From assembly GCF_905175375.1 (NCBI RefSeq), contig NZ_CAJIMS010000001.1, forward strand, positions 806,001-870,000: a stretch of DNA of 64,000 nt, read 5' to 3'. The stretch is from Chryseobacterium aquaeductus (GTDB taxonomy: Bacteria; Bacteroidota; Bacteroidia; Flavobacteriales; Weeksellaceae). The first letter of the stretch is position 1. Each line of letters begins with the position of its first letter. Below are positions 1 through 64,000 of the stretch, piece by piece. The position numbers and the translations under genes are program-made. Under the pieces are notes generated by a model. The model did no database searches. It worked only from the letters and a program-made list of their open reading frames with translations, and was not told the DNA's origin.

Positions 1-66
1 GATTTTATAGTATTTCTTTTGCACCTTTTGTGGTTTAAAATTTTTCATATTTAAATAAATCTTACA

Positions 67-804
67 ATGAAAAAAATAATTTTAATTCTAAGCATCTTAA
101 TTTCAGCATTATCAATTGCTCAGAAAAAACCAACTTTATTCCTAATCGGTGATTCTACGATGTCAAACAAAGACAATCCGGATAAAAACCCGGAACACGG
201 TTGGGGACAAGTATTGCCGCAATTTTTAACTACAGGTATTGAAATTCAAAACCATGCCATGAACGGAAGAAGCTCAAAAAGTTTTCGAACCGAAGGGCGT
301 TGGGATAAGGTGCAAAAACAATTGAAAAAAGGTGATTTCGTAGTCATACAGTTTGGTCACAATGACCAAAAACTGAAAGATTCAACAAAATTTACAAATC
401 CTCATACGCAGTACAGAGCCAATCTTGAGAGATATGTGAACGAGACCATATCAAAAGGTGCAACACCCATTCTGATGACTTCAATTACAAGAAGAAATTT
501 TAATGAAAATGGAGTTTTGATTGACACTCACACAGATTATCCTTTGGTGGTAAGAATGGTTGCAGATGACATGAAAGTTGCTTTTGTAAATATGCAATTA
601 CTAACCGAACAAATGGAAATTGCTGCAGGTCCGGAAAAATCAAAGCTGCTGCATCTGCATTTCAAAGCTGGTGAAAATCCTTATTATCCAAAAGATAAAG
701 CGGATGACACGCATTTGTCAAAATTGGGTGCAGAAACGGTGGCAAAACTGGCGTTGAAATCTTTGAAAAATTTAAAAATTGGTCTGGAAAAATATATTAA
801 ATAA
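67..804 (+). CDS. SGNH/GDSL hydrolase, rhamnogalacturonan acetylesterase-like
   Basis: A 245-residue secreted esterase that probably removes acetyl groups from rhamnogalacturonan in pectin. Residues 1-18 form a signal peptide. The SGNH blocks are visible: GDST with the nucleophile Ser30, GHND at residues 97-100, and a C-terminal DxxH (Asp213, His216) completing the triad. Length fits RhgT-like esterases. Neighbours are a KdgF-like cupin, an alpha/beta esterase and a pectate lyase, which supports a pectin role. The exact acetylated substrate is inferred from family and context only. Confidence 0.85.
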   Translation: MKKIILILSILISALSIAQKKPTLFLIGDSTMSNKDNPDKNPEHGWGQVLPQFLTTGIEIQNHAMNGRSSKSFRTEGRWDKVQKQLKKGDFVVIQFGHNDQKLKDSTKFTNPHTQYRANLERYVNETISKGATPILMTSITRRNFNENGVLIDTHTDYPLVVRMVADDMKVAFVNMQLLTEQMEIAAGPEKSKLLHLHFKAGENPYYPKDKADDTHLSKLGAETVAKLALKSLKNLKIGLEKYIK

Positions 805-831
805 TGATTTCCCACAGACAACACAGATTTT

Positions 832-878
832 CGCAGATTTTATAATAAAAAAAAACTGCTTAATCTGTAAAATCTGCG
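832..878. repeat. Intergenic inverted repeat of the CAGATTT type
   Basis: An 11-base perfect inverted repeat (CGCAGATTTTA at 832-842, TAAAATCTGCG at 868-878) lies in the spacer between the esterase and the cupin gene. Surrounding bases (ACAGATT, AATCTGT) extend the imperfect symmetry. It resembles dispersed spacer repeats of flavobacteria. It has no clear T-run on the plus strand, so a terminator role is unlikely. Confidence 0.5.
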
Positions 879-905
879 AGAGATAAAATAAAAAAAATCA
901 ATATA

Positions 906-1247
906 ATGAATTTCAAAAAAGAACCATTTTTCGATGGCAATTCCGACTGGGAAGATTTGGGAGACGGAGTTTCCAGACAGTTTGTAGGCTATAATTCTCA
1001 GGTTATGATGGTGATTGTTAAGTTTGAGAAAGATGCTATCGGTGCTTTACACCAACATTTTCATTCGCAGATTACGTATGTTGCGTCTGGCAAATTTGAA
1101 GTCACCATTGATAACGAAATAAAAATTTTACAACAAGGAGACGGATTTTTTGCTCAACCCAATATTTTTCATGGCGTAAAATGTCTGGAAGCCGGGCAAC
1201 TGATCGATTCTTTCACACCTTTCAGAGAAGATTTTTTAAAAGGTTAA
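906..1247 (+). CDS. Cupin-domain protein, KdgF-like (uronate ketonization)
   Basis: A 113-residue single-cupin protein. The first cupin motif supplies likely metal ligands His49, His51 and Gln55, and a second motif ends in FHG near residue 89. Size and motifs match the KdgF group, which helps convert 4,5-unsaturated uronate released by pectate/alginate lyases to the linear keto form. The position beside pectate lyase and pectin esterase genes supports this. A generic small cupin of other function cannot be excluded from sequence alone. Confidence 0.75.
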   Translation: MNFKKEPFFDGNSDWEDLGDGVSRQFVGYNSQVMMVIVKFEKDAIGALHQHFHSQITYVASGKFEVTIDNEIKILQQGDGFFAQPNIFHGVKCLEAGQLIDSFTPFREDFLKG

Positions 1248-1293
1248 TTGTAACATTTACCGACTTATTTAATTTCTAAAAAATTACCTAGCT

Positions 1294-2196
1294 ATGAAAA
1301 AAATTGTTTTCGCACTCATGATTTTACTTTTTAATCAGGTATCAGCTCAGGAAAAAATCATCGTCTGGCCAAAAGGTCAGATGCCAAATTCTAAAGGATT
1401 ACAATTAAAAACCGAAGAGAAAGAAGGAAGAATTGTACAATTGAAAGAAACCGAACTTTTTGCATTTTTACCTCCAAAAGAAGAAAGAAAACAGATGGCA
1501 GTCATTGTAATTCCGGGTGGTGGATATTACAAACTTACCTATGATCTGGGTGGTTTTCAAATTGCAAAATGGTTTAATACTTTAGGAATTTCTGCTTTTG
1601 TCTTAAATTACAGATTGCCGACTTCACCCGATCTGAAACAGAAAGAAATTGCACCTTTACAAGATATTCAGGCAGCCATAAAATACATCAGAAAAAACGC
1701 TGCACAATACGGCATTTCGCCCGATCAGGTTGGCGTAATAGGAACTTCTGCCGGCGGACATCTGGCTGCCACGGTAAGCAATATCAGTACAGATTATACC
1801 GAATTAAAAGGCGATTGGGAAGGCATTTCAACCATTCCCGACTTTGCGATTTTGGTTTCTCCAGTGATCGATTTGGGAGAATTTGCACACTTGGGAAGTC
1901 GTAACAGTTTGTTGGGAGAAAACGCTTCTCCTGAAAAAATTAATGAATATTCTATGCAAAACCGTGTGACGGAAAAAACGCCGCCTACCATCTTATTTCA
2001 TGCTCAAAATGACCGTACAGTGCCCATTACAAACAGTATTCTTTATTATCAGGCAATGACAAAAAATAAGGTGAAAGGTGCGATGTTTATCTTCCCGGAA
2101 GGCGAACATAAAATCGGGATCAATAATAAATCTGAACTTACGGACAATTGGAAAACATTGTGCTCAGATTGGCTGAAAACTTTAAACAGTAAATAG
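1294..2196 (+). CDS. Alpha/beta hydrolase, BD-FAE/acetyl-xylan-esterase-like
   Basis: A 300-residue secreted esterase with an N-terminal signal peptide (about residues 1-18). It shows the oxyanion-type PGGGYY segment near residue 72, the nucleophile elbow GTSAGG with Ser152, an acid in the NDRTVP segment near residue 240, and His in GEHKI near residue 272. Family members deacetylate plant cell-wall polysaccharides or act on short esters. It follows the cupin gene by 46 bases in the same direction and ends at a terminator shared with the convergent pectate lyase. Confidence 0.8.
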   Translation: MKKIVFALMILLFNQVSAQEKIIVWPKGQMPNSKGLQLKTEEKEGRIVQLKETELFAFLPPKEERKQMAVIVIPGGGYYKLTYDLGGFQIAKWFNTLGISAFVLNYRLPTSPDLKQKEIAPLQDIQAAIKYIRKNAAQYGISPDQVGVIGTSAGGHLAATVSNISTDYTELKGDWEGISTIPDFAILVSPVIDLGEFAHLGSRNSLLGENASPEKINEYSMQNRVTEKTPPTILFHAQNDRTVPITNSILYYQAMTKNKVKGAMFIFPEGEHKIGINNKSELTDNWKTLCSDWLKTLNSK

Positions 2197-2236
2197 TTGG
2201 AGTCAGTGATATTTTCATCTTCATTAAATACAAAGA

Positions 2237-2264
2237 AACCTGATACGAAAGCATCAGGTTTTTT
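2237..2264. terminator. Bidirectional intrinsic terminator
   Basis: An 8-bp stem (AACCTGAT at 2237-2244, ATCAGGTT at 2253-2260) is followed by a T-run on the plus strand. It lies between convergent genes, the esterase and the pectate lyase. The minus side has a weaker T-rich tail. Confidence 0.8.
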
Positions 2265-2267
2265 AAT

Positions 2268-3287
2268 TTATTCAGAAATTTTATTTTTCTTCAGCCATTT
2301 TACGTACTCCTTTTCAATCAGTTTTGTACCGGATTCGTTGTACCAACTGTAGCCCATTCTTCGTTCTTCAGAAACTTCTTCGTAGTTGAATTTCACACTT
2401 CCGTCACGATCACCAAAGACGGGTTTGTTGGTAGGAATATCATAAAATCTTGCCCATACTACCGAACCTTCTTTTTTACTTAATGTACGAACAGCTTTTC
2501 CGTCTACGTTTGAAACTTCGTAAGCATACCCCGTTATTTTTGAATCTCTAAACCACTGTATTGCAGATTTGATTGATTTTTCTATTTCCGGACTTGCAGG
2601 TTGCATCATCAGAAATTTTACAATATTTACAGATTCTCCTGTTGCCAGAGACATCGGCTCAAAAGCTCGTGCTTTCTCAGGTTTTAAAGTTATTTCGTTA
2701 TACTGATCTGCCCAGATAGACAGTTTTCCGTTTTGTACAATCTGAGTTTTTAAAATACACTGTATTCCTTTTCGTATTGCAATTTTACACCGATCTTTTA
2801 GTTTAGAATCTACCACTTCAAAACCATCTGTCCCCTCTGCCACATTGTATAAGATCATTAACACATTAATCATTGCATTATCATTATACGTGACTTGCTT
2901 TCTGTAAATAGACGTATTTGGGAAGTATTGCGGAAAGCCACCATTATCGTACTGCATAGAAAGTAAATATTCAATTCCTCTTTCTGCAGACTTCAGATAA
3001 TCAGGATTTTTCGTGGTTTGATAAGCTTTTATTAAACCATTGATTTCTTTTGAAGTAGCATTGTTATCGATTGTTGCAAAATCGTTTCCGGTTGCTTTAA
3101 TTATTTTTAAAAGTTTCGGATCGATCTTCTTGGTATAATCTGCGTTTTTTTTATCGCTTGTATGTTTTCCCCAACCGCCATTTGGTAGTTGGTAAACCAT
3201 CATTTTTTCTGCTAAAGTATCTTTTACCTGCGCAAAAGAAGCTGATGTGATCAGACAAAATGAGGCAATTGTTAGTTTAAAATTCAT
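2268..3287 (-). CDS. Pectate lyase, PL10-type
   Basis: A 339-residue secreted enzyme with a signal peptide (residues 1-19). It would cleave polygalacturonate by beta-elimination. The body reads as an alpha-toroid PL10 lyase: a GGWGKHT segment near residue 37, an aspartate-rich IDNNAT segment near residue 94, GGFPQYFP near 157, and KARAFEPMSL near 251, which resembles the PL10 stretch carrying the catalytic arginine. It runs downstream of the DUF4861 gene with a 9-base gap after the next gene's stop, so the two are probably co-transcribed. Single-domain length is normal. Confidence 0.87.
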   Translation of the reverse strand: MNFKLTIASFCLITSASFAQVKDTLAEKMMVYQLPNGGWGKHTSDKKNADYTKKIDPKLLKIIKATGNDFATIDNNATSKEINGLIKAYQTTKNPDYLKSAERGIEYLLSMQYDNGGFPQYFPNTSIYRKQVTYNDNAMINVLMILYNVAEGTDGFEVVDSKLKDRCKIAIRKGIQCILKTQIVQNGKLSIWADQYNEITLKPEKARAFEPMSLATGESVNIVKFLMMQPASPEIEKSIKSAIQWFRDSKITGYAYEVSNVDGKAVRTLSKKEGSVVWARFYDIPTNKPVFGDRDGSVKFNYEEVSEERRMGYSWYNESGTKLIEKEYVKWLKKNKISE

Positions 3288-3296
3288 AATTGTATA

Positions 3297-4481
3297 TTAA
3301 TAAATAGTAATTATAAGCGGATTAGCGATAATCAAAGTCTGTCTTTGCAATAAATGTTCCCAATCTTTCTGAGTTTGAATCTGTCCGCTTTTCTGCCATG
3401 CAAATCCTGCATAATACGTTAGTTTTTTTTGTGGATTTGTAACAACCAACAAATTACTTTGATCCGGAGTTTCAGATTTGAAGGCTAAAGATTTTTGAAC
3501 AATTTTGGGATCAATCACAATACCTTCGCCCACAAATGCGTCATCTATTTTTTCCCAATGCAGGTAATATCCGCTTTTATCATTGAGTTTGCTTTCACCT
3601 TCGTTTTTGTGAAGGGTAATTCCCACTGTGTAATTCGGGACTGGTTTTTCAGATTCAAAAGTTGATTCAAACATAGAAAAATTTGAACCTAAGTCAAGAG
3701 AAATTCTTTTGGTTTCTTTCACTCCAAATTCACTCCACGGAGCATAAGTCAGTTCAAAAACAGTTCTCAAAGGTCCTTCAGTAATCGTTTTTGAGGTTAC
3801 AAAATTTTTTGAAACCTGCAGTTTTTCGTTTTCCCAAATTCCGATTCCTCCGGTTCCGCGACTGGCGCCTACATGATAAGGATCGTACCCTTCACCTCTA
3901 GTATCTTTGTGATAATAAAGTGGATCTGTGAGATAACCTTTGTACCATTCATTAATTACTGATTTTTCAGTTCTTTTCAGCCAGATATCTACACCGCTAG
4001 AAAGTGTGCTGCTTTTTACCTTGGCCAAAGCTTCAGCCTGCCCTTTGGGACCATAAACTCGGAAGGCAATTTTATCATTTTCCCAAGTGTAATCATCTGC
4101 CCTCTCAGGTACTAATCTTGAATAGGTAGTTAACTTACTTTCAGGAATGGGAGTTTTAGGATCTGAAAAAATGGTATACAAATTTGTTTTATTTGAATCT
4201 AAATTTGCCTGAAAAAGTAATTCGTCATTTTTACCATCGCCATTATCATCAACCCATTGAATAGGCTGATATTCATTTTGAGCATCTTTTATTCTTAAAT
4301 CTGATTCTTTATTTTTACTTAAAAAATTTCTCAATTGGTTGACAGAGATCGAAACAATTTCGCTTCGTGAGAAATCCTGTGTATTTTTCACCTTAATTGA
4401 AGTTTGCGAAGATAAACTTGTTCCAATAGCGCAATCGATTGCATAAATGACTCCAAATAAGAATTTTTTACTGAATGACAT
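3297..4481 (-). CDS. DUF4861-family secreted protein
   Basis: A 394-residue protein from the start at 4481, chosen over the earlier ATG at 4508 because it puts a basic-then-hydrophobic leader at the N-terminus. The sequence matches my recollection of DUF4861, a family often found in pectin-utilization loci of Bacteroidota, with a beta-rich fold and no established activity. Features include DDNGDGKNDEL near residue 75 and a GEGYDPYHVGAS segment in the middle. It lies 9 bases upstream of the pectate lyase in the same direction, which suggests a pectin role by context only. Confidence 0.75.
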   Translation of the reverse strand: MSFSKKFLFGVIYAIDCAIGTSLSSQTSIKVKNTQDFSRSEIVSISVNQLRNFLSKNKESDLRIKDAQNEYQPIQWVDDNGDGKNDELLFQANLDSNKTNLYTIFSDPKTPIPESKLTTYSRLVPERADDYTWENDKIAFRVYGPKGQAEALAKVKSSTLSSGVDIWLKRTEKSVINEWYKGYLTDPLYYHKDTRGEGYDPYHVGASRGTGGIGIWENEKLQVSKNFVTSKTITEGPLRTVFELTYAPWSEFGVKETKRISLDLGSNFSMFESTFESEKPVPNYTVGITLHKNEGESKLNDKSGYYLHWEKIDDAFVGEGIVIDPKIVQKSLAFKSETPDQSNLLVVTNPQKKLTYYAGFAWQKSGQIQTQKDWEHLLQRQTLIIANPLIITIY

Positions 4482-4757
4482 ATTGTATAGTTTTGGTAAA
4501 AATAACAAATTATTTAAAGATCGATTAATTTGATTATCTAAAATTTGTTAATATTTTTAGGTTTGATTGAATTTTAAAACCTTAGTTAAATTGCAATCTC
4601 AAATATTAAGCTTTCATAAAGATTTGCAGGTTGCACTTGATTTTTGGTAAAATAGCCCACAAAATAAATTTAAAAAATTTACTGAAAATGTAATAATAGT
4701 AAATGAAGGTAAAATTGTATTGTTTTGATGGATCTTAAGTTTTTCAATCAATCTTAA

Positions 4758-4789
4758 ATAAAAAAACACTTGCTATGAGGCAAGTGTTT
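4758..4789 (-). terminator. Intrinsic terminator of the tRNA gene
   Basis: A 10-bp perfect stem (4764-4773 with 4780-4789) and a six-base loop are followed by a T-run on the minus strand, six bases past the tRNA 3' end. Confidence 0.88.
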
Positions 4790-4795
4790 AATCTG

Positions 4796-4869
4796 TGGTC
4801 CCACCTGGGCTCGAACCAGGGACCACCTGATTATGAGTCAGGTGCTCTAACCAACTGAGCTATAGGACC
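4796..4869 (-). tRNA. tRNA with CAT anticodon (Met, or Ile2 if modified)
   Basis: A 74-base cloverleaf read on the minus strand: acceptor GGTCCTA pairing with TGGGACC (one T-G pair), D arm GCTC/GAGC, anticodon stem CCTGA/TCAGG with loop CTCATAA, and T arm CCTGG/CCAGG around TTCGAGC. CCA is not encoded after discriminator A. The CAT anticodon reads Met, or Ile AUA if lysidine is added by TilS. The acceptor pairs C4-G69 and C5-G68 resemble those known in E. coli Ile2, so the identity is left open. Confidence 0.95.
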
Positions 4870-4896
4870 TCAAAATTTGGTTAAATTTTGTGCTTG

Positions 4897-4927
4897 CAAA
4901 AATAGTAAAAATTATTGCACTACAAAA
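4897..4927 (-). promoter_or_regulatory. Promoter of the tRNA gene, Bacteroidota type
   Basis: On the minus strand TTTTG (4927-4923) is followed after 18 bases by TATTTTTG (4904-4897). This fits the primary-sigma consensus TTTG, about 19 bases, TAnnTTTG. It lies about 28 bases before the tRNA 5' end. Confidence 0.72.
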
Positions 4928-4931
4928 TTTT

Positions 4932-5330
4932 TTATTGCTTTTCTTGACAAAGTTCTACCAGCACTCCATTGGTTGATTTGGGATGCAAGAAGACAACTAA
5001 TTTGTTATCAGCACCTTCTTTCGGTTCTTCTGAGATAAACTGAAATCCTTCTTTTTTTAATCTTTCGATCTCATCCAAAATATTATCAACCCCAAAAGCT
5101 AAATGATGAATCCCTTCACCTTTTTTCTCAATAAATTTCGAGATCGCACTTTCTGCTGTGTTTGCTTCCAGAAGTTCGATTTTACTTTGTCCGGTTTCGT
5201 AAAATGACGTCGTCACACCTTCTCGCTCTACGGTTTCATTTTTATAAGATTTTTTACCTAAAAGCCTTTCAAACAGGTTATCAGATGTTTCCAAAGATTT
5301 TACTGCAATACCAATATGTTCTAATTTCAT
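4932..5330 (-). CDS. mce: Methylmalonyl-CoA epimerase
   Basis: A 132-residue single VOC (glyoxalase-fold) protein that interconverts the C2 epimers of methylmalonyl-CoA, linking propionyl-CoA to succinyl-CoA. The metal-ligand pattern is visible: His in EHIGIAV at the N-terminus, Glu in IELLEA, His in IHHLAF and Glu in GVLVELCQ near the end. Length is typical. It stands alone upstream of the tRNA gene and divergent from rbfA. Confidence 0.9.
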   Translation of the reverse strand: MKLEHIGIAVKSLETSDNLFERLLGKKSYKNETVEREGVTTSFYETGQSKIELLEANTAESAISKFIEKKGEGIHHLAFGVDNILDEIERLKKEGFQFISEEPKEGADNKLVVFLHPKSTNGVLVELCQEKQ

Positions 5331-5493
5331 ACGTAGATTTTCTTTTTTAAAGTATTTTCTATATCGCCCTGTACATCTTTTGCATTTCTGAAAATCTGGG
5401 CAAAAACGATTTTGATGATGATGATTTTTTTGCTAAATAATAGTTATCTGAAAGTTGTTACACTTTTAAAATCAGCAATTCAAACAAAAATAG

Positions 5494-5501
5494 TAAATTT
5501 G
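5494..5501 (+). promoter_or_regulatory. Candidate -7 element upstream of rbfA
   Basis: TAAATTTG matches TAnnTTTG exactly and sits nine bases before the rbfA start codon. No TTTG was found at the expected spacing upstream, so only the -7 half is supported. The transcript would have an extremely short leader. Confidence 0.4.
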
Positions 5502-5509
5502 CACAAATT

Positions 5510-5869
5510 ATGGAAAGTAACAGACAAAGAAAAGTAGCACAAATAATACAGGAAGATTTCGCAGAACTTTTCCGCAAACAGTCAGCAGAAAGTAAACAAA
5601 CTTTTTTAGTTTCTGTTTCTGATGTGAAAATATCTCCGGATTTGGGAGTAGCAAAAATTTATTTAAGCATTTTCCCTCAAGAGTTTAGAGCTTCAATTAT
5701 GAAGGAAATTGAGATGAATAAAGCTCAGTACAGAAACTTCCTTGGTCAAAAGATGGCAAAGCAGGTTCGTGTAATTCCTCAACTCAATTTTTATTTGGAT
5801 ACTGCACTTGATGATGTGGAAAAAATCGAAAAAGAACTGAGAGGAGAAGGAGATAATCCTGTATTGTAA
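5510..5869 (+). CDS. rbfA: Ribosome-binding factor A
   Basis: A 119-residue RbfA, a KH-like protein that binds the 30S subunit and helps mature the 16S 5' end, especially in the cold. The start ESNRQRKVAQIIQEDFAELF and the middle stretch ISPDLGVAKIYLSIFP match the family, and the ending LDDVEKIEKEL is the usual dimer/partner motif region. The next gene begins four bases after its stop, which suggests co-transcription. Confidence 0.93.
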   Translation: MESNRQRKVAQIIQEDFAELFRKQSAESKQTFLVSVSDVKISPDLGVAKIYLSIFPQEFRASIMKEIEMNKAQYRNFLGQKMAKQVRVIPQLNFYLDTALDDVEKIEKELRGEGDNPVL

Positions 5870-5873
5870 AAAA

Positions 5874-7079
5874 TTGAAAAACATTGCATTTTATATAGCT
5901 TCACGCTACCTTTTATCAAAAAAGGGAAGTACAGCCGTCACATTCATTACGTGGCTGGCGGTAGGTGCTATGACGGTAGCCGTTGCTGCAATGTTTGTTA
6001 TTATTTCTGTTTTTTCAGGTTTAGAAGTTTTTAACCAAAATCTTATCTCAAATCTTCACGCCGATTTAACTATTAAAAGTACGTCTGGCAAAAACATAGA
6101 AGATGTAGATAAAATTAAAACCATCCTAAAAAAGAATACCGAAATTGAAAATTTCTCTAGAATTATCGAGGAAAAAGTATATCTCAATTATAACGGAAAA
6201 GGTGACATCGGCTATTTACGCGGAGTTGATTCTTCGTACATCAAAGTAAATCCTATCGATAAAACCATATTTTTTGGTAAATATCCCAGCTTCGAATATT
6301 CTAATGAGGTCATTATGGAGCATTCTCTTGAGATGCGTTTATCAATACCTGTAGATACTTTAAATAATTTCGCAACCGTTTTCATGCCAAAATCAGGTGT
6401 AGGAATTATAAACAAAGAAGAAGATATTTACAACAAAAAGAACATTCTGGTAACAGGAATTTTCCCCGGAAATGATCAATTGAACAATTATATTATTGCT
6501 CCGATTGAATTATCTGAAGAACTCTTGAATCTTCCAAAAAATTCGGCATATCAGATTGTTATTAAACTAAAAAATCCTGAAAAAATTGATCAGGTAAAAA
6601 AAGATTTAACTTCTTCTATCGGTAAAGGTATTGAGATCAAAACAAAGCAGGAAGAAAACGCAGCTTTCTGGAAGATGATAAATACAGAAAAACTTTTTAT
6701 TTATTTAATATTTGCTCTGGTTATTTTTATTACAACTTTCAATCTGGCGGGAGCAATTATCATTCTACAACTAGATAAGAAACAGCAGGCAAAATCGTTA
6801 GTTTCTTTAGGATTTCCTTTAAGTCATTTACGAAAAACATATTTTTACACAGGTGTCTTAATTGTTGTATTGGGGGTGATTTCGGGCCTATTTCTGGGTA
6901 CGGCACTATGTTTATTTCAAATAAAAACCGAATTTTTCAAAGCAATAGAAACCCTTCCTTTCCCTGTAAGAATTGTTGCTGAAAATTATTTAACAGTCGC
7001 CGCAACTGCATCATTATTTGGCATCTCAATCTCATGGTTTTTCTCTAAAATAAGTAAAGATTATATTACTAAAAATTAA
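5874..7079 (+). CDS. FtsX-like ABC transporter permease, LolC/LolE type
   Basis: A 401-residue permease of the FtsX/MacB class, likely part of a LolCDE-like complex that releases lipoproteins from the inner membrane. It starts with TTG four bases after rbfA; this start gives the typical N-terminus ASRYLLSKK. The layout is one N-terminal membrane helix (about 22-45), a periplasmic domain of about 210 residues, and three C-terminal helices (about 275-395). No ATPase gene is adjacent, as is usual in flavobacteria where one LolD serves from another locus. The rbfA-permease pairing appears familiar in this group. Confidence 0.85.
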   Translation: MKNIAFYIASRYLLSKKGSTAVTFITWLAVGAMTVAVAAMFVIISVFSGLEVFNQNLISNLHADLTIKSTSGKNIEDVDKIKTILKKNTEIENFSRIIEEKVYLNYNGKGDIGYLRGVDSSYIKVNPIDKTIFFGKYPSFEYSNEVIMEHSLEMRLSIPVDTLNNFATVFMPKSGVGIINKEEDIYNKKNILVTGIFPGNDQLNNYIIAPIELSEELLNLPKNSAYQIVIKLKNPEKIDQVKKDLTSSIGKGIEIKTKQEENAAFWKMINTEKLFIYLIFALVIFITTFNLAGAIIILQLDKKQQAKSLVSLGFPLSHLRKTYFYTGVLIVVLGVISGLFLGTALCLFQIKTEFFKAIETLPFPVRIVAENYLTVAATASLFGISISWFFSKISKDYITKN

Positions 7080-7103
7080 CATATTAAGGTTGTTTTTTTT
7101 TTG

Positions 7104-7111
7104 TACTTTTG
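7104..7111 (+). promoter_or_regulatory. Candidate -7 element upstream of the endonuclease gene
   Basis: TACTTTTG fits TAnnTTTG, 19 bases before the ATG at 7131. No well-spaced TTTG box is visible. Confidence 0.4.
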
Positions 7112-7130
7112 CCTTCCAATATTAAAAAAA

Positions 7131-8909
7131 ATGAAGCGCATTCTATCTTTTTTCTTAGTAAGCATGATAACTATCAATGCTTTTGCACAAGTACCGACCG
7201 GATATTACAGCACCGCGACAGGAACAGGCCAAACTCTTAAAAGCCAACTGAACCTGATTATAACAGCAGGTCATCAGGATCTGGGTTATGGCGGATTATG
7301 GACTGCTTATCAGACCACAGATCGTGATTATTTTTACGAAAACGACGGTTCTATTTTGGATATATATTCAGAAAGACCGACCGCTGCAGATCCTTATAAC
7401 TTTACGATTACAACCAACCAATGTGGATCTAGCGGTTACAGTGCAGAAGGCGACTGCTACAACAGAGAACACATCGTTCCGCAGAGTTTGTTTAATGAAG
7501 CTTCTCCCATGAAAAATGATGTTCATTTTATACGAGCTACAGATGGAAAGGTGAATGGCGAAAGATCAAATTATCCTTTCGGAATTGTTGGAAACGCCAC
7601 TTTCACTTCATTAAATGGAACGAAAGTAGGAACTTCAGTTTCTGCCGGATATTCAGGGATCGTTTGTGAGCCGATTGATGCATTCAAAGGTGATGTTGCA
7701 AGAATGATTTTCTATTTTGTGACAAGATATGAAACTCAGCTGTCAGGATTTTCTTCTGGTAACATGCTTGGAGGATCTGCATTTCCGGGATTACAAACCT
7801 GGGAACTCAATCAATTGTTAGCTTGGCACGCCGCTGACCCGGTTTCTGCTGAAGAAGTCGCAAGAAACAACGCTTCATACAATTATCAGTCAAACAGAAA
7901 TCCCTTTATAGACAATCCTGCGTATGTTGGATTAATCTGGGGAACACCTGTAATCGACACTCAGGCTCCTACAGCGGCAACTAATCTTGTTGCAAGCAAT
8001 CCAACAATCAATTCAATATCATTATCTTGGACGGCAGCAACGGATAATACAGCAGTCGCAGTTTACGACATTTATGCCAACGGACTTTTAAAAACATCTG
8101 TAACCGGAACTACAGCAACAATCTCAGGTCTTACTCCTTCCACAACATATTCAATGTATGTTATTGCTAAAGACGGTTCGGGAAATTCTTCACCACAAAG
8201 CAACATCGTAACTGAAACTACTTTATCAGCACCTGGAGGCGGAAGTTGTGGCACAGAAGATTTTTCCACAATGCCTGCAACATCTACACCTGTGTACAAC
8301 ACACAAACTTGGATCAATAATAATATTACCTGGACGGCTACTGATGCCAGAATAGACGAAACGATTACAGGCAGAGCAATTACGATAAGAAATGGTAATT
8401 TAACGAGTACAGCTATTGCAGGAGGGATTCAAAGTCTTACGGTGACTACTCAATTAAAATATTCGGGAACTGCCAATAATTTAACTCTTCAGATCAATGG
8501 AGTAAATGCCGGAACAATTCCTTACAGCTCAACTGTAACTACGACAACGATTAACAACATCAATGTTTCAGGGAATTTCACCATAAAAATCATTAATCCT
8601 ACTACCGGAAACAGAATTGCTATTGATGATCTTAGTTGGTCTTGTTTTGGGACTTTGGGAACGAGTGATGTGTCAAAAGATAAATCTTTCAGCATTTATC
8701 CTAATCCCGTAAAAAACAATGAACTTTTTGTAAAAGGTGAAAACTTAAACAAAATTTCTAATGCTGACATCTATGATTTATCCGGAAAATTAATCAAATC
8801 GATTGCAAATCCTTTCAAGACATCAAACAAAATCAATCTTCATGGAGTTGTAAAAGGAACTTATATTCTAAAGACTGATAATAATTCTGTAAAATTTATC
8901 GTAGATTAA
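7131..8909 (+). CDS. Secreted endonuclease I with FN3 and T9SS sorting domain
   Basis: A 592-residue extracellular nuclease. The start at 7131 is preferred to the frame opening at 7101 because it yields a proper signal peptide ending FAQ. Residues about 20-270 are an endonuclease I (EndA/NucM) domain with a DCYNREHIVPQS motif holding the catalytic His, then NDVHFIRATDG and an ERSNYPFG segment. One fibronectin type III repeat follows (about 280-365), then a beta-rich module, and a C-terminal type IX sorting domain starting at SIYPNPV. It probably degrades extracellular DNA or RNA for nutrients. A strong terminator follows. Confidence 0.9.
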   Translation: MKRILSFFLVSMITINAFAQVPTGYYSTATGTGQTLKSQLNLIITAGHQDLGYGGLWTAYQTTDRDYFYENDGSILDIYSERPTAADPYNFTITTNQCGSSGYSAEGDCYNREHIVPQSLFNEASPMKNDVHFIRATDGKVNGERSNYPFGIVGNATFTSLNGTKVGTSVSAGYSGIVCEPIDAFKGDVARMIFYFVTRYETQLSGFSSGNMLGGSAFPGLQTWELNQLLAWHAADPVSAEEVARNNASYNYQSNRNPFIDNPAYVGLIWGTPVIDTQAPTAATNLVASNPTINSISLSWTAATDNTAVAVYDIYANGLLKTSVTGTTATISGLTPSTTYSMYVIAKDGSGNSSPQSNIVTETTLSAPGGGSCGTEDFSTMPATSTPVYNTQTWINNNITWTATDARIDETITGRAITIRNGNLTSTAIAGGIQSLTVTTQLKYSGTANNLTLQINGVNAGTIPYSSTVTTTTINNINVSGNFTIKIINPTTGNRIAIDDLSWSCFGTLGTSDVSKDKSFSIYPNPVKNNELFVKGENLNKISNADIYDLSGKLIKSIANPFKTSNKINLHGVVKGTYILKTDNNSVKFIVD

Positions 8910-8932
8910 TTTACATAAATATATTTCAATTT

Positions 8933-8960
8933 AAAGACCGATTTTTTCGGTCTTTTTTTT
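8933..8960 (+). terminator. Intrinsic terminator after the endonuclease gene
   Basis: A 9-bp perfect stem (AAAGACCGA at 8933-8941, TCGGTCTTT at 8947-8955) is followed by a run of T. It ends 12 bases before aroE. Confidence 0.9.
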
Positions 8961-8971
8961 ATTTTTGATGT

Positions 8972-9709
8972 ATGGATTCCAATAAAAAACTAGGTCTCAT
9001 CGGGAGAAATATTTCTTATTCTTTTTCTAAGAAATTCTTTGAAGATAAATTTCAAAAACTCATGCTTGATCAATTTTCGTACACTATTTTTGATCTTCAG
9101 GAAATTGACGAAGTTGAAAATCTATTTTCAGATCCGCATCTACTGGGTTTTAATGTCACCATTCCTTACAAAGAGAAAATCATTGATTATTTGGACGAAT
9201 TGAGTGATGAAGCGAGAGAGATTGGTGCTGTAAACTGTGTTTTAATTCACGAAGGAAAAAAGACCGGTTACAATACAGACGCTTTCGGATTTGAAAAAAC
9301 TTTGAAAATCCACAGAAAATCTCATCAACATTCAGCACTTATTCTCGGAAGTGGCGGCGCGGCAAAAGCAATACAATATATCCTGAATAAGAATGGAATT
9401 TCAACTCAAATAGTTTCAAGAAATTCAGATTTAAATTTTAAAAATTTGGATAAAGAAACTGTAGAAAACAGCAAAATAATCGTACAATGTACACCCGTAG
9501 GAACATTTCCAAACACTGATGATTGTTTAGATTTTCCATTTGAAGGACTTTCTGAAAATCATTTGGTCATTGATCTTATTTACAACCCGAATTACTCTAA
9601 GTTTATCATGAAATCAGCCGAAAATAATGCTAAAACAGTAAACGGATATTATATGTTTGAGCAACAGGCAGAAAAAGCTTGGGAAATTTGGAATAATAAA
9701 AAAAAATAA
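8972..9709 (+). CDS. aroE: Shikimate dehydrogenase
   Basis: A 245-residue AroE that reduces 3-dehydroshikimate to shikimate with NADPH. Visible family marks are SYSFSKKFF (shikimate-binding serines near 14-16), NVTIPYK with the catalytic Lys near residue 66, NTDAFGFE with the catalytic Asp near 102, and the nucleotide-binding GSGGAAKA near 126. It is shorter than the E. coli enzyme (272), as is usual in flavobacteria. A possible -7 box TATTTTTG overlaps the end of the preceding terminator T-run at 8960-8967. Confidence 0.92.
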   Translation: MDSNKKLGLIGRNISYSFSKKFFEDKFQKLMLDQFSYTIFDLQEIDEVENLFSDPHLLGFNVTIPYKEKIIDYLDELSDEAREIGAVNCVLIHEGKKTGYNTDAFGFEKTLKIHRKSHQHSALILGSGGAAKAIQYILNKNGISTQIVSRNSDLNFKNLDKETVENSKIIVQCTPVGTFPNTDDCLDFPFEGLSENHLVIDLIYNPNYSKFIMKSAENNAKTVNGYYMFEQQAEKAWEIWNNKKK

Positions 9710-9778
9710 CATAAATTAGTAGTTTATTAGGCGTTTACTACATTTATAGAATAAAGCCACTCACATAAAAGATTTGCT

Positions 9779-11581
9779 ATGACTACAGAAAACAATCTTT
9801 CTGAAAACGAAGAAAATACAATTTCTACCGAGGTAACTCAACAAGAAACATCGGAAAACGCAGCTTCTTCGGAGGAAACGCACGGTGAAGAAACCGAACA
9901 TGTAGAGGAACATCTACACGCCGATATTTCTCTGGCCGATGCTCTCAAGGAAATGGAAAAAATAATCAATTCTACGTCAGCAGGAGAAAATTTCAGACAG
10001 TTTAATGTATTGAAAGAAAGAGCAAATCACGCTATTCATGATGAGATTGAAGACAAAAAACACGAATATACAGATGCCGGTAATGCCGCTGAAAACTTCA
10101 GCTACGAGCATCCCGCACAATCTAAACTTTCGGCGCTGATTCACATCTATAAAGAAAAACACGATGCTTTTCAGAAAGGTCAGGAAGAAGAGCAGAAAAA
10201 AAATCTAAATCACCGTCAGGCATTGATCGACAGATTAAAAAATCTCTACACCAATTCTGAACCTGGAGTCAATCTTTTTAAATCGATTCGTGAGATTAAA
10301 GAAGAATGGTCAAAAGCCGGACAGGTTGCAAAATCTGAATTTAAAATTCTAAACAATAATTATTTTCACCATTTGAATCAGTTTTATCAAATGTTGGATC
10401 TCAATAAAGAGTTTCTTGAGCAGGAATATAGCCACAATCTTGAAAAAAGGCAGCACATTATTGCTCGTGCAAAAGAGTTGGAAAATGAGCCTGTGGTACA
10501 AAAAGCCCTGAACGAATTGCAATATCTGCACAAACTTTGGAAAGAAGAAGCAGAGCCGGTAGCAGAAGAATTCCGTGAGAAAACGTGGGAAGAATTCAAA
10601 GAAATCTCTAATAAGATTCACGAGAGAAAATCTGAACTTTCTGCAGCCATAGAAACTGAGCAGACTGCAAATCTTGAAAAGAAAAACGAAATCATTGCTG
10701 AGATTAAGAAATTGTCTGAGCCAAAAGATACTCCTAACCATAACTACTGGCAAAACTCAATCAAAAGAGTGGAAGAACTTCGTTCAGAATTCTTAAAAAC
10801 TGGAAGTGTTCCGAGAAAATTATCCAACAACAACTGGAATGATTTTAAATCTACCCTAAGAAGTTTTAATACTACAAAAAACAATTATTATAAATCATTG
10901 AAAGGCTCTCAACAGGAGAATTTAGATGAAAAATTAAAACTGATTCAGACTGCGAAAGACAATATGCTTTCTGAGGATTGGGATATTGCTGTTGCACTTT
11001 TCAAAAAGCTTCAGGAAGACTGGAAAAAAATCGGTCACGTTCCCAAAAGCATGACTAACAAAATCTGGGACGATTTCCGTGAGGCTTGTAACACGTTTTT
11101 TAATAATTACAGAGAAAAAAGCAGCGCGTCTACAGATAATTGGAAAGAAAATTACAAGCATAAAAAAGATATTCTTGAAGAATTGAAAACAATTTCTGAT
11201 GAGGAAGGAAGTATTGAAAAGATTGAAAACATCAAAACCGCTTGGAACAATATCGGAAAAGTACCAAGAGATAAAATCGGGATTAATTCTGAGTTTAATA
11301 AAACTTTAAGAGAAAAATTAAAACTCAATAAGATCAACGAACTTGAGTTGAAGGAAGAAGGTCTTTCTGAAAATCAATTGACGGATAAAGCAAGAAAAAT
11401 CAAGAGTCAAATCTCTGATCTTGAAGGCGAAATTGTAAAGTTGGAAAACAATTTGGCATTCTTCAAAAAGCCATCGAGAGAAAACCCAATGCTTACGGAA
11501 ACGTACAATACAATCGACAGTAAGAAAAGTCATCTTGAGACTTTGAAGCAAAATTTGCATAACATCATCTCTGGAGATTAA
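9779..11581 (+). CDS. DUF349 repeat protein
   Basis: A 600-residue, highly charged, mostly helical protein. The first 60 residues are acidic and low complexity (Glu/Thr/His rich). The rest holds several DUF349 repeats, each with the W-x-x-x-G-x-V-P or KxWKxIGHVPK pattern (for example near residues 180, 340, 420 and 490). A coiled-coil region closes the C-terminus. No enzymatic motif is visible and the cellular role of the family is not established. It ends at a terminator just before ribD. Confidence 0.85.
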   Translation: MTTENNLSENEENTISTEVTQQETSENAASSEETHGEETEHVEEHLHADISLADALKEMEKIINSTSAGENFRQFNVLKERANHAIHDEIEDKKHEYTDAGNAAENFSYEHPAQSKLSALIHIYKEKHDAFQKGQEEEQKKNLNHRQALIDRLKNLYTNSEPGVNLFKSIREIKEEWSKAGQVAKSEFKILNNNYFHHLNQFYQMLDLNKEFLEQEYSHNLEKRQHIIARAKELENEPVVQKALNELQYLHKLWKEEAEPVAEEFREKTWEEFKEISNKIHERKSELSAAIETEQTANLEKKNEIIAEIKKLSEPKDTPNHNYWQNSIKRVEELRSEFLKTGSVPRKLSNNNWNDFKSTLRSFNTTKNNYYKSLKGSQQENLDEKLKLIQTAKDNMLSEDWDIAVALFKKLQEDWKKIGHVPKSMTNKIWDDFREACNTFFNNYREKSSASTDNWKENYKHKKDILEELKTISDEEGSIEKIENIKTAWNNIGKVPRDKIGINSEFNKTLREKLKLNKINELELKEEGLSENQLTDKARKIKSQISDLEGEIVKLENNLAFFKKPSRENPMLTETYNTIDSKKSHLETLKQNLHNIISGD

Positions 11582-11604
11582 ATAGTAAATAAAATTTTAT
11601 ACAG

Positions 11605-11635
11605 GCGAAGCAAAGAAATTTGTCTTCGCTTTTTT
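11605..11635 (+). terminator. Intrinsic terminator before ribD
   Basis: GCGAAGCAAA (11605-11614) pairs with TTTG plus CTTCGC (11619-11629) with one bulged base, followed by six T. It lies between the DUF349 gene and ribD. Confidence 0.75.
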
Positions 11636-11641
11636 CATATT

Positions 11642-12667
11642 ATGCAAGACGAATTTTATATCAAAAGATGCATCGAGCTCGCTAAAAAAGCGCTGGGAGA
11701 CACCTACCCCAACCCTTTGGTCGGAAGCGTGATTGTACATAATGACAAAATTATCGGTGAAGGCTACCATCACAAAGCAGGAGAAAATCATGCAGAAATA
11801 AACGCGATCAATTCTGTTGAAGATAAAAGTCTCATTCCTGAATCTACGATTTATGTTTCTCTGGAGCCATGTGCTCATTTTGGAAAAACACCTCCGTGTG
11901 CTTTGAAAATTATGGAACTAGGCTTCAAAAAAGTAGTTATCGGCGCGATGGATTCTCATGACAAAGTAAACGGGAAAGGAAAAAAAATCATTCAGGATGC
12001 CGGAATTGAAGTAGCTTCAGGAATTTTGGAAAAAGAATGTATTGATTTAAACAAAAGATTCTTCACTTTCCATGAGAAAAAACGTCCTTTCATTGTTTTG
12101 AAGTGGGCACAATCCGGTAACGGATTGATGGATAAGGATTTTAAACCTTTTCAAATAAGTAATTCTCTTACAAAACAATATGTTCATGAATTGAGAAATA
12201 GTGAACACGCAATTCTCATTGGAACAATGACTGCTCTTCGGGACAACCCAAGTTTAACTACCAGAGAAATAACAGGTAGAAATCCTACTAGAATTTTGAT
12301 TGATATTGATCTGAAAGTTCCGACCAATTACAATATTTACAATAATGAAGCGGAAACTCTGGTTTTTAATTCTGTAAAAAGCTCTGAGGAAGGAAATATA
12401 AGATTCATCAAAACAGAAAGAGAAAATTTCATCGAAAAATTAATTAAGAAACTATACGAATTACAGATTTTGTCTGTGATTATTGAGGGCGGAAGTTTGG
12501 TTTTACAGCAATTTATAGATGCAGGTTTGTGGGACGAAACTATTGTCATAAAAAATCATGAACTCACGATTGAAAATGGCACCAAAGCTCCAAAATTTCA
12601 ACATGAACCTTTTAAAGTGAAAAAATTCAGAGATAATATGCTGGAAATTCATAAAAATTTTGAGTAG
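11642..12667 (+). CDS. ribD: Bifunctional riboflavin biosynthesis deaminase/reductase
   Basis: A 341-residue RibD carrying out two steps of riboflavin synthesis: deamination of the pyrimidine ring and reduction of the ribose. The N-terminal deaminase domain (1-145) has the zinc site HAE near residue 50 and PC-x8-PC near 78-87. The C-terminal domain (about 150-341) is a DHFR-like reductase with a VLKWAQSGNG start and an EGGS loop. It is followed after ten bases by the YigZ-family gene. Confidence 0.93.
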   Translation: MQDEFYIKRCIELAKKALGDTYPNPLVGSVIVHNDKIIGEGYHHKAGENHAEINAINSVEDKSLIPESTIYVSLEPCAHFGKTPPCALKIMELGFKKVVIGAMDSHDKVNGKGKKIIQDAGIEVASGILEKECIDLNKRFFTFHEKKRPFIVLKWAQSGNGLMDKDFKPFQISNSLTKQYVHELRNSEHAILIGTMTALRDNPSLTTREITGRNPTRILIDIDLKVPTNYNIYNNEAETLVFNSVKSSEEGNIRFIKTERENFIEKLIKKLYELQILSVIIEGGSLVLQQFIDAGLWDETIVIKNHELTIENGTKAPKFQHEPFKVKKFRDNMLEIHKNFE

Positions 12668-12677
12668 AAACTGAAGT

Positions 12678-13283
12678 ATGTTGCACGAATACAAAACCAT
12701 CAATAAACCGATTGAAAATACGCTGCTTAAAGAGAAGGGAAGCAAATTTATTGGCTTTGCTTTTCCTGTAAGTAATGAAGCTGAGCTTAAAAATGCTTTA
12801 GAAAAAATAAAATCTGAACATCCGAAGGCTACGCATCATTGCTACGCTTTTAGAATGGGTCTGAACGGTGAAAACTATCGTGCGAATGATGATGGAGAAC
12901 CGTCAGGAAGTGCAGGCTTACCCATTTATAATCAACTTCTGGCTCACGAAATTACGAATGTCTTGGTCATCAGCGTTCGATACTATGGCGGTACAAAATT
13001 GGGAGTTTCAGGTCTGGTGAAAGCTTATAAAGAATCTGCCAAAATTACATTGGAAGAAGCAGAAATCATCACCAGAGAATTAGAAACTGAAATGGAAATA
13101 CAATTCAATTTCAATCAGCAAAATGTAATTTTCACCTTACTCTCGAAATTTGATGCAAAAGTTCTGAATTTTGAAGCAGACGAAAACTGCATCCTCACCG
13201 CCTCATTAAAAACAGCACAAAAAGAAAAAATTTCTGAAAAACTTTCTGAAATGCAAAATGTAAAATATCATTTTATAGAATAG
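12678..13283 (+). CDS. YigZ/IMPACT-family protein
   Basis: A 201-residue protein of the YigZ/IMPACT (UPF0029) family. It has the signature DDGEPSGSAGLPI near residue 74 and the following VRYYGGTKLGVSGLVKAY block, then a ferredoxin-like C-terminal DUF1949-type domain. Relatives are linked to translation or nucleic-acid binding but have no agreed reaction. The ten-base gap after ribD suggests one transcript. Confidence 0.88.
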   Translation: MLHEYKTINKPIENTLLKEKGSKFIGFAFPVSNEAELKNALEKIKSEHPKATHHCYAFRMGLNGENYRANDDGEPSGSAGLPIYNQLLAHEITNVLVISVRYYGGTKLGVSGLVKAYKESAKITLEEAEIITRELETEMEIQFNFNQQNVIFTLLSKFDAKVLNFEADENCILTASLKTAQKEKISEKLSEMQNVKYHFIE

Positions 13284-13301
13284 TGTAGATAAGACTTTTT
13301 T

Positions 13302-14426
13302 CTATAGTTCTTCAGTTTTCATTGTCTGGTTGTTATAAATAAAAATTCTAACATTCTGATTACCATATTTTTTCTTCAGTTCAGCACTCATTTTTTCGTA
13401 GATTTCGATTTCGGGAGATGGTGCAGATTTTAATTCAGACATTGCCCAATTTTGTAGATTGAGATAAGGTTTGTCTTTGCATAATTTATTATCTACAGGC
13501 TCCGCAAAAGTTTTCAACTCATGATTATCATTCTCTATACAAATGTACATCTGGTAGCCTTTTGCAGAGTATAGATTAAATGAAAAATACTGATACCAAA
13601 TTCCAAAAAAACTAAAGACGGGCATCACGATCCAAAGTATTAGCCAATAAAAATTAATCAAAAGAACATCTTTTCTGAGCGGCATGATAGGTTTTTGATA
13701 AATTATATATAAAATCACTATAAGAGCCAAATTCCAAAACCAAACGATCGAATTATATTCTAAACCGAGAGGTCCTAGTAGAATCAAAATAATGAAGTGC
13801 ATTATAATGAGAAGGTAACTGGTATTTCGCTTAGATTTTGAAACCAACAATAAAATCGCGAGAGAAACTTCGATTATAGGAATTAATAATCCCACAAAAA
13901 AGAGTTTGAATTTTAGAATAAATTCCATTGATAGACCAAAAAAATCTTGCAGAATAGAGTCTCTCCAAAATAAGGCTAAAAAATTTCGATTTAACTTATG
14001 CAGACCGCTGTAGAAATACATCGCTACCAACAGCAAATGAAAGAGAAAAATAATGTTTTTAGGTTTTAAATAATTAACAATTACAACCAAAAGCATACAC
14101 AGATACATAAATTCCCAAGGCTGCCATCTTACTGTATCAAGCGAACAGCTTAATAATTCAAATATAAAAAGAGAAATCAACAGCGATCTTTTTGCTTTAA
14201 GAAATATAATCAATAACAAGTTTAAAAGTGATAAAACAAATAAGATTAAATGTACAGAGTCTGGTATGGATTTTAAAAAATCAAATGGCGGAATTACTGG
14301 ATATATCCTTTCGGCAATCCATGTTTTATAACTCCATATTTTCGTAAACAGCAAAAAAACAGCAATAACTTTAATTAAATATTTAATTTGCTGGTTTTCC
14401 AAAACAAAAACTTTATTTTGATACAT
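13302..14426 (-). CDS. Multi-pass membrane protein, possibly HTTM/VKGC-like
   Basis: A 374-residue membrane protein from the start at 14426; the frame is open up to an earlier ATG at 14498, but the extra 24 residues do not look like a leader. About nine hydrophobic helices fill residues 10-310, followed by a soluble tail of about 75 residues with a SAELKKKYGNQ segment. The YSGLHKLNRNF stretch with a following FWRD loosely recalls HTTM/vitamin-K-carboxylase-like membrane domains. No catalytic assignment is possible. It converges with the YigZ gene. Confidence 0.6.
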   Translation of the reverse strand: MYQNKVFVLENQQIKYLIKVIAVFLLFTKIWSYKTWIAERIYPVIPPFDFLKSIPDSVHLILFVLSLLNLLLIIFLKAKRSLLISLFIFELLSCSLDTVRWQPWEFMYLCMLLVVIVNYLKPKNIIFLFHLLLVAMYFYSGLHKLNRNFLALFWRDSILQDFFGLSMEFILKFKLFFVGLLIPIIEVSLAILLLVSKSKRNTSYLLIIMHFIILILLGPLGLEYNSIVWFWNLALIVILYIIYQKPIMPLRKDVLLINFYWLILWIVMPVFSFFGIWYQYFSFNLYSAKGYQMYICIENDNHELKTFAEPVDNKLCKDKPYLNLQNWAMSELKSAPSPEIEIYEKMSAELKKKYGNQNVRIFIYNNQTMKTEEL

Positions 14427-14561
14427 TTTAGATTTGTTAATTGATTCCCTCAAAAATATTAAATTGAGATGAATTACTACAGAATATTTTGTAATCACAG
14501 ATAAAAAACATCTCAGAAAACTATCTGAGATGCATATACTTTTGATTTGAGAAGCTAAATC

Positions 14562-15251
14562 TTAATCTCTCCTGCCACCCATTAAAAGGGAAGCAAAGTA
14601 GAGCAATTGAGCCAAAGATCCGATCGCTGCCACAAGATAGGTTCTTGCTGCCCAGGTCAAACTGTCTTTTACTCCCACAAATTCTTCTGTAGTTACGGTT
14701 CCTGTATCTTTCAGCCACTTCATTGCTCTATTACTGGCATCATATTCTACCGGAAGCGTGATAAAAGCAAAAAGTGTGGTGAGAGCAAACATAATAACGC
14801 CAATTAATAAAACTATTTTATTTCCGCTTGCCATCATTAAAATAACACCACCCATAATTACAAATTGCATCAAATTTGAACTGATGCTTACCACCGGAAC
14901 CAATTTTGATCTTAATTGCAGCATAGAATACCCTACCGCATGTTGTACAGCATGACCACATTCGTGTGCTGCAACAGCTGCTGCGGCTGCATTTCTTTGC
15001 ATGTACACAGCTTCAGAAAGATTCACTGTTTTATTTGTAGGGTTATAATGATCTGTCAATTGTCCGGGAACCGATATAACCTGTACGTCGTTTATTCCGT
15101 TGTCTCTTAACATTTTTTCTGCCACTTCTTTACCTGAAAGCCCATTTCTAAGATGTACATTGGAGTAGTACTCAAATTTAGATTTCAATCTTGAGGATAC
15201 CCACCAGCTTATCAGCATAGATACTCCTATAATAAGATAATAACCTGTCAT
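14562..15251 (-). CDS. Neutral zinc metallopeptidase, YugP family
   Basis: A 229-residue inner-membrane metallopeptidase. The zinc motif HECGH is at about residues 101-105, and a further HAVGY follows. It has an N-terminal helix (1-20) and two or three further helices (about 125-175). The late segment LPVEYDASNRAMKWL is a hallmark of the YugP family (PF04298 type). Its substrate is not known. The region downstream, 14500-14560, has the inverted pair CTCAGAAAACTATCTGAG that may help terminate it. Confidence 0.88.
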   Translation of the reverse strand: MTGYYLIIGVSMLISWWVSSRLKSKFEYYSNVHLRNGLSGKEVAEKMLRDNGINDVQVISVPGQLTDHYNPTNKTVNLSEAVYMQRNAAAAAVAAHECGHAVQHAVGYSMLQLRSKLVPVVSISSNLMQFVIMGGVILMMASGNKIVLLIGVIMFALTTLFAFITLPVEYDASNRAMKWLKDTGTVTTEEFVGVKDSLTWAARTYLVAAIGSLAQLLYFASLLMGGRRD

Positions 15252-15324
15252 TTTATTTGAAATTTAATATAATAATTGCAGTATGAGATGTAATAACTGT
15301 GCCAAAGTATTGATTTTTATTAAT

Positions 15325-15332
15325 TATATTTG
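15325..15332 (+). promoter_or_regulatory. Candidate -7 element for the GNAT gene
   Basis: TATATTTG fits TAnnTTTG, 25 bases before the ATG. No spaced TTTG was seen. Confidence 0.4.
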
Positions 15333-15357
15333 TACTTAAAAATACCTTAAAATTACT

Positions 15358-16482
15358 ATGTCTGCAGTTTCAATTCTTGAAGTAAAAACACCTAACGAAT
15401 TAAGACAATTTGTAAAATTTCCGATGGATTTGTACAAAAACAATCCATATTACGTACCTTCATTCATCAAAGATGAACTCAATGTATGGAATCCTGAATA
15501 CAACCCTGCATTACAGTATTCTGAAGCAAAACAATTTTTAGCGTGGAAAGACAATAAGGTAGTTGGTAGAATTGCAGCAATCATCAATCATAAAGAAGAA
15601 AAAGAACTTGGCATAAAAAAAGTACGTTTCGGATGGATTGATTTTATAGATGATAAAGAAGTTTCTAAAGCTTTGATAGATACCGTAGTTAATTACGCTA
15701 AAGATCATAAGATCAACACGATAGAAGGACCGATGGGATTTACAAATCTCGATAAAGCGGGGATGTTGACATTCGGTTTTGAAAAGATTGCCACCATGAT
15801 TGGTATTTACAATCATGAGTACTATCCGCAACACATTGAAAGTCTTGGTCTTGTAAAGGAAAAAGAATGGGTAGAATTTGAAATGAATTTTCCTAAAATC
15901 CTACCTCCAAAGGTTGAAAAATTCAGCAAACTGATCGCTGAAAAATATAATTTGAGAGTTTTAGATTTCAAAACCAAAGAAGAGATATTGCCGTACATTA
16001 CGCCAATGTTTAAGCTTTTAGACGAAACCTATAAGCATCTTTCTACGTACACACCTATTTCTGAAGAACAAATAAAAACTTACAAAGAAAAGTTTTTCCC
16101 GATGATTGCAAAAAACTACGTCATCTGCGTAGTTGATGAGCATGATGATCTTATTTCTTTTGCTGTAACCATGCCTTCTTATTCTAAAGCACTGCAAAAA
16201 GCCAAAGGAAAGCTCCTACCTTTTGGTTGGTGGCATTTTATGCAGGCTCAAAAGAAAAACGATCGTGCTAATTTTTATTTAATCGGTATTCATCCGGAAT
16301 ATCAAAGGCGAGGAGTAACGGCTATTATTTTTAAAGAAATCTTCGTTCGTTTCAATAATATGGGAATCGATTTTGCAGAAACCAATCCTGAATTAGAAGA
16401 AAACAAAAGCGTACAGGTACTTTGGCAAGATTACAATCCTGTGAATCACAAAAGAAGAAGAACTTATTCTTTAAAATTTTAG
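15358..16482 (+). CDS. GNAT-fold N-acetyltransferase-like protein
   Basis: A 374-residue protein with a recognisable acetyltransferase core near the C-terminus: IGIHPEYQRRGVTAIIF (about residues 307-323) is the acetyl-CoA pyrophosphate-binding motif A. An N-terminal segment with FPMDLYKNNPYYVPS and FLAWKDNKVVGRIAAI reads as a second GNAT-like half. Its substrate is unknown. A 58-residue membrane-peptide gene begins one base after its stop codon, so they are probably co-expressed. Confidence 0.75.
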   Translation: MSAVSILEVKTPNELRQFVKFPMDLYKNNPYYVPSFIKDELNVWNPEYNPALQYSEAKQFLAWKDNKVVGRIAAIINHKEEKELGIKKVRFGWIDFIDDKEVSKALIDTVVNYAKDHKINTIEGPMGFTNLDKAGMLTFGFEKIATMIGIYNHEYYPQHIESLGLVKEKEWVEFEMNFPKILPPKVEKFSKLIAEKYNLRVLDFKTKEEILPYITPMFKLLDETYKHLSTYTPISEEQIKTYKEKFFPMIAKNYVICVVDEHDDLISFAVTMPSYSKALQKAKGKLLPFGWWHFMQAQKKNDRANFYLIGIHPEYQRRGVTAIIFKEIFVRFNNMGIDFAETNPELEENKSVQVLWQDYNPVNHKRRRTYSLKF

Positions 16483-16483
16483 T

Positions 16484-16660
16484 ATGAAGGCACATCTCAT
16501 TATTTTTGCGGTTCTTATTACAGGATTTATTTCTTACAATATATTTTTCAAAGTGGAAGATGATCGGTTAAATACGATCATCAACATACTTTATGCGAGT
16601 GTTCTTTTTGGTTATATTGCTTTTATGGGGTTTGCTCTGCTTAAAAAAATGAAGCGATAA
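16484..16660 (+). CDS. Small two-helix membrane protein, 58 residues
   Basis: A short reading frame starting one base after the GNAT stop. The product begins MKAHLIIFAVLITGF, with one hydrophobic helix at about residues 4-20, a charged turn KVEDDRLN, a second helix at about 31-50, and a basic end KKMKR. The tight spacing and clean two-helix pattern support a real gene. I do not recognise the family. Confidence 0.6.
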   Translation: MKAHLIIFAVLITGFISYNIFFKVEDDRLNTIINILYASVLFGYIAFMGFALLKKMKR

Positions 16661-16751
16661 AACATTATTTTTATTGATTCTAAATTATCGATTTTACTCA
16701 ATTTCATAATACATTTAAGTTGATTAATTTCATGCTTAATTGTTTATTGCC

Positions 16752-16759
16752 TAAATTTG
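16752..16759 (+). promoter_or_regulatory. Candidate -7 element of the nuo operon
   Basis: TAAATTTG matches TAnnTTTG, 23 bases before the nuoA start. The upstream spacer (16661-16745) is AT-rich with two similar TTAATTTCAT/TCAATTTCAT blocks near 16701 and 16725. No ideally spaced TTTG box was found. Confidence 0.45.
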
Positions 16760-16782
16760 CAACTTGAGATAATAATGTAAAA

Positions 16783-17154
16783 ATGAATTTACCTGAAAGT
16801 TATATTCCAATACTCATACAAGCCGGTGTAGCCATTGGTTTTGTTGCCATTTCTTTGCTTGGAGCTCATTTTTTGGGTCCGCAACAGAAAAAAGGGAATT
16901 CTGTAAAGAACTCAAGCTGGGAATGTGGTATTCCTGTTGAAGGAAATGCAAGAACTCCATTCTCCATCAAATATTTCTTAACAGCAGTGCTTTTTGTATT
17001 GTTTGATATCGAAATCGTATTCTTTTATCCATACGCTGTCAACTTCAGAGAATTCGGAGTGGAAGGTTTTTTTGCAGTACTAATGTTCGTAGCCATCTTC
17101 TTCCTAGCATTTTTCTATGTCTGGAAACGTGGAGCATTAGACTGGGATAAATAA
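16783..17154 (+). CDS. nuoA: NADH-quinone oxidoreductase subunit A
   Basis: A 123-residue membrane subunit of complex I. Three transmembrane helices are clear. The conserved loop SSWECGIP (around residue 45) and the acidic FDIEIVFFYP helix motif are intact. It opens a nuoA-to-nuoN operon that contains all fourteen subunit genes. The 101-base gap to nuoB is AT-rich. Confidence 0.96.
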   Translation: MNLPESYIPILIQAGVAIGFVAISLLGAHFLGPQQKKGNSVKNSSWECGIPVEGNARTPFSIKYFLTAVLFVLFDIEIVFFYPYAVNFREFGVEGFFAVLMFVAIFFLAFFYVWKRGALDWDK

Positions 17155-17255
17155 TCAATCATAATTTTAAATAAGAGATTTAGATAAACACAATCAGATT
17201 AAAGTTAACATTAACAGTAATTTAGTATCTAAATTAGAATCTTAAAATCAACAAA

Positions 17256-17816
17256 ATGTCAGATCAAAAACCAATTATAAGAACAGATGCACCAGCTCCC
17301 GAAGGATTTGAAGGAGAAGGATTTTTCGCAACTAAATTGAGTAGTGTAATCGGGATGGCAAGAAAGTTTTCACTTTGGCCTTTACCTTTTGCAACATCAT
17401 GTTGTGGTATCGAATTCATGGCGACACTAAATCCTACTTATGACGCTTCAAGATTTGGAATGGAAAGAAACTCTTTCTCACCAAGACAAGCAGATATGCT
17501 GATGGTTTGCGGAACAATCGCAAAAAAATTAGGACCGGTTTTAAAAGAGGTTTATACTCAAATGGCTGAACCAAAATGGGTTGTTGCTGTTGGAGCTTGC
17601 GCATGCAGTGGAGGTATTTTCGACAGTTATTCTGTTTTGCAGGGAATTGATAAAATTATTCCTGTAGACGTTTATGTTCCTGGATGCCCACCAAGACCAG
17701 AGCAGATTATCGAAGGTGTAATGCAGGTTCAGGCATTGGCAGAAAGCGAAAGTCTAAGAAGAAGAGACGCACCAGAATATCAGCATTTATTAGACTCTTA
17801 TAACATTAGCAACTAA
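17256..17816 (+). CDS. nuoB: NADH-quinone oxidoreductase subunit B
   Basis: A 186-residue peripheral-arm subunit that carries the terminal 4Fe-4S cluster N2, which reduces quinone. The cluster cysteines are visible in ATSCCGIEF, GACACSGG and VPGCPPRPEQ. The N-terminal extension of about 25 residues is common in Bacteroidota. The nuoC start follows five bases after its stop. Confidence 0.97.
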   Translation: MSDQKPIIRTDAPAPEGFEGEGFFATKLSSVIGMARKFSLWPLPFATSCCGIEFMATLNPTYDASRFGMERNSFSPRQADMLMVCGTIAKKLGPVLKEVYTQMAEPKWVVAVGACACSGGIFDSYSVLQGIDKIIPVDVYVPGCPPRPEQIIEGVMQVQALAESESLRRRDAPEYQHLLDSYNISN

Positions 17817-17821
17817 GAGAA

Positions 17822-18316
17822 ATGACGAACGAATTTGTATTAGAAGCAATTACAAGAGAATTTCCTGAAACTGTAATTTCAAGTTCAGAACCTTATGGAA
17901 TGCTGACAATTGAAGTTAAAAAAGAAGATATCAAAAAAGTCGTTCATTATCTGAAAGATTCATCTTTAGAAATCAATTTTCTTACTGATGTTTGTGGAAT
18001 CCATTACCCGGAATTTCCAGATAAAGAAATTGGTGTTGTGTATCATTTACAAAACATGATGACTAATTTCAGATTGCGTCTGAAGATCTTCATGTCAAGA
18101 GACAATATTGAAGTAGATTCTCTGACTGAATTATATGCAGGAGCTAACTGGATGGAAAGAGAAACTTTTGATTTCTACGGAATTAAATTTAAAGGACATC
18201 CTGATCTCAGACCAATTTTAAATATGGAAGATCTTGGTTACCATCCTATGTTGAAAGAATATCGTCTGGAAGATGGTACAAGAACTGACAAGGATGATTC
18301 AATGTTCGGAAGATAA
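17822..18316 (+). CDS. nuoC: NADH-quinone oxidoreductase subunit C
   Basis: A 164-residue NuoC, separate from NuoD rather than fused. It contains the signature REVYDMFGI-type block here as ERETFDFYGIKFKGHPDLR, and ends shortly after a KEYRLEDGTRTDKD segment. It helps join the hydrophilic arm to the quinone site. Confidence 0.95.
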   Translation: MTNEFVLEAITREFPETVISSSEPYGMLTIEVKKEDIKKVVHYLKDSSLEINFLTDVCGIHYPEFPDKEIGVVYHLQNMMTNFRLRLKIFMSRDNIEVDSLTELYAGANWMERETFDFYGIKFKGHPDLRPILNMEDLGYHPMLKEYRLEDGTRTDKDDSMFGR

Positions 18317-18378
18317 TATAGCCTATGGCGGATGGCAGTTAGCCAATAGTCAGAAGCAAATAGCTAAAAGCAAATATT
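18317..18378. repeat. Low-complexity spacer repeat between nuoC and nuoD
   Basis: The spacer holds loose reiterations of GCAGTTAGCC, AATAGTCAG, AAGCAAATAGC and TAAAAGC. This GCYAATAGC-type wording recurs between nuoE and nuoF. No hairpin terminator is present. Confidence 0.5.
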
Positions 18379-19602
18379 ATGAAAGATAACTCATTATCTA
18401 ATATACTTAACCAACACGAAAGTAAAGAACAGATTGACGGGCAGTTGTATACCTTAAATCTCGGACCTACTCACCCTGCGACACATGGAATTTTCCAGAA
18501 TGTGTTGACGATGGACGGAGAAAGAATTCTTCACGCCGAGCAAACGGTTGGTTATATTCACAGAGCATTTGAGAAAATTTCTGAAAGAAGAAACTATTCT
18601 CAGATTACTACCCTTACTGACCGTATGAACTACTGTTCGGCCCCTATCAATAACTTAGGATGGCACATGACGGTTGAAAAACTTATCGGTATTAAAGTTC
18701 CGAAGCGTGTAGATTATATGCGTGTTATTTTAATGGAACTGGCAAGAATCGGTGACCACTTGATCTGCAACGGGGTAACCGGAATGGATGCAGGTGCAAT
18801 TACAGGATTGACTTATATGTTTATCGAAAGAGAGCGTATTTACGATATGTACGAGCAGATTTGTGGTGCAAGAATGACGACAAATATGGGAAGAATCGGA
18901 GGTTTTGAAAGAGATTTCACTCCAAAATTCCATGAGTTACTGAAAGATTTCTTAAAAACTTTCCCGGCAAGATTTGCAGAATTTGGCCAATTACTGGAAA
19001 GAAACAGAATCTTTATGGACAGAACCATTGGTGCAGGAGCAATTTCTGCTGAAAGAGCTTTAAGCTATGGTTTTACAGGTCCAAATTTACGTGCAGCAGG
19101 TGTAGATTATGATGTGAGAGTTGCTGAACCATATTCATCTTACGAAGATTTCGACTTCATCATTCCTGTAGGAACTGCAGGTGATACTTACGACAGATTT
19201 ATGGTTCGTCAACAAGAGATTTGGGAATCATTAAAAATTATCAACCAAGCTTACGATAACCTTCCTGAAGGACCTTTCCACGCAGACGTTCCTGATTTCT
19301 ATCTTCCAGAAAAGGCAGATGTTTATCAGAAAATGGAAGCTTTAATTTACCATTTCAAAATTGTAATGGGAGAAACTGATGTTCCAAAAGGAGAAGTTTA
19401 CCATGCAGTAGAAGGCGGAAACGGAGAGTTAGGATTCTATTTGGTAAGTGATGGCGGAAGAACACCTTACAGATTGCACTTCAGAAGACCTTGTTTCATT
19501 TATTATCAGGCTTATCCTGAGATGATTACAGGTTCAGTAATTTCTGATGCGATCGTTACGATGTGTAGTATGAATATTATTGCGGGAGAATTAGACGCAT
19601 AA
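18379..19602 (+). CDS. nuoD: NADH-quinone oxidoreductase subunit D
   Basis: A 407-residue 49-kDa subunit that forms the quinone pocket with NuoB. The GPTHPATHG motif that positions the quinone headgroup is near residues 30-38, and the C-terminal end ISDAIVTMCSMNIIAGELDA is the normal NuoD ending. Length is normal for an unfused NuoD. Confidence 0.97.
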   Translation: MKDNSLSNILNQHESKEQIDGQLYTLNLGPTHPATHGIFQNVLTMDGERILHAEQTVGYIHRAFEKISERRNYSQITTLTDRMNYCSAPINNLGWHMTVEKLIGIKVPKRVDYMRVILMELARIGDHLICNGVTGMDAGAITGLTYMFIERERIYDMYEQICGARMTTNMGRIGGFERDFTPKFHELLKDFLKTFPARFAEFGQLLERNRIFMDRTIGAGAISAERALSYGFTGPNLRAAGVDYDVRVAEPYSSYEDFDFIIPVGTAGDTYDRFMVRQQEIWESLKIINQAYDNLPEGPFHADVPDFYLPEKADVYQKMEALIYHFKIVMGETDVPKGEVYHAVEGGNGELGFYLVSDGGRTPYRLHFRRPCFIYYQAYPEMITGSVISDAIVTMCSMNIIAGELDA

Positions 19603-19714
19603 AAAGAAATTATAGATTTTGGATTATAAATTTTAGATTAATCCAAACTAAACATAAAAATTGAAATTTTTTAGAATTTAAAATCTAAAATTCAAAATTT
19701 AAAATTTAAAAAAA
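19603..19714. repeat. Low-complexity spacer repeat between nuoD and nuoE
   Basis: A 112-base AT-only-like tract with repeated TTTTAGATT, AAAATCTAAAATTC and AAAATTTAAAATT units in both orientations. The same unit type fills the nuoG-nuoH spacer. Confidence 0.55.
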
Positions 19715-20224
19715 GTGAGCGAAACAATAGCTTTTAAACCGGAAAGTTTACAGCAGGTACATAAAATTATCGCTAGATATCCTGAAGGAAAACAAAAATC
19801 GGCTCTTCTTCCTGTGTTGCATATTGCACAAAAAGAATTCGGAGGTTGGTTAGACGTTCCTGTGATGGATTATGTTGCTGAATTATTAAGTATTAAACCA
19901 ATTGAAGTATATGAAGTGGCAACTTTCTATACAATGTTTAATATGAAGCCTGTAGGTAAATATGTTTTGGAAGTATGCAGAACCGGACCATGTATGGTAA
20001 GTGGAAGCGAAAAAATATTAGATCACATCAGAACAAAACTGAACATCAAGGATGGTGAAACTACCGCAGACGGAATGTTTACATTAAAGCCAGCCGAATG
20101 TCTTGGTGCATGCGGATATGCTCCAATGTTACAGTTAGGAAAGTTCTATCACGAAAATTTAACTATAGAAAAAGTAGACGAAATCCTTGATCTTTGCAGA
20201 GAAGGACAAGTTGATTTGGGCTAA
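19715..20224 (+). CDS. nuoE: NADH-quinone oxidoreductase subunit E
   Basis: A 169-residue thioredoxin-like 2Fe-2S subunit of the NADH dehydrogenase module. The four cluster cysteines are in VCRTGPC (near residue 89) and CLGACGYAP (near 129). It starts with GTG right after the repeat tract; this start gives the natural SETIAFKPE N-terminus. Confidence 0.95.
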   Translation: MSETIAFKPESLQQVHKIIARYPEGKQKSALLPVLHIAQKEFGGWLDVPVMDYVAELLSIKPIEVYEVATFYTMFNMKPVGKYVLEVCRTGPCMVSGSEKILDHIRTKLNIKDGETTADGMFTLKPAECLGACGYAPMLQLGKFYHENLTIEKVDEILDLCREGQVDLG

Positions 20225-20298
20225 CATAAATTTAAACAAAAATAGCATTAAACTGTAAGCCATAAGCCAGCAGCTAAATGCTAAAAGCATAATATAAA
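20225..20298. repeat. Low-complexity spacer repeat between nuoE and nuoF
   Basis: GTAAGCCATAAGCCAGCAGC and TAAATGCTAAAAGC make a degenerate tandem of AGCC/AGC words like that before nuoD. No terminator is visible. Confidence 0.5.
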
Positions 20299-21654
20299 AT
20301 GAGTAAAAAACTTTTACTTAAAGACGCACATATAGAAGGTATTCGCTATCTGGAAACCTACCGAAAACAGGGAGGTTACACAGCAGCAGAAAAAGCCTTG
20401 AAAATGACACCCGATGAAATTCTTGAAGAGGTAAAAACTTCAGGTCTTCGTGGTCGTGGTGGTGCAGGTTTCCCAACAGGAATGAAGTGGAGCTTTCTGG
20501 CAAAACCGGAAGGTGTACCAAGACACTTGGTAGTCAATGCAGATGAATCTGAACCGGGAACTTTCAAAGATAGATATCTGATGGAATTTCTTCCTCATCT
20601 TTTGATTGAGGGAATGCTGATTTCTTCGTATTGTTTAGGTTCAAATGTTTCTTATATCTACATCCGTGGAGAGTATTCATGGATTCCTGATATTTTGGAA
20701 GAAGCGATTGATGAAGCTAAAGCTGCAGGATTTTTAGGAAAAAACATTTTGGGAACAGGTTTCGATTGTGAAATTTATGTTCAAAGAGGTGGCGGAGCTT
20801 ATATCTGTGGTGAAGAAACTGCATTGCTAGAATCTTTGGAAGGAAAAAGAGGAAACCCAAGATTAAAACCACCTTTCCCTGCTGTAAAAGGACTTTGGGA
20901 AAGACCAACCGTTGTAAATAACGTTGAATCTATCGCCGCAATTGTTCCTATCATCGATATTACAGGAGCGGAGTATGCAAAAATCGGTATTGGAAGATCT
21001 ACTGGTACAAAACTAATTTCTGCATGCGGAAATATCAATAAGCCAGGAGTTTACGAAATTGACATGACCATAACTGTTGAAGAATTCATTTATTCTGAAG
21101 AATATTGTGGCGGAATTCCAAACGGTAAAAAGCTGAAGGCTTGTATTCCTGGAGGAAGTTCAGTTCCGATTGTTCCGGCAAATTTATTATTAAAAACTGT
21201 AAATGGTGAACCAAGATATATGAACTATGAATCTCTTGCTGACGGTGGTTTTGCTACCGGAACCATGATGGGTTCAGGAGGATTTATTGTATTGGATGAA
21301 GACCAGTGTGTTGTAGAACATACCATGACTTTGGCGAGATTTTATCACCACGAAAGTTGCGGACAGTGTACTCCTTGCCGCGAAGGAACGGGATGGATGC
21401 ATAAAATTTTAAAGAAAATAGAAAAAGGAGAAGGAAAAATGGAAGACATCGATTTACTTTGGGACATCCAGAGAAAAATCGAGGGAAATACCATTTGTCC
21501 GTTGGGTGATGCGGCAGCATGGCCGGTTGCAGCAGCAATTCGTCATTTTAGAGATGAATTTGAGTGGCACGTAAAAAATCCTGAATTATGTTTAACACAA
21601 AACTACGGATTGGCCAATTATGCAGACCCGATTCCAGTTGCGGCAAGTAATTAA
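20299..21654 (+). CDS. nuoF: NADH-quinone oxidoreductase subunit F
   Basis: A 451-residue flavoprotein subunit that binds NADH and FMN and carries cluster N3. GRGGAGFPTG (near residue 52) is the NADH/FMN site, RGGGAYICGEETAL (near 165) is the FMN site, and ESCGQCTPCREGT (near 353) plus a later CPLG supply the 4Fe-4S cysteines. It ends 15 bases before an unrelated outer-membrane gene. Confidence 0.97.
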   Translation: MSKKLLLKDAHIEGIRYLETYRKQGGYTAAEKALKMTPDEILEEVKTSGLRGRGGAGFPTGMKWSFLAKPEGVPRHLVVNADESEPGTFKDRYLMEFLPHLLIEGMLISSYCLGSNVSYIYIRGEYSWIPDILEEAIDEAKAAGFLGKNILGTGFDCEIYVQRGGGAYICGEETALLESLEGKRGNPRLKPPFPAVKGLWERPTVVNNVESIAAIVPIIDITGAEYAKIGIGRSTGTKLISACGNINKPGVYEIDMTITVEEFIYSEEYCGGIPNGKKLKACIPGGSSVPIVPANLLLKTVNGEPRYMNYESLADGGFATGTMMGSGGFIVLDEDQCVVEHTMTLARFYHHESCGQCTPCREGTGWMHKILKKIEKGEGKMEDIDLLWDIQRKIEGNTICPLGDAAAWPVAAAIRHFRDEFEWHVKNPELCLTQNYGLANYADPIPVAASN

Positions 21655-21669
21655 TAGAGATTTAAAAAA

Positions 21670-22506
21670 TTGAAAAGTATAATCGTTCTTTTAGTATTAA
21701 TCGGATTCAGTTCATTTAATTTAAAAGGACAACAACAAGAGGAAAACAGCAGAGTTTTCAAAAAAGGAAGCTTCTTGGTGTTTTGGGGATGGAATAATGC
21801 AAAATATTCAAAATCAGACATTCACTTTAAAGGTAATGGATATGATTTTCAGTTGGATAATGTAGTTGCCCGCGACAGGCAGACTAAATTTGAATGGGGA
21901 GTTTATTTTAATCCGGGCTATATTACAATTCCGCAGGTTAATTATAGAATCACCTATTTTCCAAAAGATAATTTTGGAATTACAATCGGAATGGATCATA
22001 TGAAATATGTGATGGATCAGAGGCAAATTGTAGACTTTAAAGGATACATCAATGATCCTAAATATGCAGAAATGGTGAATGATGGTAAAGTAGATCTAGA
22101 CAACGGAGAATTTTTAACATTCGAACATACGGATGGTCTGAACTACATCAATATTGGAGCTCAGAAGTATAATAATGTTTTACATAAGAAACACATTGAT
22201 ATTTTCTTGAGTTATGGAGGTGGATTAGGTGCTTTATTACCGAAATCGAACGTTCAGCTGATGGGAAATGAAAGAAGCGACAGATTCCACTTGGCAGGGT
22301 TTGGATTGGATGCGAGAGCTGCACTAACTGTGGTTGTTATCAAACATATTGTGCTTCAGGCAGAAGGAAAGCTTGGTTACCTCAATATGCCGGATATTAA
22401 AACGACTCTTAATAACAAACAGGATAAAGCCTCGCAGGATTTTACCTTTGCACAGGTGAATTTTGGAATTGGATATACTTTTAATACAACAAAAAGATCA
22501 AAGTAA
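21670..22506 (+). CDS. Putative outer-membrane beta-barrel protein inserted in the nuo operon
   Basis: A 278-residue protein with a TTG start and a signal peptide (about residues 1-20, LKGQ end). The mature part is rich in alternating aromatic/polar strands, with FWGWNNAKYSKSDIHF near residue 38 and a barrel-like last strand GIGYTFNTT. I recognise the WGWNxAxYSxSDIxF type as a conserved Bacteroidota protein but know no function. It is read in the nuo direction, 15 bases after nuoF and 56 before nuoG, so it is likely co-transcribed. Nothing in it suggests a complex I subunit. Confidence 0.7.
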   Translation: MKSIIVLLVLIGFSSFNLKGQQQEENSRVFKKGSFLVFWGWNNAKYSKSDIHFKGNGYDFQLDNVVARDRQTKFEWGVYFNPGYITIPQVNYRITYFPKDNFGITIGMDHMKYVMDQRQIVDFKGYINDPKYAEMVNDGKVDLDNGEFLTFEHTDGLNYINIGAQKYNNVLHKKHIDIFLSYGGGLGALLPKSNVQLMGNERSDRFHLAGFGLDARAALTVVVIKHIVLQAEGKLGYLNMPDIKTTLNNKQDKASQDFTFAQVNFGIGYTFNTTKRSK

Positions 22507-22562
22507 TTTGATTTTAACTAATAAATAGAACTATTGCTTAGCGCATTATAAAGCGAAAGAAT

Positions 22563-23561
22563 ATGAGCGAAGAGGTTAAGAAATTTAAAATAACAATAGA
22601 CGGACAAACTGCTGAAGTTTTGCCTGGAACTTCCATTTTGGAAGCAGCAAGACAAATCGGCGGCAAATCTGTACCACCTGCAATGTGCTATTACAGCAAG
22701 TTGGAAGCCAGTGGAGGAAGATGTAGAACGTGTTTGGTAGAGGTTTCTAAAGGTTCGGAAGCAGATCCGCGACCGATGCCGAAATTGGTAGCAAGCTGCA
22801 GAACCAATGTGATGGACGGAATGGAAGTGAAAAACCTTTCTTCTGATAAAGCACAGGAAGGTCGTAAAGCAGTTACTGAATTTTTGTTGGTGAATCACCC
22901 TTTAGATTGTCCGGTTTGTGATCAGGCAGGTGAGTGTCACCTTCAGGATTTGGGTTACGAACATGGAAATCTTGACACCAGAACAGAATTTAAGAGAAAT
23001 ACATATGATGCAGACGACTTAGGTCCACACATCAAACTGAATATGAACCGTTGTATCTTGTGTGCAAGATGCGTTTTGGCGGCCAATCAATTGACGGGTG
23101 AGCGGGAGCACGGAATTTTGTTCAGAGGAGATCATGCTGAGATTTCTACTTACTTAAATAAAGCTTTAGATAATGACTTCATCGGAAACGTAATCGACGT
23201 TTGTCCGGTTGGAGCTTTAACTGACAGAACAGCGCGTTTTGCAAGCAGAGTTTGGTTTACAAAACCAATGAATGCTTCTTGTAAATGTGATAAATGTTCT
23301 GGTAAAACTACTGTATATTTGAAGGGTGATGAAGTGGTAAGAGTTACTGCAAGAAAAGATCAGTGGGGAGAAGTTGAAGAATTTATCTGTGACACTTGCC
23401 GTTTCGAAAGAAAAAATTTATCAGACTGGAACATTGAAGGTCCAAGACATATCGACAGACATTCTGTTATTTCATTAAACCATTACGAGAAACCTAAAGA
23501 CGAATTGAGAGTTTTAGACAATCCGATGGCGAAAGAAATCAGCGAAAAAGACGAAAAATAA
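22563..23561 (+). CDS. nuoG: NADH-quinone oxidoreductase subunit G, short form
   Basis: A 332-residue NuoG with an N-terminal 2Fe-2S ferredoxin domain (cysteines in MCYYSKL, GRCRTC and SCRTN), the His-Cys3 motif HPLDCPVCDQAGEC (near residue 111), and 4Fe-4S ligands in CILCARC and VCPVGALT. A further four-cysteine set CKCDKC...CDTC lies near 239-275. The large molybdopterin-oxidoreductase-like C-terminal region of E. coli NuoG (about 900 residues total) is missing, and the protein ends in a charged tail. Confidence 0.93.
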   Translation: MSEEVKKFKITIDGQTAEVLPGTSILEAARQIGGKSVPPAMCYYSKLEASGGRCRTCLVEVSKGSEADPRPMPKLVASCRTNVMDGMEVKNLSSDKAQEGRKAVTEFLLVNHPLDCPVCDQAGECHLQDLGYEHGNLDTRTEFKRNTYDADDLGPHIKLNMNRCILCARCVLAANQLTGEREHGILFRGDHAEISTYLNKALDNDFIGNVIDVCPVGALTDRTARFASRVWFTKPMNASCKCDKCSGKTTVYLKGDEVVRVTARKDQWGEVEEFICDTCRFERKNLSDWNIEGPRHIDRHSVISLNHYEKPKDELRVLDNPMAKEISEKDEK

Positions 23562-23634
23562 CAATAAATTATAAATTTTAGATTGTAAATTTTAAATGAA
23601 TTTATAATCTAAAATCTAAAATCTAAAATTTAGA
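23562..23634. repeat. Low-complexity spacer repeat between nuoG and nuoH
   Basis: Units of ATAATCTAAAATCTAAAATC and TAAATTTTAGATTGTAAATT occur head to tail and inverted, so the tract could fold as a weak AT hairpin. Same unit as between nuoD and nuoE. Confidence 0.55.
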
Positions 23635-24696
23635 ATGGATTTACTTACATTTAAATTAATACTTGTACTGGCGCTTTTCCTGTTATCATTAACGATAGCG
23701 GCCTACTCTACCTGGGCAGAAAGAAAAGTGGCGGCAATCATGCAGGACAGAATCGGGCCAAACAGATCCGGACCATTCGGTTTGCTGCAGCCTCTAGCAG
23801 ATGGTGGGAAATTTTTCTTTAAGGAAGATTTTACTCCACAAAATGCAGAAAGATTCCTTTTTGTATTGGGACCTGCATTGGTAATGTTCATTTCATTGAT
23901 CACCGGAGCGGTTATTCCTTGGGGTAAAACGTTAAATATTGGTGGTGAATCTTTCGATTTGCAGGTAGCTAATATTGATGTAGGTGTACTGTTCATCATC
24001 GGTATGGCTTCTATCGGAGTTTACGGAATTATGATCGGAGGCTGGGCTTCAAACAATAAATATTCATTATTAGGTGCAATCCGTGCTTCTTCACAAATGA
24101 TCTCTTACGAATTAGCAATGGGTCTTGCATTACTTTCTATCATCATGATGACAGGAAGTTTAGATTTAAAAGTAATTACCGAAACTCAGTCTTCAGGCAA
24201 AATTTGGGGACTTTTCGAGATAGACGGATTAAACTGGAATATACTTTACCAACCTTTGGCATTTTTAATTTTCTTTGTTGCGGCTTTGGCAGAAACCAAT
24301 CGTCACCCTTTCGATTTACCTGAATGTGAATCTGAACTGGTAACAGGATATTCTACCGAATATTCTTCAATGAAATTAGGATTATATATGTTTGGTGAAT
24401 ATGTTAACATGTTTATTTCAAATGCATTTATCGTAGTTCTTTTCTTTGGAGGTTACAACTATCCTGGAATCGAATGGGTAACTCAAAACTGGGGAGAAAA
24501 TGCAGCGGGAATTTTAAGCATTGTAGCATTTTTAACAAAAACGATTGTCGGAATTTTGATCTTTATGTGGATCAGATGGACGCTTCCAAGATTCAGATAT
24601 GACCAATTGATGCACTTAGGATGGAAAACATTAATTCCATTGGCATTGGTCAACCTGATGGTTACGGGAGCGGTGATTTTAGCTTTTGGAAATTAA
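23635..24696 (+). CDS. nuoH: NADH-quinone oxidoreductase subunit H
   Basis: A 353-residue membrane subunit with eight predicted helices that forms the entrance of the quinone chamber. The ERKVAAIMQDRIGPNR loop (near residue 29) and the AETNRHPFDLPECESELV loop with its acidic residues (near 220) are intact. Confidence 0.97.
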   Translation: MDLLTFKLILVLALFLLSLTIAAYSTWAERKVAAIMQDRIGPNRSGPFGLLQPLADGGKFFFKEDFTPQNAERFLFVLGPALVMFISLITGAVIPWGKTLNIGGESFDLQVANIDVGVLFIIGMASIGVYGIMIGGWASNNKYSLLGAIRASSQMISYELAMGLALLSIIMMTGSLDLKVITETQSSGKIWGLFEIDGLNWNILYQPLAFLIFFVAALAETNRHPFDLPECESELVTGYSTEYSSMKLGLYMFGEYVNMFISNAFIVVLFFGGYNYPGIEWVTQNWGENAAGILSIVAFLTKTIVGILIFMWIRWTLPRFRYDQLMHLGWKTLIPLALVNLMVTGAVILAFGN

Positions 24697-24772
24697 TAAA
24701 TTGAATATAAATTAAGATAAGACACAAGATTGGTCTAAAATCTAATGTCTAACATCTAATATCTATAAATAA
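24697..24772. repeat. Low-complexity spacer repeat between nuoH and nuoI
   Basis: Contains TCTAAAATCTAATGTC, TAACATCTAATATCTAT: short tandem TCTAA(N)AT words. Similar words occur again before rsmD at 60700. Confidence 0.5.
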
Positions 24773-25330
24773 ATGAAACTTACAAACAGATCAAAAGTTG
24801 TTTCGAATAAAGAAATGACCTTTTCTGAGAAAATCTACCTTCCGGCGATTTTCAAGGGAATGGGGATTACTTTTAAGCATGCTGTGAGAACCGTTGTAAA
24901 ACGTGCTCCGAATGTTTATTCTTATCCGGAAGTACAAAAACCGAGAGCAGAAATCTGGAGAGGTCAGCACGTTCTGAAAAGAGATGAAGAAGGCAGAGAA
25001 AGATGTACAGCTTGTGGTTTGTGTGCAGTTGCATGTCCTGCCGAAGCCATTACTATGACGGCTTCTGAAAGAACAAGAGAAGAAAAAGATCTTTACAGAG
25101 AAGAAAAATATGCATCGGTATATGAAATTAATATGTTGAGATGTATTTTCTGCGGAATGTGTGAAGAGGCTTGTCCGAAATCTGCAATTTATTTGACAGA
25201 CCGTTTGGTGGATGTAGAAACCAACAGAGGTTCTTTCATTTATGGAAAAGATAAATTGGTTGAAAAAATTAATGAAAGGATTGACATCACAGAAAGACAG
25301 TCCGAGAAACAAAAAAATGCGGTAAAATAA
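24773..25330 (+). CDS. nuoI: NADH-quinone oxidoreductase subunit I
   Basis: A 185-residue ferredoxin-like subunit with two 4Fe-4S clusters: CTACGLCAVACP (near residue 79) and CIFCGMCEEACP (near 125). A GMGITFKH-type amphipathic N-terminal helix is present. Its stop codon overlaps the nuoJ start by one base. Confidence 0.96.
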   Translation: MKLTNRSKVVSNKEMTFSEKIYLPAIFKGMGITFKHAVRTVVKRAPNVYSYPEVQKPRAEIWRGQHVLKRDEEGRERCTACGLCAVACPAEAITMTASERTREEKDLYREEKYASVYEINMLRCIFCGMCEEACPKSAIYLTDRLVDVETNRGSFIYGKDKLVEKINERIDITERQSEKQKNAVK

Positions 25331-25827
25331 TGGATCAGTTTTTATTTTTCTTGGTGGCGTTTTTAGCAGTGTCAAGTGCGGTTTACTTCGTATTTGCGAG
25401 AAATCCTCTCTACGCTATTCTGTCATTAATTGTTACAATGTTTTCAATCGCCGGAATGTACATTCTTCTGAATGCACAATTTTTGGCAATCATACAGATC
25501 ATCGTCTACGCAGGTGCGATCATGGTTTTATTCCTTTATATCTTAATGATGCTTAACCTTAATAAGGAAGACGAAAGTAAGAAGAACAATACTTTAAAGT
25601 TTGTTGGAGTTTTTACCGCAGGTCTTTTATTAATTGGGGTTTTAGGTGTTTTCAGAGGAGTTCAGGAGCAACATGTAGTCGTAGAAAATGTAGACAAAGG
25701 CGTTGGTCTTACCAAAAATCTGGGAAGACTTTTATTCAACGAATATGTTTTGCCGTTTGAGCTTGCTTCCATCCTGATATTAGCAGGGATTGTAGGTGCG
25801 GTATTAATCGGTAAAAAAGATTTATAA
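25330..25827 (+). CDS. nuoJ: NADH-quinone oxidoreductase subunit J
   Basis: A 165-residue five-helix membrane subunit. The third helix carries the conserved IIVYAGAIMVLFLYILMML stretch with its pi-bulge region. It overlaps nuoI by one base and is followed by nuoK after three bases. Confidence 0.95.
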   Translation: MDQFLFFLVAFLAVSSAVYFVFARNPLYAILSLIVTMFSIAGMYILLNAQFLAIIQIIVYAGAIMVLFLYILMMLNLNKEDESKKNNTLKFVGVFTAGLLLIGVLGVFRGVQEQHVVVENVDKGVGLTKNLGRLLFNEYVLPFELASILILAGIVGAVLIGKKDL

Positions 25828-25830
25828 ATT

Positions 25831-26160
25831 ATGGGAGAAGTAAATACTTTTATGCAAAGCGTCCCTTTGGAATATTTCATTATCCTTTCGTCAGTACTAT
25901 TCTGTCTTGGGGTTTTGGGAGTATTGCTGAGAAAAAATGCGATTGTAATTTTGGGTTGTGTGGAGCTTATGCTAAATTCTGTAAACCTTTTGCTGGCCGC
26001 ATTTTCAGCGTACAATGGGAACAGTGACGGGCAACTTTTAGTTTTCTTCATTATGGTGGTTGCTGCTGCAGAAGTTGCTGTAGGTTTGGCAATTATTGCG
26101 ATGCTCTACAGAAATACACGTTCTGTGGATGTGAGTATATTTAATAAATTAAGAGGATAA
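25831..26160 (+). CDS. nuoK: NADH-quinone oxidoreductase subunit K
   Basis: A 109-residue three-helix subunit. The conserved proton-channel glutamates are in VELMLNSVNLL and in the VAAAEVAVGLAI helix. Spacing to nuoL is three bases. Confidence 0.95.
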   Translation: MGEVNTFMQSVPLEYFIILSSVLFCLGVLGVLLRKNAIVILGCVELMLNSVNLLLAAFSAYNGNSDGQLLVFFIMVVAAAEVAVGLAIIAMLYRNTRSVDVSIFNKLRG

Positions 26161-26163
26161 AGA

Positions 26164-28077
26164 ATGGAGAATTTAGTCTATACAATAATACTTTTACCAC
26201 TTTTAGGTTTTCTTATTAACGGTTTACTCGGAAAAAATCTTCCAAAAATAGTGGTTGGTTCTCTGGCTACAGCAATGGTTTTTATTCCGTTCTGTATTGC
26301 AGTAAGCATTTTCATGAATTTCGATTCTGAAAGCCAGCCGGTAATTGTAAAAGCTTTTGAATGGTTCAGAGTCAACGGAATTCAAATCAACTTCGGTTTC
26401 CAGATTGATCAGCTGTCATTAATGATGGTGATGATCATCACAGGAATCGGATCTTTGATTCACCTCTACTCTATCGGATATATGAGTCATGATAAAGGTT
26501 TCTATAAGTTTTTTACTTATTTAAATCTATTTATCTTCTCGATGTTACTTTTAGTAATGGGAAGCAACTACCTGATCTTATTCATCGGATGGGAAGGTGT
26601 AGGTTTGTGTTCTTATTTACTCATCGGTTTCTGGTACACCAACGAAGAATATGGGAAAGCGGCAAGAAAAGCTTTCATCATGAACAGAATTGGTGACCTT
26701 GCTTTGTTGATTGGAATCTTCATGATTGCTTCTCAGACAAATGCAGTTGATTACTTAACGGTTGCTCAAAACGCAGGGAAATTTGAATTAGACGGAACAA
26801 TAATTATATTTATTACAGCAAGTTTATTTATCGGTGCTACCGGAAAATCTGCTCAGGTTCCTTTATATACATGGTTACCCGATGCGATGGCTGGTCCGAC
26901 TCCGGTTTCTGCATTGATTCACGCGGCGACGATGGTTACGGCAGGTATTTATTTAGTAGTAAGATCTAACTTCTTATTTACTTTAGCTCCAACCGTACAA
27001 GACGGAATTTTATTAATCGGTTTCTTAACCGCAGCTTTAGCAGGTTTCTATGCGCTTCGTCAAAACGACATCAAAAAAGTATTGGCATATTCTACAGTTT
27101 CACAGCTTGGTTTTATGTTTATCGCTTTAGGTTTAGGAGCTTATACCACAGCTATGTTCCATGTAATGACGCACGCTTTCTTTAAAGCTTTGCTATTCTT
27201 GGGTGCAGGTTCTGTCATTCACGCAATGAGCAACGAACAGGATATGCGTTTCATGGGAGGTTTGAAAAAATACATTCCAATTACCCACGCAACTTTCCTG
27301 ATCGGAACTTTAGCAATCTCAGGATTCCCTTTATTATCAGGGATGATTTCAAAAGACGAAATTTTAGTAGCGGCTTATTCTAAAAACCCGATTTACTGGG
27401 TGATGCTATTTATCTTAGCGGCTGTTACTGCAACTTATATGTTCAGATTGTATTATTTGACTTTCCACGGAGATTTCAGAGGTACTGACGAACAGAAACA
27501 TCATTTACACGAAAGTCCTACAAGTATGACTTTACCGTTAATCGTATTGGCTGTCCTTTCAGTGCTTGGAGGTTTCATTAACCTTCCTCACTTCATCGGT
27601 CATGGTCATTATGCTAAATTAATGGAATGGCTGAAACCTGTATTGACCGAAGAAAGCTTTAAACAAATGGAAACTACACTTACAGGAGTAGCAGAAAGCA
27701 CAGAATTTATTCTTTTAGGAGCAACTGTTGCCATGTTTTTTGCAGTTTGGTTTATCGTGAAAAACACTTATGTAAATAAGAAAAAAAGAGCTATTGCTGA
27801 AGACGATTATACAGGATGGGAAAAACTTTCTGCTAAGAAACTATACGTTGACGAACTTTACAATGCATTGATTGTAAAAACTGTTGAAGGACTTGGACGT
27901 GGCGGAAAAATGTTTGACAAAGGTGTTCTTGACCGTTTTGTAGACTATATCGGAGAAGGCGCTGAAGACAGCGGTAGATCGATGAAGCGTATACAGAACG
28001 GAAATGTAGAAAATTACATTCTGATCATGTCTTTAGCTGTGGGAATTATACTGATTGTTAACTTTATATTACAATAA
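26164..28077 (+). CDS. nuoL: NADH-quinone oxidoreductase subunit L
   Basis: A 637-residue antiporter-like proton-pumping subunit. FIGWEGVGLCSYLLIGFWY with the key Glu, the AMAGPTPVSALIHAATMVTAGIYL block in part, and HAFFKALLFLGAG are clear. The C-terminal part has the long lateral helix region and a final membrane anchor. The stop overlaps the nuoM start. Confidence 0.97.
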   Translation: MENLVYTIILLPLLGFLINGLLGKNLPKIVVGSLATAMVFIPFCIAVSIFMNFDSESQPVIVKAFEWFRVNGIQINFGFQIDQLSLMMVMIITGIGSLIHLYSIGYMSHDKGFYKFFTYLNLFIFSMLLLVMGSNYLILFIGWEGVGLCSYLLIGFWYTNEEYGKAARKAFIMNRIGDLALLIGIFMIASQTNAVDYLTVAQNAGKFELDGTIIIFITASLFIGATGKSAQVPLYTWLPDAMAGPTPVSALIHAATMVTAGIYLVVRSNFLFTLAPTVQDGILLIGFLTAALAGFYALRQNDIKKVLAYSTVSQLGFMFIALGLGAYTTAMFHVMTHAFFKALLFLGAGSVIHAMSNEQDMRFMGGLKKYIPITHATFLIGTLAISGFPLLSGMISKDEILVAAYSKNPIYWVMLFILAAVTATYMFRLYYLTFHGDFRGTDEQKHHLHESPTSMTLPLIVLAVLSVLGGFINLPHFIGHGHYAKLMEWLKPVLTEESFKQMETTLTGVAESTEFILLGATVAMFFAVWFIVKNTYVNKKKRAIAEDDYTGWEKLSAKKLYVDELYNALIVKTVEGLGRGGKMFDKGVLDRFVDYIGEGAEDSGRSMKRIQNGNVENYILIMSLAVGIILIVNFILQ

Positions 28078-29570
28078 TGTCTTATTTACTATTAACATTA
28101 TTACTTTTACCTCTAGTAGGTTCGGGATTGGTCTTTGCATGGAGGAATACTTCCAGCAAATACCTGGCATTAGGAATTGCTTTGATTCAAATGCTGCTTA
28201 CCTTTTACGTTGTTTCGGATTTTGATTTTAATCCGACCGTAGACAGCGTATTGCAGTATGAGATCAACTATCCTTGGTCACAGTTTATAAAAAGTAACCT
28301 TCATTTCGGAATTGACGGGATGAGTTTGCTTCTTTTGTTGTTGACCAATATTTTGATGCCGATCATTATTTTATCATCTTTTAATGAAAATGTAAGCTAT
28401 AAAAATTCTTTCTACGGTCTGATTTTGCTGATGCAGTTCGGATTGGTGGGTGTTTTCACCGCTTTAGACGGATTATTGTTCTACATTTTCTGGGAAGTAA
28501 CTTTGATTCCGATCTGGTTTATCGCCGCTCTTTGGGGTCAGGAAAACAAAAGACTTGAGTTTACTACAAAATTCTTCGTGTATACTTTCGTAGGATCTTT
28601 GTTTATGTTGGCAGGTTTAATTTATGTTTACACACATTCAGCATCATTTGCTTTAACAGATTTGTATAACGCAGACCTTGGCGAGACTCAGCAGATTGTT
28701 GTTTTCTGGTTTATATTCTTTGCATTTGCAGTCAAACTTCCGGTCTTCCCGTTTCACACTTGGCAGCCGGATACGTATACTTACTCTCCTACTCAAGGAT
28801 CGATGTTGTTATCAGGGATTATGCTTAAAATGGCGATCTACGGAGTCCTTCGTTATCTTCTTCCAATTACGCCAACCGCAATTTTCGGAATTTCCGGACA
28901 GATTGTGATCATTTTAGCGATTGTTGGAATTGTTCACGGAGCATTGATTGCAATCATCCAGACAGATATGAAGAGAATCATAGCGTATTCTTCTTTCTCT
29001 CACGTTGGATTGATGGTAGCAGGTATTTTCTCTTCTGCAGTGCTTACTTTAAGAGGAACATTTACGATTGAAGGAGCTGAAGGAGCTTTGGTACAGACAT
29101 TTGCTCACGGTATCAACGTGGCAGGTTTATTTTTCTGTGCAGATATTTTATATAAAAGATTTAAATCAAGAGACATCAGACAGATGGGAGGTTTGGCGAA
29201 AGTCGCTCCTAAGTTTGCCGTTTTGTTTTTGATTATCGTATTAGGTTCAATGGGAGTTCCGTTGACGAATGGTTTCATCGGAGAATTTATTTTGATTAAA
29301 TCGATCTTCGACTTTAATGTATTGGCTTCAGTTATTGCAGGTCTTACTGTTATTCTTTGTGCAGTGTATCTGTTGAGATTCTACGGAAAAGCAATGTTCG
29401 GACAAGGTGACGATGCAGTTTTAAGTACAGCAAAAGATTTATCAGCAGTAGAATTTTCGGTATTGGCAAGCATTGCAGTATTTGTAATTGTGTTGGGAGT
29501 TTTCCCGCAGCCGGTCATTGATATGGTAAGTAGTTCACTGAAGTTTATTTATACTTCAATGGTTAATTAA
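28077..29570 (+). CDS. nuoM: NADH-quinone oxidoreductase subunit M
   Basis: A 497-residue antiporter-like subunit. FYIFWEVTLIPIWFI with the conserved Glu, FHTWQPDTYTYSPT, and the AYSSFSHVGLMVAGI block are visible. It overlaps the nuoL stop by one base. Confidence 0.97.
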   Translation: MSYLLLTLLLLPLVGSGLVFAWRNTSSKYLALGIALIQMLLTFYVVSDFDFNPTVDSVLQYEINYPWSQFIKSNLHFGIDGMSLLLLLLTNILMPIIILSSFNENVSYKNSFYGLILLMQFGLVGVFTALDGLLFYIFWEVTLIPIWFIAALWGQENKRLEFTTKFFVYTFVGSLFMLAGLIYVYTHSASFALTDLYNADLGETQQIVVFWFIFFAFAVKLPVFPFHTWQPDTYTYSPTQGSMLLSGIMLKMAIYGVLRYLLPITPTAIFGISGQIVIILAIVGIVHGALIAIIQTDMKRIIAYSSFSHVGLMVAGIFSSAVLTLRGTFTIEGAEGALVQTFAHGINVAGLFFCADILYKRFKSRDIRQMGGLAKVAPKFAVLFLIIVLGSMGVPLTNGFIGEFILIKSIFDFNVLASVIAGLTVILCAVYLLRFYGKAMFGQGDDAVLSTAKDLSAVEFSVLASIAVFVIVLGVFPQPVIDMVSSSLKFIYTSMVN

Positions 29571-29703
29571 CATTAAAAGATTTAAAAATTAAAAGATTAA
29601 AGAATTAAGAGGTAAAAAGTAAAAAGAGCAGGGTAAAAGTTCAACATTGAACTGAAAACTTTAAACTAAAAAACTTTAAACCTTCTCATCTCAAATATAA
29701 ATT
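29571..29703. repeat. Low-complexity spacer repeat between nuoM and nuoN
   Basis: The largest nuo spacer: tandem AAAAGATTAAAGAATTAAG words, then GTAAAAAGTAAAAAGAG, then CTTTAAAC words. It shows no terminator-like hairpin. Confidence 0.5.
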
Positions 29704-31089
29704 ATGAGTGTTTTAATTATTGTTTTCCTAACTGCAGTTGCTGCGTTATTTTCGGGAGTTTTTGAGCAAGGAAAATTCGCAAGATACATTGGGATTTTTG
29801 GATTAATCATTGCCTTGTATGTGAGTTTCTTACCGGAAGCCTCATTCTTTGCGCAGTACAGACACATGTATGAATTCAGCGCAAACGCAGCTTTATTCAC
29901 AAAGATTTCTATTGTAACTACAGTTCTACTATTCTTCCTTGGAGGTTTTGCATTCAGCAATCACAGAAGTCACCAGTCAGAATTGTATGCATTGATGTTG
30001 TTTGCTCTTTGTGGCGGAATTATCCTTTTCGGTTTCCAGAACTTAGTGACTTTATTTTTGGGAATTGAGATCTTATCTATTCCGTTGTATGTAATGGCAG
30101 GAGCGAACAAAACAGATTTAAGATCAAATGAAGCTTCTATTAAATATTTCCTGATGGGTGCATTTGCAACAGGTTTCCTGTTGTTTGGTATCGCGTTTAT
30201 CTACGGAAGTACAGGAACTTTCGATTTATATAGAATTCAGGAATTCACCATTACGAATCCTAAAAACATCATGTTGATTTTAGGAGTCATTATGATGCTT
30301 TGTGCAATGTCATTCAAAGTAGCATTGGCACCATTCCATATGTGGAGTCCTGACGTGTATGCCGGTTCGCCTTCATTGATTACGGCTTTCATGGCAAGTG
30401 TGGTAAAAATATCAGGATTTTTCGCATTGTTCAGATTAATGACGATTGGATTCTCGGGCGTAACTGCTGAATGGATCAATATTCTTGGAGTTTTCTTAAT
30501 CATCACTTTAGTTCTTGCCAACGTAATGGGATTGGCACAAACCAATGCAAAAAGAATGTTGGCGTACTCGTCTGTTTCTCACGCTGGATATATCGGTTTG
30601 GTTTTCTTCGGAATGAATGCACTTTCAACTTACACTTTAGCATTCTACTTATTCGCATATTCACTTTCAACAGTTGGGGTTTTTATGTGTTTAATCTGGG
30701 TAGAAAAAATAAAAAGAGAAACTTCTTTCGGAGCTTTCAAAGGGTTGGCAAAAACAGAACCTTTATTGGCTGTTGTAGCAACCATCTCTTTATTATCAAT
30801 GGCGGGAATTCCTTTAACGGCAGGTTTTATGGGTAAATTCTCATTGTTTGCTCAGGCTTTAACGAAGGATGATAATACATTCTTAGTAATCGTAGCGGTT
30901 TTAGGTTCGGCAATTTCTATTGCTTATTATTTAAGATTGATTATTGCAATGTTCTTCTTTAAAGAAACTACTTTCAAAACTGCAGAGAAAGTAACGATTA
31001 CGTACAATGTTCTAGCAGTAGTGATCATTGCTTCATTAGTTGTATTGGGAGTTTTCCCTGATTTGTTTGCGAAGCAATTTGGTTTGTAA
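29704..31089 (+). CDS. nuoN: NADH-quinone oxidoreductase subunit N
   Basis: A 461-residue antiporter-like subunit closing the operon. LFLGIEILSIPLYVMAG holds the conserved Glu, APFHMWSPDVYAGSP and AYSSVSHAGYIGL are the other hallmark blocks. A strong terminator follows. Confidence 0.96.
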   Translation: MSVLIIVFLTAVAALFSGVFEQGKFARYIGIFGLIIALYVSFLPEASFFAQYRHMYEFSANAALFTKISIVTTVLLFFLGGFAFSNHRSHQSELYALMLFALCGGIILFGFQNLVTLFLGIEILSIPLYVMAGANKTDLRSNEASIKYFLMGAFATGFLLFGIAFIYGSTGTFDLYRIQEFTITNPKNIMLILGVIMMLCAMSFKVALAPFHMWSPDVYAGSPSLITAFMASVVKISGFFALFRLMTIGFSGVTAEWINILGVFLIITLVLANVMGLAQTNAKRMLAYSSVSHAGYIGLVFFGMNALSTYTLAFYLFAYSLSTVGVFMCLIWVEKIKRETSFGAFKGLAKTEPLLAVVATISLLSMAGIPLTAGFMGKFSLFAQALTKDDNTFLVIVAVLGSAISIAYYLRLIIAMFFFKETTFKTAEKVTITYNVLAVVIIASLVVLGVFPDLFAKQFGL

Positions 31090-31112
31090 AAATCAACTCT
31101 AAAAAATATACT

Positions 31113-31144
31113 AACCTTTCAATTCATTTTGAAAGGTTTTTTTT
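31113..31144 (+). terminator. Intrinsic terminator of the nuo operon
   Basis: A 10-bp perfect stem (31113-31122 with 31129-31138), loop TTCATT, then eight T. Confidence 0.92.
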
Positions 31145-31306
31145 GCGACTTTCCTTAGTCTATAGCGACCTGAAAAATACTTTTCTACTGAAATGTATAC
31201 CTCTTTTCTTCCAAAAACTTCATCTGTATGATCTGGAAAATAAGCAATTATCGTTGAAAGTTCTGTTCATTGTAATGAATATCATCTTTCCTATAGTAAA
31301 TATCAA

Positions 31307-31579
31307 CTATCTGCTTCGGAAATATAACTGTACGATGCAGAATGCGGTCTGTACATCTCGGAATACCATCTGTACACTTCGGAATGTCATCTGTACGCTT
31401 CAGAATATCATCTGTACGCCTCGGAAAATCATCTGTACACTTCGGAATGCCATCTGTCTGTCTCGGAAAACCATCTGTACGCTTCGGAATACCATCTGTC
31501 TGCCTCGGAAAACCATCTGTACGCTTCGGAATGCCATCTGTCTGCCTCGGAAAACCATCTGTACGCTTCGGAAAGTCAT
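31307..31579. repeat. 21-bp minisatellite, about 13 units
   Basis: Thirteen units of exactly 21 bases run from 31307 to 31579, each close to CTGTACGCTTCGGAAT plus five bases ending CAT. The last six alternate between CTGTACGC- and CTGTCTGC- types, giving a 42-base super-repeat. The first units are the most diverged, and isolated matches such as the one at 31224 suggest older, decayed copies back to about 31150. Frames through it give seven-residue repeats on both strands, but no start, leader or domain supports a protein. It sits between the nuo terminator and a convergent gene. Confidence 0.92.
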
Positions 31580-31605
31580 CTTGACGGATTTGTAAGATCT
31601 ATATC

Positions 31606-31637
31606 ACCAAAAATGCCCGATTATCAAAATCGGGCAT
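31606..31637 (-). terminator. Intrinsic terminator of the interrupted gene
   Basis: A 10-bp stem (31613-31622 with 31628-31637) with loop ATCAA; on the minus strand it is followed by a T-rich tail. It lies just downstream of the minus-strand gene ending at 31647. Confidence 0.85.
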
Positions 31638-31646
31638 CTTCTCTAT

Positions 31647-32291
31647 TTATTGTTTTGTGGGAATGTCTGTATTATGACGGGTTCCTAAATCTGATGTTTT
31701 TCGGGAAATTTTATAGTTCCTGTAAAACGACTGATTCATGACGTCATATTTTTTTATCAGTCTGTCGAGTTTACTCAGGCATTTACCTAGTTTTTTAAAT
31801 TCGTTCTCGAGATCCTGGGTTACATTTTGTGTGGTGTCTATGCTTACCCCTGCATCGTAGGCTTTGGCATCATAATTATTGATGGCGGTCAGCCATTCCT
31901 GCTTTTCTGTTGTGGTTACATAGTCGGGATCAAGATTTTCTGCGTTTTGATCTACTATACCATATAACTTTTGACAATAGATCTTGGCTTCTACACCCGT
32001 CATGTTTTTGATCTTAGACTTCGTGGTAATCAACTGTTTTGCCAAAGGACTGTCTTTATCATCGAAGTAATCTGCAGCCGAATTCGAGTAGGCTACCGTA
32101 AGATTGATCATTAAGGTTCTGGCATCTGTTTTCAGATCTGTATTTGCCGTCGTGTCTGTGGTCTGAATTTCTGCTATGGCTCCCAGATTACCAACAATGG
32201 TATTCAGTTCTGAAATTCTTGCAGTAAGAGGATTGTTTCCTATATATTTTTCCTGTTCAACGGAAAAAAACTACTTCAGGGTTTTGGCCAT
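31647..32291 (-). pseudogene. Unrecognised protein gene with early in-frame stop
   Basis: Reading from an ATG at 32291 gives MAKTLK, then TAG at 32273-32271, then about 206 further in-frame residues to the stop at 31647. The post-stop part starts FFSVEQEKYIGNNP and is continuous with the 154-residue frame that begins at the internal ATG 32111. No ATG or GTG start lies between the TAG and 32111. The product is helical and soluble, with a KYDVMNQSFYRNY segment near the end. I do not recognise it; a DUF6261-like origin is only a guess. Either a nonsense mutant, a sequencing error, or a gene that starts at 32111. Confidence 0.6.
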
Positions 32292-32460
32292 GTTTAGCCT
32301 GTTGGATTGTTTTGTCGTCACTGTGTTTTATTTTATTAATTGCAACAAATGTAGAAAATATTTTAATATCTACAAAAACTCATCATAAAAAAGTAAAAAA
32401 TTATTTCACACTGTCTTTCAAGCGTTAATGGGTTGAAATATATTTAAATTCACTGAAGTA

Positions 32461-32491
32461 TTTTGAAGTACGAAAAATATTTTTATCTTCG
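32461..32491 (+). promoter_or_regulatory. Promoter upstream of the structured element
   Basis: TTTTG at 32461-32465 is followed after 18 bases by TATCTTCG at 32484-32491, one mismatch from TAnnTTTG. Spacing fits the Bacteroidota primary sigma factor. Transcription would begin near 32498, about 20 bases before the structured element. Confidence 0.6.
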
Positions 32492-32519
32492 CAACAGATT
32501 TTAACGAAAAAAATTAAAA

Positions 32520-32657
32520 GCGTAAGCTATCAAATTGGTTAGAGAAAACCGCGAACTTTCTTGAAAGACCAAATTTCGATAGGCTTACGCCCATGCTCCT
32601 AAATGGGCGCGGGCGTAGTCTTTCTGGTCTTTGGGTTCTTCGCGGTACCTCTCTAAC
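32520..32657 (+). ncRNA. Candidate structured RNA or hairpin element of unknown type
   Basis: A 138-base G+C-richer segment in an AT-rich gap with nested pairing. Stem B has three 8-bp blocks: 32538-32545 with 32650-32657, 32548-32555 with 32639-32646, and 32564-32571 with 32625-32632. Stem A pairs 32520-32531 with 32578-32590 (12 bp, one bulge), which interleaves with B. Stem C pairs TACGCCC 32586-32592 with GGGCGTA 32611-32617 and competes with A. A promoter lies just upstream. I match it to no known RNA family; a repeat-type DNA palindrome is the main alternative. Confidence 0.5.
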
Positions 32658-32660
32658 GGA

Positions 32661-32965
32661 TCGACTTCTGCTCTGCGCCTTTCTTATTTTCGATAATCAA
32701 TAAAAAAATTATATCAAATTTTAAATTAAATATAACACGACAGCTTCTGTCGCATGATGCATTGATATTTGCATCAAAGAGCGTTTGAAATTAAAAAAAA
32801 TAACAAATGACAGGATACGAAAATTTAATTTTCAAAACATTTTTTCCCAATCCTAAAGGGCGGAAGAAATGCTTTAGCAAAAATTCATTGACAATTAATG
32901 TTTTCCTTACTTCAGGAATTAAATATATTTTTATATTAGCGAAAAATTAATAACTATAAAAACGA
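32661..32965 (+). other. AT-rich leader of the RHS operon with small hairpins
   Basis: No gene was found here. It holds two adjacent small hairpins, CGACAG/CTGTCG at 32738-32752 and TGATGCA/TGCATCA at 32755-32776, and a weaker CTAAAG/CTTTAG pair near 32854-32877. A weak -7-like TATATTAG lies at 32933-32940. It may be the rest of a long 5' leader running from the promoter at 32461. Confidence 0.4.
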
Positions 32966-34630
32966 ATGATGAGAAAACTCTCCATGAGTGCATCTTTACT
33001 ATGCACCATTGCGGTATTACACGCACAAGATGTGGTTTGGCAGAAAGACATTAAGTCCTCCACGCAGGATTTTCTTTCGCAGGTTACTACGACAATTGAT
33101 CAGCAATATCTTATAACGGGTAGCAGTATTCAGGTAGCAGGGAAATCTGCAACCTCAAATCTGGGATCTGCAACCTCGAAACAAAATAACGGTTACGATT
33201 TTCATTTGGTGAAGCTTAATCAGCAGGGTGAGGAAGTCTGGGAAAAATATTTCTCGGGACAAAATCATGATTTTCTTTCGGCAACGGTGGCGACTCAGGA
33301 AGGTGGTTTTTTGTTAGCAGGGACTTCATATTCCAACGCCGGTTTAGATAAAAAAGACAATTCAAAAGGCGGCAGTGACATCTGGTTGATAAGAATTAAC
33401 GAGTTTGGTGATGAGATGTGGCAAAAAACTTTGGGATCAAGCTCTGACGAAGAAGCAAAAGCGGTGATTCAGACGACAGATTTCGGATTTTTTGTGGCAG
33501 GAAACGTCACCCTTCGACAAGCTCAGGGAACGCAGGGAACAGCGAAAGGTTTTGGTTCTAAAGATGTGATCATTTCAAAACTCGATAAAAACGGAAAAGA
33601 GTTATCCCAAATTATTTTAGGCGGACGTGGTCTAGACGAAGTGGAAAAGATGATCCCAACGCTTGACGGTGGTGCTTTGCTTGGAATTTATTCGCGAAGC
33701 GGAATTGTTGGGAATGAAAAATTAAAAGAGAATAGTGAAAAATCGTCAGGTTATTCAAAAAAGTCTGAAAACTTTGGTGAAGGTGATTTTTGGGTTGTCA
33801 AACTAAATAAAGAAGGAAAAGTAGAATGGGAAAAAAACTTCGGAGGGAAAGGTGATGACCATTTGAGAACTTTGGCGATGACTTCTACAGGATACGTTGT
33901 TGGCGGAGAATCGAGATCGGAAAGATCCGGCAATAAAACGGTGGGGATTGAAGAGGGAACGGATGTTTGGCTCATCTCCTTGAACGATAGAGGTGAAGAA
34001 CTTTGGCAAAAATCTTACAACTTTAAGAATAGAGATATCTTAATGGGGATGAACGTGATAAGCGGAAAACCATCAACCGACAACCGACAACCATCAACAA
34101 AAGGCATTTTACTCGGAGGCTATACGCAGGCGGAAGGCCGAATAGAAGCAGATGATGAAACTTTTTGGATGTTATATTTGGATCAAAACGGCAATGAGCA
34201 GTGGAGAAAGCACGTGAAAGGAGAATCCCGAAAGAAGGAAGAACGTTTGTCTGACATTAAACTCAACCGTGACGGCTCTATTATTCTGGCAGGCACGAGC
34301 GCAGAAGAACTCGGAAAGGAAAACTGGAAGATCGTGAAACTGGGTGATAAGCAGCTGGATCAGTTGATTGAAAAGCAGGATATTAAGATTTATCCGAATC
34401 CTGTTTCTGATTACTGCTATGTGGAAATCGGGTTTCCTTCGACAGGCTCAGGACAGGCTTTTGAAGCGGAGATTACGATTTATGATATGGGCGGAAGACA
34501 GCTTCAAAGCCTGAAAACTAAGAATAAAGTAACCAAGATCAATACGCAGAATTTGATTCAGGGAGCGTATCTGGTGGTGGTGAAAACCGACACGAACAAA
34601 ACAGCTAACGCGAAAATTATTAAAAAATAA
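32966..34630 (+). CDS. Secreted beta-propeller-like protein with T9SS sorting domain
   Basis: A 554-residue secreted protein. A signal peptide (1-20, LHAQ end) is followed by about six repeats of the form GDxWLxxLNxxGEExWxKxxGG, typical of bacterial beta-propeller/delta-60-like surface proteins. A C-terminal type IX sorting domain starts at KIYPNPVSDY. It precedes two RHS-type genes with a 7-base gap, so it is probably the first gene of that operon. Three short stretches (near residues 183, 370 and 492) look like dispersed repeat DNA absorbed in frame. Function unknown; a cell-surface accessory to the RHS proteins is an inference. Confidence 0.75.
   Translation: MMRKLSMSASLLCTIAVLHAQDVVWQKDIKSSTQDFLSQVTTTIDQQYLITGSSIQVAGKSATSNLGSATSKQNNGYDFHLVKLNQQGEEVWEKYFSGQNHDFLSATVATQEGGFLLAGTSYSNAGLDKKDNSKGGSDIWLIRINEFGDEMWQKTLGSSSDEEAKAVIQTTDFGFFVAGNVTLRQAQGTQGTAKGFGSKDVIISKLDKNGKELSQIILGGRGLDEVEKMIPTLDGGALLGIYSRSGIVGNEKLKENSEKSSGYSKKSENFGEGDFWVVKLNKEGKVEWEKNFGGKGDDHLRTLAMTSTGYVVGGESRSERSGNKTVGIEEGTDVWLISLNDRGEELWQKSYNFKNRDILMGMNVISGKPSTDNRQPSTKGILLGGYTQAEGRIEADDETFWMLYLDQNGNEQWRKHVKGESRKKEERLSDIKLNRDGSIILAGTSAEELGKENWKIVKLGDKQLDQLIEKQDIKIYPNPVSDYCYVEIGFPSTGSGQAFEAEITIYDMGGRQLQSLKTKNKVTKINTQNLIQGAYLVVVKTDTNKTANAKIIKK
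33511..33528. repeat. REP-like motif inside a coding sequence
   Basis: CCTTCGACAAGCTCAGGG is a widespread bacterial REP-like word; here it is read in frame as LRQAQG in an exposed loop between two propeller repeats. Confidence 0.6.
34070..34098. repeat. Low-complexity CATCAACCGACAAC tract inside a coding sequence
   Basis: Tandem CATCAACCGACAAC and CGACAACCATCAAC words, of the kind usually seen in spacers, are read as PSTDNRQPSTKG. Confidence 0.5.
34436..34457. repeat. Second REP-like motif inside the same coding sequence
   Basis: CCTTCGACAGGCTCAGGA followed by CAGG is one base different from the motif at 33511 but read in another frame (STGSGQ), within the T9SS domain. Confidence 0.6.
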
Positions 34631-34637
34631 AAACACG

Positions 34638-37502
34638 ATGAAATACCTAATCTTTTTTTTAACGATATTGTATGTGAAAATATCGGCACAAAACACTACG
34701 GTTGATGTTTTCAAACCGGTTCCTACAGTTTCTTACTTGTCTACCTATATCGATACACCGGTTGATATTTCTACCGGGGTTCCCAAAGTAGATCTACCGG
34801 GATTCAGCCTTCCCACACAAAACAAAAATATTAACATCAATGTCAACCTATCCTATCATTCTAAAAATGCAGTAAGGTTCCAACAGTCTTCGGATGTTGG
34901 CTTAGGTTGGAGTCTGATGAATGCTAATAATGTGATTTCTAAAACAATAATTGGCGGTCCTGATGAATCAGCTGCCAACAACCCTCTTATGAATATGGAT
35001 GTTTTTCAATTCAATGATGTGTTTTACTACAATGCATTCGGGATGTCGGGTAAGTTTGTTTTCAGGAAAACGGATACTACCAATGCCATTACGGTTCATA
35101 ATTTGGGCACCTCAAAAGAAAAAATAGAATTTACTAACTCTACGACTAAATACTTTGATATTTTGAAATTTAAAATTACCGATGAGTTTGGGAATCAGTA
35201 TTTTTTTGATAAAACAGGCACGGCCAGCTACAATAAAGGAGCCTATTATCTCAGTAAAGTATTAGATGCAAAAAATCAGGAAATCATTACTGTTGAATAT
35301 GCCGAGTATCACTATACAGATGAGCAATTACCCTTTGTAGATTATAAGCCAAAAAGAATTATTTCTAAAGGGTATGGTGAAATTAATCTGGAATATGATT
35401 ATTTCCCACAGAACAGATACAAATCTAACTCTACCCATATGTCTGACTGCTATCGCGTAAAAAAAGCTGAGCTAAAAGATACTGAAAACAGATTGGTGCA
35501 GTACATCGATTTTACTTACAATGAAATACTTTATTACAAATATTCAGTAATGAATACGGTAACATACGATACAACTGTTCTGGATAAGATATCCAGAAAA
35601 ACCAGTCAGGGGAATGAAATAGAAACCTACTCATTTACCTACAACAGCACGGGTACAGAGCAAAATTATGGTCCGTCGGCTAACTTTGGATTTGATGTTT
35701 GTTCTTCAGATCCTGAGCCTGTAAGAGAATGGACGGATAATCCCAAATACTCCACCATCGGAACCCTTTCTACAATGATATTGCCTACAAAAGGGTATGT
35801 AAAGTTTAATTTTGAGTCTAATCAATATTACTTTAACAGAACTTCAGTCTTTCAAAACCCGTTTACAGGATCTACTAATACTTCCTATTTTCATGATAAA
35901 GAAACACAATACTACAAACTCATTACTTCCTCTGATTTTGACACTAAAATCAACAGTACATTTACTTTCAATGTGACACCCGGCAGCGCAAACAACCCTG
36001 ATCACAGAAATCTTGTCTTTTGCTTTCAGGTCATCGGCTATGATCCCAATCCACTGCTTGATCCTGACGCAATACCTGTTATAGCTCTTTACTATGACAA
36101 TCAATATATTCCGTATGAAGCAGACGCATACGGCAGAATGTATGTTCCGGTAGGACTGCCTGGACTGCATACTTTGACCGTCGGCGGAAATACAACCGGT
36201 GTCGGAAATTTTTCCGTATATGAACTTACTGATATTGATGTATCGAATCATAATTATAAAAGTAAATACGGTGCTAGAATTAAGAGTATAGAATATTTTG
36301 ACTCAGAAGCGGCAGCATTGCCTTCAAAGACTAAGAATTATATTTATAAAAGATTTTCTGATAATGAAACGTCCAGCGGTACACTTTCACCCCATTTAAG
36401 TATTTTGCAAAATTCTTATTTAACTACCATGTATGGAGATTATGAATTTAATAAAAATATCGTTTACAAAAACGTAAAAGAGGTCAATGCAGATGGCGGC
36501 TACACCAAATATACGTTTATGGGACTTGATGACTGGTATGCAGCAGATCCTTCAAATGCATTCAGCTATTTAGAAGATATGAATAATAGTGGTTTACTCA
36601 CCAACAAAGAAATGTATAATTCTACACATCAGAAAGTTGCTTCCGAAAACCATGAATATACTTTCGAAAACCTTGATGTTAATCCGTTTACTGTGGCGAA
36701 TTCTATCGGATATTCAAGTCTCTATCCCGTTCATGTAAAAAAACATAAAATAATCAATACCCTGTTTTTTCCACAAAACAGATCAGTAACTACCTCGAGC
36801 GAAACACTGGTGAATAAAAATGACTTTAATGTAGAATATACGAAGGAATCAAATGATCAGGGTGATGTTACCGAGACCTATTATGATTACCCCTACAGCA
36901 AACAGATCACTAAGCTTCTGAATAAAAACATGTACAAAAATCTGATTGAAACAAGAACTCTTTTTAATGGGGAGGTGGTTTCTAAAACAGAAAGCAAATA
37001 TGACGAACCTTCTCACCTGTTTCCTACATCGGTTCTGTCGCAAAATCTTCTTACAGGATCTATGGCTACTCAGATGACTTACGATCACTATGACGCAAAA
37101 GGAAATTTACTGCAGTACACCACAAAAGATGGTGTTTCTACAGCCATTATCTGGGGCTACAACGGTACTCTGCCGATTGCAAAAATCACAGGAGCCACCT
37201 ATGCTCAGGTCAGCAGTTTGTCAGCGGCTATTGTTGCTGCTTCAAATGCAGATGCTTTGGCAGTTATCAATAATGATGAAACTGCATTTTTAAATATTCT
37301 GGATAATTTCAGAAATCAACCGGGTTTATCTGCTTTTCAGATTGCAACCTATACCTATGACCCTTTAACAGGGGTAAGAAGTCTCACCCCGCCATCAGGA
37401 ATCAGGGAGATTTATATCTATGATTATGCGGGCAGACTTCAGAAAATCGTAGATGAACAAGGCAAAATACTAAAGGAAAACACGTATAACTACAAACCAT
37501 AA
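34638..37502 (+). CDS. YD-repeat/RHS-like secreted partner protein
   Basis: A 954-residue secreted protein with a signal peptide (1-16). The start of the mature part, [15 protein letters not shown] and [10 protein letters not shown] with GLGWSL, is typical of large Bacteroidota RHS/SpvB-like surface proteins. The C-terminal 100 residues hold [14 protein letters not shown] and [19 protein letters not shown], which are YD-type repeats. It lacks the RHS core and any variable toxin tip, so it is likely a fixed companion of the next gene. Gaps to both neighbours are seven bases, with nearly the same spacer sequence (AAACACG, AAACACA). Confidence 0.8.
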
Positions 37503-37509
37503 AAACACA

Positions 37510-40500
37510 ATGAAAAAACTTATTATCCCCATCAGTATGCTGTTTGTAGCGGGTCTTTACCATGCACAGGCAACCAATACAGAAAACTATGTACAGACCA
37601 GAGTGTACCTTGAGCCTGTAACTGCATCCAGCTCTTCTGCAAAACAGATACAGACCGTACAGTATTTTGACGGTTTGGGAAGACCTAAGCAGGTAGTGAA
37701 TGTAAAAGCATCACCCACAGGAAAAGATGTGGTGAACTATATTGAATACGACCAATTCGGAAGACAGGTAAAAGATTACCTTCCCGTTCCGCAATCCGGA
37801 ACGATGAACGGTGCTATTGTTCTCAATCCGTTGAGTAATGCGACACAGCCATCTATTTACGGAACCGAAAAGATCTATTCGGAAAAGGTACCGGAAAACT
37901 CACCTCTAGACAGAATACAGCAACAAATTCAGGTAGGTACGGCTTGGGCAAATAAACCTGTACAGTTCGGATATGATACCAATATCACCGGCGAGGTAAA
38001 AAAATATACCACAACAACAGTCTGGGAAAACGGAGCCACAAAATCAGGAGTAAGTGACGGCGGAAGTTATCCTCAGGGACAACTTTATAAAAACACAGTT
38101 ACCGATGAAGACGGCAATTCGACAATAGAATTTAAAAACACCAGAGGGCAGACCGTTTTAGTAAGAAAAGCAGTCAGTGCCTCCGAAAATGCTGATACTT
38201 ATTATGTTTATAACAAATACAATCAACTGGCATTTGTAGTACCGCCTTTGGCTGTGGTGGGAACTGTGGATCAACCTGCATTGGATAATCTCTGCTATCA
38301 GTACCGCTATGACGGAGACAATAGATTGGTTGAAAAGAAACTCCCCGGAAAAGGTTGGGAATATATGGTATACGATAAAGCTGACCGTCTCATCATGACT
38401 CAGGATGCTAATATGCGCGCAAACAGTAAATGGTTAATTACAAAGTATGACCAATTTGGAAGAGTCATCTACACAGGGATTTTAGCTGGTGGAGACAGAA
38501 CGAGTATGCAAAATCAGGCAGGAAATTTGGTGATTACTGAAGCTAGACATCCTTCAGGTTTTACGAAAAACGGGATGCAGGTTTATTACAGTAACGGTTA
38601 TTTTGTTGATATAGAAACCGTACTATCAGTTAACTATTACGACAGCTACCCTTCTTACAGCTTCAATCCGTCTTTTCCTTCCACCATTTACGGGAAAACG
38701 ATCTTGACGGATAATGCAGCGACATTGGGGAAAAGTACGAAAAGCCTTCCTGTAATGACATTGTTGAAAAACATTGAAGACGATAACTGGACGAAAAGCT
38801 ACTCGTACTACGATACCAAAGGAAGACCCATTGGAGGTTACGCCATCAATCATTTGGGAGGCTACACTAAAACCGAATCTGAACTTGATTTTGCAGGTGC
38901 GGTTTTGCAGACCAAAACCTATCATAAAAGATTAGATACCGACGTTGAAAAAGTAATTACCGAAAATTTTACGTACGATCATCAAAACAGATTGCTGACC
39001 CATAAGCATAAAATTGATAACAGGACAGAAGAAATTTTGTCTCAGAATGTATATAATGAGCTCTCGCAACTGAAAACCAAAAGAGTTGGCGGTACAGTTT
39101 TAGGAATGGGACTTCAGAAGGTAGACTACACGTACAACATCCGCGGTTGGATGACACAGATCAATGATCCTGCGAATTTGGGAATTGATTTGTTCGGGTA
39201 TAAAATTAAATATAATCAGGTAGACGGACTTGAAAATCCCAATATCGATTTTATGGATCTCAAGGTAAAGCCCAAATTCAACGGGAATATTGCAGAAGTA
39301 GACTGGCGAACAGCAACAGAAGAGAACGAGCCTTTGAAAAGATACGGATATGTTTATGATAATTTGAATCGTCTGTCTGCAGGATTTTACCAGAAAGAAG
39401 GTTCTGCAAACGCCAAAGAATATTTCGAAAGAATGGAATATGACCGCAACGGAAATATCACAAGATTACAAAGATCTGCAGGTTTGCTTTCGGGAAGTAC
39501 CACGGCATTATCAATCGATAATCTGAAATATGATTATTCAGGTAACAGGCTGACTAAAGTGACTGAAGAACAGATTGGTAACAGCAACGGTTATCCTTAT
39601 TTTGTCACCCATAATACAATCACTTACGATGATAATGGAAACATGATTTCTCACAAAGATAAAGGGATCAATTCAATTTTATATAATTATTTGAATCTAC
39701 CTTCAACTGTTATAAGTGGAAGTGGCAGAAGATCAAGTTCCTCTTCATATATCTACAGAGCAGACGGTACTAAACTCAAAAAAATATTGGCTAATTCATT
39801 TGCAATGTCAGGTACAGAGATTGATTACCTTGATGGTTTTCAGTATGATAACAAAGTAGATTTATGCATAGGATGTCCCAGTTCTTCAGCAATATTAAAA
39901 TTTGTTCCTACCTCTGAAGGCTATTTTGATTTTGAAAAAAATCTGTACATTTACAATTATACCGATCATTTGGGAAATGTACGTTTGAGCTATGCAGATC
40001 CTAATGGTGATGGCGGGATTTTGCCACGCGATATGAATTCAAAATACTGCGAAGACATGGGAGATGGTAATATGGCGTGTTATGATGTCTGGATGCCGGG
40101 AGAAGTTGTAGAAGTCAATAATTATTACCCATTTGGATTGATGCACAATTATACTGGAACAACGATGAATAGTTATCAATATAAGTACAACGGGAAGGAG
40201 TTGCAGGAGACTGGAATGTATGATTATGGTGCGAGATTCTATATGCCGGATATTGGAAGATGGGGTGTTGTAGATCCGTTGGCAGAGAAATCAAGAAGAT
40301 GGTCGCCATATAATTATGCTCTTAATAATCCAATCTATTTTACTGATCCTGATGGAATGGATGTTGTCGAAACAGCTTCAGGAACGACTTATACAGGAGA
40401 TGATGCTCAATCAGCTTTTAGATCATTAAGAAGTCAATTAGAAGGTGGTCCTAGACCAAAAATTATTTCTAGAAAAGAATGGGGAGCAAAATCTCCCATT

Positions 40501-41076
40501 TTAGGGGGTGGGCGCTCATATGAAAAACTTAGTCCTACTATGAAAATGTTTGGTGCATTTGATGTTTCGGTCGGAGGAGTTCCTATTGACCTAGCTAAAT
40601 ATTATAATACGATAACGGTACATCATTCGGGTAATAAAGATGATTATATGAGTATACAACAGCTACAACAAAAAGAGCAAGACGATGGTTATGCAGATAT
40701 TCCATATCATTTTGCGATAGACAGCAAAGGTAATATATATGAAGGTAGACCTATAGGTGTAAAAGGTTCGCACGTAAAGGGTGGAAACACAGGAAATATT
40801 GGGATAGTTTTGATGTCCGATCTTGATACAGAAAATAAAGGATTAGGCTTTTTTCAAAGTATGTTTGAAACAAGTGATGGTGGTGCAAGTACAGCAATGC
40901 GTCAATCATTAACAGATCTTGTTTCCCACTTGAATGGTAAGTATGGCATTCAATATTTAGGAGGTCATAAAGAGAAAGCAACAGATCCAAGAAATTGTCC
41001 CGGAAATGGAGGGATGAAAATCGTTGAATACTTAAGAAATAAATTACATATGTTATCTCCAAAAAATGAAAACTAA
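37510..41076 (+). CDS. RHS polymorphic toxin with PGRP/amidase tip
   Basis: A 1188-residue protein: signal peptide (1-21), DUF6443-type N-terminal domain with [12 protein letters not shown], many YD repeats, then the RHS-associated core at about residues 893-951 ([19 protein letters not shown], ending DPDGM). After the core comes a peptidoglycan-recognition/N-acetylmuramoyl-L-alanine amidase domain from about residue 983: VHHSG (His1038/1039), GGHKE (His1153) and NCPGN (Cys1163) give a full zinc-ligand set. The tip would cleave the peptide stem from peptidoglycan. The next gene overlaps by 11 bases and is the candidate immunity gene. How it is exported is not shown. Confidence 0.9.
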
Positions 41077-41476
41077 AAAAAAATATCTGTTTTATTTACT
41101 AAATTTTATATCAATGGTTTTAATCTTGTTAACTAAAACAAGTTTCCATGATATAGCAACAGAATTAGTAGATAAAATTGTAATTTCAATTATACTACTG
41201 AACCTTGTAGTGTTTACATTTATATTTAAAAACAAAATGTTAATATATATATCTATTTTACTATTTGTATATATTATTTTTACTATTAGTTATAATGAAG
41301 AAATGGATAGTTATTTTTACAGAATCGGTCGTTTTTTCGGTGTTGGTAAATTAGAAAATGAAACTATATCAAAGTTCTTACAGAGTTATTCTTTTATCTG
41401 TTTTTTCGCATCATTACTTTTAGAAATTATTTTTTTGATAAAAACAGTTTATAGAAAAACGGTAAAGAAAGATTAA
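41066..41476 (+). CDS. Small membrane protein, candidate immunity protein
   Basis: A 136-residue protein with four hydrophobic helices (about residues 8-24, 36-54, 58-76 and 108-128) and few charges. It overlaps the RHS toxin gene by 11 bases, the usual place for an immunity gene. No known immunity family was recognised. Base composition is more AT-rich than the RHS core, as is common for toxin-tip/immunity pairs. Protection of periplasmic peptidoglycan by a membrane protein is plausible but inferred. Confidence 0.6.
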
Positions 41477-41483
41477 TCCCACT

Positions 41484-41555
41484 GCTCAAAGTCTGTGACT
41501 TTGAGCGGATAAATAAAGAAACCCACCGCAATTGCGGTGGGTTTTGTGTTTTATA
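41484..41555. repeat. Tandem terminator module, copy 1
   Basis: A 72-base unit: hairpin GCTCAAAGT/ACTTTGAGC, then GGATAAATAAAGAA, then a terminator hairpin. A second unit follows at 41570-41640, about 85% alike by eye. Confidence 0.75.
41521..41546 (+). terminator. Terminator after the candidate immunity gene
   Basis: The 22-base perfect palindrome-like stem 41521-41542 (ACCCACCGCA paired to TGCGGTGGGT around ATT/AAT) is followed by T-rich sequence. It could work in both directions. Confidence 0.8.
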
Positions 41556-41569
41556 GTGCAGCTCCCGCT

Positions 41570-41640
41570 GCGCAAAGTTTGTAACTTTGAGCAGATAAAT
41601 AAAGAACCCCATCGCAATTGCGATGGGGTTTTGTTTTATA
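41570..41640. repeat. Tandem terminator module, copy 2
   Basis: A 71-base near-copy of 41484-41555 with compensating changes in the stem: ACCCACCGC becomes CCCCATCGC and its partner changes to match. It directly abuts the stop codon of the regulator remnant on the minus strand. Confidence 0.75.
41605..41634. terminator. Second intrinsic terminator
   Basis: AACCCCATCGCA pairs with TGCGATGGGGTT (41605-41630), followed by T-rich sequence on both strands. On the minus strand it is the natural terminator of the regulator remnant. Confidence 0.8.
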
Positions 41641-41789
41641 ATGCGGCTACATTTTTATTAAAGAAGTCTTTAAACTTTTTTGTGGTAAGCATTTTATCTA
41701 TGATTTTAAAGACGGTGCTTTTGTCTTCTTCGTCGAGCTGTTGAATGAGTTCCATTTGTTCGAGAGTCGATTTATCTTCAATTATAATC
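41636..41789 (-). pseudogene. C-terminal remnant of an XRE-type regulator
   Basis: About 50 residues on the minus strand (IEDKSTLEQMELIQQLDEED to FFNKNVAAL and stop) read like the C-terminal end of a flavobacterial helix-turn-helix regulator. The N-terminal DNA-binding part is absent: at 41790 the sequence switches to RHS repeat DNA homologous to 38993 onward. Calling it XRE rests on resemblance to tails I recall and is moderate. Confidence 0.5.
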
Positions 41790-42090
41790 TTGCTGACGCA
41801 TAAGCATAAAATCGACAACAATCCGGAAGAAATTCTGGCTCAGAATACCTACAATGAATTGTCGCAGTTACAAAATAAAAAAGTAGGCGGAGCAATTTTA
41901 GGAAGCGGTCTACAAAGCATTGATTATGCTTACAACATCAGAGGCTGGATGACGCATATCAACGATCCCAATGATCTTAACGGAAAACTTTTTGGGTATG
42001 AAATCAAATATACCAATCCTGAAAACACCTCTTTGTCTACACCCAGGTTCAACGGAAATATTGCAGAAGTTGATTGGGTAAAAATCATAC
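41790..42090 (+). pseudogene. Truncated, frameshifted RHS repeat fragment
   Basis: Starts abruptly inside an RHS repeat (THKHKIDN) matching the intact RHS gene from residue about 496. It reads to GNIAEVDW, then loses frame in the run GTAAAAATC near 42078, where one missing A explains the shift into the frame of the next entry. It has no start codon or signal peptide of its own, so it is unlikely to be a working protein. Confidence 0.8.
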
Positions 42091-43153
42091 TGAACAGGAC
42101 TCTTCATTTAGAAGATACAGTTACCAATATGATCAGCTCAACAGGCTTTCGCAAGCGGTATTTTCTGAACCCAACACCTCACTTCCTATTAACAATAAAT
42201 ATGACGAGCAGCTAAACTATGATCTCAACGGCAATATTCTGAACTTATCCCGAAATGCTCCTTCCTACTATGGAACAGGCGAAAAAATAGACGATTTGAG
42301 CTACGAATATGAAGGAAACAGTTTGATGAGCGTAAATGATGGAACAGGGAATCCTTCCGGCTATGAAGGTGGAGGGAACTCAATTTCTTATGACAGCAAT
42401 GGAAATATGATCAATATGCAGGATAAACTCATTGACCAAATTGACTACAACCACCTAAACCTTCCCAACAAATTAAAAATTGACAGCTATAACAAAAGTT
42501 TGAATTATCTCTACCGTGCAGATGGAACAAAGCTTAAAAAAAGCTTCATTGCAATGGGAGATAACGGAGCGATGTATTCTTCGTCCACCGAATATTTGGA
42601 CGGTTTTCACTATGCATCTTCTACAGGTGACGAATTGTGGTGGGCTTGGTATGAAGAATCTGGTGGAGCGTATGAGCCGGAAGCATTTATCAATATGATT
42701 CATGGTTCGTCTTTTGATAATGTTTTAAAATTTGTTCCAACCGCTGAAGGTTTTTTTGATTTCGAAAATAATCAGTACATTTATCAGTACAAAGATCATT
42801 TGGGTAACGTGAGATTAAGCTATAAAAAAGAAGGAACAGGATTGGCAGTAACTGACAGCAACGATTACTATCCTTTCGGAATGAATTTCCTAAGAAATGA
42901 AGAGGAAGAAGCCAATTTTGGCACAGGTAGTTATAAAAATTATAAATTCAATGGTAAGGAATTGCAGGAGACTGGCATGTATGACTATGGCGCGAGATTT
43001 TATATGCCGGATATTGGGAGATGGGGAGTTGTAGATCATTTGGCGGAAAAATATCGAAGATGGTCTCCTTATACTTATGTAATAAATAACCCAATTCGAT
43101 TTATTGATCCCGATGGAATGCAAGTTAAGTTATGGATCCTATTTATGGTTTAG
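42074..43153 (+). pseudogene. RHS core cassette fragment
   Basis: A 359-residue frame continuing the previous fragment: YD repeats such as YQYDQLNRLSQAVF, then the RHS core [19 protein letters not shown] with DPDGM at about residue 351. The core DNA is about 85% like that of the intact RHS gene by eye. It carries VDHLAEKYRR where the intact core has [10 protein letters not shown]. Six codons after DPDGM it runs into a stop, and the toxin-tip frame starts 22 bases before that stop in another frame. It may be expressed from the TTG at 42074, but no promoter or leader is visible. Confidence 0.75.
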
Positions 43154-43773
43154 CTAGTGCTTTTAGTAATCGACTTAAGTTGATAGGTAATGATGGGAAA
43201 AATGCAGGAAAAGTTTACATAGCAACAGGAAGTGTAAGAAGAGACGTTGAGAGGGCAACAAAAAAAGGTGAAAATTATACAGGAGACTTGACGGATAGTG
43301 GAAAGGTAGCACTTATTCCTACTGGAAGTAGATTGAATAGTGTTCGCGAATCTATTTCCGATACTAAAAAGTCAGGAAGGGAAAACGGAGGATATGCATT
43401 TAAAGGTGATAGCAAACCTACTAGGAGTAATGAAGGAGGAGCCGCAAAACAATATGAAAATGATAAAGGACAAATTGTTACAGAAGCTGGAATGAAAGTG
43501 TTTCAAGGGGTAATTCCTAAAGATGCATCAAATTTAGAAATGTATTGGCATAATCATCCTGATGTTAAAATTTCTACAACTAATCTAGGACATTCAAATC
43601 CTTCAGGTGCTGATTACGATTTCCAAGGAATTTTAGAAGATCGAGGCTATAATGAAAATACATTTGTGGTCGGAATTGGTACTAGTAATGTTACATATTA
43701 CAATGGAACAGGTAGTGTTGTAACTGTGGTAATGTATCAGAAGTGTTGGTTTCCTTTGTTAATAGATGTTTAA
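43132..43773 (+). CDS. JAB/JAMM-like RHS tip, orphan
   Basis: A 213-residue frame that follows the RHS core with a frame change. It has its own ATG 22 bases before the core frame stops. The segment E136-M-Y-W-H-N-H-P ends in H140 and H142, followed by S158 and D161, which fits the JAMM zinc motif (HxHP, then SxxD) of JAB-type metalloproteases. The middle is Lys/Gly/Ser rich. The last residues CWFPLLIDV probably come from the inserted IS element. No immunity gene follows. It may be a silent tip donor. Confidence 0.6.
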   Translation: MDPIYGLASAFSNRLKLIGNDGKNAGKVYIATGSVRRDVERATKKGENYTGDLTDSGKVALIPTGSRLNSVRESISDTKKSGRENGGYAFKGDSKPTRSNEGGAAKQYENDKGQIVTEAGMKVFQGVIPKDASNLEMYWHNHPDVKISTTNLGHSNPSGADYDFQGILEDRGYNENTFVVGIGTSNVTYYNGTGSVVTVVMYQKCWFPLLIDV

Positions 43774-43800
43774 GAATAAACACCTTATAAAAATCAGTAA

Positions 43801-43832
43801 AAAAGAGTAGCAATTTAGTTACTCTTTTTATT
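43801..43832 (+). terminator. Intrinsic terminator before the transposase gene
   Basis: AAAAGAGTA (43801-43809) pairs with TACTCTTTT (43820-43828), followed by T-rich sequence. It may shield the transposase from outside transcription. Confidence 0.65.
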
Positions 43833-43856
43833 TTTGAAGGAAATTTAGCCCTTCAA

Positions 43857-44534
43857 ATGCGTTCTACTTTTTATACGTGTTCCAAATGTGTTGGTAAAAA
43901 CAGCAGGTTAATAAAGTTTGGGAAAACCAAAAATGGAAAACAAAGATTTCAATGTATATTATGTAGAAAAACCAGTGTTTTAAATTATTCTTATCAGGCT
44001 TACAGAAGAAACACCAATACGAAAATCATACGTTTAACGAAAGAAGGAATGGGAATAAGAGGTATCTCAAGATTTTTAAGAATATCAACTACAACCCTTC
44101 TCAAAAGAATAATTAACATTTCTGATCGCATACAACCACCTTCAATTAATTACAAAAAAATATATGAAGTAGACGAATTAAGAACATACATCGGAAATAA
44201 AAAACAAATAGTGTGGCTTGTTTATGCTTTAGAAAGAGACAGCAAAAATGTCTTATGTTTTAATTTAGGAAAAAGATCCAATGACACTTTAAATGTGGTC
44301 ATCAAGTCTTTACTACATTCAAATCCTGAAAAAATTTATACCGATAAACTCAGAAATTATCAATACTTAATTCCAAAAGGAATCCATCATACCAAAAGAT
44401 TTGGAACCAATTCTATTGAGAGAAAAAATCTGAGTTTGAGAACACATTTAAAAAGACTGAATAGAAAGACAATTTGTTTTAGCAAAAGTGTTTTAATGCT
44501 TAGTTCTGTTTTGAAAATATATTTCTGGTCATGA
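43857..44534 (+). CDS. IS1-family transposase
   Basis: A 225-residue transposase encoded in one frame, rather than the InsA/InsB frameshift arrangement of E. coli IS1. An N-terminal zinc finger uses Cys8, Cys11, Cys33 and Cys36, followed by a helix-turn-helix (GMGIRGISRFLRIS). The DDE residues appear as D106 (VDEL), D163 (YTDK) and E188 (SIERKN), with the IS1 hallmark LNRKTICFSKS near the end. The gene looks complete. Confidence 0.9.
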   Translation: MRSTFYTCSKCVGKNSRLIKFGKTKNGKQRFQCILCRKTSVLNYSYQAYRRNTNTKIIRLTKEGMGIRGISRFLRISTTTLLKRIINISDRIQPPSINYKKIYEVDELRTYIGNKKQIVWLVYALERDSKNVLCFNLGKRSNDTLNVVIKSLLHSNPEKIYTDKLRNYQYLIPKGIHHTKRFGTNSIERKNLSLRTHLKRLNRKTICFSKSVLMLSSVLKIYFWS

Positions 44535-44700
44535 AAAATTTATCAAATTATTGGTTCTCTCAAGAAAACATTTCATCAATAAAAATTACCAAGTGATGAA
44601 AATAATTCAAATGACACAGATAAATATCAAAATATTTAGTTTACCATTCGTCTTTTAAAAGAGCATTTTTTATACCTTTACCTCCACAATTTTTCAGATT

Positions 44701-47004
44701 TTGTCGAATTTTTACAAGAAGGAAAGTCCGTTTCAGGTTTTTATATCGTTCAAAAAATATTTGGATGTGCTGGAGCATATTCGCTATAACGACCGTTTAG
44801 AATACCGTGCAAGCTACGCCGAATCGCTGATTGAAAAAACAAAAAATTTTAAAGAATTACGAGATGGTTTTCAGGATCTTTCTTTGTTTGAAAAACATAA
44901 AGACCTCATCAGACTTATTTTGGCAGACCTCTTCCCCACGGGTTTGACAAAAAATGAAATCAAGGCTGCAGGAATTCCGTTGACCAATATCACTTTTAAC
45001 TATACCGAAAGATTCAAGAATATATTAAATGATGCCGGAAAAGATTTTGAAATCGAATTCAGAGACATAACCGATGATGAATTTTATGTTTTCTGTTGTT
45101 GCCTGATTTTGCAGACTTATCTTAAAAAAGACATTAAGACAAATCTTCCGTTTTACTATGACATTCCCAATAAACAGGGAATCATGAAGCATTATAAGAT
45201 CACGGTGAACTCAGATTTTAGTGATGTTTATCCTGCGGAAGGAACAAAAATACCGTCTGACGAAATTCTGGATATGCTTCTTGAAAATTTAGATGATCTT
45301 GCACTTTGGAAAAAATATTTTCCTCCGGAATCTTGGGTTTTAAATGGATTCAGCATTATTTCACTTGTAGATTGCACCTCTGAAGTTGCGTTATCTGATC
45401 TGAAATCGAGCATGATTAAAATTGATCTCGAAAATCCTACTCCAGACGAAAATCTGAAAGAAATTTTTAAATCCTACTTCGACGTTGCCGACCTCAACTT
45501 CGGCTTAATGCTTTTCAACACCAAAAATAAAAAGCTCGAAAAGCTCCCGATTTACGAAAACGTTTTTACCAATTATCTTCTGGATTTCTGGATCAATACT
45601 TTCGATGAAGAAGCAAGAAAAACAGCGTTTGACAACATCAGCTACAACTCAAAACCTGTTGTGGTTTCTAATGTCGACAAACTAGATGACGAAATCAAGA
45701 AACTGCCAACATTCAGTATTTTAAAAGACAACAATATCAATAGTTTCATGGTCATTCCGATTATGAAAGACAACGAACTTCTTGCGATGATGGAATTTAC
45801 TTCACCCATCGCAAACAGTCTCAATGGTTTAAAACTGAAAAAACTGGAGTTTGTTGCTGATATGATTATTTTCTCTCTCAGCAGATTTTCTTACGAAAGA
45901 AATAATCAAATTGAGGCTATTATTCAACGTGAGTACACGACGATACACGACAGTGTAATCTGGAAATTCAGAAACGAAGCCGAACGTTATTTCAACGCCT
46001 ATTTATCTAAAAAAATATATACTTTAAAAGAAATTTTGTTTAAAAATCTTACTCCGTTATTTAGTTTTTCAGATATTCGTTCGTCATCAGACAAACGTTT
46101 CAGACTGATGCTCGAAGATCTAAATCAGCAGATAGAAGGGATTTGCGATGTAATTTCACTCATGAATTCTTCAGAAGCTGAAAAATATTCTTTGGCTTTG
46201 GATATTTTTGAAAATGAATTGAATAATGAGATCAAAGCAGATACCGAACAGCGTTTTCAGAGATTGTTACGAGATGAAATTCATCCTTTTCTTCAGGCTA
46301 AACTTGAGATTAACCCTGATGAAAATATTAAAAATAAAATCAAAAACTATTTTAGTCAGGTTTTTTCACAAAATGATCTTTTCTATGCCAACAGAAAAAA
46401 TCTAGATGATTCTATCACGCTTCTCAATCGAAAACTGGCAGATATTTTAGACCTAAAACAGGTCATTGCTCAGGAAATTTTCCCGCATTATTTTGAGAGG
46501 TTTAAATCTGATGGCGTTGAACATAATCTCTATATAGGTCGCAACATCGCTCCGGAATTGCCATATTCTGCAAAGTTTGTTCATGAACTGAGATATTGGC
46601 AATTGGAAACCATCTGTACAATGGAGCATGAATTTAGTTTGTTTAAAAAAGATCTTCCGATTTCGCTCGACATTGCTTCTCTAATTTTTGTTTACAACGA
46701 AAAAATAGACATTCGCTTCCGAATGGATGAAAAACGTTTTGATGTTGATGGCGCTTTTAATTCAAACTTTGAAATCATTAAAAAAAGGTTGGATAAAGCC
46801 CACATCAAAGATTCCACAGAAAGAATTACTTCTCCCGGAAAAATCACCATCGTTTATTTCGGAATGGAAAATCAAAGGGAATATTTACAATACATCAACA
46901 GGCTTCAAAAGCAAAACGTTCTGAAATCTGATGTAGAATTTCTAAGAGTTGAAGATCTGCAGGGAATCACAGGCTTGCTGGCTTTGAGAGTTTCTTTGGT
47001 TTAA
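44701..47004 (+). CDS. GAF-domain protein
   Basis: A 767-residue cytoplasmic protein with a TTG start that gives the natural MSNFYKKESPFQVF beginning. A GAF-like domain sits at about residues 255-400 (FGLMLFNTKNKK, SFMVIPIMKDNELLAMMEF). The rest is helical with no kinase or output motif recognised. A weak promoter-like TACCTTTA lies at 44673-44680. It marks the right edge of the accessory island. Conserved flavobacterial protein of unknown role. Confidence 0.75.
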   Translation: MSNFYKKESPFQVFISFKKYLDVLEHIRYNDRLEYRASYAESLIEKTKNFKELRDGFQDLSLFEKHKDLIRLILADLFPTGLTKNEIKAAGIPLTNITFNYTERFKNILNDAGKDFEIEFRDITDDEFYVFCCCLILQTYLKKDIKTNLPFYYDIPNKQGIMKHYKITVNSDFSDVYPAEGTKIPSDEILDMLLENLDDLALWKKYFPPESWVLNGFSIISLVDCTSEVALSDLKSSMIKIDLENPTPDENLKEIFKSYFDVADLNFGLMLFNTKNKKLEKLPIYENVFTNYLLDFWINTFDEEARKTAFDNISYNSKPVVVSNVDKLDDEIKKLPTFSILKDNNINSFMVIPIMKDNELLAMMEFTSPIANSLNGLKLKKLEFVADMIIFSLSRFSYERNNQIEAIIQREYTTIHDSVIWKFRNEAERYFNAYLSKKIYTLKEILFKNLTPLFSFSDIRSSSDKRFRLMLEDLNQQIEGICDVISLMNSSEAEKYSLALDIFENELNNEIKADTEQRFQRLLRDEIHPFLQAKLEINPDENIKNKIKNYFSQVFSQNDLFYANRKNLDDSITLLNRKLADILDLKQVIAQEIFPHYFERFKSDGVEHNLYIGRNIAPELPYSAKFVHELRYWQLETICTMEHEFSLFKKDLPISLDIASLIFVYNEKIDIRFRMDEKRFDVDGAFNSNFEIIKKRLDKAHIKDSTERITSPGKITIVYFGMENQREYLQYINRLQKQNVLKSDVEFLRVEDLQGITGLLALRVSLV

Positions 47005-48173
47005 AGACTAAGAAAAGCATACGCAAAAGCCAAAACAGAGGAGATAATTCCTGCCATAAAAATCTTGTAGGTGATAGATAGCAACTTGTATTTTCTGTCT
47101 AAAACTTTGCCAAGAAAATAGAGATCTTTGACCATAGAATCATAGATGTAATCTCGGTCTGTGATAAGATCTTTCATTGCAGAATTGTAATCAGGAAAAG
47201 TCATTTGGTTAAAATTTCCAAAAAACAGAAGATTGACTTTGCGGTCTGCCACATCTTTGCTGGTAAACGTATTTTTAGTAACATTCGGTTTTGTAGAAAG
47301 AATAGCGAAAATGATCGTCAAAACACTCGAAATCAAAAGAAAAAATGTTGGAATAATCAAGTGAGCATTTTTAGGAGTATCTAATTTCGGAACCAAAACA
47401 GAAAGACATACCGAGATAATAATCGCATTTACAGACAATAAAATATTTGCTTTGCTGTCTGCAATATCACTCAATCTTGTATGATTATTTAACGTAACTC
47501 TGAAAAGTGTGTCTACACTTCTGTCGGATTTCGAATCTTTATCTTTTTTAGAATCAGAATTTTCTTTTTTAGGTTTTTCTTCTTTATCAAACTTTTTTTC
47601 AAGCTTTTTCACATTTTTCATTTTTAGAGGCTCCCAGTTTACTTTGGCATAATCTGTGAAATATTTGTGCTTATTTTTCAGAAAATCTACATTCATCTGA
47701 TGCCATTCGTCATTAGAAAAACACATTCCGCCAGTCAGTTCCCACTCTTTTCGCAATGCCTCGGCAGAATCATTGTAAAACGGACTGGCAAAATGACTGA
47801 AATCTGCATCTTTCATGATTTCCTCCAAAAGATTTTGAGGCTTGTAATATTTCTCTGTTGCAAGAATCAACTGCGATACATCTTTTATATAATCCTCAGA
47901 AACATTTTCTTTTGCCAGAAATTCTTTCGTCAAAACTACACCTCTTTGCTCATGACCTTCTGCCTTACAATCTGTAAAACCTACATCATGAAACCACAAT
48001 GCCAACAATACTTTTTCGCGGTCTTGGTCTGAAACCTGAGTATGATTTATAATCTCTTCAGCTTTTTGTACGGCAAAAGTGGTATGAATAAAATTATGAT
48101 AAAAATATACCGAAGATAACTTATCTTTGAATAAGCTTTCTACATGATTTTTAGCGCGTTCTAAAATGGTCAT
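47001..48173 (-). CDS. HD-domain protein with Pycsar effector-type membrane domain
   Basis: A 390-residue protein from the ATG at 48173; the frame is open to 48287 but that would overlap the divergent gene. The N-terminal HD phosphohydrolase domain (about 1-195) shows YHNFIHT, FHDVGF and an EGHEQRG segment. A Lys/Asp/Ser-rich linker follows, then a two-plus-two-helix membrane domain (about 240-390) of the PycTM type with DSKANILLSVNAIIIS. PycTM proteins act as membrane effectors in cyclic-pyrimidine defence. No nucleotide cyclase gene is nearby, so a housekeeping role is equally possible. Confidence 0.8.
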   Translation of the reverse strand: MTILERAKNHVESLFKDKLSSVYFYHNFIHTTFAVQKAEEIINHTQVSDQDREKVLLALWFHDVGFTDCKAEGHEQRGVVLTKEFLAKENVSEDYIKDVSQLILATEKYYKPQNLLEEIMKDADFSHFASPFYNDSAEALRKEWELTGGMCFSNDEWHQMNVDFLKNKHKYFTDYAKVNWEPLKMKNVKKLEKKFDKEEKPKKENSDSKKDKDSKSDRSVDTLFRVTLNNHTRLSDIADSKANILLSVNAIIISVCLSVLVPKLDTPKNAHLIIPTFFLLISSVLTIIFAILSTKPNVTKNTFTSKDVADRKVNLLFFGNFNQMTFPDYNSAMKDLITDRDYIYDSMVKDLYFLGKVLDRKYKLLSITYKIFMAGIISSVLAFAYAFLSL

Positions 48174-48199
48174 TGCTGAATTTTTCTTAATGTAAATGT

Positions 48200-51100
48200 A
48201 TGAATTTATCCTCAAAATATTTTCTAAAAATATGCTTTGCAGCAGCGAGAACTTTATTGCTTTCAGTATTTTTGTTTTCTTGTGCAACCTATAACGTACA
48301 AAAAGGAAAAAACTTGCATGAAGTACAAAATTTTGACATCAAAACGGAAAATGATTTTAAAATCTTTCTGGTGGGCGATGCCGGAAATGCAGATGAACCA
48401 CAAGCGCAGCAGACTTTAAATTTCATTAAAAATAAACTGGATTCCGCCGACAAAAACTCAATGCTTTTGTTTCTTGGAGACAATATTTATCCGTTGGGAA
48501 TGCCCTGGGAAAGCGATAAAGATTATCCTGAAGCCAAAGAAAAACTAGAAAATCAATTGGCAATTACCAAAAATTTCAAAGGGAAAACATTGGTTATTCC
48601 CGGAAATCACGATTGGTATCACGGTTTGGAAGGATTAAAAGCAGAAGAAGAATTTGTAAAATCTTATCTGAATGATAAAAAAGCTTTTCTTCCTAAAAAC
48701 TCTTGCCCGATAGATGACATTAATCTCACCAAAGACATCAAACTTATCGTTATAGATTCTGAATGGGCTTTGACCAATTGGGATAAACATCCAGGCATTA
48801 ACAAAGGCTGCGACATCAAAACGAAAGAAGATTTTTATGCTGAATTTAAAGATTTGATCATAAAATATCAGGATAAAAGAATTATCGTTGCATTGCATCA
48901 TCCTGTCATCAGCTCGGGAACTCATGCCGGATATACGTCTGCAAAGTCACATCTTTTTCCTCTCGGCAGTAAAATTCCACTTCCCGGGATCGCAAGTTTC
49001 GTCAATATTCTGAGAAGCACCTCAGGAGTAAGCATGGAAGATTTCAGCAACAATCATTATACAGAATTTGCCGGCAGAATAAAAAGTATTATTCAGGACA
49101 AAGAAAATGTAATTCTTGTTTCAGGTCACGATCACAATCTGCAATATCACGTTAACAGAAATATCAAACAAATTGTAAGTGGTGCCGCATCAAAAACTGA
49201 TCCTTCAACCATTTTTGAGAAAACAGATTTCTCGTACGGAGGAAGTGGTTTTGGAGTTTTAAATCTCAGAAAAGACTTAAGTTCGGACGTAGAATTTTTC
49301 TCTACAAAAAACAATAAGCTCGAAAAACTTACACAAATTTCGGTGATTGATAAGCCAAAACAATTTGAAAACAACTTACCTGAAACATTTCCAGAAACCG
49401 TAAAAACTACGGTCTACAGCGAAATACAAGCAAAAGCACGAAAATTCTATTCTTGGCTCTGGGGAAATCATTACAGAAAATACTATGCAATTCCTGTAGA
49501 AGCTAAAACTGCGAACATCACGACTTTATATGGTGGTTTTACTCCTTTCAGAGAAGGTGGCGGAAACCAGTCAAACAGTTTGCGACTGAAAGCTGATGAC
49601 GGACAAGAATTTGTAATGCGAGGCTTGAAGAAAAGTGCCACGAGATTTCTTAACAATATGGCGTTTAAGAAAAACAGTTTCGGCAATGAGTTGGATAATA
49701 CTTTTCCCGATAGATTCTTAATGGATTTTTATACGACAAGCCATCCATATACAGGTTTTTCTGTCAATAATTTGGCGGATAAAATCGGACTTTTCCACAG
49801 CAATCCACAACTCTATTTTGTTCCGAAACAAAAAGGTTTGAGCGAATTTAATAAACACTATGGTGACGAATTGTACATGATTGAAGAACGTTTTTCTTCA
49901 GATCCTAAAACTTTAGCCTCACTAGACAACGCTAAAGATATTCTGTCTACCGATGATGTTTTGAAAAACCTCAGAAAAGATCACAAATATTCTGTAGATC
50001 AGGATTTATACCTTCGGGCAAGAATTTTTGATATGTTGATTGGCGACTGGGACAGACACGAAGATCAATGGAAGTGGGCAGAATATCAGCAAGATGATAA
50101 AACTATCTACAAACCAATCCCGAGAGATCACGATCAGGCATTCAGCAAATATGATGGTACTGCCTTTAAAGTTATTATGAATATCCCGGCAATCCGCCAC
50201 ATGAAAACATTTAAAGATGATATAAAAAATGTACGTTGGATGAATATGGAGCCGTATCCTTTAGATTTAATTTTATTGAAAAACACAAATCTGGAAGACT
50301 GGAATAGTCAGGCAAATTACATTCAGGAAAACCTTACCGATGCAGATATTGACCGCGCTTTTGAGAACTTACCGAAGGAAGTACAAGATGAAACCATTGC
50401 AGATATTCAGCAGAAATTAAAGGTTAGAAAAACAAAACTTAAAGAATTTGCTACAAGATATTTTGATGTTTTACAGGAAAAAATTTCATTGGCAGGAACC
50501 ATCAATAAAGATAAATTTATCATTACAAAAAACGAAAATTCTGTTGAAGTAAAACAATATCAGTTGACTAAAGATGGTGAAGATTTGGTTTTTCAAAAGA
50601 AATATGACGACACCAAAACAAAAGAACTTTGGATCTACGGTTTGGAAGAAGACGATGTTTACGAAGTCATTGGGGAAGGAAAATCTAAAATAAATATCCG
50701 CTTAATAGGTGGCTACAATCATGACACTTACAATGTTGAGAACGGAAAGAATGTAAAAATTTACGATTTTAAAGCTCAAAAAAATACGTATAACGCAAAA
50801 TCTACCACCAAGCATATCACCAATGACTACGAAGTCAACACCTACAACTGGAAACATCCGAAGTATAATTTCTTCGCAGGTTACCCAATGGCAAATTTCA
50901 ATCCGGATGACGGTGTGATTTTAGGTTTTGTAGCCAATTATACCGTAAACAACTTTATCAGAGATCCTTTCACCCAAAAACATAGTTTAAGTGCCAATTA
51001 TTACACCTCAACAGGCGGATTTAATGTTGGCTACAAAGGAATTTTCAAAAAAGCAATCGCAAGTTGGGATGCCGGAATTGATGCTACTTACACTACTCCG

Positions 51101-51910
51101 TTTTTTGCAAGAACATTCTTTGGTTTGGGAAATGAAAGCGTAAATAATGTAGATGAGGACGAAAGAGACTACAATCGAGTAAGAATTTCACAGTTTAAAT
51201 TTGCGCCATCTATTTCAAAAACAAGTTGGTGGAATTTTAAACATCAATTCCAGCTAAATTTTGAGCATTCTAAAGTGCAATATAATGATGATCGCTTTAT
51301 TGCTGTGTCGCCCGATGTAAACCCGGAAGTTTTTAACGGACAACAATTTGCAGGTGCCAATTATACGTTAAGTTTTAAAAATTTAGATAAAAAAGCATTT
51401 CCGACATTGGGACTTGAAGTAGTTTTAAATGCAGGCTGGAAAGCAAATATTTCAGCAATTAATCAAAATTTCGCCAATTTCAATGGAACTTTAAATCTAT
51501 TCCACAGAATTGATAAAAAGGGGAAATTTGTATTTGCCAATTCGAGCAATGCCATGATGATCAACAATAATAATTTTGAATTTTATCAGGCTGCAGCAAT
51601 CGGCGGAAATAACGGAATGCGAGCCTACAGAAATGAAAGATTTGCCGGAAAATCGTATTTTGTAAACAACTCTGAGATCCGTTGGGATTTTGGTCGTGTG
51701 AAAAACAAAATAGTTCCTACTAATATGGGAATTCTCGTAGGTTACGATCTCGGAAGAGTTTGGATGGATGGCGAAAAGTCTGACAAATGGCATCAAGGCG
51801 TTGGTGCAGGATTCTGGATGAATATTCTTGAGATGTTCTCTGCGAGAGTCGATTATTTTATTGGCGAAGATGGCGGGAGGATTTCCGGTGGTGTGGGATT
51901 AAGTTTTTAA
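48200..51910 (+). CDS. Metallophosphoesterase fused to kinase-like segment and outer-membrane barrel
   Basis: A 1236-residue lipoprotein-type envelope protein (lipobox LFSC near residue 28). Residues about 50-330 are a calcineurin-like phosphoesterase: GDAG, GDNIYP, GNHDW, HHPV and GHDHN. Residues about 440-700 resemble a HipA/CotH/Fam20-like kinase fold: VMRGLKK (K477/K478), IGDWDRHEDQ with D618 and Q623, and RDHDQAF with D643/D645. Residues about 890-1236 form a D15-like outer-membrane barrel. The kinase-like reading is my inference. It is divergent from the HD-PycTM gene with only 26 bases between starts. Confidence 0.8.
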   Translation: MNLSSKYFLKICFAAARTLLLSVFLFSCATYNVQKGKNLHEVQNFDIKTENDFKIFLVGDAGNADEPQAQQTLNFIKNKLDSADKNSMLLFLGDNIYPLGMPWESDKDYPEAKEKLENQLAITKNFKGKTLVIPGNHDWYHGLEGLKAEEEFVKSYLNDKKAFLPKNSCPIDDINLTKDIKLIVIDSEWALTNWDKHPGINKGCDIKTKEDFYAEFKDLIIKYQDKRIIVALHHPVISSGTHAGYTSAKSHLFPLGSKIPLPGIASFVNILRSTSGVSMEDFSNNHYTEFAGRIKSIIQDKENVILVSGHDHNLQYHVNRNIKQIVSGAASKTDPSTIFEKTDFSYGGSGFGVLNLRKDLSSDVEFFSTKNNKLEKLTQISVIDKPKQFENNLPETFPETVKTTVYSEIQAKARKFYSWLWGNHYRKYYAIPVEAKTANITTLYGGFTPFREGGGNQSNSLRLKADDGQEFVMRGLKKSATRFLNNMAFKKNSFGNELDNTFPDRFLMDFYTTSHPYTGFSVNNLADKIGLFHSNPQLYFVPKQKGLSEFNKHYGDELYMIEERFSSDPKTLASLDNAKDILSTDDVLKNLRKDHKYSVDQDLYLRARIFDMLIGDWDRHEDQWKWAEYQQDDKTIYKPIPRDHDQAFSKYDGTAFKVIMNIPAIRHMKTFKDDIKNVRWMNMEPYPLDLILLKNTNLEDWNSQANYIQENLTDADIDRAFENLPKEVQDETIADIQQKLKVRKTKLKEFATRYFDVLQEKISLAGTINKDKFIITKNENSVEVKQYQLTKDGEDLVFQKKYDDTKTKELWIYGLEEDDVYEVIGEGKSKINIRLIGGYNHDTYNVENGKNVKIYDFKAQKNTYNAKSTTKHITNDYEVNTYNWKHPKYNFFAGYPMANFNPDDGVILGFVANYTVNNFIRDPFTQKHSLSANYYTSTGGFNVGYKGIFKKAIASWDAGIDATYTTPFFARTFFGLGNESVNNVDEDERDYNRVRISQFKFAPSISKTSWWNFKHQFQLNFEHSKVQYNDDRFIAVSPDVNPEVFNGQQFAGANYTLSFKNLDKKAFPTLGLEVVLNAGWKANISAINQNFANFNGTLNLFHRIDKKGKFVFANSSNAMMINNNNFEFYQAAAIGGNNGMRAYRNERFAGKSYFVNNSEIRWDFGRVKNKIVPTNMGILVGYDLGRVWMDGEKSDKWHQGVGAGFWMNILEMFSARVDYFIGEDGGRISGGVGLSF

Positions 51911-51953
51911 GATCTCACCCAATACCTTTCCACAGTTTCTATACAATTAATAA

Positions 51954-51995
51954 AAAAAGAGGAAAATCTTCCAATTGATTTTCCTCTTTTTTTAT
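51954..51995. terminator. Bidirectional intrinsic terminator
   Basis: A 15-bp perfect stem (51954-51968 with 51977-51991) separates the convergent barrel-protein and lipoprotein genes; both strands have T-runs. Confidence 0.92.
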
Positions 51996-52783
51996 TGATG
52001 ATACAAAATCACCTGTCCGTCAGCGTCGTACTGGTAGGTCCATTCACTATATCCTGAACCTGGATTTAATTCCGGATATTGCAGATTTTGAGTGATGTAT
52101 GTTATCTTTCTAAAATTGTTCTCAGATAAACTTTTTATAAAGAAATTATCATTTACAATGTAAAGTTTTTTGTAAGGATTTTTTGCCTGATCAAAATTCA
52201 AGTATTGTGTTGTCGTTAACCTCGTCTGAATATTGCTTGAAACTTGAAGCTTTTCACTCTTAATTAAATTTTTGTTGGAATCAAAAAAATAAGTATCATA
52301 CGTATCAAAAGTATATCTTTTAGTATGAACTGAGATTTTATCAGTTTCATAAGAATAATTTTTAGTGATAATCAGATTATTAAATTCATCGAAAGATTCA
52401 GATTTTTTGATTCTCCCACTTTCCAATGTATTAATGCTTTTCTTTATTTCGGCATCATTTTCAGAATATTCAACAACAATTTGATTGCCGGAATACGAAA
52501 AGTTAGTAGATACATTTTGCGAAAACGTATAAAACTCAAATCCAGAATTGCCCATCTTATACAACTTTCCATTCATCCTTTTTAGAAGTCCGTTCTCGTA
52601 AGAAAACTGATAGTACCAATCGGGATTTTGTGTGGTAATAATGGGTAGCTCCGCATAATACGTCCAGATTTTTGAAGGTTCTAAATCTGAATTAAAATTC
52701 TGAGAAACTTCTTCTAGAGAATCGCAATTTCCAGAGCAAGAAAACAAGAATAATAATAAGAGGATATTTAGTAGTTTTTTCAT
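51992..52783 (-). CDS. Lipoprotein of unknown function
   Basis: A 263-residue protein from the ATG at 52783; this start places a short basic leader and the lipobox FLFSC right at the N-terminus, unlike the longer frame opening at 52876. The mature part has repeated Tyr/Asn-rich strands (YQFSYENGLLKRMNGK, TYQYDADGQVILY) of the kind seen in flavobacterial wrapped-sheet surface proteins. It lies 37 bases downstream of the SdiA-regulated-type gene in the same direction. Confidence 0.7.
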   Translation of the reverse strand: MKKLLNILLLLFLFSCSGNCDSLEEVSQNFNSDLEPSKIWTYYAELPIITTQNPDWYYQFSYENGLLKRMNGKLYKMGNSGFEFYTFSQNVSTNFSYSGNQIVVEYSENDAEIKKSINTLESGRIKKSESFDEFNNLIITKNYSYETDKISVHTKRYTFDTYDTYFFDSNKNLIKSEKLQVSSNIQTRLTTTQYLNFDQAKNPYKKLYIVNDNFFIKSLSENNFRKITYITQNLQYPELNPGSGYSEWTYQYDADGQVILYHQ

Positions 52784-52820
52784 GAAGACTTTAAAAGGTA
52801 GCAAAAGTAGTGTAAAATAT

Positions 52821-53696
52821 TTACAACTCAAATAAATACACATTTCCACCTTCACTTTTATCTTTTTCATCGGCAATCAACAACGTTTTATCATCAACAA
52901 AAACAACGGCTTCTTTTTGTGAATTATGATCGAGAGAAATTTTCTGAATTTTAGTTGAGCCGAAATCATTCGCCGAAAATCCCGATAAAACGTGGATATT
53001 CTTATGCGTCAGCAAGACAATCTGATTCTTATAATTAATTGAAGCTGAAGTAATTGCAGCATCATCGTAACCTCCTTCCAGTTTCAGTTTACCAACTAAT
53101 TTCGCTTCAAAATCTCCATCTTTATTAGGAATCTGGAATACCAGAAAAGTTCCGTCAAAACCTTTGCTTCTGTTTTTGGTGAAAAGATAAAAATTGCCGT
53201 CTTTCTCTACAAAAGCTTCACAATCGTACAGTAAATTTGATTTCTTTGGCGGAAACTCAGTTTGTCCTTCGTAGTGAAATTTCGTTGTCTGAATGACTTT
53301 TGTCGACTTCTGAGAATCAGTTTTTAAATCTAATTTTAAAATAGAAAGATTCTGTCTGTCATTTTCGTTATTTCCGAAATCACCAACATAGATATTTCCG
53401 GCTGCATCTTTAGTAATGTCTTCCCAATCGTTGTTTTCAGCGTTTTCTACCAGGACATCCGTCGTGAGCTCGCCTTGTCGGTTCAATCCGTAGACTACAT
53501 TTTTATTTCCTGCATCTTCGATTGCCCAAATGGTTTTCTGATCTTGCGAAAGAGCAATTCCTGAAACTTCTTTTAGTTTTTTGGGTAGAGAAAATTCGAC
53601 CTTCAAATTATTGTCTTGTGACTGAGTATTTTCAGTTTTGGGATTGCATGATACGAAAAGTAACGTTGAAATCGTAAAAAGAATATTCATTTTCAT
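52821..53696 (-). CDS. SdiA-regulated/NHL-type beta-propeller lipoprotein
   Basis: A 291-residue lipoprotein with lipobox FVSC near residue 17. Its propeller-like repeats include SGIALSQDQKTIWAIEDAGN, IYVGDFGNNENDR and YDCEAFVEKDGNFYLFTKN. These fit the SdiA-regulated/NHL-like domain, whose biochemical role is unclear. The start overlaps the mazG stop by four bases, so it is co-transcribed with mazG. Confidence 0.72.
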   Translation of the reverse strand: MKMNILFTISTLLFVSCNPKTENTQSQDNNLKVEFSLPKKLKEVSGIALSQDQKTIWAIEDAGNKNVVYGLNRQGELTTDVLVENAENNDWEDITKDAAGNIYVGDFGNNENDRQNLSILKLDLKTDSQKSTKVIQTTKFHYEGQTEFPPKKSNLLYDCEAFVEKDGNFYLFTKNRSKGFDGTFLVFQIPNKDGDFEAKLVGKLKLEGGYDDAAITSASINYKNQIVLLTHKNIHVLSGFSANDFGSTKIQKISLDHNSQKEAVVFVDDKTLLIADEKDKSEGGNVYLFEL

Positions 53697-54469
53697 TGGT
53701 TATAATTTAAAAGTTTTGCTTGCTCCCAAAGTTCGTCCATTTCTTCCAAATTCATATCAGATAATTTTAAATCTGCCTCAGCTGCAAGTTGTTCCATTTT
53801 CTGGAATCTTGAAATGAATTTAAGATTGGTTCTCTCCAAAGCTGAATCCGGATTTAACCCTGAAATTCTTGCATAATTGATTAACGAAAAAAATACATCG
53901 CCTAATTCAAGTTCTTTTTTATCTAAATTGGTTTCATCATGAAATTCCTGAATCTCTTCATCTACTTTTTTCCACGCATCTTCGGCATCGTGAAATTCAA
54001 AACCAATTCCTTTTACTTTATCCTGAATTCTGTAAGCTTTCACCATACTTGGCAATCCTTTTGGAACTCCGCCCAAAATAGATTTATTACCTTCTTTAAG
54101 CTTGAGTTTTTCCCAGTTTTGTTTTACTTCTTCTTCATCCTTCACTTCAACATCGCCATAAATATGAGGATGGCGGAAAATTAGTTTTTCATTCAGAGAA
54201 TTGATGACATCGGCAATATCAAAACTTTCTTTCTCCGAACCTATTTTAGCATAAAAAACCAAATGCAGAAGTACATCACCGAGTTCTTTTTTAATTTCAG
54301 TTAAATCTTCCTGCAAAAGTGCATCAGAAAGCTCGTACGTTTCTTCCAACGTCAAATGACGAAGTGTCTGAAGCGTCTGTTTCTGATCCCACGGACATTT
54401 TTCACGAAGATCATCCATAATATCTAAAAGTCTTCCAAAAGCTTCGAGTTTTTCCTGTCTGGTGTTCAT
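53693..54469 (-). CDS. mazG: Nucleoside triphosphate pyrophosphohydrolase
   Basis: A 258-residue MazG that hydrolyses NTPs to NMP and pyrophosphate. Two MazG halves are visible. The first has CPWDQKQTLQTLRHL and the metal-binding EETYELSDAL plus ELGDVLLHL (residues about 25-70). The second has EEIQEF and ELGDVFFSLINYAR (about 170-200). A spaced promoter pair lies just upstream. Confidence 0.93.
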   Translation of the reverse strand: MNTRQEKLEAFGRLLDIMDDLREKCPWDQKQTLQTLRHLTLEETYELSDALLQEDLTEIKKELGDVLLHLVFYAKIGSEKESFDIADVINSLNEKLIFRHPHIYGDVEVKDEEEVKQNWEKLKLKEGNKSILGGVPKGLPSMVKAYRIQDKVKGIGFEFHDAEDAWKKVDEEIQEFHDETNLDKKELELGDVFFSLINYARISGLNPDSALERTNLKFISRFQKMEQLAAEADLKLSDMNLEEMDELWEQAKLLNYNQ

Positions 54470-54491
54470 AATTGAGAATTAAAAAGTGTTG

Positions 54492-54526
54492 CAAATTTAG
54501 TGGTAATTTTCAGAGTTTCCGCAAAA
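54492..54526 (-). promoter_or_regulatory. Promoter of the mazG operon
   Basis: On the minus strand TTTTG (54526-54522) is followed after 22 bases by TAAATTTG (54499-54492), an exact match to TAnnTTTG. It lies 23 bases before the mazG start. Confidence 0.55.
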
Positions 54527-54529
54527 GGA

Positions 54530-54731
54530 CATAGGAAATGAAAGCGTTAAAAAAATAAGCGATACGAACGTTAAAAAAATTCTACTGTCTGAAGAGCGAG
54601 ACCACTTTTAAACCGAAGAAATAATTTTGAAATCGCGCAAGTTTTAGAATTTTTAGTGAGTATCGATTATTTTTAGCCTTTCAGTTCCAAGTCTTGAACT
54701 TTTGTTTCTTTTGTTTCAAGACAAAAGAAAT
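54530..54731. repeat. Possible dispersed intergenic element
   Basis: A gene-free stretch containing the hairpin TTTCTTTTGT/ACAAAAGAAA (about 54708-54730) and the text GTTCCAAGTCTTGAAC, which itself is an inverted repeat. The wording resembles spacer elements I associate with Chryseobacterium. No coding sequence was found. Confidence 0.45.
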
Positions 54732-54762
54732 AAAAAAAACCTCATCATCGCTGATAAGGTTT
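54732..54762 (-). terminator. Terminator of the DUF5606 gene
   Basis: AAACCT and ATCA (54737-54747) pair with TGAT and AGGTTT (54752-54762) across one mismatch; a run of T follows on the minus strand. Confidence 0.8.
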
Positions 54763-54784
54763 TGTATAAATTCAGATAAACTAA

Positions 54785-55348
54785 TTATCCCATTTTTCTG
54801 TGTGTACTTTTTGTAGCTGCTTTTGCTCCTGAGCTTGCTTTTACCTTTGGAGTTGCAGGTTTGTCAGCTTTTGGAGCTGCTTTTTTCGGAGCTGCTTTTT
54901 CTGCGGTGATGTCACCTTCAGTGCTTTCTCCTTCTAAAGTTTCAGGCTCTGCTTTTACAAAGCTTTCCGGCGTAATGTAACCAGCTTTGTGAAGAATATT
55001 GTACCATTGAGCCAATTTTTTGATGTCAGAAAAATACACTCTTTCTGTATCATAATTTGGAAGAGATGCTCCCATAAATTCTCTCAACTCATCTTCTGTA
55101 GATTTGTGAGAAATCGTTTCTTTGTACTCGTAGTTTTTTGCTATATTTTCAAAAACTTCAAATAATGGAACTTCTTTGTCGAATGTAAACATTGCAATAT
55201 TATCCAACAAACTCACTTGGCTTGAGTTACCGATGCTTACTTTCTTTTTTGTTGTAACGTCTTCAATAATAAATCCGTTTTTCAATTGCGAAACTAATTT
55301 GTAAAGACCTGGTTTACCAGAAATCGAAATTATTTTTTCTAACAGCAT
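54785..55348 (-). CDS. DUF5606-family protein
   Basis: A 187-residue protein. Residues 1-140 match DUF5606 as I recall it (EKIISISGKPGLYKLVSQLKNG at the start, FSDIKKLAQWYNIL near 106). The last 45 residues are a low-complexity Ala/Lys/Pro tail that may bind nucleic acid. The family is conserved in Bacteroidota and often sits next to def, as here (74-base gap). No activity is known. Confidence 0.85.
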   Translation of the reverse strand: MLLEKIISISGKPGLYKLVSQLKNGFIIEDVTTKKKVSIGNSSQVSLLDNIAMFTFDKEVPLFEVFENIAKNYEYKETISHKSTEDELREFMGASLPNYDTERVYFSDIKKLAQWYNILHKAGYITPESFVKAEPETLEGESTEGDITAEKAAPKKAAPKADKPATPKVKASSGAKAATKSTHRKMG

Positions 55349-55422
55349 AATCTTATTTTTTTAAATTTTAGCAATTTGCTCAAGACAAACTGCGCTTTAT
55401 TATTTATTTATTTTCTACTTAA

Positions 55423-55995
55423 TTACTTAGGAAATCTCATTTTATAGTTGATTGATACATCACCTTGAGAGATTTTCACCAATTTACCTTTTACCAGTTT
55501 TTTCTTTAATGAGCTCAAATGATCGGTAAACAGCGTGCCTTCTATATGATCATATTCATGCTGAATTACACGGGCTCTAATATCGGAAAAAGTTTCTGTA
55601 TGCTTCACAAAATTTTCGTCAAAATATTCTATAACGATGGTACTTTTTCTTTTTACATCTTCTCTCACATCAGGAATCGAAAGACAGCCTTCATTAAACT
55701 TCCACTCTTCACCAGATTCTTCAAGAATCTGAGCGTTGATGAATACTTTTTTGAAATCTTTCAGTTCTTCAGCAATATCTTCGTAGTCTTCGTCTTCTGC
55801 CAAAGGAGTGACATCGACGATGAACATACGGATATCTAGCCCAATTTGTGGTGCTGCAAGACCGATACCATTGGCACTGTACATGGTCTCAAACATATTG
55901 TCGATGAGTTCCTGCAAACCAGGATAATCTTTATCTATATCTTTTCCTACTTTTCTCAAAACAGGATCTCCAAAGGCTCTAATTGGTAAAATCAT
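55423..55995 (-). CDS. def: Peptide deformylase
   Basis: A 190-residue metalloenzyme removing the formyl group from nascent proteins. All three motifs are visible: GIGLAAPQIG (about residues 44-53), EGCLSIP (near 109) and QHEYDH (near 151), which supply the Cys and two His metal ligands. It overlaps the ruvX stop by four bases. Confidence 0.95.
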   Translation of the reverse strand: MILPIRAFGDPVLRKVGKDIDKDYPGLQELIDNMFETMYSANGIGLAAPQIGLDIRMFIVDVTPLAEDEDYEDIAEELKDFKKVFINAQILEESGEEWKFNEGCLSIPDVREDVKRKSTIVIEYFDENFVKHTETFSDIRARVIQHEYDHIEGTLFTDHLSSLKKKLVKGKLVKISQGDVSINYKMRFPK

Positions 55996-56408
55996 CTTGT
56001 TCTTAGTTCTAAAAAATTCTGCAATATAATAGTTGCACTTACTTTATCTATCAATCCTTTCTCTTGTCTCTGTTTTTTACTTTTCCCACTTTGCGAGATA
56101 AAAAACGAAGCCATTTTTGATGTAAATCTCTCATCCAAACGGTGGATCTCAATGTCGGGAAATTCTTTACTGAAAAGTTCTAAAAATTTCAGAATATCAG
56201 TTTCCACCTCAGAAAGATTTCCCCGCAAATCAACCGGCAGACCTACTACCAAGTCTTCTACTTTGTTTTCATTGAAATATTTTTTCAAAAATTCCATCAA
56301 AAACTTTGTTTCTACGGTAGGTAATCCGCTTGCAATAATCCTCATGTCATCGGTTACCGCAATGCCACAACGAGCCTTTCCGTAGTCTATCGCAAGGATT
56401 TGTCCCAT
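55992..56408 (-). CDS. ruvX: Holliday junction resolvase-like RuvX/YqgF
   Basis: A 138-residue RNase H-fold protein. AIDYGKARCGIAV at the N-terminus carries the first catalytic Asp, VVGLPVDLRG lies near residue 60, and HRLDERFTS near 97. Family members process Holliday junctions or pre-16S rRNA ends. It overlaps def by four bases, forming a ruvX-def unit. Confidence 0.92.
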   Translation of the reverse strand: MGQILAIDYGKARCGIAVTDDMRIIASGLPTVETKFLMEFLKKYFNENKVEDLVVGLPVDLRGNLSEVETDILKFLELFSKEFPDIEIHRLDERFTSKMASFFISQSGKSKKQRQEKGLIDKVSATIILQNFLELRTR

Positions 56409-56415
56409 AAGTCTG

Positions 56416-56423
56416 CAAATTTA
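56416..56423 (-). promoter_or_regulatory. Candidate -7 element of ruvX-def
   Basis: TAAATTTG on the minus strand, eight bases before the ruvX start. No spaced TTTG was seen, so support is partial. Confidence 0.35.
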
Positions 56424-56523
56424 AGAAATTTTAATGATTTTACTCATAACGCAGCTTTTTTTATAAAATGATGTTTCATTCCACAATTTTTTTTTATAAT
56501 TTTATTTATCCAAAATAAAAATT

Positions 56524-57000
56524 ATGAAGAATCTCATCTTGGTAAGACATGCAAAAAGCGATTGGCCCGAAGAAATGGAAGACTTTGACAGACCTCTGGC
56601 AGACAAAGGTTTACAAGACGCAATCAAAATGTCTAAGTTTCTAAAAAGTAAAAATATTTTGATTGATCAATTCGTTTCCAGTCCTGCTGTGAGAGCACTA
56701 AATACATGCAAGATTTTTAATCAAACCTATCGATTAGATTTAACTACCAACGATAAGCTGTACAATCCTTCTGAAAATAATTTTAATTCTGTAATTTACG
56801 ATTTGGATGATAAAGTAAATTCTGTGGCTTTATTTTCTCACAACAATGGCATTTCAAATTTTGCGAATTATATTACCGACCATATTTTTCATTTTTCAAC
56901 GTGCGGTGTTGCAGGTTTTGAAGTTGACTGCAAATCCTGGTCAGAATTTGATGGTGCGAAGAAAAAGTTTTTGTTTTATTATGAGCCTAATAAGATTTAA
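56524..57000 (+). CDS. SixA-like histidine phosphatase
   Basis: A 158-residue histidine-phosphatase-superfamily protein. LVRHAKSDW (His8 as the phosphate acceptor) and FSSPAVRA-type VSSPAVRALNT near 55 are typical, and SHNNGISNF near residue 108 gives the second His. Small size fits SixA, which dephosphorylates phosphohistidine, but the substrate is inferred. Confidence 0.85.
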   Translation: MKNLILVRHAKSDWPEEMEDFDRPLADKGLQDAIKMSKFLKSKNILIDQFVSSPAVRALNTCKIFNQTYRLDLTTNDKLYNPSENNFNSVIYDLDDKVNSVALFSHNNGISNFANYITDHIFHFSTCGVAGFEVDCKSWSEFDGAKKKFLFYYEPNKI

Positions 57001-57089
57001 TTGAGATAAATATTTGTTGAATATTTTCGAGTTTAAAACATTCAATTAAGATCTTTTATGAGAATGTTTTTGAAAATGAAAGAAGTATG

Positions 57090-57155
57090 AGTTTTGGCTA
57101 AAGCCATTTGTTGGGATTAAAAGAAAAAACGGGCTAAGAGCCCGTTTCTACTGAT
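57090..57155. repeat. GGCTAAAGCC/CGGGCT double-hairpin repeat, copy 1
   Basis: TGGCT/AGCCA (57095-57106) and AAACGGGCT/AGCCCGTTT (57127-57147) followed by CTACTGAT. A second copy is at 61401. On the minus strand the second hairpin ends in a T-run and can terminate the serine hydrolase gene. Confidence 0.8.
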
Positions 57156-57181
57156 ATCTAAAAGGTGTACATTATTTAAAA

Positions 57182-58723
57182 TTACTTTCTCTTCAAATCT
57201 AAATCATCAAAATCAAAACTAAAATCTGTGATATCTGAAATCGCTTTCATCTTTGCAGATTCTGCTTTTCCTTTTTCGTCATAACTGAAAATAATGTATG
57301 CATCGGCATCGTAACTTCTGTCGTCCCATTTAACTATAAATGAATTATTTGAATAAGGATGCAATTCACCTTTTAATCTCGGTGAGTTTTTACAAGAAAT
57401 TCTATACGTATTTCCTTGCTGAGTAATTTCTACGTCGCCAAACCAGATATCATTGTATTTACCTGTAAATTGTTCTGCTTTTGGCTGAAGGTTTTTATCT
57501 TTTTTAAATGCATCTGACTTTGTGAAAGCTTCTTTCTTTTGTTTTTCATATTCAGCGTTGGCTTTTGACATTCTTTCATCGTAAGTTTTCAGCCAATTTC
57601 TGTCTGAAATACCTAAATAAGAATCCTTCAAAGTATTCGTAATTGTGTTGAAAGCTGCTCCTGATTGTTGATTGGTTAAAACTATAATTCCCAATTTCAT
57701 ATCCGGAATGAGAGTAAACTGAGTTACGGTTCCAATCAATCCGCCTGTATGCTGAACTTGCTTATGACCTTTAATATCACTTAAAAACCAACCCAATCCG
57801 TAACCATAAAAACCCGTATCATAAGGATTTTTCATCGTAACCGGACTTGCAATCTGCAAATTCCAAAGCTGCTGAATTTGTTTATCTGAAACTAATTTCG
57901 TTCCGTCTTTGGTCGTAAATCCATTAAGAAGAAATTCTGCCCAGGTCGTCATATCCTTAATGTTACTCATAATTCCGCCAGCTGCATTGGCTGTTTCGTT
58001 CCAGTCGTGAGGAACGGCGATTACTTTTCCGTCTGCCGGTGCGTGAGCATCGATTTTGTTGGCAATAGATTTCGCTCTGCTGTAACTTCCGAAACTTGAA
58101 TTCATTCCGACAGGTTTCATTATTTTTTGCTCAATAAATTCTGCCCACGTCAAACCGGAAACTCTGTGAATTACTTCTCCTGCAACAATAAACATTACAT
58201 TATTGTAATCTAAAGTTGTTCTGAAAGGATTTTCGGGTTTTAAATATCTTACGTTATGAACAATGTCGTTCACTGTTAAGCTTCCACCTTCTGGGAAGAA
58301 CATTAAATCGCCTTGTCCCAAACCTAATCCGGCTCTGTGCGTTACTAAATCTTTAATGGTTACATTTTGAGAAACATATGCATCATTCATCTGAAATTCG
58401 GGGATGTATTTTGAAACTTTATCGTCCCAGTTCAATTTTCCTTCATCTGCTAAAATTGCCAAGGCAGTACAAGTAAATGCTTTAGAGTTGGAAGCAATTC
58501 CTACTAAAGTTGTATCATCCATAGGCTGTTTAGACGTTAAAGAACGAACACCGAAACCTTTAGAATAAATAATTTTACCGTCTTTGATTACTCCGACAGA
58601 CATTCCCGGAACATCGAATGTTTTTAAGGTATTTTGGATCAATTCGTCCAGCTTTTTTTCTTCAACCTGAGCGAAGGTGATAAAAGAGACTAGAACAAAG
58701 AATAGAGATAGCTTTTGCTTCAT
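57182..58723 (-). CDS. Secreted serine hydrolase, class C beta-lactamase fold
   Basis: A 513-residue secreted protein from the ATG at 58723, which directly precedes a signal peptide ending FAQ. The beta-lactamase/DD-peptidase-like domain has SNSK (SxxK with the nucleophile Ser, near residue 77), YNN (near 172) and HTGG (near 319). The C-terminal 130 residues are a DUF3471-like beta domain. Likely a D-aminopeptidase, esterase or PBP4*-like enzyme; a true beta-lactamase is unlikely. Confidence 0.85.
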   Translation of the reverse strand: MKQKLSLFFVLVSFITFAQVEEKKLDELIQNTLKTFDVPGMSVGVIKDGKIIYSKGFGVRSLTSKQPMDDTTLVGIASNSKAFTCTALAILADEGKLNWDDKVSKYIPEFQMNDAYVSQNVTIKDLVTHRAGLGLGQGDLMFFPEGGSLTVNDIVHNVRYLKPENPFRTTLDYNNVMFIVAGEVIHRVSGLTWAEFIEQKIMKPVGMNSSFGSYSRAKSIANKIDAHAPADGKVIAVPHDWNETANAAGGIMSNIKDMTTWAEFLLNGFTTKDGTKLVSDKQIQQLWNLQIASPVTMKNPYDTGFYGYGLGWFLSDIKGHKQVQHTGGLIGTVTQFTLIPDMKLGIIVLTNQQSGAAFNTITNTLKDSYLGISDRNWLKTYDERMSKANAEYEKQKKEAFTKSDAFKKDKNLQPKAEQFTGKYNDIWFGDVEITQQGNTYRISCKNSPRLKGELHPYSNNSFIVKWDDRSYDADAYIIFSYDEKGKAESAKMKAISDITDFSFDFDDLDLKRK

Positions 58724-58765
58724 TTTTTTAATTTTTTCAAAGTTAATCAATTCGGGATTATTGAG

Positions 58766-58773
58766 TAAATTTG
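58766..58773 (+). promoter_or_regulatory. Candidate -7 element of the phosphoesterase gene
   Basis: TAAATTTG, 27 bases before the ATG at 58801. Exact match to TAnnTTTG, no clear upstream box. Confidence 0.4.
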
Positions 58774-58800
58774 CATCTCAAAAGAAATTTTCATTTAACA

Positions 58801-59304
58801 ATGACCAAAATCCTTCTTCTTTCCGATTCCCATTCATACATTGATGATCGAATTTTAGATTATGCAAAACAAGCTGATGAAATTTGGCATTGTGGAGATT
58901 TTGGAAATTTTGAAATCATTGAACAATTAGAAAAAATAAAACCGCTAAAAGGTGTTTACGGAAATATTGACGGAGCAAAAATCCGTTCAGAATTCCCTGA
59001 AGTGAAACGTTTTTTTTGCGAAAATGTAGAAGTTTTAATGATTCACATCGGTGGTTATCCTGGGAAATACACACCGTTAGCTCAAAAAGAAATTTCTGAA
59101 AAAACGCCGAAGTTATTTATTTCAGGGCATTCTCATATTCTGAAAGCGATGTTTGATCAGAAAAATAATCTTTTACATTTGAATCCGGGAGCTTGCGGAA
59201 AACAAGGTTGGCATAAAATGAGAACAATGATGCGGTTTGTGATTGATGGTGCGGAAATAAAAGATCTGGAAATAATTGAATTGGGAACAAAGATTAAATT
59301 ATAA
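58801..59304 (+). CDS. YfcE/MJ0936-like phosphodiesterase
   Basis: A 167-residue metallophosphoesterase. The start at 58801 gives the natural MTKILLLSDSHS beginning; an earlier in-frame ATG at 58771 overlaps the promoter. Metal motifs are SDSH, HCGDFG, GNIDG, HIGG and SGHSH. Small size fits the YfcE group of broad phosphodiesterases. Confidence 0.87.
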   Translation: MTKILLLSDSHSYIDDRILDYAKQADEIWHCGDFGNFEIIEQLEKIKPLKGVYGNIDGAKIRSEFPEVKRFFCENVEVLMIHIGGYPGKYTPLAQKEISEKTPKLFISGHSHILKAMFDQKNNLLHLNPGACGKQGWHKMRTMMRFVIDGAEIKDLEIIELGTKIKL

Positions 59305-59323
59305 TTGTTAAATTTCCAGAATA

Positions 59324-59397
59324 TTTGTCATTACGAAGGATTCTAAATTCATTTTTTAAAAAAAAATCAAGTGCTGAGATTCCAACGGAATGACAAA
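59324..59397. repeat. Intergenic inverted repeat of the GTCATTNCG type
   Basis: TTTGTCATTACGAAGGATTC (59324-59343) faces an imperfect inverted copy GATTCCAACGGAATGACAAA (59378-59397). It is a common-looking flavobacterial spacer repeat. Confidence 0.65.
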
Positions 59398-59426
59398 CTT
59401 TAAGTAGATATTTTGTTAGAAAATAT

Positions 59427-59921
59427 ATGAAAATAGGCGATAAAGTTTCGGTGGTGGATGAAGATTTGGGCGGAGTAATCACTTCGGTGAATGGAAATAT
59501 CGTGGTTTTCAAAGATGAATATGGTTTTACTTATCAATATCCGAAAGAAAAACTGGTTCCGAAAAATGCTTCTATCTATGAAAATATGAAAGTTGTACAA
59601 AAAGCGGAACCAAGAAAGGTGACTTCTAAAAAACACGATAAAAACCCTTTAATTCTTGACTTGCATTTTCATAATTTAGTTAAAAATCCGAATGACTACG
59701 ACAGTTTCGAGAGATTGTTTATGCAAAAAGAAAAACTCGTACAAACTATTAATTTTTGCAGAAAAAATCATTTGAAAAGACTTGAAATCGTACACGGAAT
59801 TGGCGATGGCGTGCTTCAAAAATTAGTCTGGGACGTGCTTGAAAGCCAGACAGGTCTGGATTTTTACAACAAAGAAATACTTCATCATCAATCGGGTGCG
59901 GTAATGGTAGAATTTCACTAA
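59427..59921 (+). CDS. Smr-domain protein
   Basis: A 164-residue protein. The first 55 residues form a KOW-like small barrel (GDKVSVVDEDLGGVITSV). The Smr domain follows with LDLHFH near residue 77, EIVHGIGDGVLQ near 119 and a terminal AVMVEF strand. Smr domains nick or cleave nucleic acids. No MutS part is attached. DUF3822 follows after 18 bases. Confidence 0.85.
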   Translation: MKIGDKVSVVDEDLGGVITSVNGNIVVFKDEYGFTYQYPKEKLVPKNASIYENMKVVQKAEPRKVTSKKHDKNPLILDLHFHNLVKNPNDYDSFERLFMQKEKLVQTINFCRKNHLKRLEIVHGIGDGVLQKLVWDVLESQTGLDFYNKEILHHQSGAVMVEFH

Positions 59922-59939
59922 ATTTGCAGCAATTGATAT

Positions 59940-60656
59940 ATGAATTTACTTACTTTACTTTTTACCAAAGACGGACTGATCTATCAGATTTCCAAGAACA
60001 AAAATGTTTTGGAGGAGAAATCTTATCTCGTGAATGAAGAATCTCCCAACAATTTCATTGCCGACAAACTGGAGGAAGCTTTGCTAAAACAGAGATATGA
60101 TGAAGTGTCTGTGATCTCAGCGCTTAATCATTTTACGTTGATGCCGGAAGGTTTTTCTGAACATGATGCAGGATATGATTTAATTTCCTTCAATGCGCCT
60201 GTTGACAAAGAAAATGAAGAGCTGATGCTTTCAGTAAATAAGAAATTTCATGTTCAGTTTTATTATACTTTTCCGAAAGATTTTTATCGCAAAATTAAAG
60301 ATCTTTCAATTCCTGTGAGATTTAATTTCTCGGGAGAAAAGTTTTTAAACTCGATTCATAATAAGAACAAGAAAGAAATTCATATTAATCTTTATCATAA
60401 TCAGTGCGAGTTTTTTGCCATTGATAACAAGAAAGTAATTTTATACAATAATCTGGATGTCAACTCGGAAGTAGACTTTCTTTATTTCGTGATGTTTACA
60501 TTAAGCAAAATCGGTTTCGGAATCAATGACACCAACTTTTTTGTGTATGGCGAAACGACAGAAAATGAAACATTCATTTCAGAACTTCAGAAGTTTGTGA
60601 AGAACATAAAGATTGTTTTTGATAATATTCCGAATAAGAATTTCATCTTAAACTAG
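59940..60656 (+). CDS. DUF3822-family protein
   Basis: A 238-residue protein of the Bacteroidota-specific DUF3822 family. It has an actin-like-fold impression (LLFTKDGLIYQISK, FCEFFAIDNKKVILYNN) and lies directly upstream of rsmD, its usual neighbour as I recall. The role is unknown. The 70-base gap to rsmD holds TCTAATACCTAAAACC words like those in the nuo spacers. Confidence 0.8.
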   Translation: MNLLTLLFTKDGLIYQISKNKNVLEEKSYLVNEESPNNFIADKLEEALLKQRYDEVSVISALNHFTLMPEGFSEHDAGYDLISFNAPVDKENEELMLSVNKKFHVQFYYTFPKDFYRKIKDLSIPVRFNFSGEKFLNSIHNKNKKEIHINLYHNQCEFFAIDNKKVILYNNLDVNSEVDFLYFVMFTLSKIGFGINDTNFFVYGETTENETFISELQKFVKNIKIVFDNIPNKNFILN

Positions 60657-60726
60657 ATTACAGGTTGCTGTATAAAGATTTATCTCTTCTGCTAACCTAT
60701 AATCTAATACCTAAAACCTTAAAAAA

Positions 60727-61335
60727 ATGTACAGAATAATTGCCGGCAAATGGAAAGCAAAAAAAATAGCAGCTCCCAAAAACTTTGACGTAAGACCAAC
60801 GACCGATTTTGCGAAGGAAGCTTTGTTCAGCATCATCGAGAATAAATATGATATGCAGGCGAGCTCTGTGCTTGATCTTTTTGCGGGCATTGGTTCCATC
60901 ACTTTCGAATTTGCTTCAAGAGGCTGCAAAGATTTAACATCGGTTGAACTGAATCCTAAACATACTTCATTTTTAAATTCTACCGCTGCCGAATTGGGAT
61001 TTAGTCTGAATGTAAGTGTACAACGAGGTGATGTTTTTGACTGGCTTAAAAAATTCAGAAACAAAAAATCTTATGAAATCGTTTTTTCAGATGCGCCTTT
61101 CGAGACAGAAGAGAAAAAATATATGGAATTGATTTCTCTGGTTTTGAATAATAAATATCTAAAACCCAACGGAATTTTCATCGTGGAGCACCAAAGCAGA
61201 ATGAAACTCGACCATCCCAACTTGATTGATACCAGAAAATACGGAAATATAATTTTTAGTTTTTTTGAACCAAATCAGGAGGAAACAACAGATTTAGAAG
61301 AAAATCTGAAAATAATAAAAATCAACCGAAAATAA
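60727..61335 (+). CDS. rsmD: RsmD-family rRNA guanine methyltransferase
   Basis: A 202-residue SAM-dependent methyltransferase expected to modify G966 of 16S rRNA. IIAGKWKAKKIAAP and VRPTTDFAKEALFSII are the family start, VLDLFAGIGSITFEF (near residue 43) binds SAM. The catalytic motif normally DPP(Y/F) appears as DAPF at about residues 119-122, replacing the first proline. The rest looks intact. Confidence 0.88.
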   Translation: MYRIIAGKWKAKKIAAPKNFDVRPTTDFAKEALFSIIENKYDMQASSVLDLFAGIGSITFEFASRGCKDLTSVELNPKHTSFLNSTAAELGFSLNVSVQRGDVFDWLKKFRNKKSYEIVFSDAPFETEEKKYMELISLVLNNKYLKPNGIFIVEHQSRMKLDHPNLIDTRKYGNIIFSFFEPNQEETTDLEENLKIIKINRK

Positions 61336-61400
61336 CTCCAAAAAGAAGAATAATCTCTGAGAATGTGATGTTGAAATTTAAAAAACAAAATAGAATTTAG

Positions 61401-61462
61401 ATTTTGGCTGAAGCCAATTTTAACACTGCAAAAAAAACGGGCTAAAGCCAGTTTCTATTGAT
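61401..61462. repeat. GGCTAAAGCC/CGGGCT double-hairpin repeat, copy 2
   Basis: TTGGCT/AGCCAA followed by AAACGGGCT/AGCCAGTTT (one mismatch) and CTATTGAT, matching the copy at 57090. It lies between convergent rsmD and murI, and on the minus strand has a T-run suitable for terminating murI. Confidence 0.8.
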
Positions 61463-61472
61463 GGTAATCTTA

Positions 61473-62303
61473 CTATAAAACCTTCAATTCCAAATCGATC
61501 GTTTTCCCAAAGAATTTTTTCGAGATTTTCTCGAAGTTTTTTGTAATATCTGAAAGATAAAACTTGTAAGTTGGTTTCGGGTTACTCGTATTGAGAAGAT
61601 GATATTTATCTAAAATAATATTCAGATGATTGGCTACAATATTAGGAGAATCTATCACTCGCACACGATTTCCATAATATTGTTTGATTTCGTCAATCAA
61701 CAATGGATAATGGGTACAGCCTAAAATAAGCGTTTCGATATTTTTCAGTTTTGCATTACTCAGATAATTATAAATAATTGAGTGTGTAATCGGATGATTT
61801 TTAAAACCTTCTTCAATAGCGGGAACCAATAATGGCGTTGCCAACTCATCTACCTTGATAAATTTGTTGTGCTTTCGGATGCTTTTCTTGTACAAACCGG
61901 AATTCACAGTAGCTTTCGTAGCAATCACTCCCACATTATTATGGATTTCGTAAGCCACTTTTTCGGCAACCGGATTGATGACGTCTATCACAGGAACTTT
62001 TCCGGCAACAGATTGCATAACCTCATTCAAAGCGTTTGCGGTTGCAGTGTTACAGGCAATAACAATGGCTTTACAGTTTTGCTCCAATAAGAAGTTGGTA
62101 ATTTTCGTAGAATATTCTATAATCGCATCCTTAGATTTTTCGCCGTAAGGAAGATGTTTGGTATCTCCGAAATAAATGAGATCTTCATGGGGAAGAAGTC
62201 TTTTGATTTCTTTAGCAACCGTTAATCCACCCACACCACTATCAAAAATTCCGATAGGCTGTTGAGGTGAAAGATGCGAATAATTCTGTTTTTTAGTTTT
62301 CAA
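61473..62303 (-). CDS. murI: Glutamate racemase
   Basis: A 276-residue enzyme supplying D-glutamate for peptidoglycan. FDSGVGGLTV (near residue 19), ACNTATANAL with the first catalytic Cys (near 83) and LGCTHYPLL with the second (near 194) are all present. A -7-like TATTTTTG lies on the minus strand at 62329-62322. Confidence 0.95.
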   Translation of the reverse strand: MKTKKQNYSHLSPQQPIGIFDSGVGGLTVAKEIKRLLPHEDLIYFGDTKHLPYGEKSKDAIIEYSTKITNFLLEQNCKAIVIACNTATANALNEVMQSVAGKVPVIDVINPVAEKVAYEIHNNVGVIATKATVNSGLYKKSIRKHNKFIKVDELATPLLVPAIEEGFKNHPITHSIIYNYLSNAKLKNIETLILGCTHYPLLIDEIKQYYGNRVRVIDSPNIVANHLNIILDKYHLLNTSNPKPTYKFYLSDITKNFEKISKKFFGKTIDLELKVL

Positions 62304-62368
62304 ACGAAGTGAAATTTAGTGCAAAAATACTTAAAGATTTTAAATTGTAGATTTTAGTTTTCAGTTTT

Positions 62369-63493
62369 TTAAACCTGAAACAAATCTGAAGCAATTCCAT
62401 CAGCCATAAACCAATGTTTTTCAGGAATTTTGAGGTGATTATTTTCTTTAATTAAAATTCCGTCAGCCATTTTCTGCTGAATTTCTTTATTAAATGTATC
62501 TAAAATTTCTTCTTTGAATTTATTTTTTAAACTTTCAAGATCTACGCCCCAAGTTGTTCTCAGTCCGATCATAATCATCTCGTTAAACTGATCTTTAGGC
62601 GAGAGTATTTCCGTTTCTTTGGCTAAAAGCTTGGAGTTTAATTTTTTAATATACTGCTGATTATTGGCAATATTCCAGCTTCTGACGTCAAATCCGTTAT
62701 AAGAATGGGCTGACGGACCAATTCCTAAGTACTCATTATACTTCCAATACGCTGAATTGTGTCTCGAATGAAAACCTTCTTTCGCAAAATTTGAAATTTC
62801 ATAATGCTGAAAACCGTGATCCCTTAGAAAATCAGTCATGTAATAAAATTCCCTATTCTGCTCTTCTTCTTTAGGAGTTGAGACTTTTCCGTTGGCAATC
62901 CAACTTTCAAGAGCGGTTTTTGGCTCGACAGTCAGTGCATAAGATGAAATATGCGGAACTTCTAATGCGATAGTTTTGTTTAAATTCTGCTTCCAGATTT
63001 CTAAATTGGAAGTTGGCGAACCATAAATTAAGTCAATACTTAAATTTTCAAATCCAAAATCCTGTGCTCTTTTGATCGAACCTTCAGCATCAGAAGCATT
63101 ATGTACACGATTCATCAGTCTCAAATCTTCATCAAAGAAACTTTGTGTTCCAATCGACAGCCTATTTATTGGAGAATCTGACAATCGTTTTAAAAAGTTC
63201 TTATCTAAATCGTCCGGATTTGCCTCTAATGTAATTTCAATATCAGAATTAAAACTAAAATATTTTAAAACTTCATCGATCAATGACTTAATTTCGTCGC
63301 CGGAAAGTATAGAAGGTGTTCCTCCTCCGAAGTAAAGCGACTGCAAATTTTCGTTTTGAAGCTCATCTTTACGAAGAAAAATCTCTTTTTTCAATGCAGC
63401 AATCATTTCATCTTTAAAATTTAAAGAAGTTGAAAAGTGAAAATTGCAATAGCTGCACTTCTGCTTGCAGAAAGGAATGTGAATGTAGATCAT
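62369..63493 (-). CDS. hemW: Radical SAM heme chaperone
   Basis: A 374-residue HemW (formerly HemN-like). The radical SAM motif CKQKCSYC uses Cys9, Cys13 and Cys16, the CxxxCxxC pattern. YFGGGTPS and GPSAHSYNG further support HemW. It lacks the extra features of true coproporphyrinogen oxidase HemN. It starts seven bases after a hairpin with a T-run (63501-63520). Confidence 0.92.
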   Translation of the reverse strand: MIYIHIPFCKQKCSYCNFHFSTSLNFKDEMIAALKKEIFLRKDELQNENLQSLYFGGGTPSILSGDEIKSLIDEVLKYFSFNSDIEITLEANPDDLDKNFLKRLSDSPINRLSIGTQSFFDEDLRLMNRVHNASDAEGSIKRAQDFGFENLSIDLIYGSPTSNLEIWKQNLNKTIALEVPHISSYALTVEPKTALESWIANGKVSTPKEEEQNREFYYMTDFLRDHGFQHYEISNFAKEGFHSRHNSAYWKYNEYLGIGPSAHSYNGFDVRSWNIANNQQYIKKLNSKLLAKETEILSPKDQFNEMIMIGLRTTWGVDLESLKNKFKEEILDTFNKEIQQKMADGILIKENNHLKIPEKHWFMADGIASDLFQV

Positions 63494-63521
63494 AAAAAAA
63501 GCTCTGAAAAAATTCAGAGCT
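63494..63521 (-). terminator. Terminator after the PorP/SprF-like gene
   Basis: GCTCTGAA (63501-63508) pairs with TTCAGAGC (63513-63520); on the minus strand seven T follow, running straight into the hemW ATG. Confidence 0.82.
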
Positions 63522-63545
63522 CAAATTTATTTAATTTATATCAGA

Positions 63546-64000
63546 TTAATATCTAAATCCTCTATTATTAATAAAGTTATCAAAGTTATAACCTAGACCT
63601 AGCATAAAGCTGTTTCCACCGTACTCCTGAATGTCAGACATTCCGAGGTTGTAAGTAGCACCCACCATAAATTTGTTGAATCTTACTTTTACAACTGGTG
63701 AAATACTCAACTGTTGGTTATCAAATCTGTTCTGAACACCTCTGTAGCTTACTCCGAAAGAGAATGCGTTGATGTCGTTTGAGAATGTAGCCATCAAGTT
63801 CAAATCCATCATTCTTGTAGAATTGGTATTCAAATTGATTAAAGCTGAAGGTGTAATGGCAATATTGTCTGCGATTTTCCAGTCGTATCCTAAGTTTAAG
63901 AAGAATTTGATTGGCGATGGCTCGTAATTGTTTACAATCGCTTCATCATTACTTAGAGCAATATCGTTTACAGATACACCACCGAATAATCCTTTGTATG
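63546..64000 (-). CDS. PorP/SprF-family T9SS membrane protein, 5' end outside window
   Basis: The C-terminal 150 residues of a barrel protein of the PorP/SprF family, whose members anchor T9SS or gliding machinery at the outer membrane. The frame is open to the window edge, so the start is not seen. Typical features are FSFGVSYRGVQNRFDNQ, ISPVVKVRF, MVGATYNLGMSD and a final strand FMLGLGYNFD. The type IX sorting domains in two other proteins here fit this system. Confidence 0.85.
   Translation of the reverse strand, partial: YKGLFGGVSVNDIALSNDEAIVNNYEPSPIKFFLNLGYDWKIADNIAITPSALINLNTNSTRMMDLNLMATFSNDINAFSFGVSYRGVQNRFDNQQLSISPVVKVRFNKFMVGATYNLGMSDIQEYGGNSFMLGLGYNFDNFINNRGFRY

Follow-up and report, generated by a model that had tools for sequence, protein, structure and literature searches.

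To our knowledge, few regulatory RNA classes have been described in the Bacteroidota. The closest general counterparts of the RNA considered here are attenuators and riboswitch-type 5' leaders, which have a promoter, a structured leader with competing pairings, a U-tract behind a GC-rich stem, and a gene that runs in the same direction. A pseudoknot as the terminator stem is unusual. Flavo-1 (RF01705) is an RNA motif of flavobacteria, as is the present element. In addition, the antitermination RNAs of the HK022 put type (PMC9378689) are promoter-proximal folded RNAs in mobile-element contexts, a description that also suits the element.

This element lies on the + strand of the window (the whole stretch of 64,000 nucleotides that was analysed) and represents a conserved structured-RNA family that is Bacteroidota-wide and lacks a match in Rfam 15. 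It shares the listed features of attenuators and riboswitch-type leaders, but it differs from them in that the stem adjoining its U-tract is a long-range pseudoknot, and in that no known ligand or common metabolic gene set goes with it, the first downstream genes falling into 39 clusters. The reading that we favor, with a probability a little under one half (roughly 0.48), is that the RNA would be a cis-acting 5' leader in which the PK2 stem and the U-tract form a conditional terminator that competes with an apical hairpin, P4. The parts of the element and its surroundings are as follows.

32461-32465, + strand: -33-like element TTTTG, read from the sequence, 18 bases 5' of the -7 box
32484-32491, + strand: -7 box TATCTTCG, TAnnTTTG-like (sequence and cross-copy count)
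32496-32690, + strand: predicted transcript if ended at the U-tract (box-to-start distance and U-tract end)
32518-32681, + strand: conserved structured RNA core (covariance model R1, 164 positions)
32520-32531, + strand: PK1 5' strand GCGTAAGCTATC, which pairs with 32578-32590
32578-32590, + strand: PK1 3' strand, with a single bulged G (sequence and 37-homolog alignment)
32538-32545 and 32650-32657, + strand: P1 strands, 8 bp in the window copy, with 32539-32545 and 32650-32656 taken as the family's P1 (alignment and tree-null covariation)
32548-32555 and 32639-32646, + strand: P2 strands, 8 bp (alignment and tree-null covariation)
32564-32571 and 32625-32632, + strand: P3 strands, 8 bp in the window copy, with 32564-32570 and 32626-32632 taken as the family's P3 (alignment and tree-null covariation)
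32589-32596, + strand: 5' strand of the apical hairpin P4, with an A-C mismatch at 32593 in the window copy
32607-32614, + strand: P4 3' strand, common to PK2 (37-homolog alignment)
32606-32613, + strand: PK2 5' strand, mutually exclusive with P4 (alignment and tree-null covariation)
32672-32679, + strand: PK2 3' strand, in the tail (alignment and tree-null covariation)
32680-32689, + strand: U-tract TTTCTTATTT, adjoining the PK2 stem (T content over 153 copies)
32737-32752, no strand assigned: spacer palindrome ACGACAGCTTCTGTCG, a possible operator (motif count in long spacers)
32764-32771, + strand: second -7-like box GATATTTG, 5/6 matches (sequence and alignment)
32932-32939, + strand: third -7-like box TATATTAG, 5/6 matches, 5' of the first gene (sequence and alignment)
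32966-34630, + strand: first downstream gene, a T9SS sorting-domain protein of 554 aa (TIGR04183, 1.6e-11, above cut-off)
34638-37502, + strand: second gene, 954 aa (no NCBIfam match at E<=0.01)
37510-41076, + strand: third gene, an RHS core domain protein of 1188 aa (TIGR03696, 1.1e-17, above cut-off)

The sequence-only reading of this DNA had placed here a promoter, three stacked helices, a 12-bp stem with one bulged G that crosses them, and an inner hairpin, and each of these is present in the sequence where it was placed. The comparison of copies adds PK2, the pairing of 32606-32613 with 32672-32679, which is followed at once by the U-tract. That the segment is a structured RNA, as had also been proposed, is seen first in its stability: bases 32498-32670 fold with -63.8 kcal/mol, compared with a mean of -39.25 (sd 4.27) for shuffled versions (z -5.75), and none of 200 shuffles is equally stable. 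Across 37 aligned homologs P1, P2, P3, PK1 and PK2 are jointly 96.7% paired. For a structure that had been selected on this same alignment, double-sided pair changes number 19 compared with 12.3 (sd 1.5) in shuffles, with none of 500 shuffles as high, and the covariation score is 0.323, compared with a maximum of 0.077 when the structure is slid; by one measure, further pair types, 38 of the 500 shuffles matched the real alignment. A second null model replayed substitutions along a FastTree tree (100 simulations) for the 126 sequences remaining from 129 selected; some odd copies and the divergent group had been set aside. Against this tree null, 12 pairs are significant at E<0.05, all of them within these helices: P1 has five, P2 three, and P3 and PK2 two each. 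All but one of the 12 form standard pairs in 80% or more of the sequences. Compensating changes in the paired blocks had been suggested as a check on the RNA. In PK1 no pair is significant among the 126 sequences (best E 1.18) because this stem is nearly invariant, with 98.5% of its cells paired in the 37 homologs, and P4, which varies mainly through wobbles, has none among the 70 best pairs listed.

The helices also indicate which strand folds. Their cells contain 691 GU and 64 AC combinations (184 of the GU cells come from a single conserved three-pair step, and P2 alone is reversed, with 2 GU and 11 AC), and by this excess of GU the + strand is the folding strand. The compensatory changes and strand-specific GU pairs by which a structured RNA is recognized are therefore both found. 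An unconstrained consensus fold picked PK1 and a PK2-like stem rather than P1-P3, which is expected because the family is pseudoknotted. The length of the RNA modulo 3 is mixed (60/57/36 among 153 copies), and no forward frame is open across it in more than 16 of the 153, so that the RNA is not a conserved reading frame and a coding role is rejected. In one genome, two copies (L005 and L011) are nearly identical in the 5' half and upstream flank and differ in their 3' halves, and P1 and P2 are partly broken in L011; this pattern suggests gene conversion or recombination inside the RNA.

Crossing and competing stems, as had been proposed, are supported, and the comparison of copies shows a competition that involves the tail. 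Columns 99-105 form P4 when they pair with the 5' strand of the apical hairpin, and PK2 when they pair with the 3' tail. Despite these common columns, P4 has 97.6% and PK2 98.3% of its cells paired in the 37 homologs, so that both pairings are apparently kept; from the sequences, then, P4 and PK2 appear to be conserved, mutually exclusive alternatives. At the two central columns substitutions are compensated in the tail, within PK2, and mostly give wobbles in P4, where 7 of the 37 copies, the window copy among them, have a mismatch at one pair. In nested folding P1-P4 is better than PK1 plus PK2 in all eight copies evaluated, by 3.4 to 19.6 kcal/mol (-70.0 versus -56.2 kcal/mol in the window copy), within a nested model that cannot score the pseudoknotted form having P1-P3 and PK1/PK2 together. 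At the level of sequence, a terminator-like stem, a U-tract and an exclusive alternative are all present, as in an attenuator, with P4 not significant against the tree null.

Both ends of the RNA carry conserved signals. These were compared in 153 distinct copies (155 had been assembled from matches picked for retrieval, rather than from all matches). Of the 153, 144 have a TAnnTTTG-like box with at least 5/6 matches in the ~52 nt upstream, compared with 64.9 expected from shuffles, in keeping with the promoter originally assigned to the window copy; 125 of the 144 boxes are positioned 20-31 nt 5' of the RNA, and a perfect box is found in 68 copies. In F. psychrophilum the TAnnTTTG box spans -12 to -5 of start sites (PMC9723704), which would place the start in the window near 32496. 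At the other end, the 8 nt after the PK2 stem contain a mean of 5.81 T, versus 2.55 further downstream, and at least 6 of these 8 are T in 69% of copies, versus 3% of control stretches (the first two positions fall in the search model, and the T excess extends past it).

From the promoter box, the helices, the mutual exclusion of P4 and PK2, the U-tract and the co-directional gene, which are seen by comparing sequences, a course of transcription, termination, switching and response to a signal can be proposed as their simplest joint account. Transcription would start at the RNA's own TAnnTTTG-type promoter and give a compact RNA in which the long three-part helix P1-P3 carries a large apical loop. 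This loop would pair through PK1 with the 5' end and through PK2 with the 3' tail. Set against the U-tract, the stem of PK2 would be a conditional intrinsic terminator, and P4, by using PK2's strand, would be the read-through (antiterminator) state. Terminated transcripts would release a small RNA of ~195 nt; those that pass would express the gene downstream. On the evidence of the sequences, the RNA probably helps to decide the expression of the genes that follow it.

The arrangement of neighboring genes bears directly on the leader reading. When the nearest ORF of at least 70 aa is considered, the downstream neighbor is co-directional in 148 of the 153 copies, opposed in 3 and uncalled in 2, while the upstream ORF is co-directional in 64, opposed in 87 and absent in 2; at the level of sequence, the upstream promoter and co-directional downstream gene of an attenuator are thus both found. 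Among the exceptions, L017 and L023 are followed by short ORFs in the same direction (61 and 69 aa) and a third (L096) has a co-directional ORF soon after the RNA, which leaves L114 and L115 as the copies without one. BLASTP at E 1e-4 groups the 148 downstream proteins into 39 clusters, of which 19 have a single member. The total of 39 is approximate because distant relatives may be split and a short first gene was missed in a few loci. In the largest cluster (n=51) are the proteins that begin RHS-type operons, that of the window among them. The proposal that the RNA is the leader of the RHS operon is plausible, but too narrow for a family with 39 clusters of first genes. The next clusters are a lipoprotein-like family (n=14) and a family of nine whose L009 member has a transglutaminase-like domain. 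Twenty proteins were scanned against Pfam (17 first ORFs, including one fragment, plus 3 second ORFs), and the 3 that pass a cut-off belong to unlike families. No common function was found among the downstream genes, and the common metabolic theme of riboswitch-controlled genes is absent from these clusters and Pfam assignments. PADLOC, applied to 10 proteins, gave a single weak match (CARF_TM, E 0.0038) in a TM2-like protein.

In the divergent subfamily, the operon at L252 starts with SusC-, SusD- and S9-peptidase-like genes (Pfam), and L251, L253, L254 and L255 have a three-ORF layout like that of L252, as judged by size. Small divergent upstream proteins at this subfamily pass an HTH Pfam cut-off in 4 of 7 cases, and a fifth falls below it. 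At L251-L256 the RNA sits between the small divergent gene, often of the HTH type, and the SusC-like operon. The S9-type protein of L252 also has a resemblance, far below cut-off, to a lasso-peptide isopeptidase model. A tentative extension of the leader reading would make the family a portable control module of the Bacteroidota: a double-pseudoknot RNA, with a long-range pseudoknot as its terminator stem, that is placed before dozens of surface, secreted and mobile-island genes and answers to one common signal or polymerase factor.

The principal alternative, which we consider possible though rather unlikely, is that the element is an independent small RNA. It would have a promoter and a terminator of its own, be genetically linked to the next gene, and act in trans or have a separate role. 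The promoter box and U-tract that flank the RNA would suit it, as would L114, where a convergent ORF lies 73 nt downstream and none is seen in the direction of the RNA, but the 148 co-directional neighbors speak against it. Further evidence comes from the distance between RNA and gene, which is bimodal: 54 of the 148 spacings are below 80 nt (32 of these at 40-59 nt), none falls at 80-119 nt, and 94 lie beyond, 75 of them at 120-419 nt and 19 farther. The tight short-spacing class argues against an independent RNA, since a perfect -7 box occurs in 0 of 51 scanned short spacers (1.1 expected, which is chance level) and a 5/6 box in 18 compared with 15.2 expected; the genes of this class should rely on read-through. 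An extra hairpin between RNA and gene, the loop of which is complementary to the tail, also counts against independence. It is present in 24 of the 54 short spacers compared with 0.5 expected, by thresholds that were fixed after a first look, and it would be made only in transcripts that pass, because it lies beyond the U-tract. (The first test, with a complement score of at least 5, gave 59 of 153 compared with 22-34 in shuffles; the counts given here use stricter thresholds and treat the spacing classes separately.) At spacings of 120-999 nt (n=93) the hairpin is found in 4 copies at the strictest threshold and 13 at the loosest, compared with 0.8 and 4.2 expected.

Long spacers, to whose class the window copy belongs, have conserved promoter-like elements of their own, which favor an independent RNA. 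A perfect -7 box is present in 40 of 75, compared with 9.6 expected, and ACGACA-N3..6-TGTCG, with at most 2 mismatches, in 54 of 75, compared with 2.9 expected. The palindrome followed by a -7-like box is seen mostly at RHS-type operons, and the pair is likely an operator/promoter. With its own box and palindrome, a long spacer does not require read-through, and the independent-RNA reading is strongest for this class, window copy included. The apparent need for read-through in the short class and not in the long one is the main ground for only moderate confidence in one single mechanism.

By analogy with HK022 put, the RNA could instead act on the elongating polymerase as a processive antitermination or polarity-suppressing RNA, such that long or foreign operons would be transcribed to the end. 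This is unlikely. Its promoter-proximal position, its compact conserved fold and its many different downstream genes, among them long RHS or SusC/SusD operons, would fit such a role, but a U-tract right behind the fold suggests termination and not its suppression, and some downstream units look short. Compared with the put RNAs (PMC9378689), the element has a larger fold with two pseudoknots and then a U-tract, and its effect on polymerase is putative. Mobile-island neighbors also fit: in a hand-picked set of 10 neighbors of other copies, Pfam identified HsdM, a MobA-type relaxase, a primase-like protein, two tyrosine integrases, ArdA, a Cro/C1-type regulator, an MmeI-type protein and a sigma-70 region 4 protein. 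The tenth, the upstream protein in L102, matched no Pfam family, and its assignment by eye as a relaxase was dropped.

Were the RNA a translational leader, its fold and the extra hairpin would govern access of the ribosome to the start codon. The position of that hairpin shortly 5' of the ATG in the short-spacer class would accord with this, but it is mostly absent from the 93 copies spaced 120-999 nt, and we regard this reading as improbable. A DNA recombination site, or the mobile palindrome (REP/MITE) that had also been considered for the window, is rejected as very improbable: integrases and a relaxase adjoin some inspected copies, but model R1 finds just 1-7 copies per matching genus genome among the matches listed (at most 16 candidates scored per genome), GU cells far outnumber AC cells overall, and the conserved promoter box, U-tract and co-directional gene accompany the RNA. 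A type III toxin-antitoxin RNA, with the toxin gene next, is similarly improbable. The element has the order of promoter, pseudoknotted RNA, U-tract and gene, and resembles type III antitoxins as a pseudoknotted RNA 5' of a gene, but it has no repeat unit by eye, its downstream genes fall into 39 clusters, and none of the 20 downstream proteins scanned belongs to such a toxin family in Pfam.

The distribution of the RNA depends on the method of search. By BLAST there is one copy in its own genome; 10 of 39 sampled relatives match (own genome counted), all of the same genus, as do 74 of 173 genus genomes when up to 4 candidates are scored per genome. R1, a covariance model from 35 sequences that models P1-P4 only, finds the RNA in 135 of the 173 genus genomes at E<=1e-3. 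At E<=0.01 it matches 181 of the 296 genomes of the family, and these represent 20 of the 33 genera sampled. At E<=1e-5 it matches 74 of the 395 genomes searched in the order and 25 of the 395 searched across the phylum; the window's own family accounts for 7 of these 25. Of the lower-scoring matches, those inspected resemble divergent subfamilies, with an unchanged strand order and a 3' end rich in T. In a named genome collection, 52 stretches fit a degenerate pattern, mainly in Chryseobacterium and also in Faecalibacter, Flavobacterium, Epilithonimonas, Chishuiella, Empedobacter and Sphingobacterium. Rfam 15, including Flavo-1, gives no match at gathering score over the element in the window and 32 relative loci, in agreement with the earlier impression that it belongs to no known RNA family, and a relaxed Rfam search of 361 bases returned chance-level matches only (best E 1.2). 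In L119 a Flavo-1 motif at 4122-4177 is ~2 kb away from the element copy at 6155-6319. No description of the element was found among the titles and abstract openings listed by searches of an open-access library. The RNA is a widespread, covariation-supported class without a match in Rfam 15, and the genes that it accompanies include exported, RHS, SusC/SusD and mobile-island ones. By means of the covariance model it could be tested directly on transcript data that already exist.

A few observations concern the surroundings of individual copies. In the window, an ORF at 31275-31595, upstream of the RNA, contains a short motif in tandem repeat; 3' of the RHS protein, short ORFs at 41745-43773 resemble, by eye, fragments of another RHS gene, and beyond them lies a possible IS1-like gene (43857-44534, by eye). 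No phage or plasmid record was matched by the window copy in BLAST. A degenerate pattern of the RNA is present in two IMG/VR viral contigs (L261 and L262), and some copies may thus sit on prophages. At L168 (2301-4122), an insert carrying a transposase-like gene (IS110-like by eye) splits the apical region of a copy from another species, and both halves of this interrupted copy are still matched by R1.
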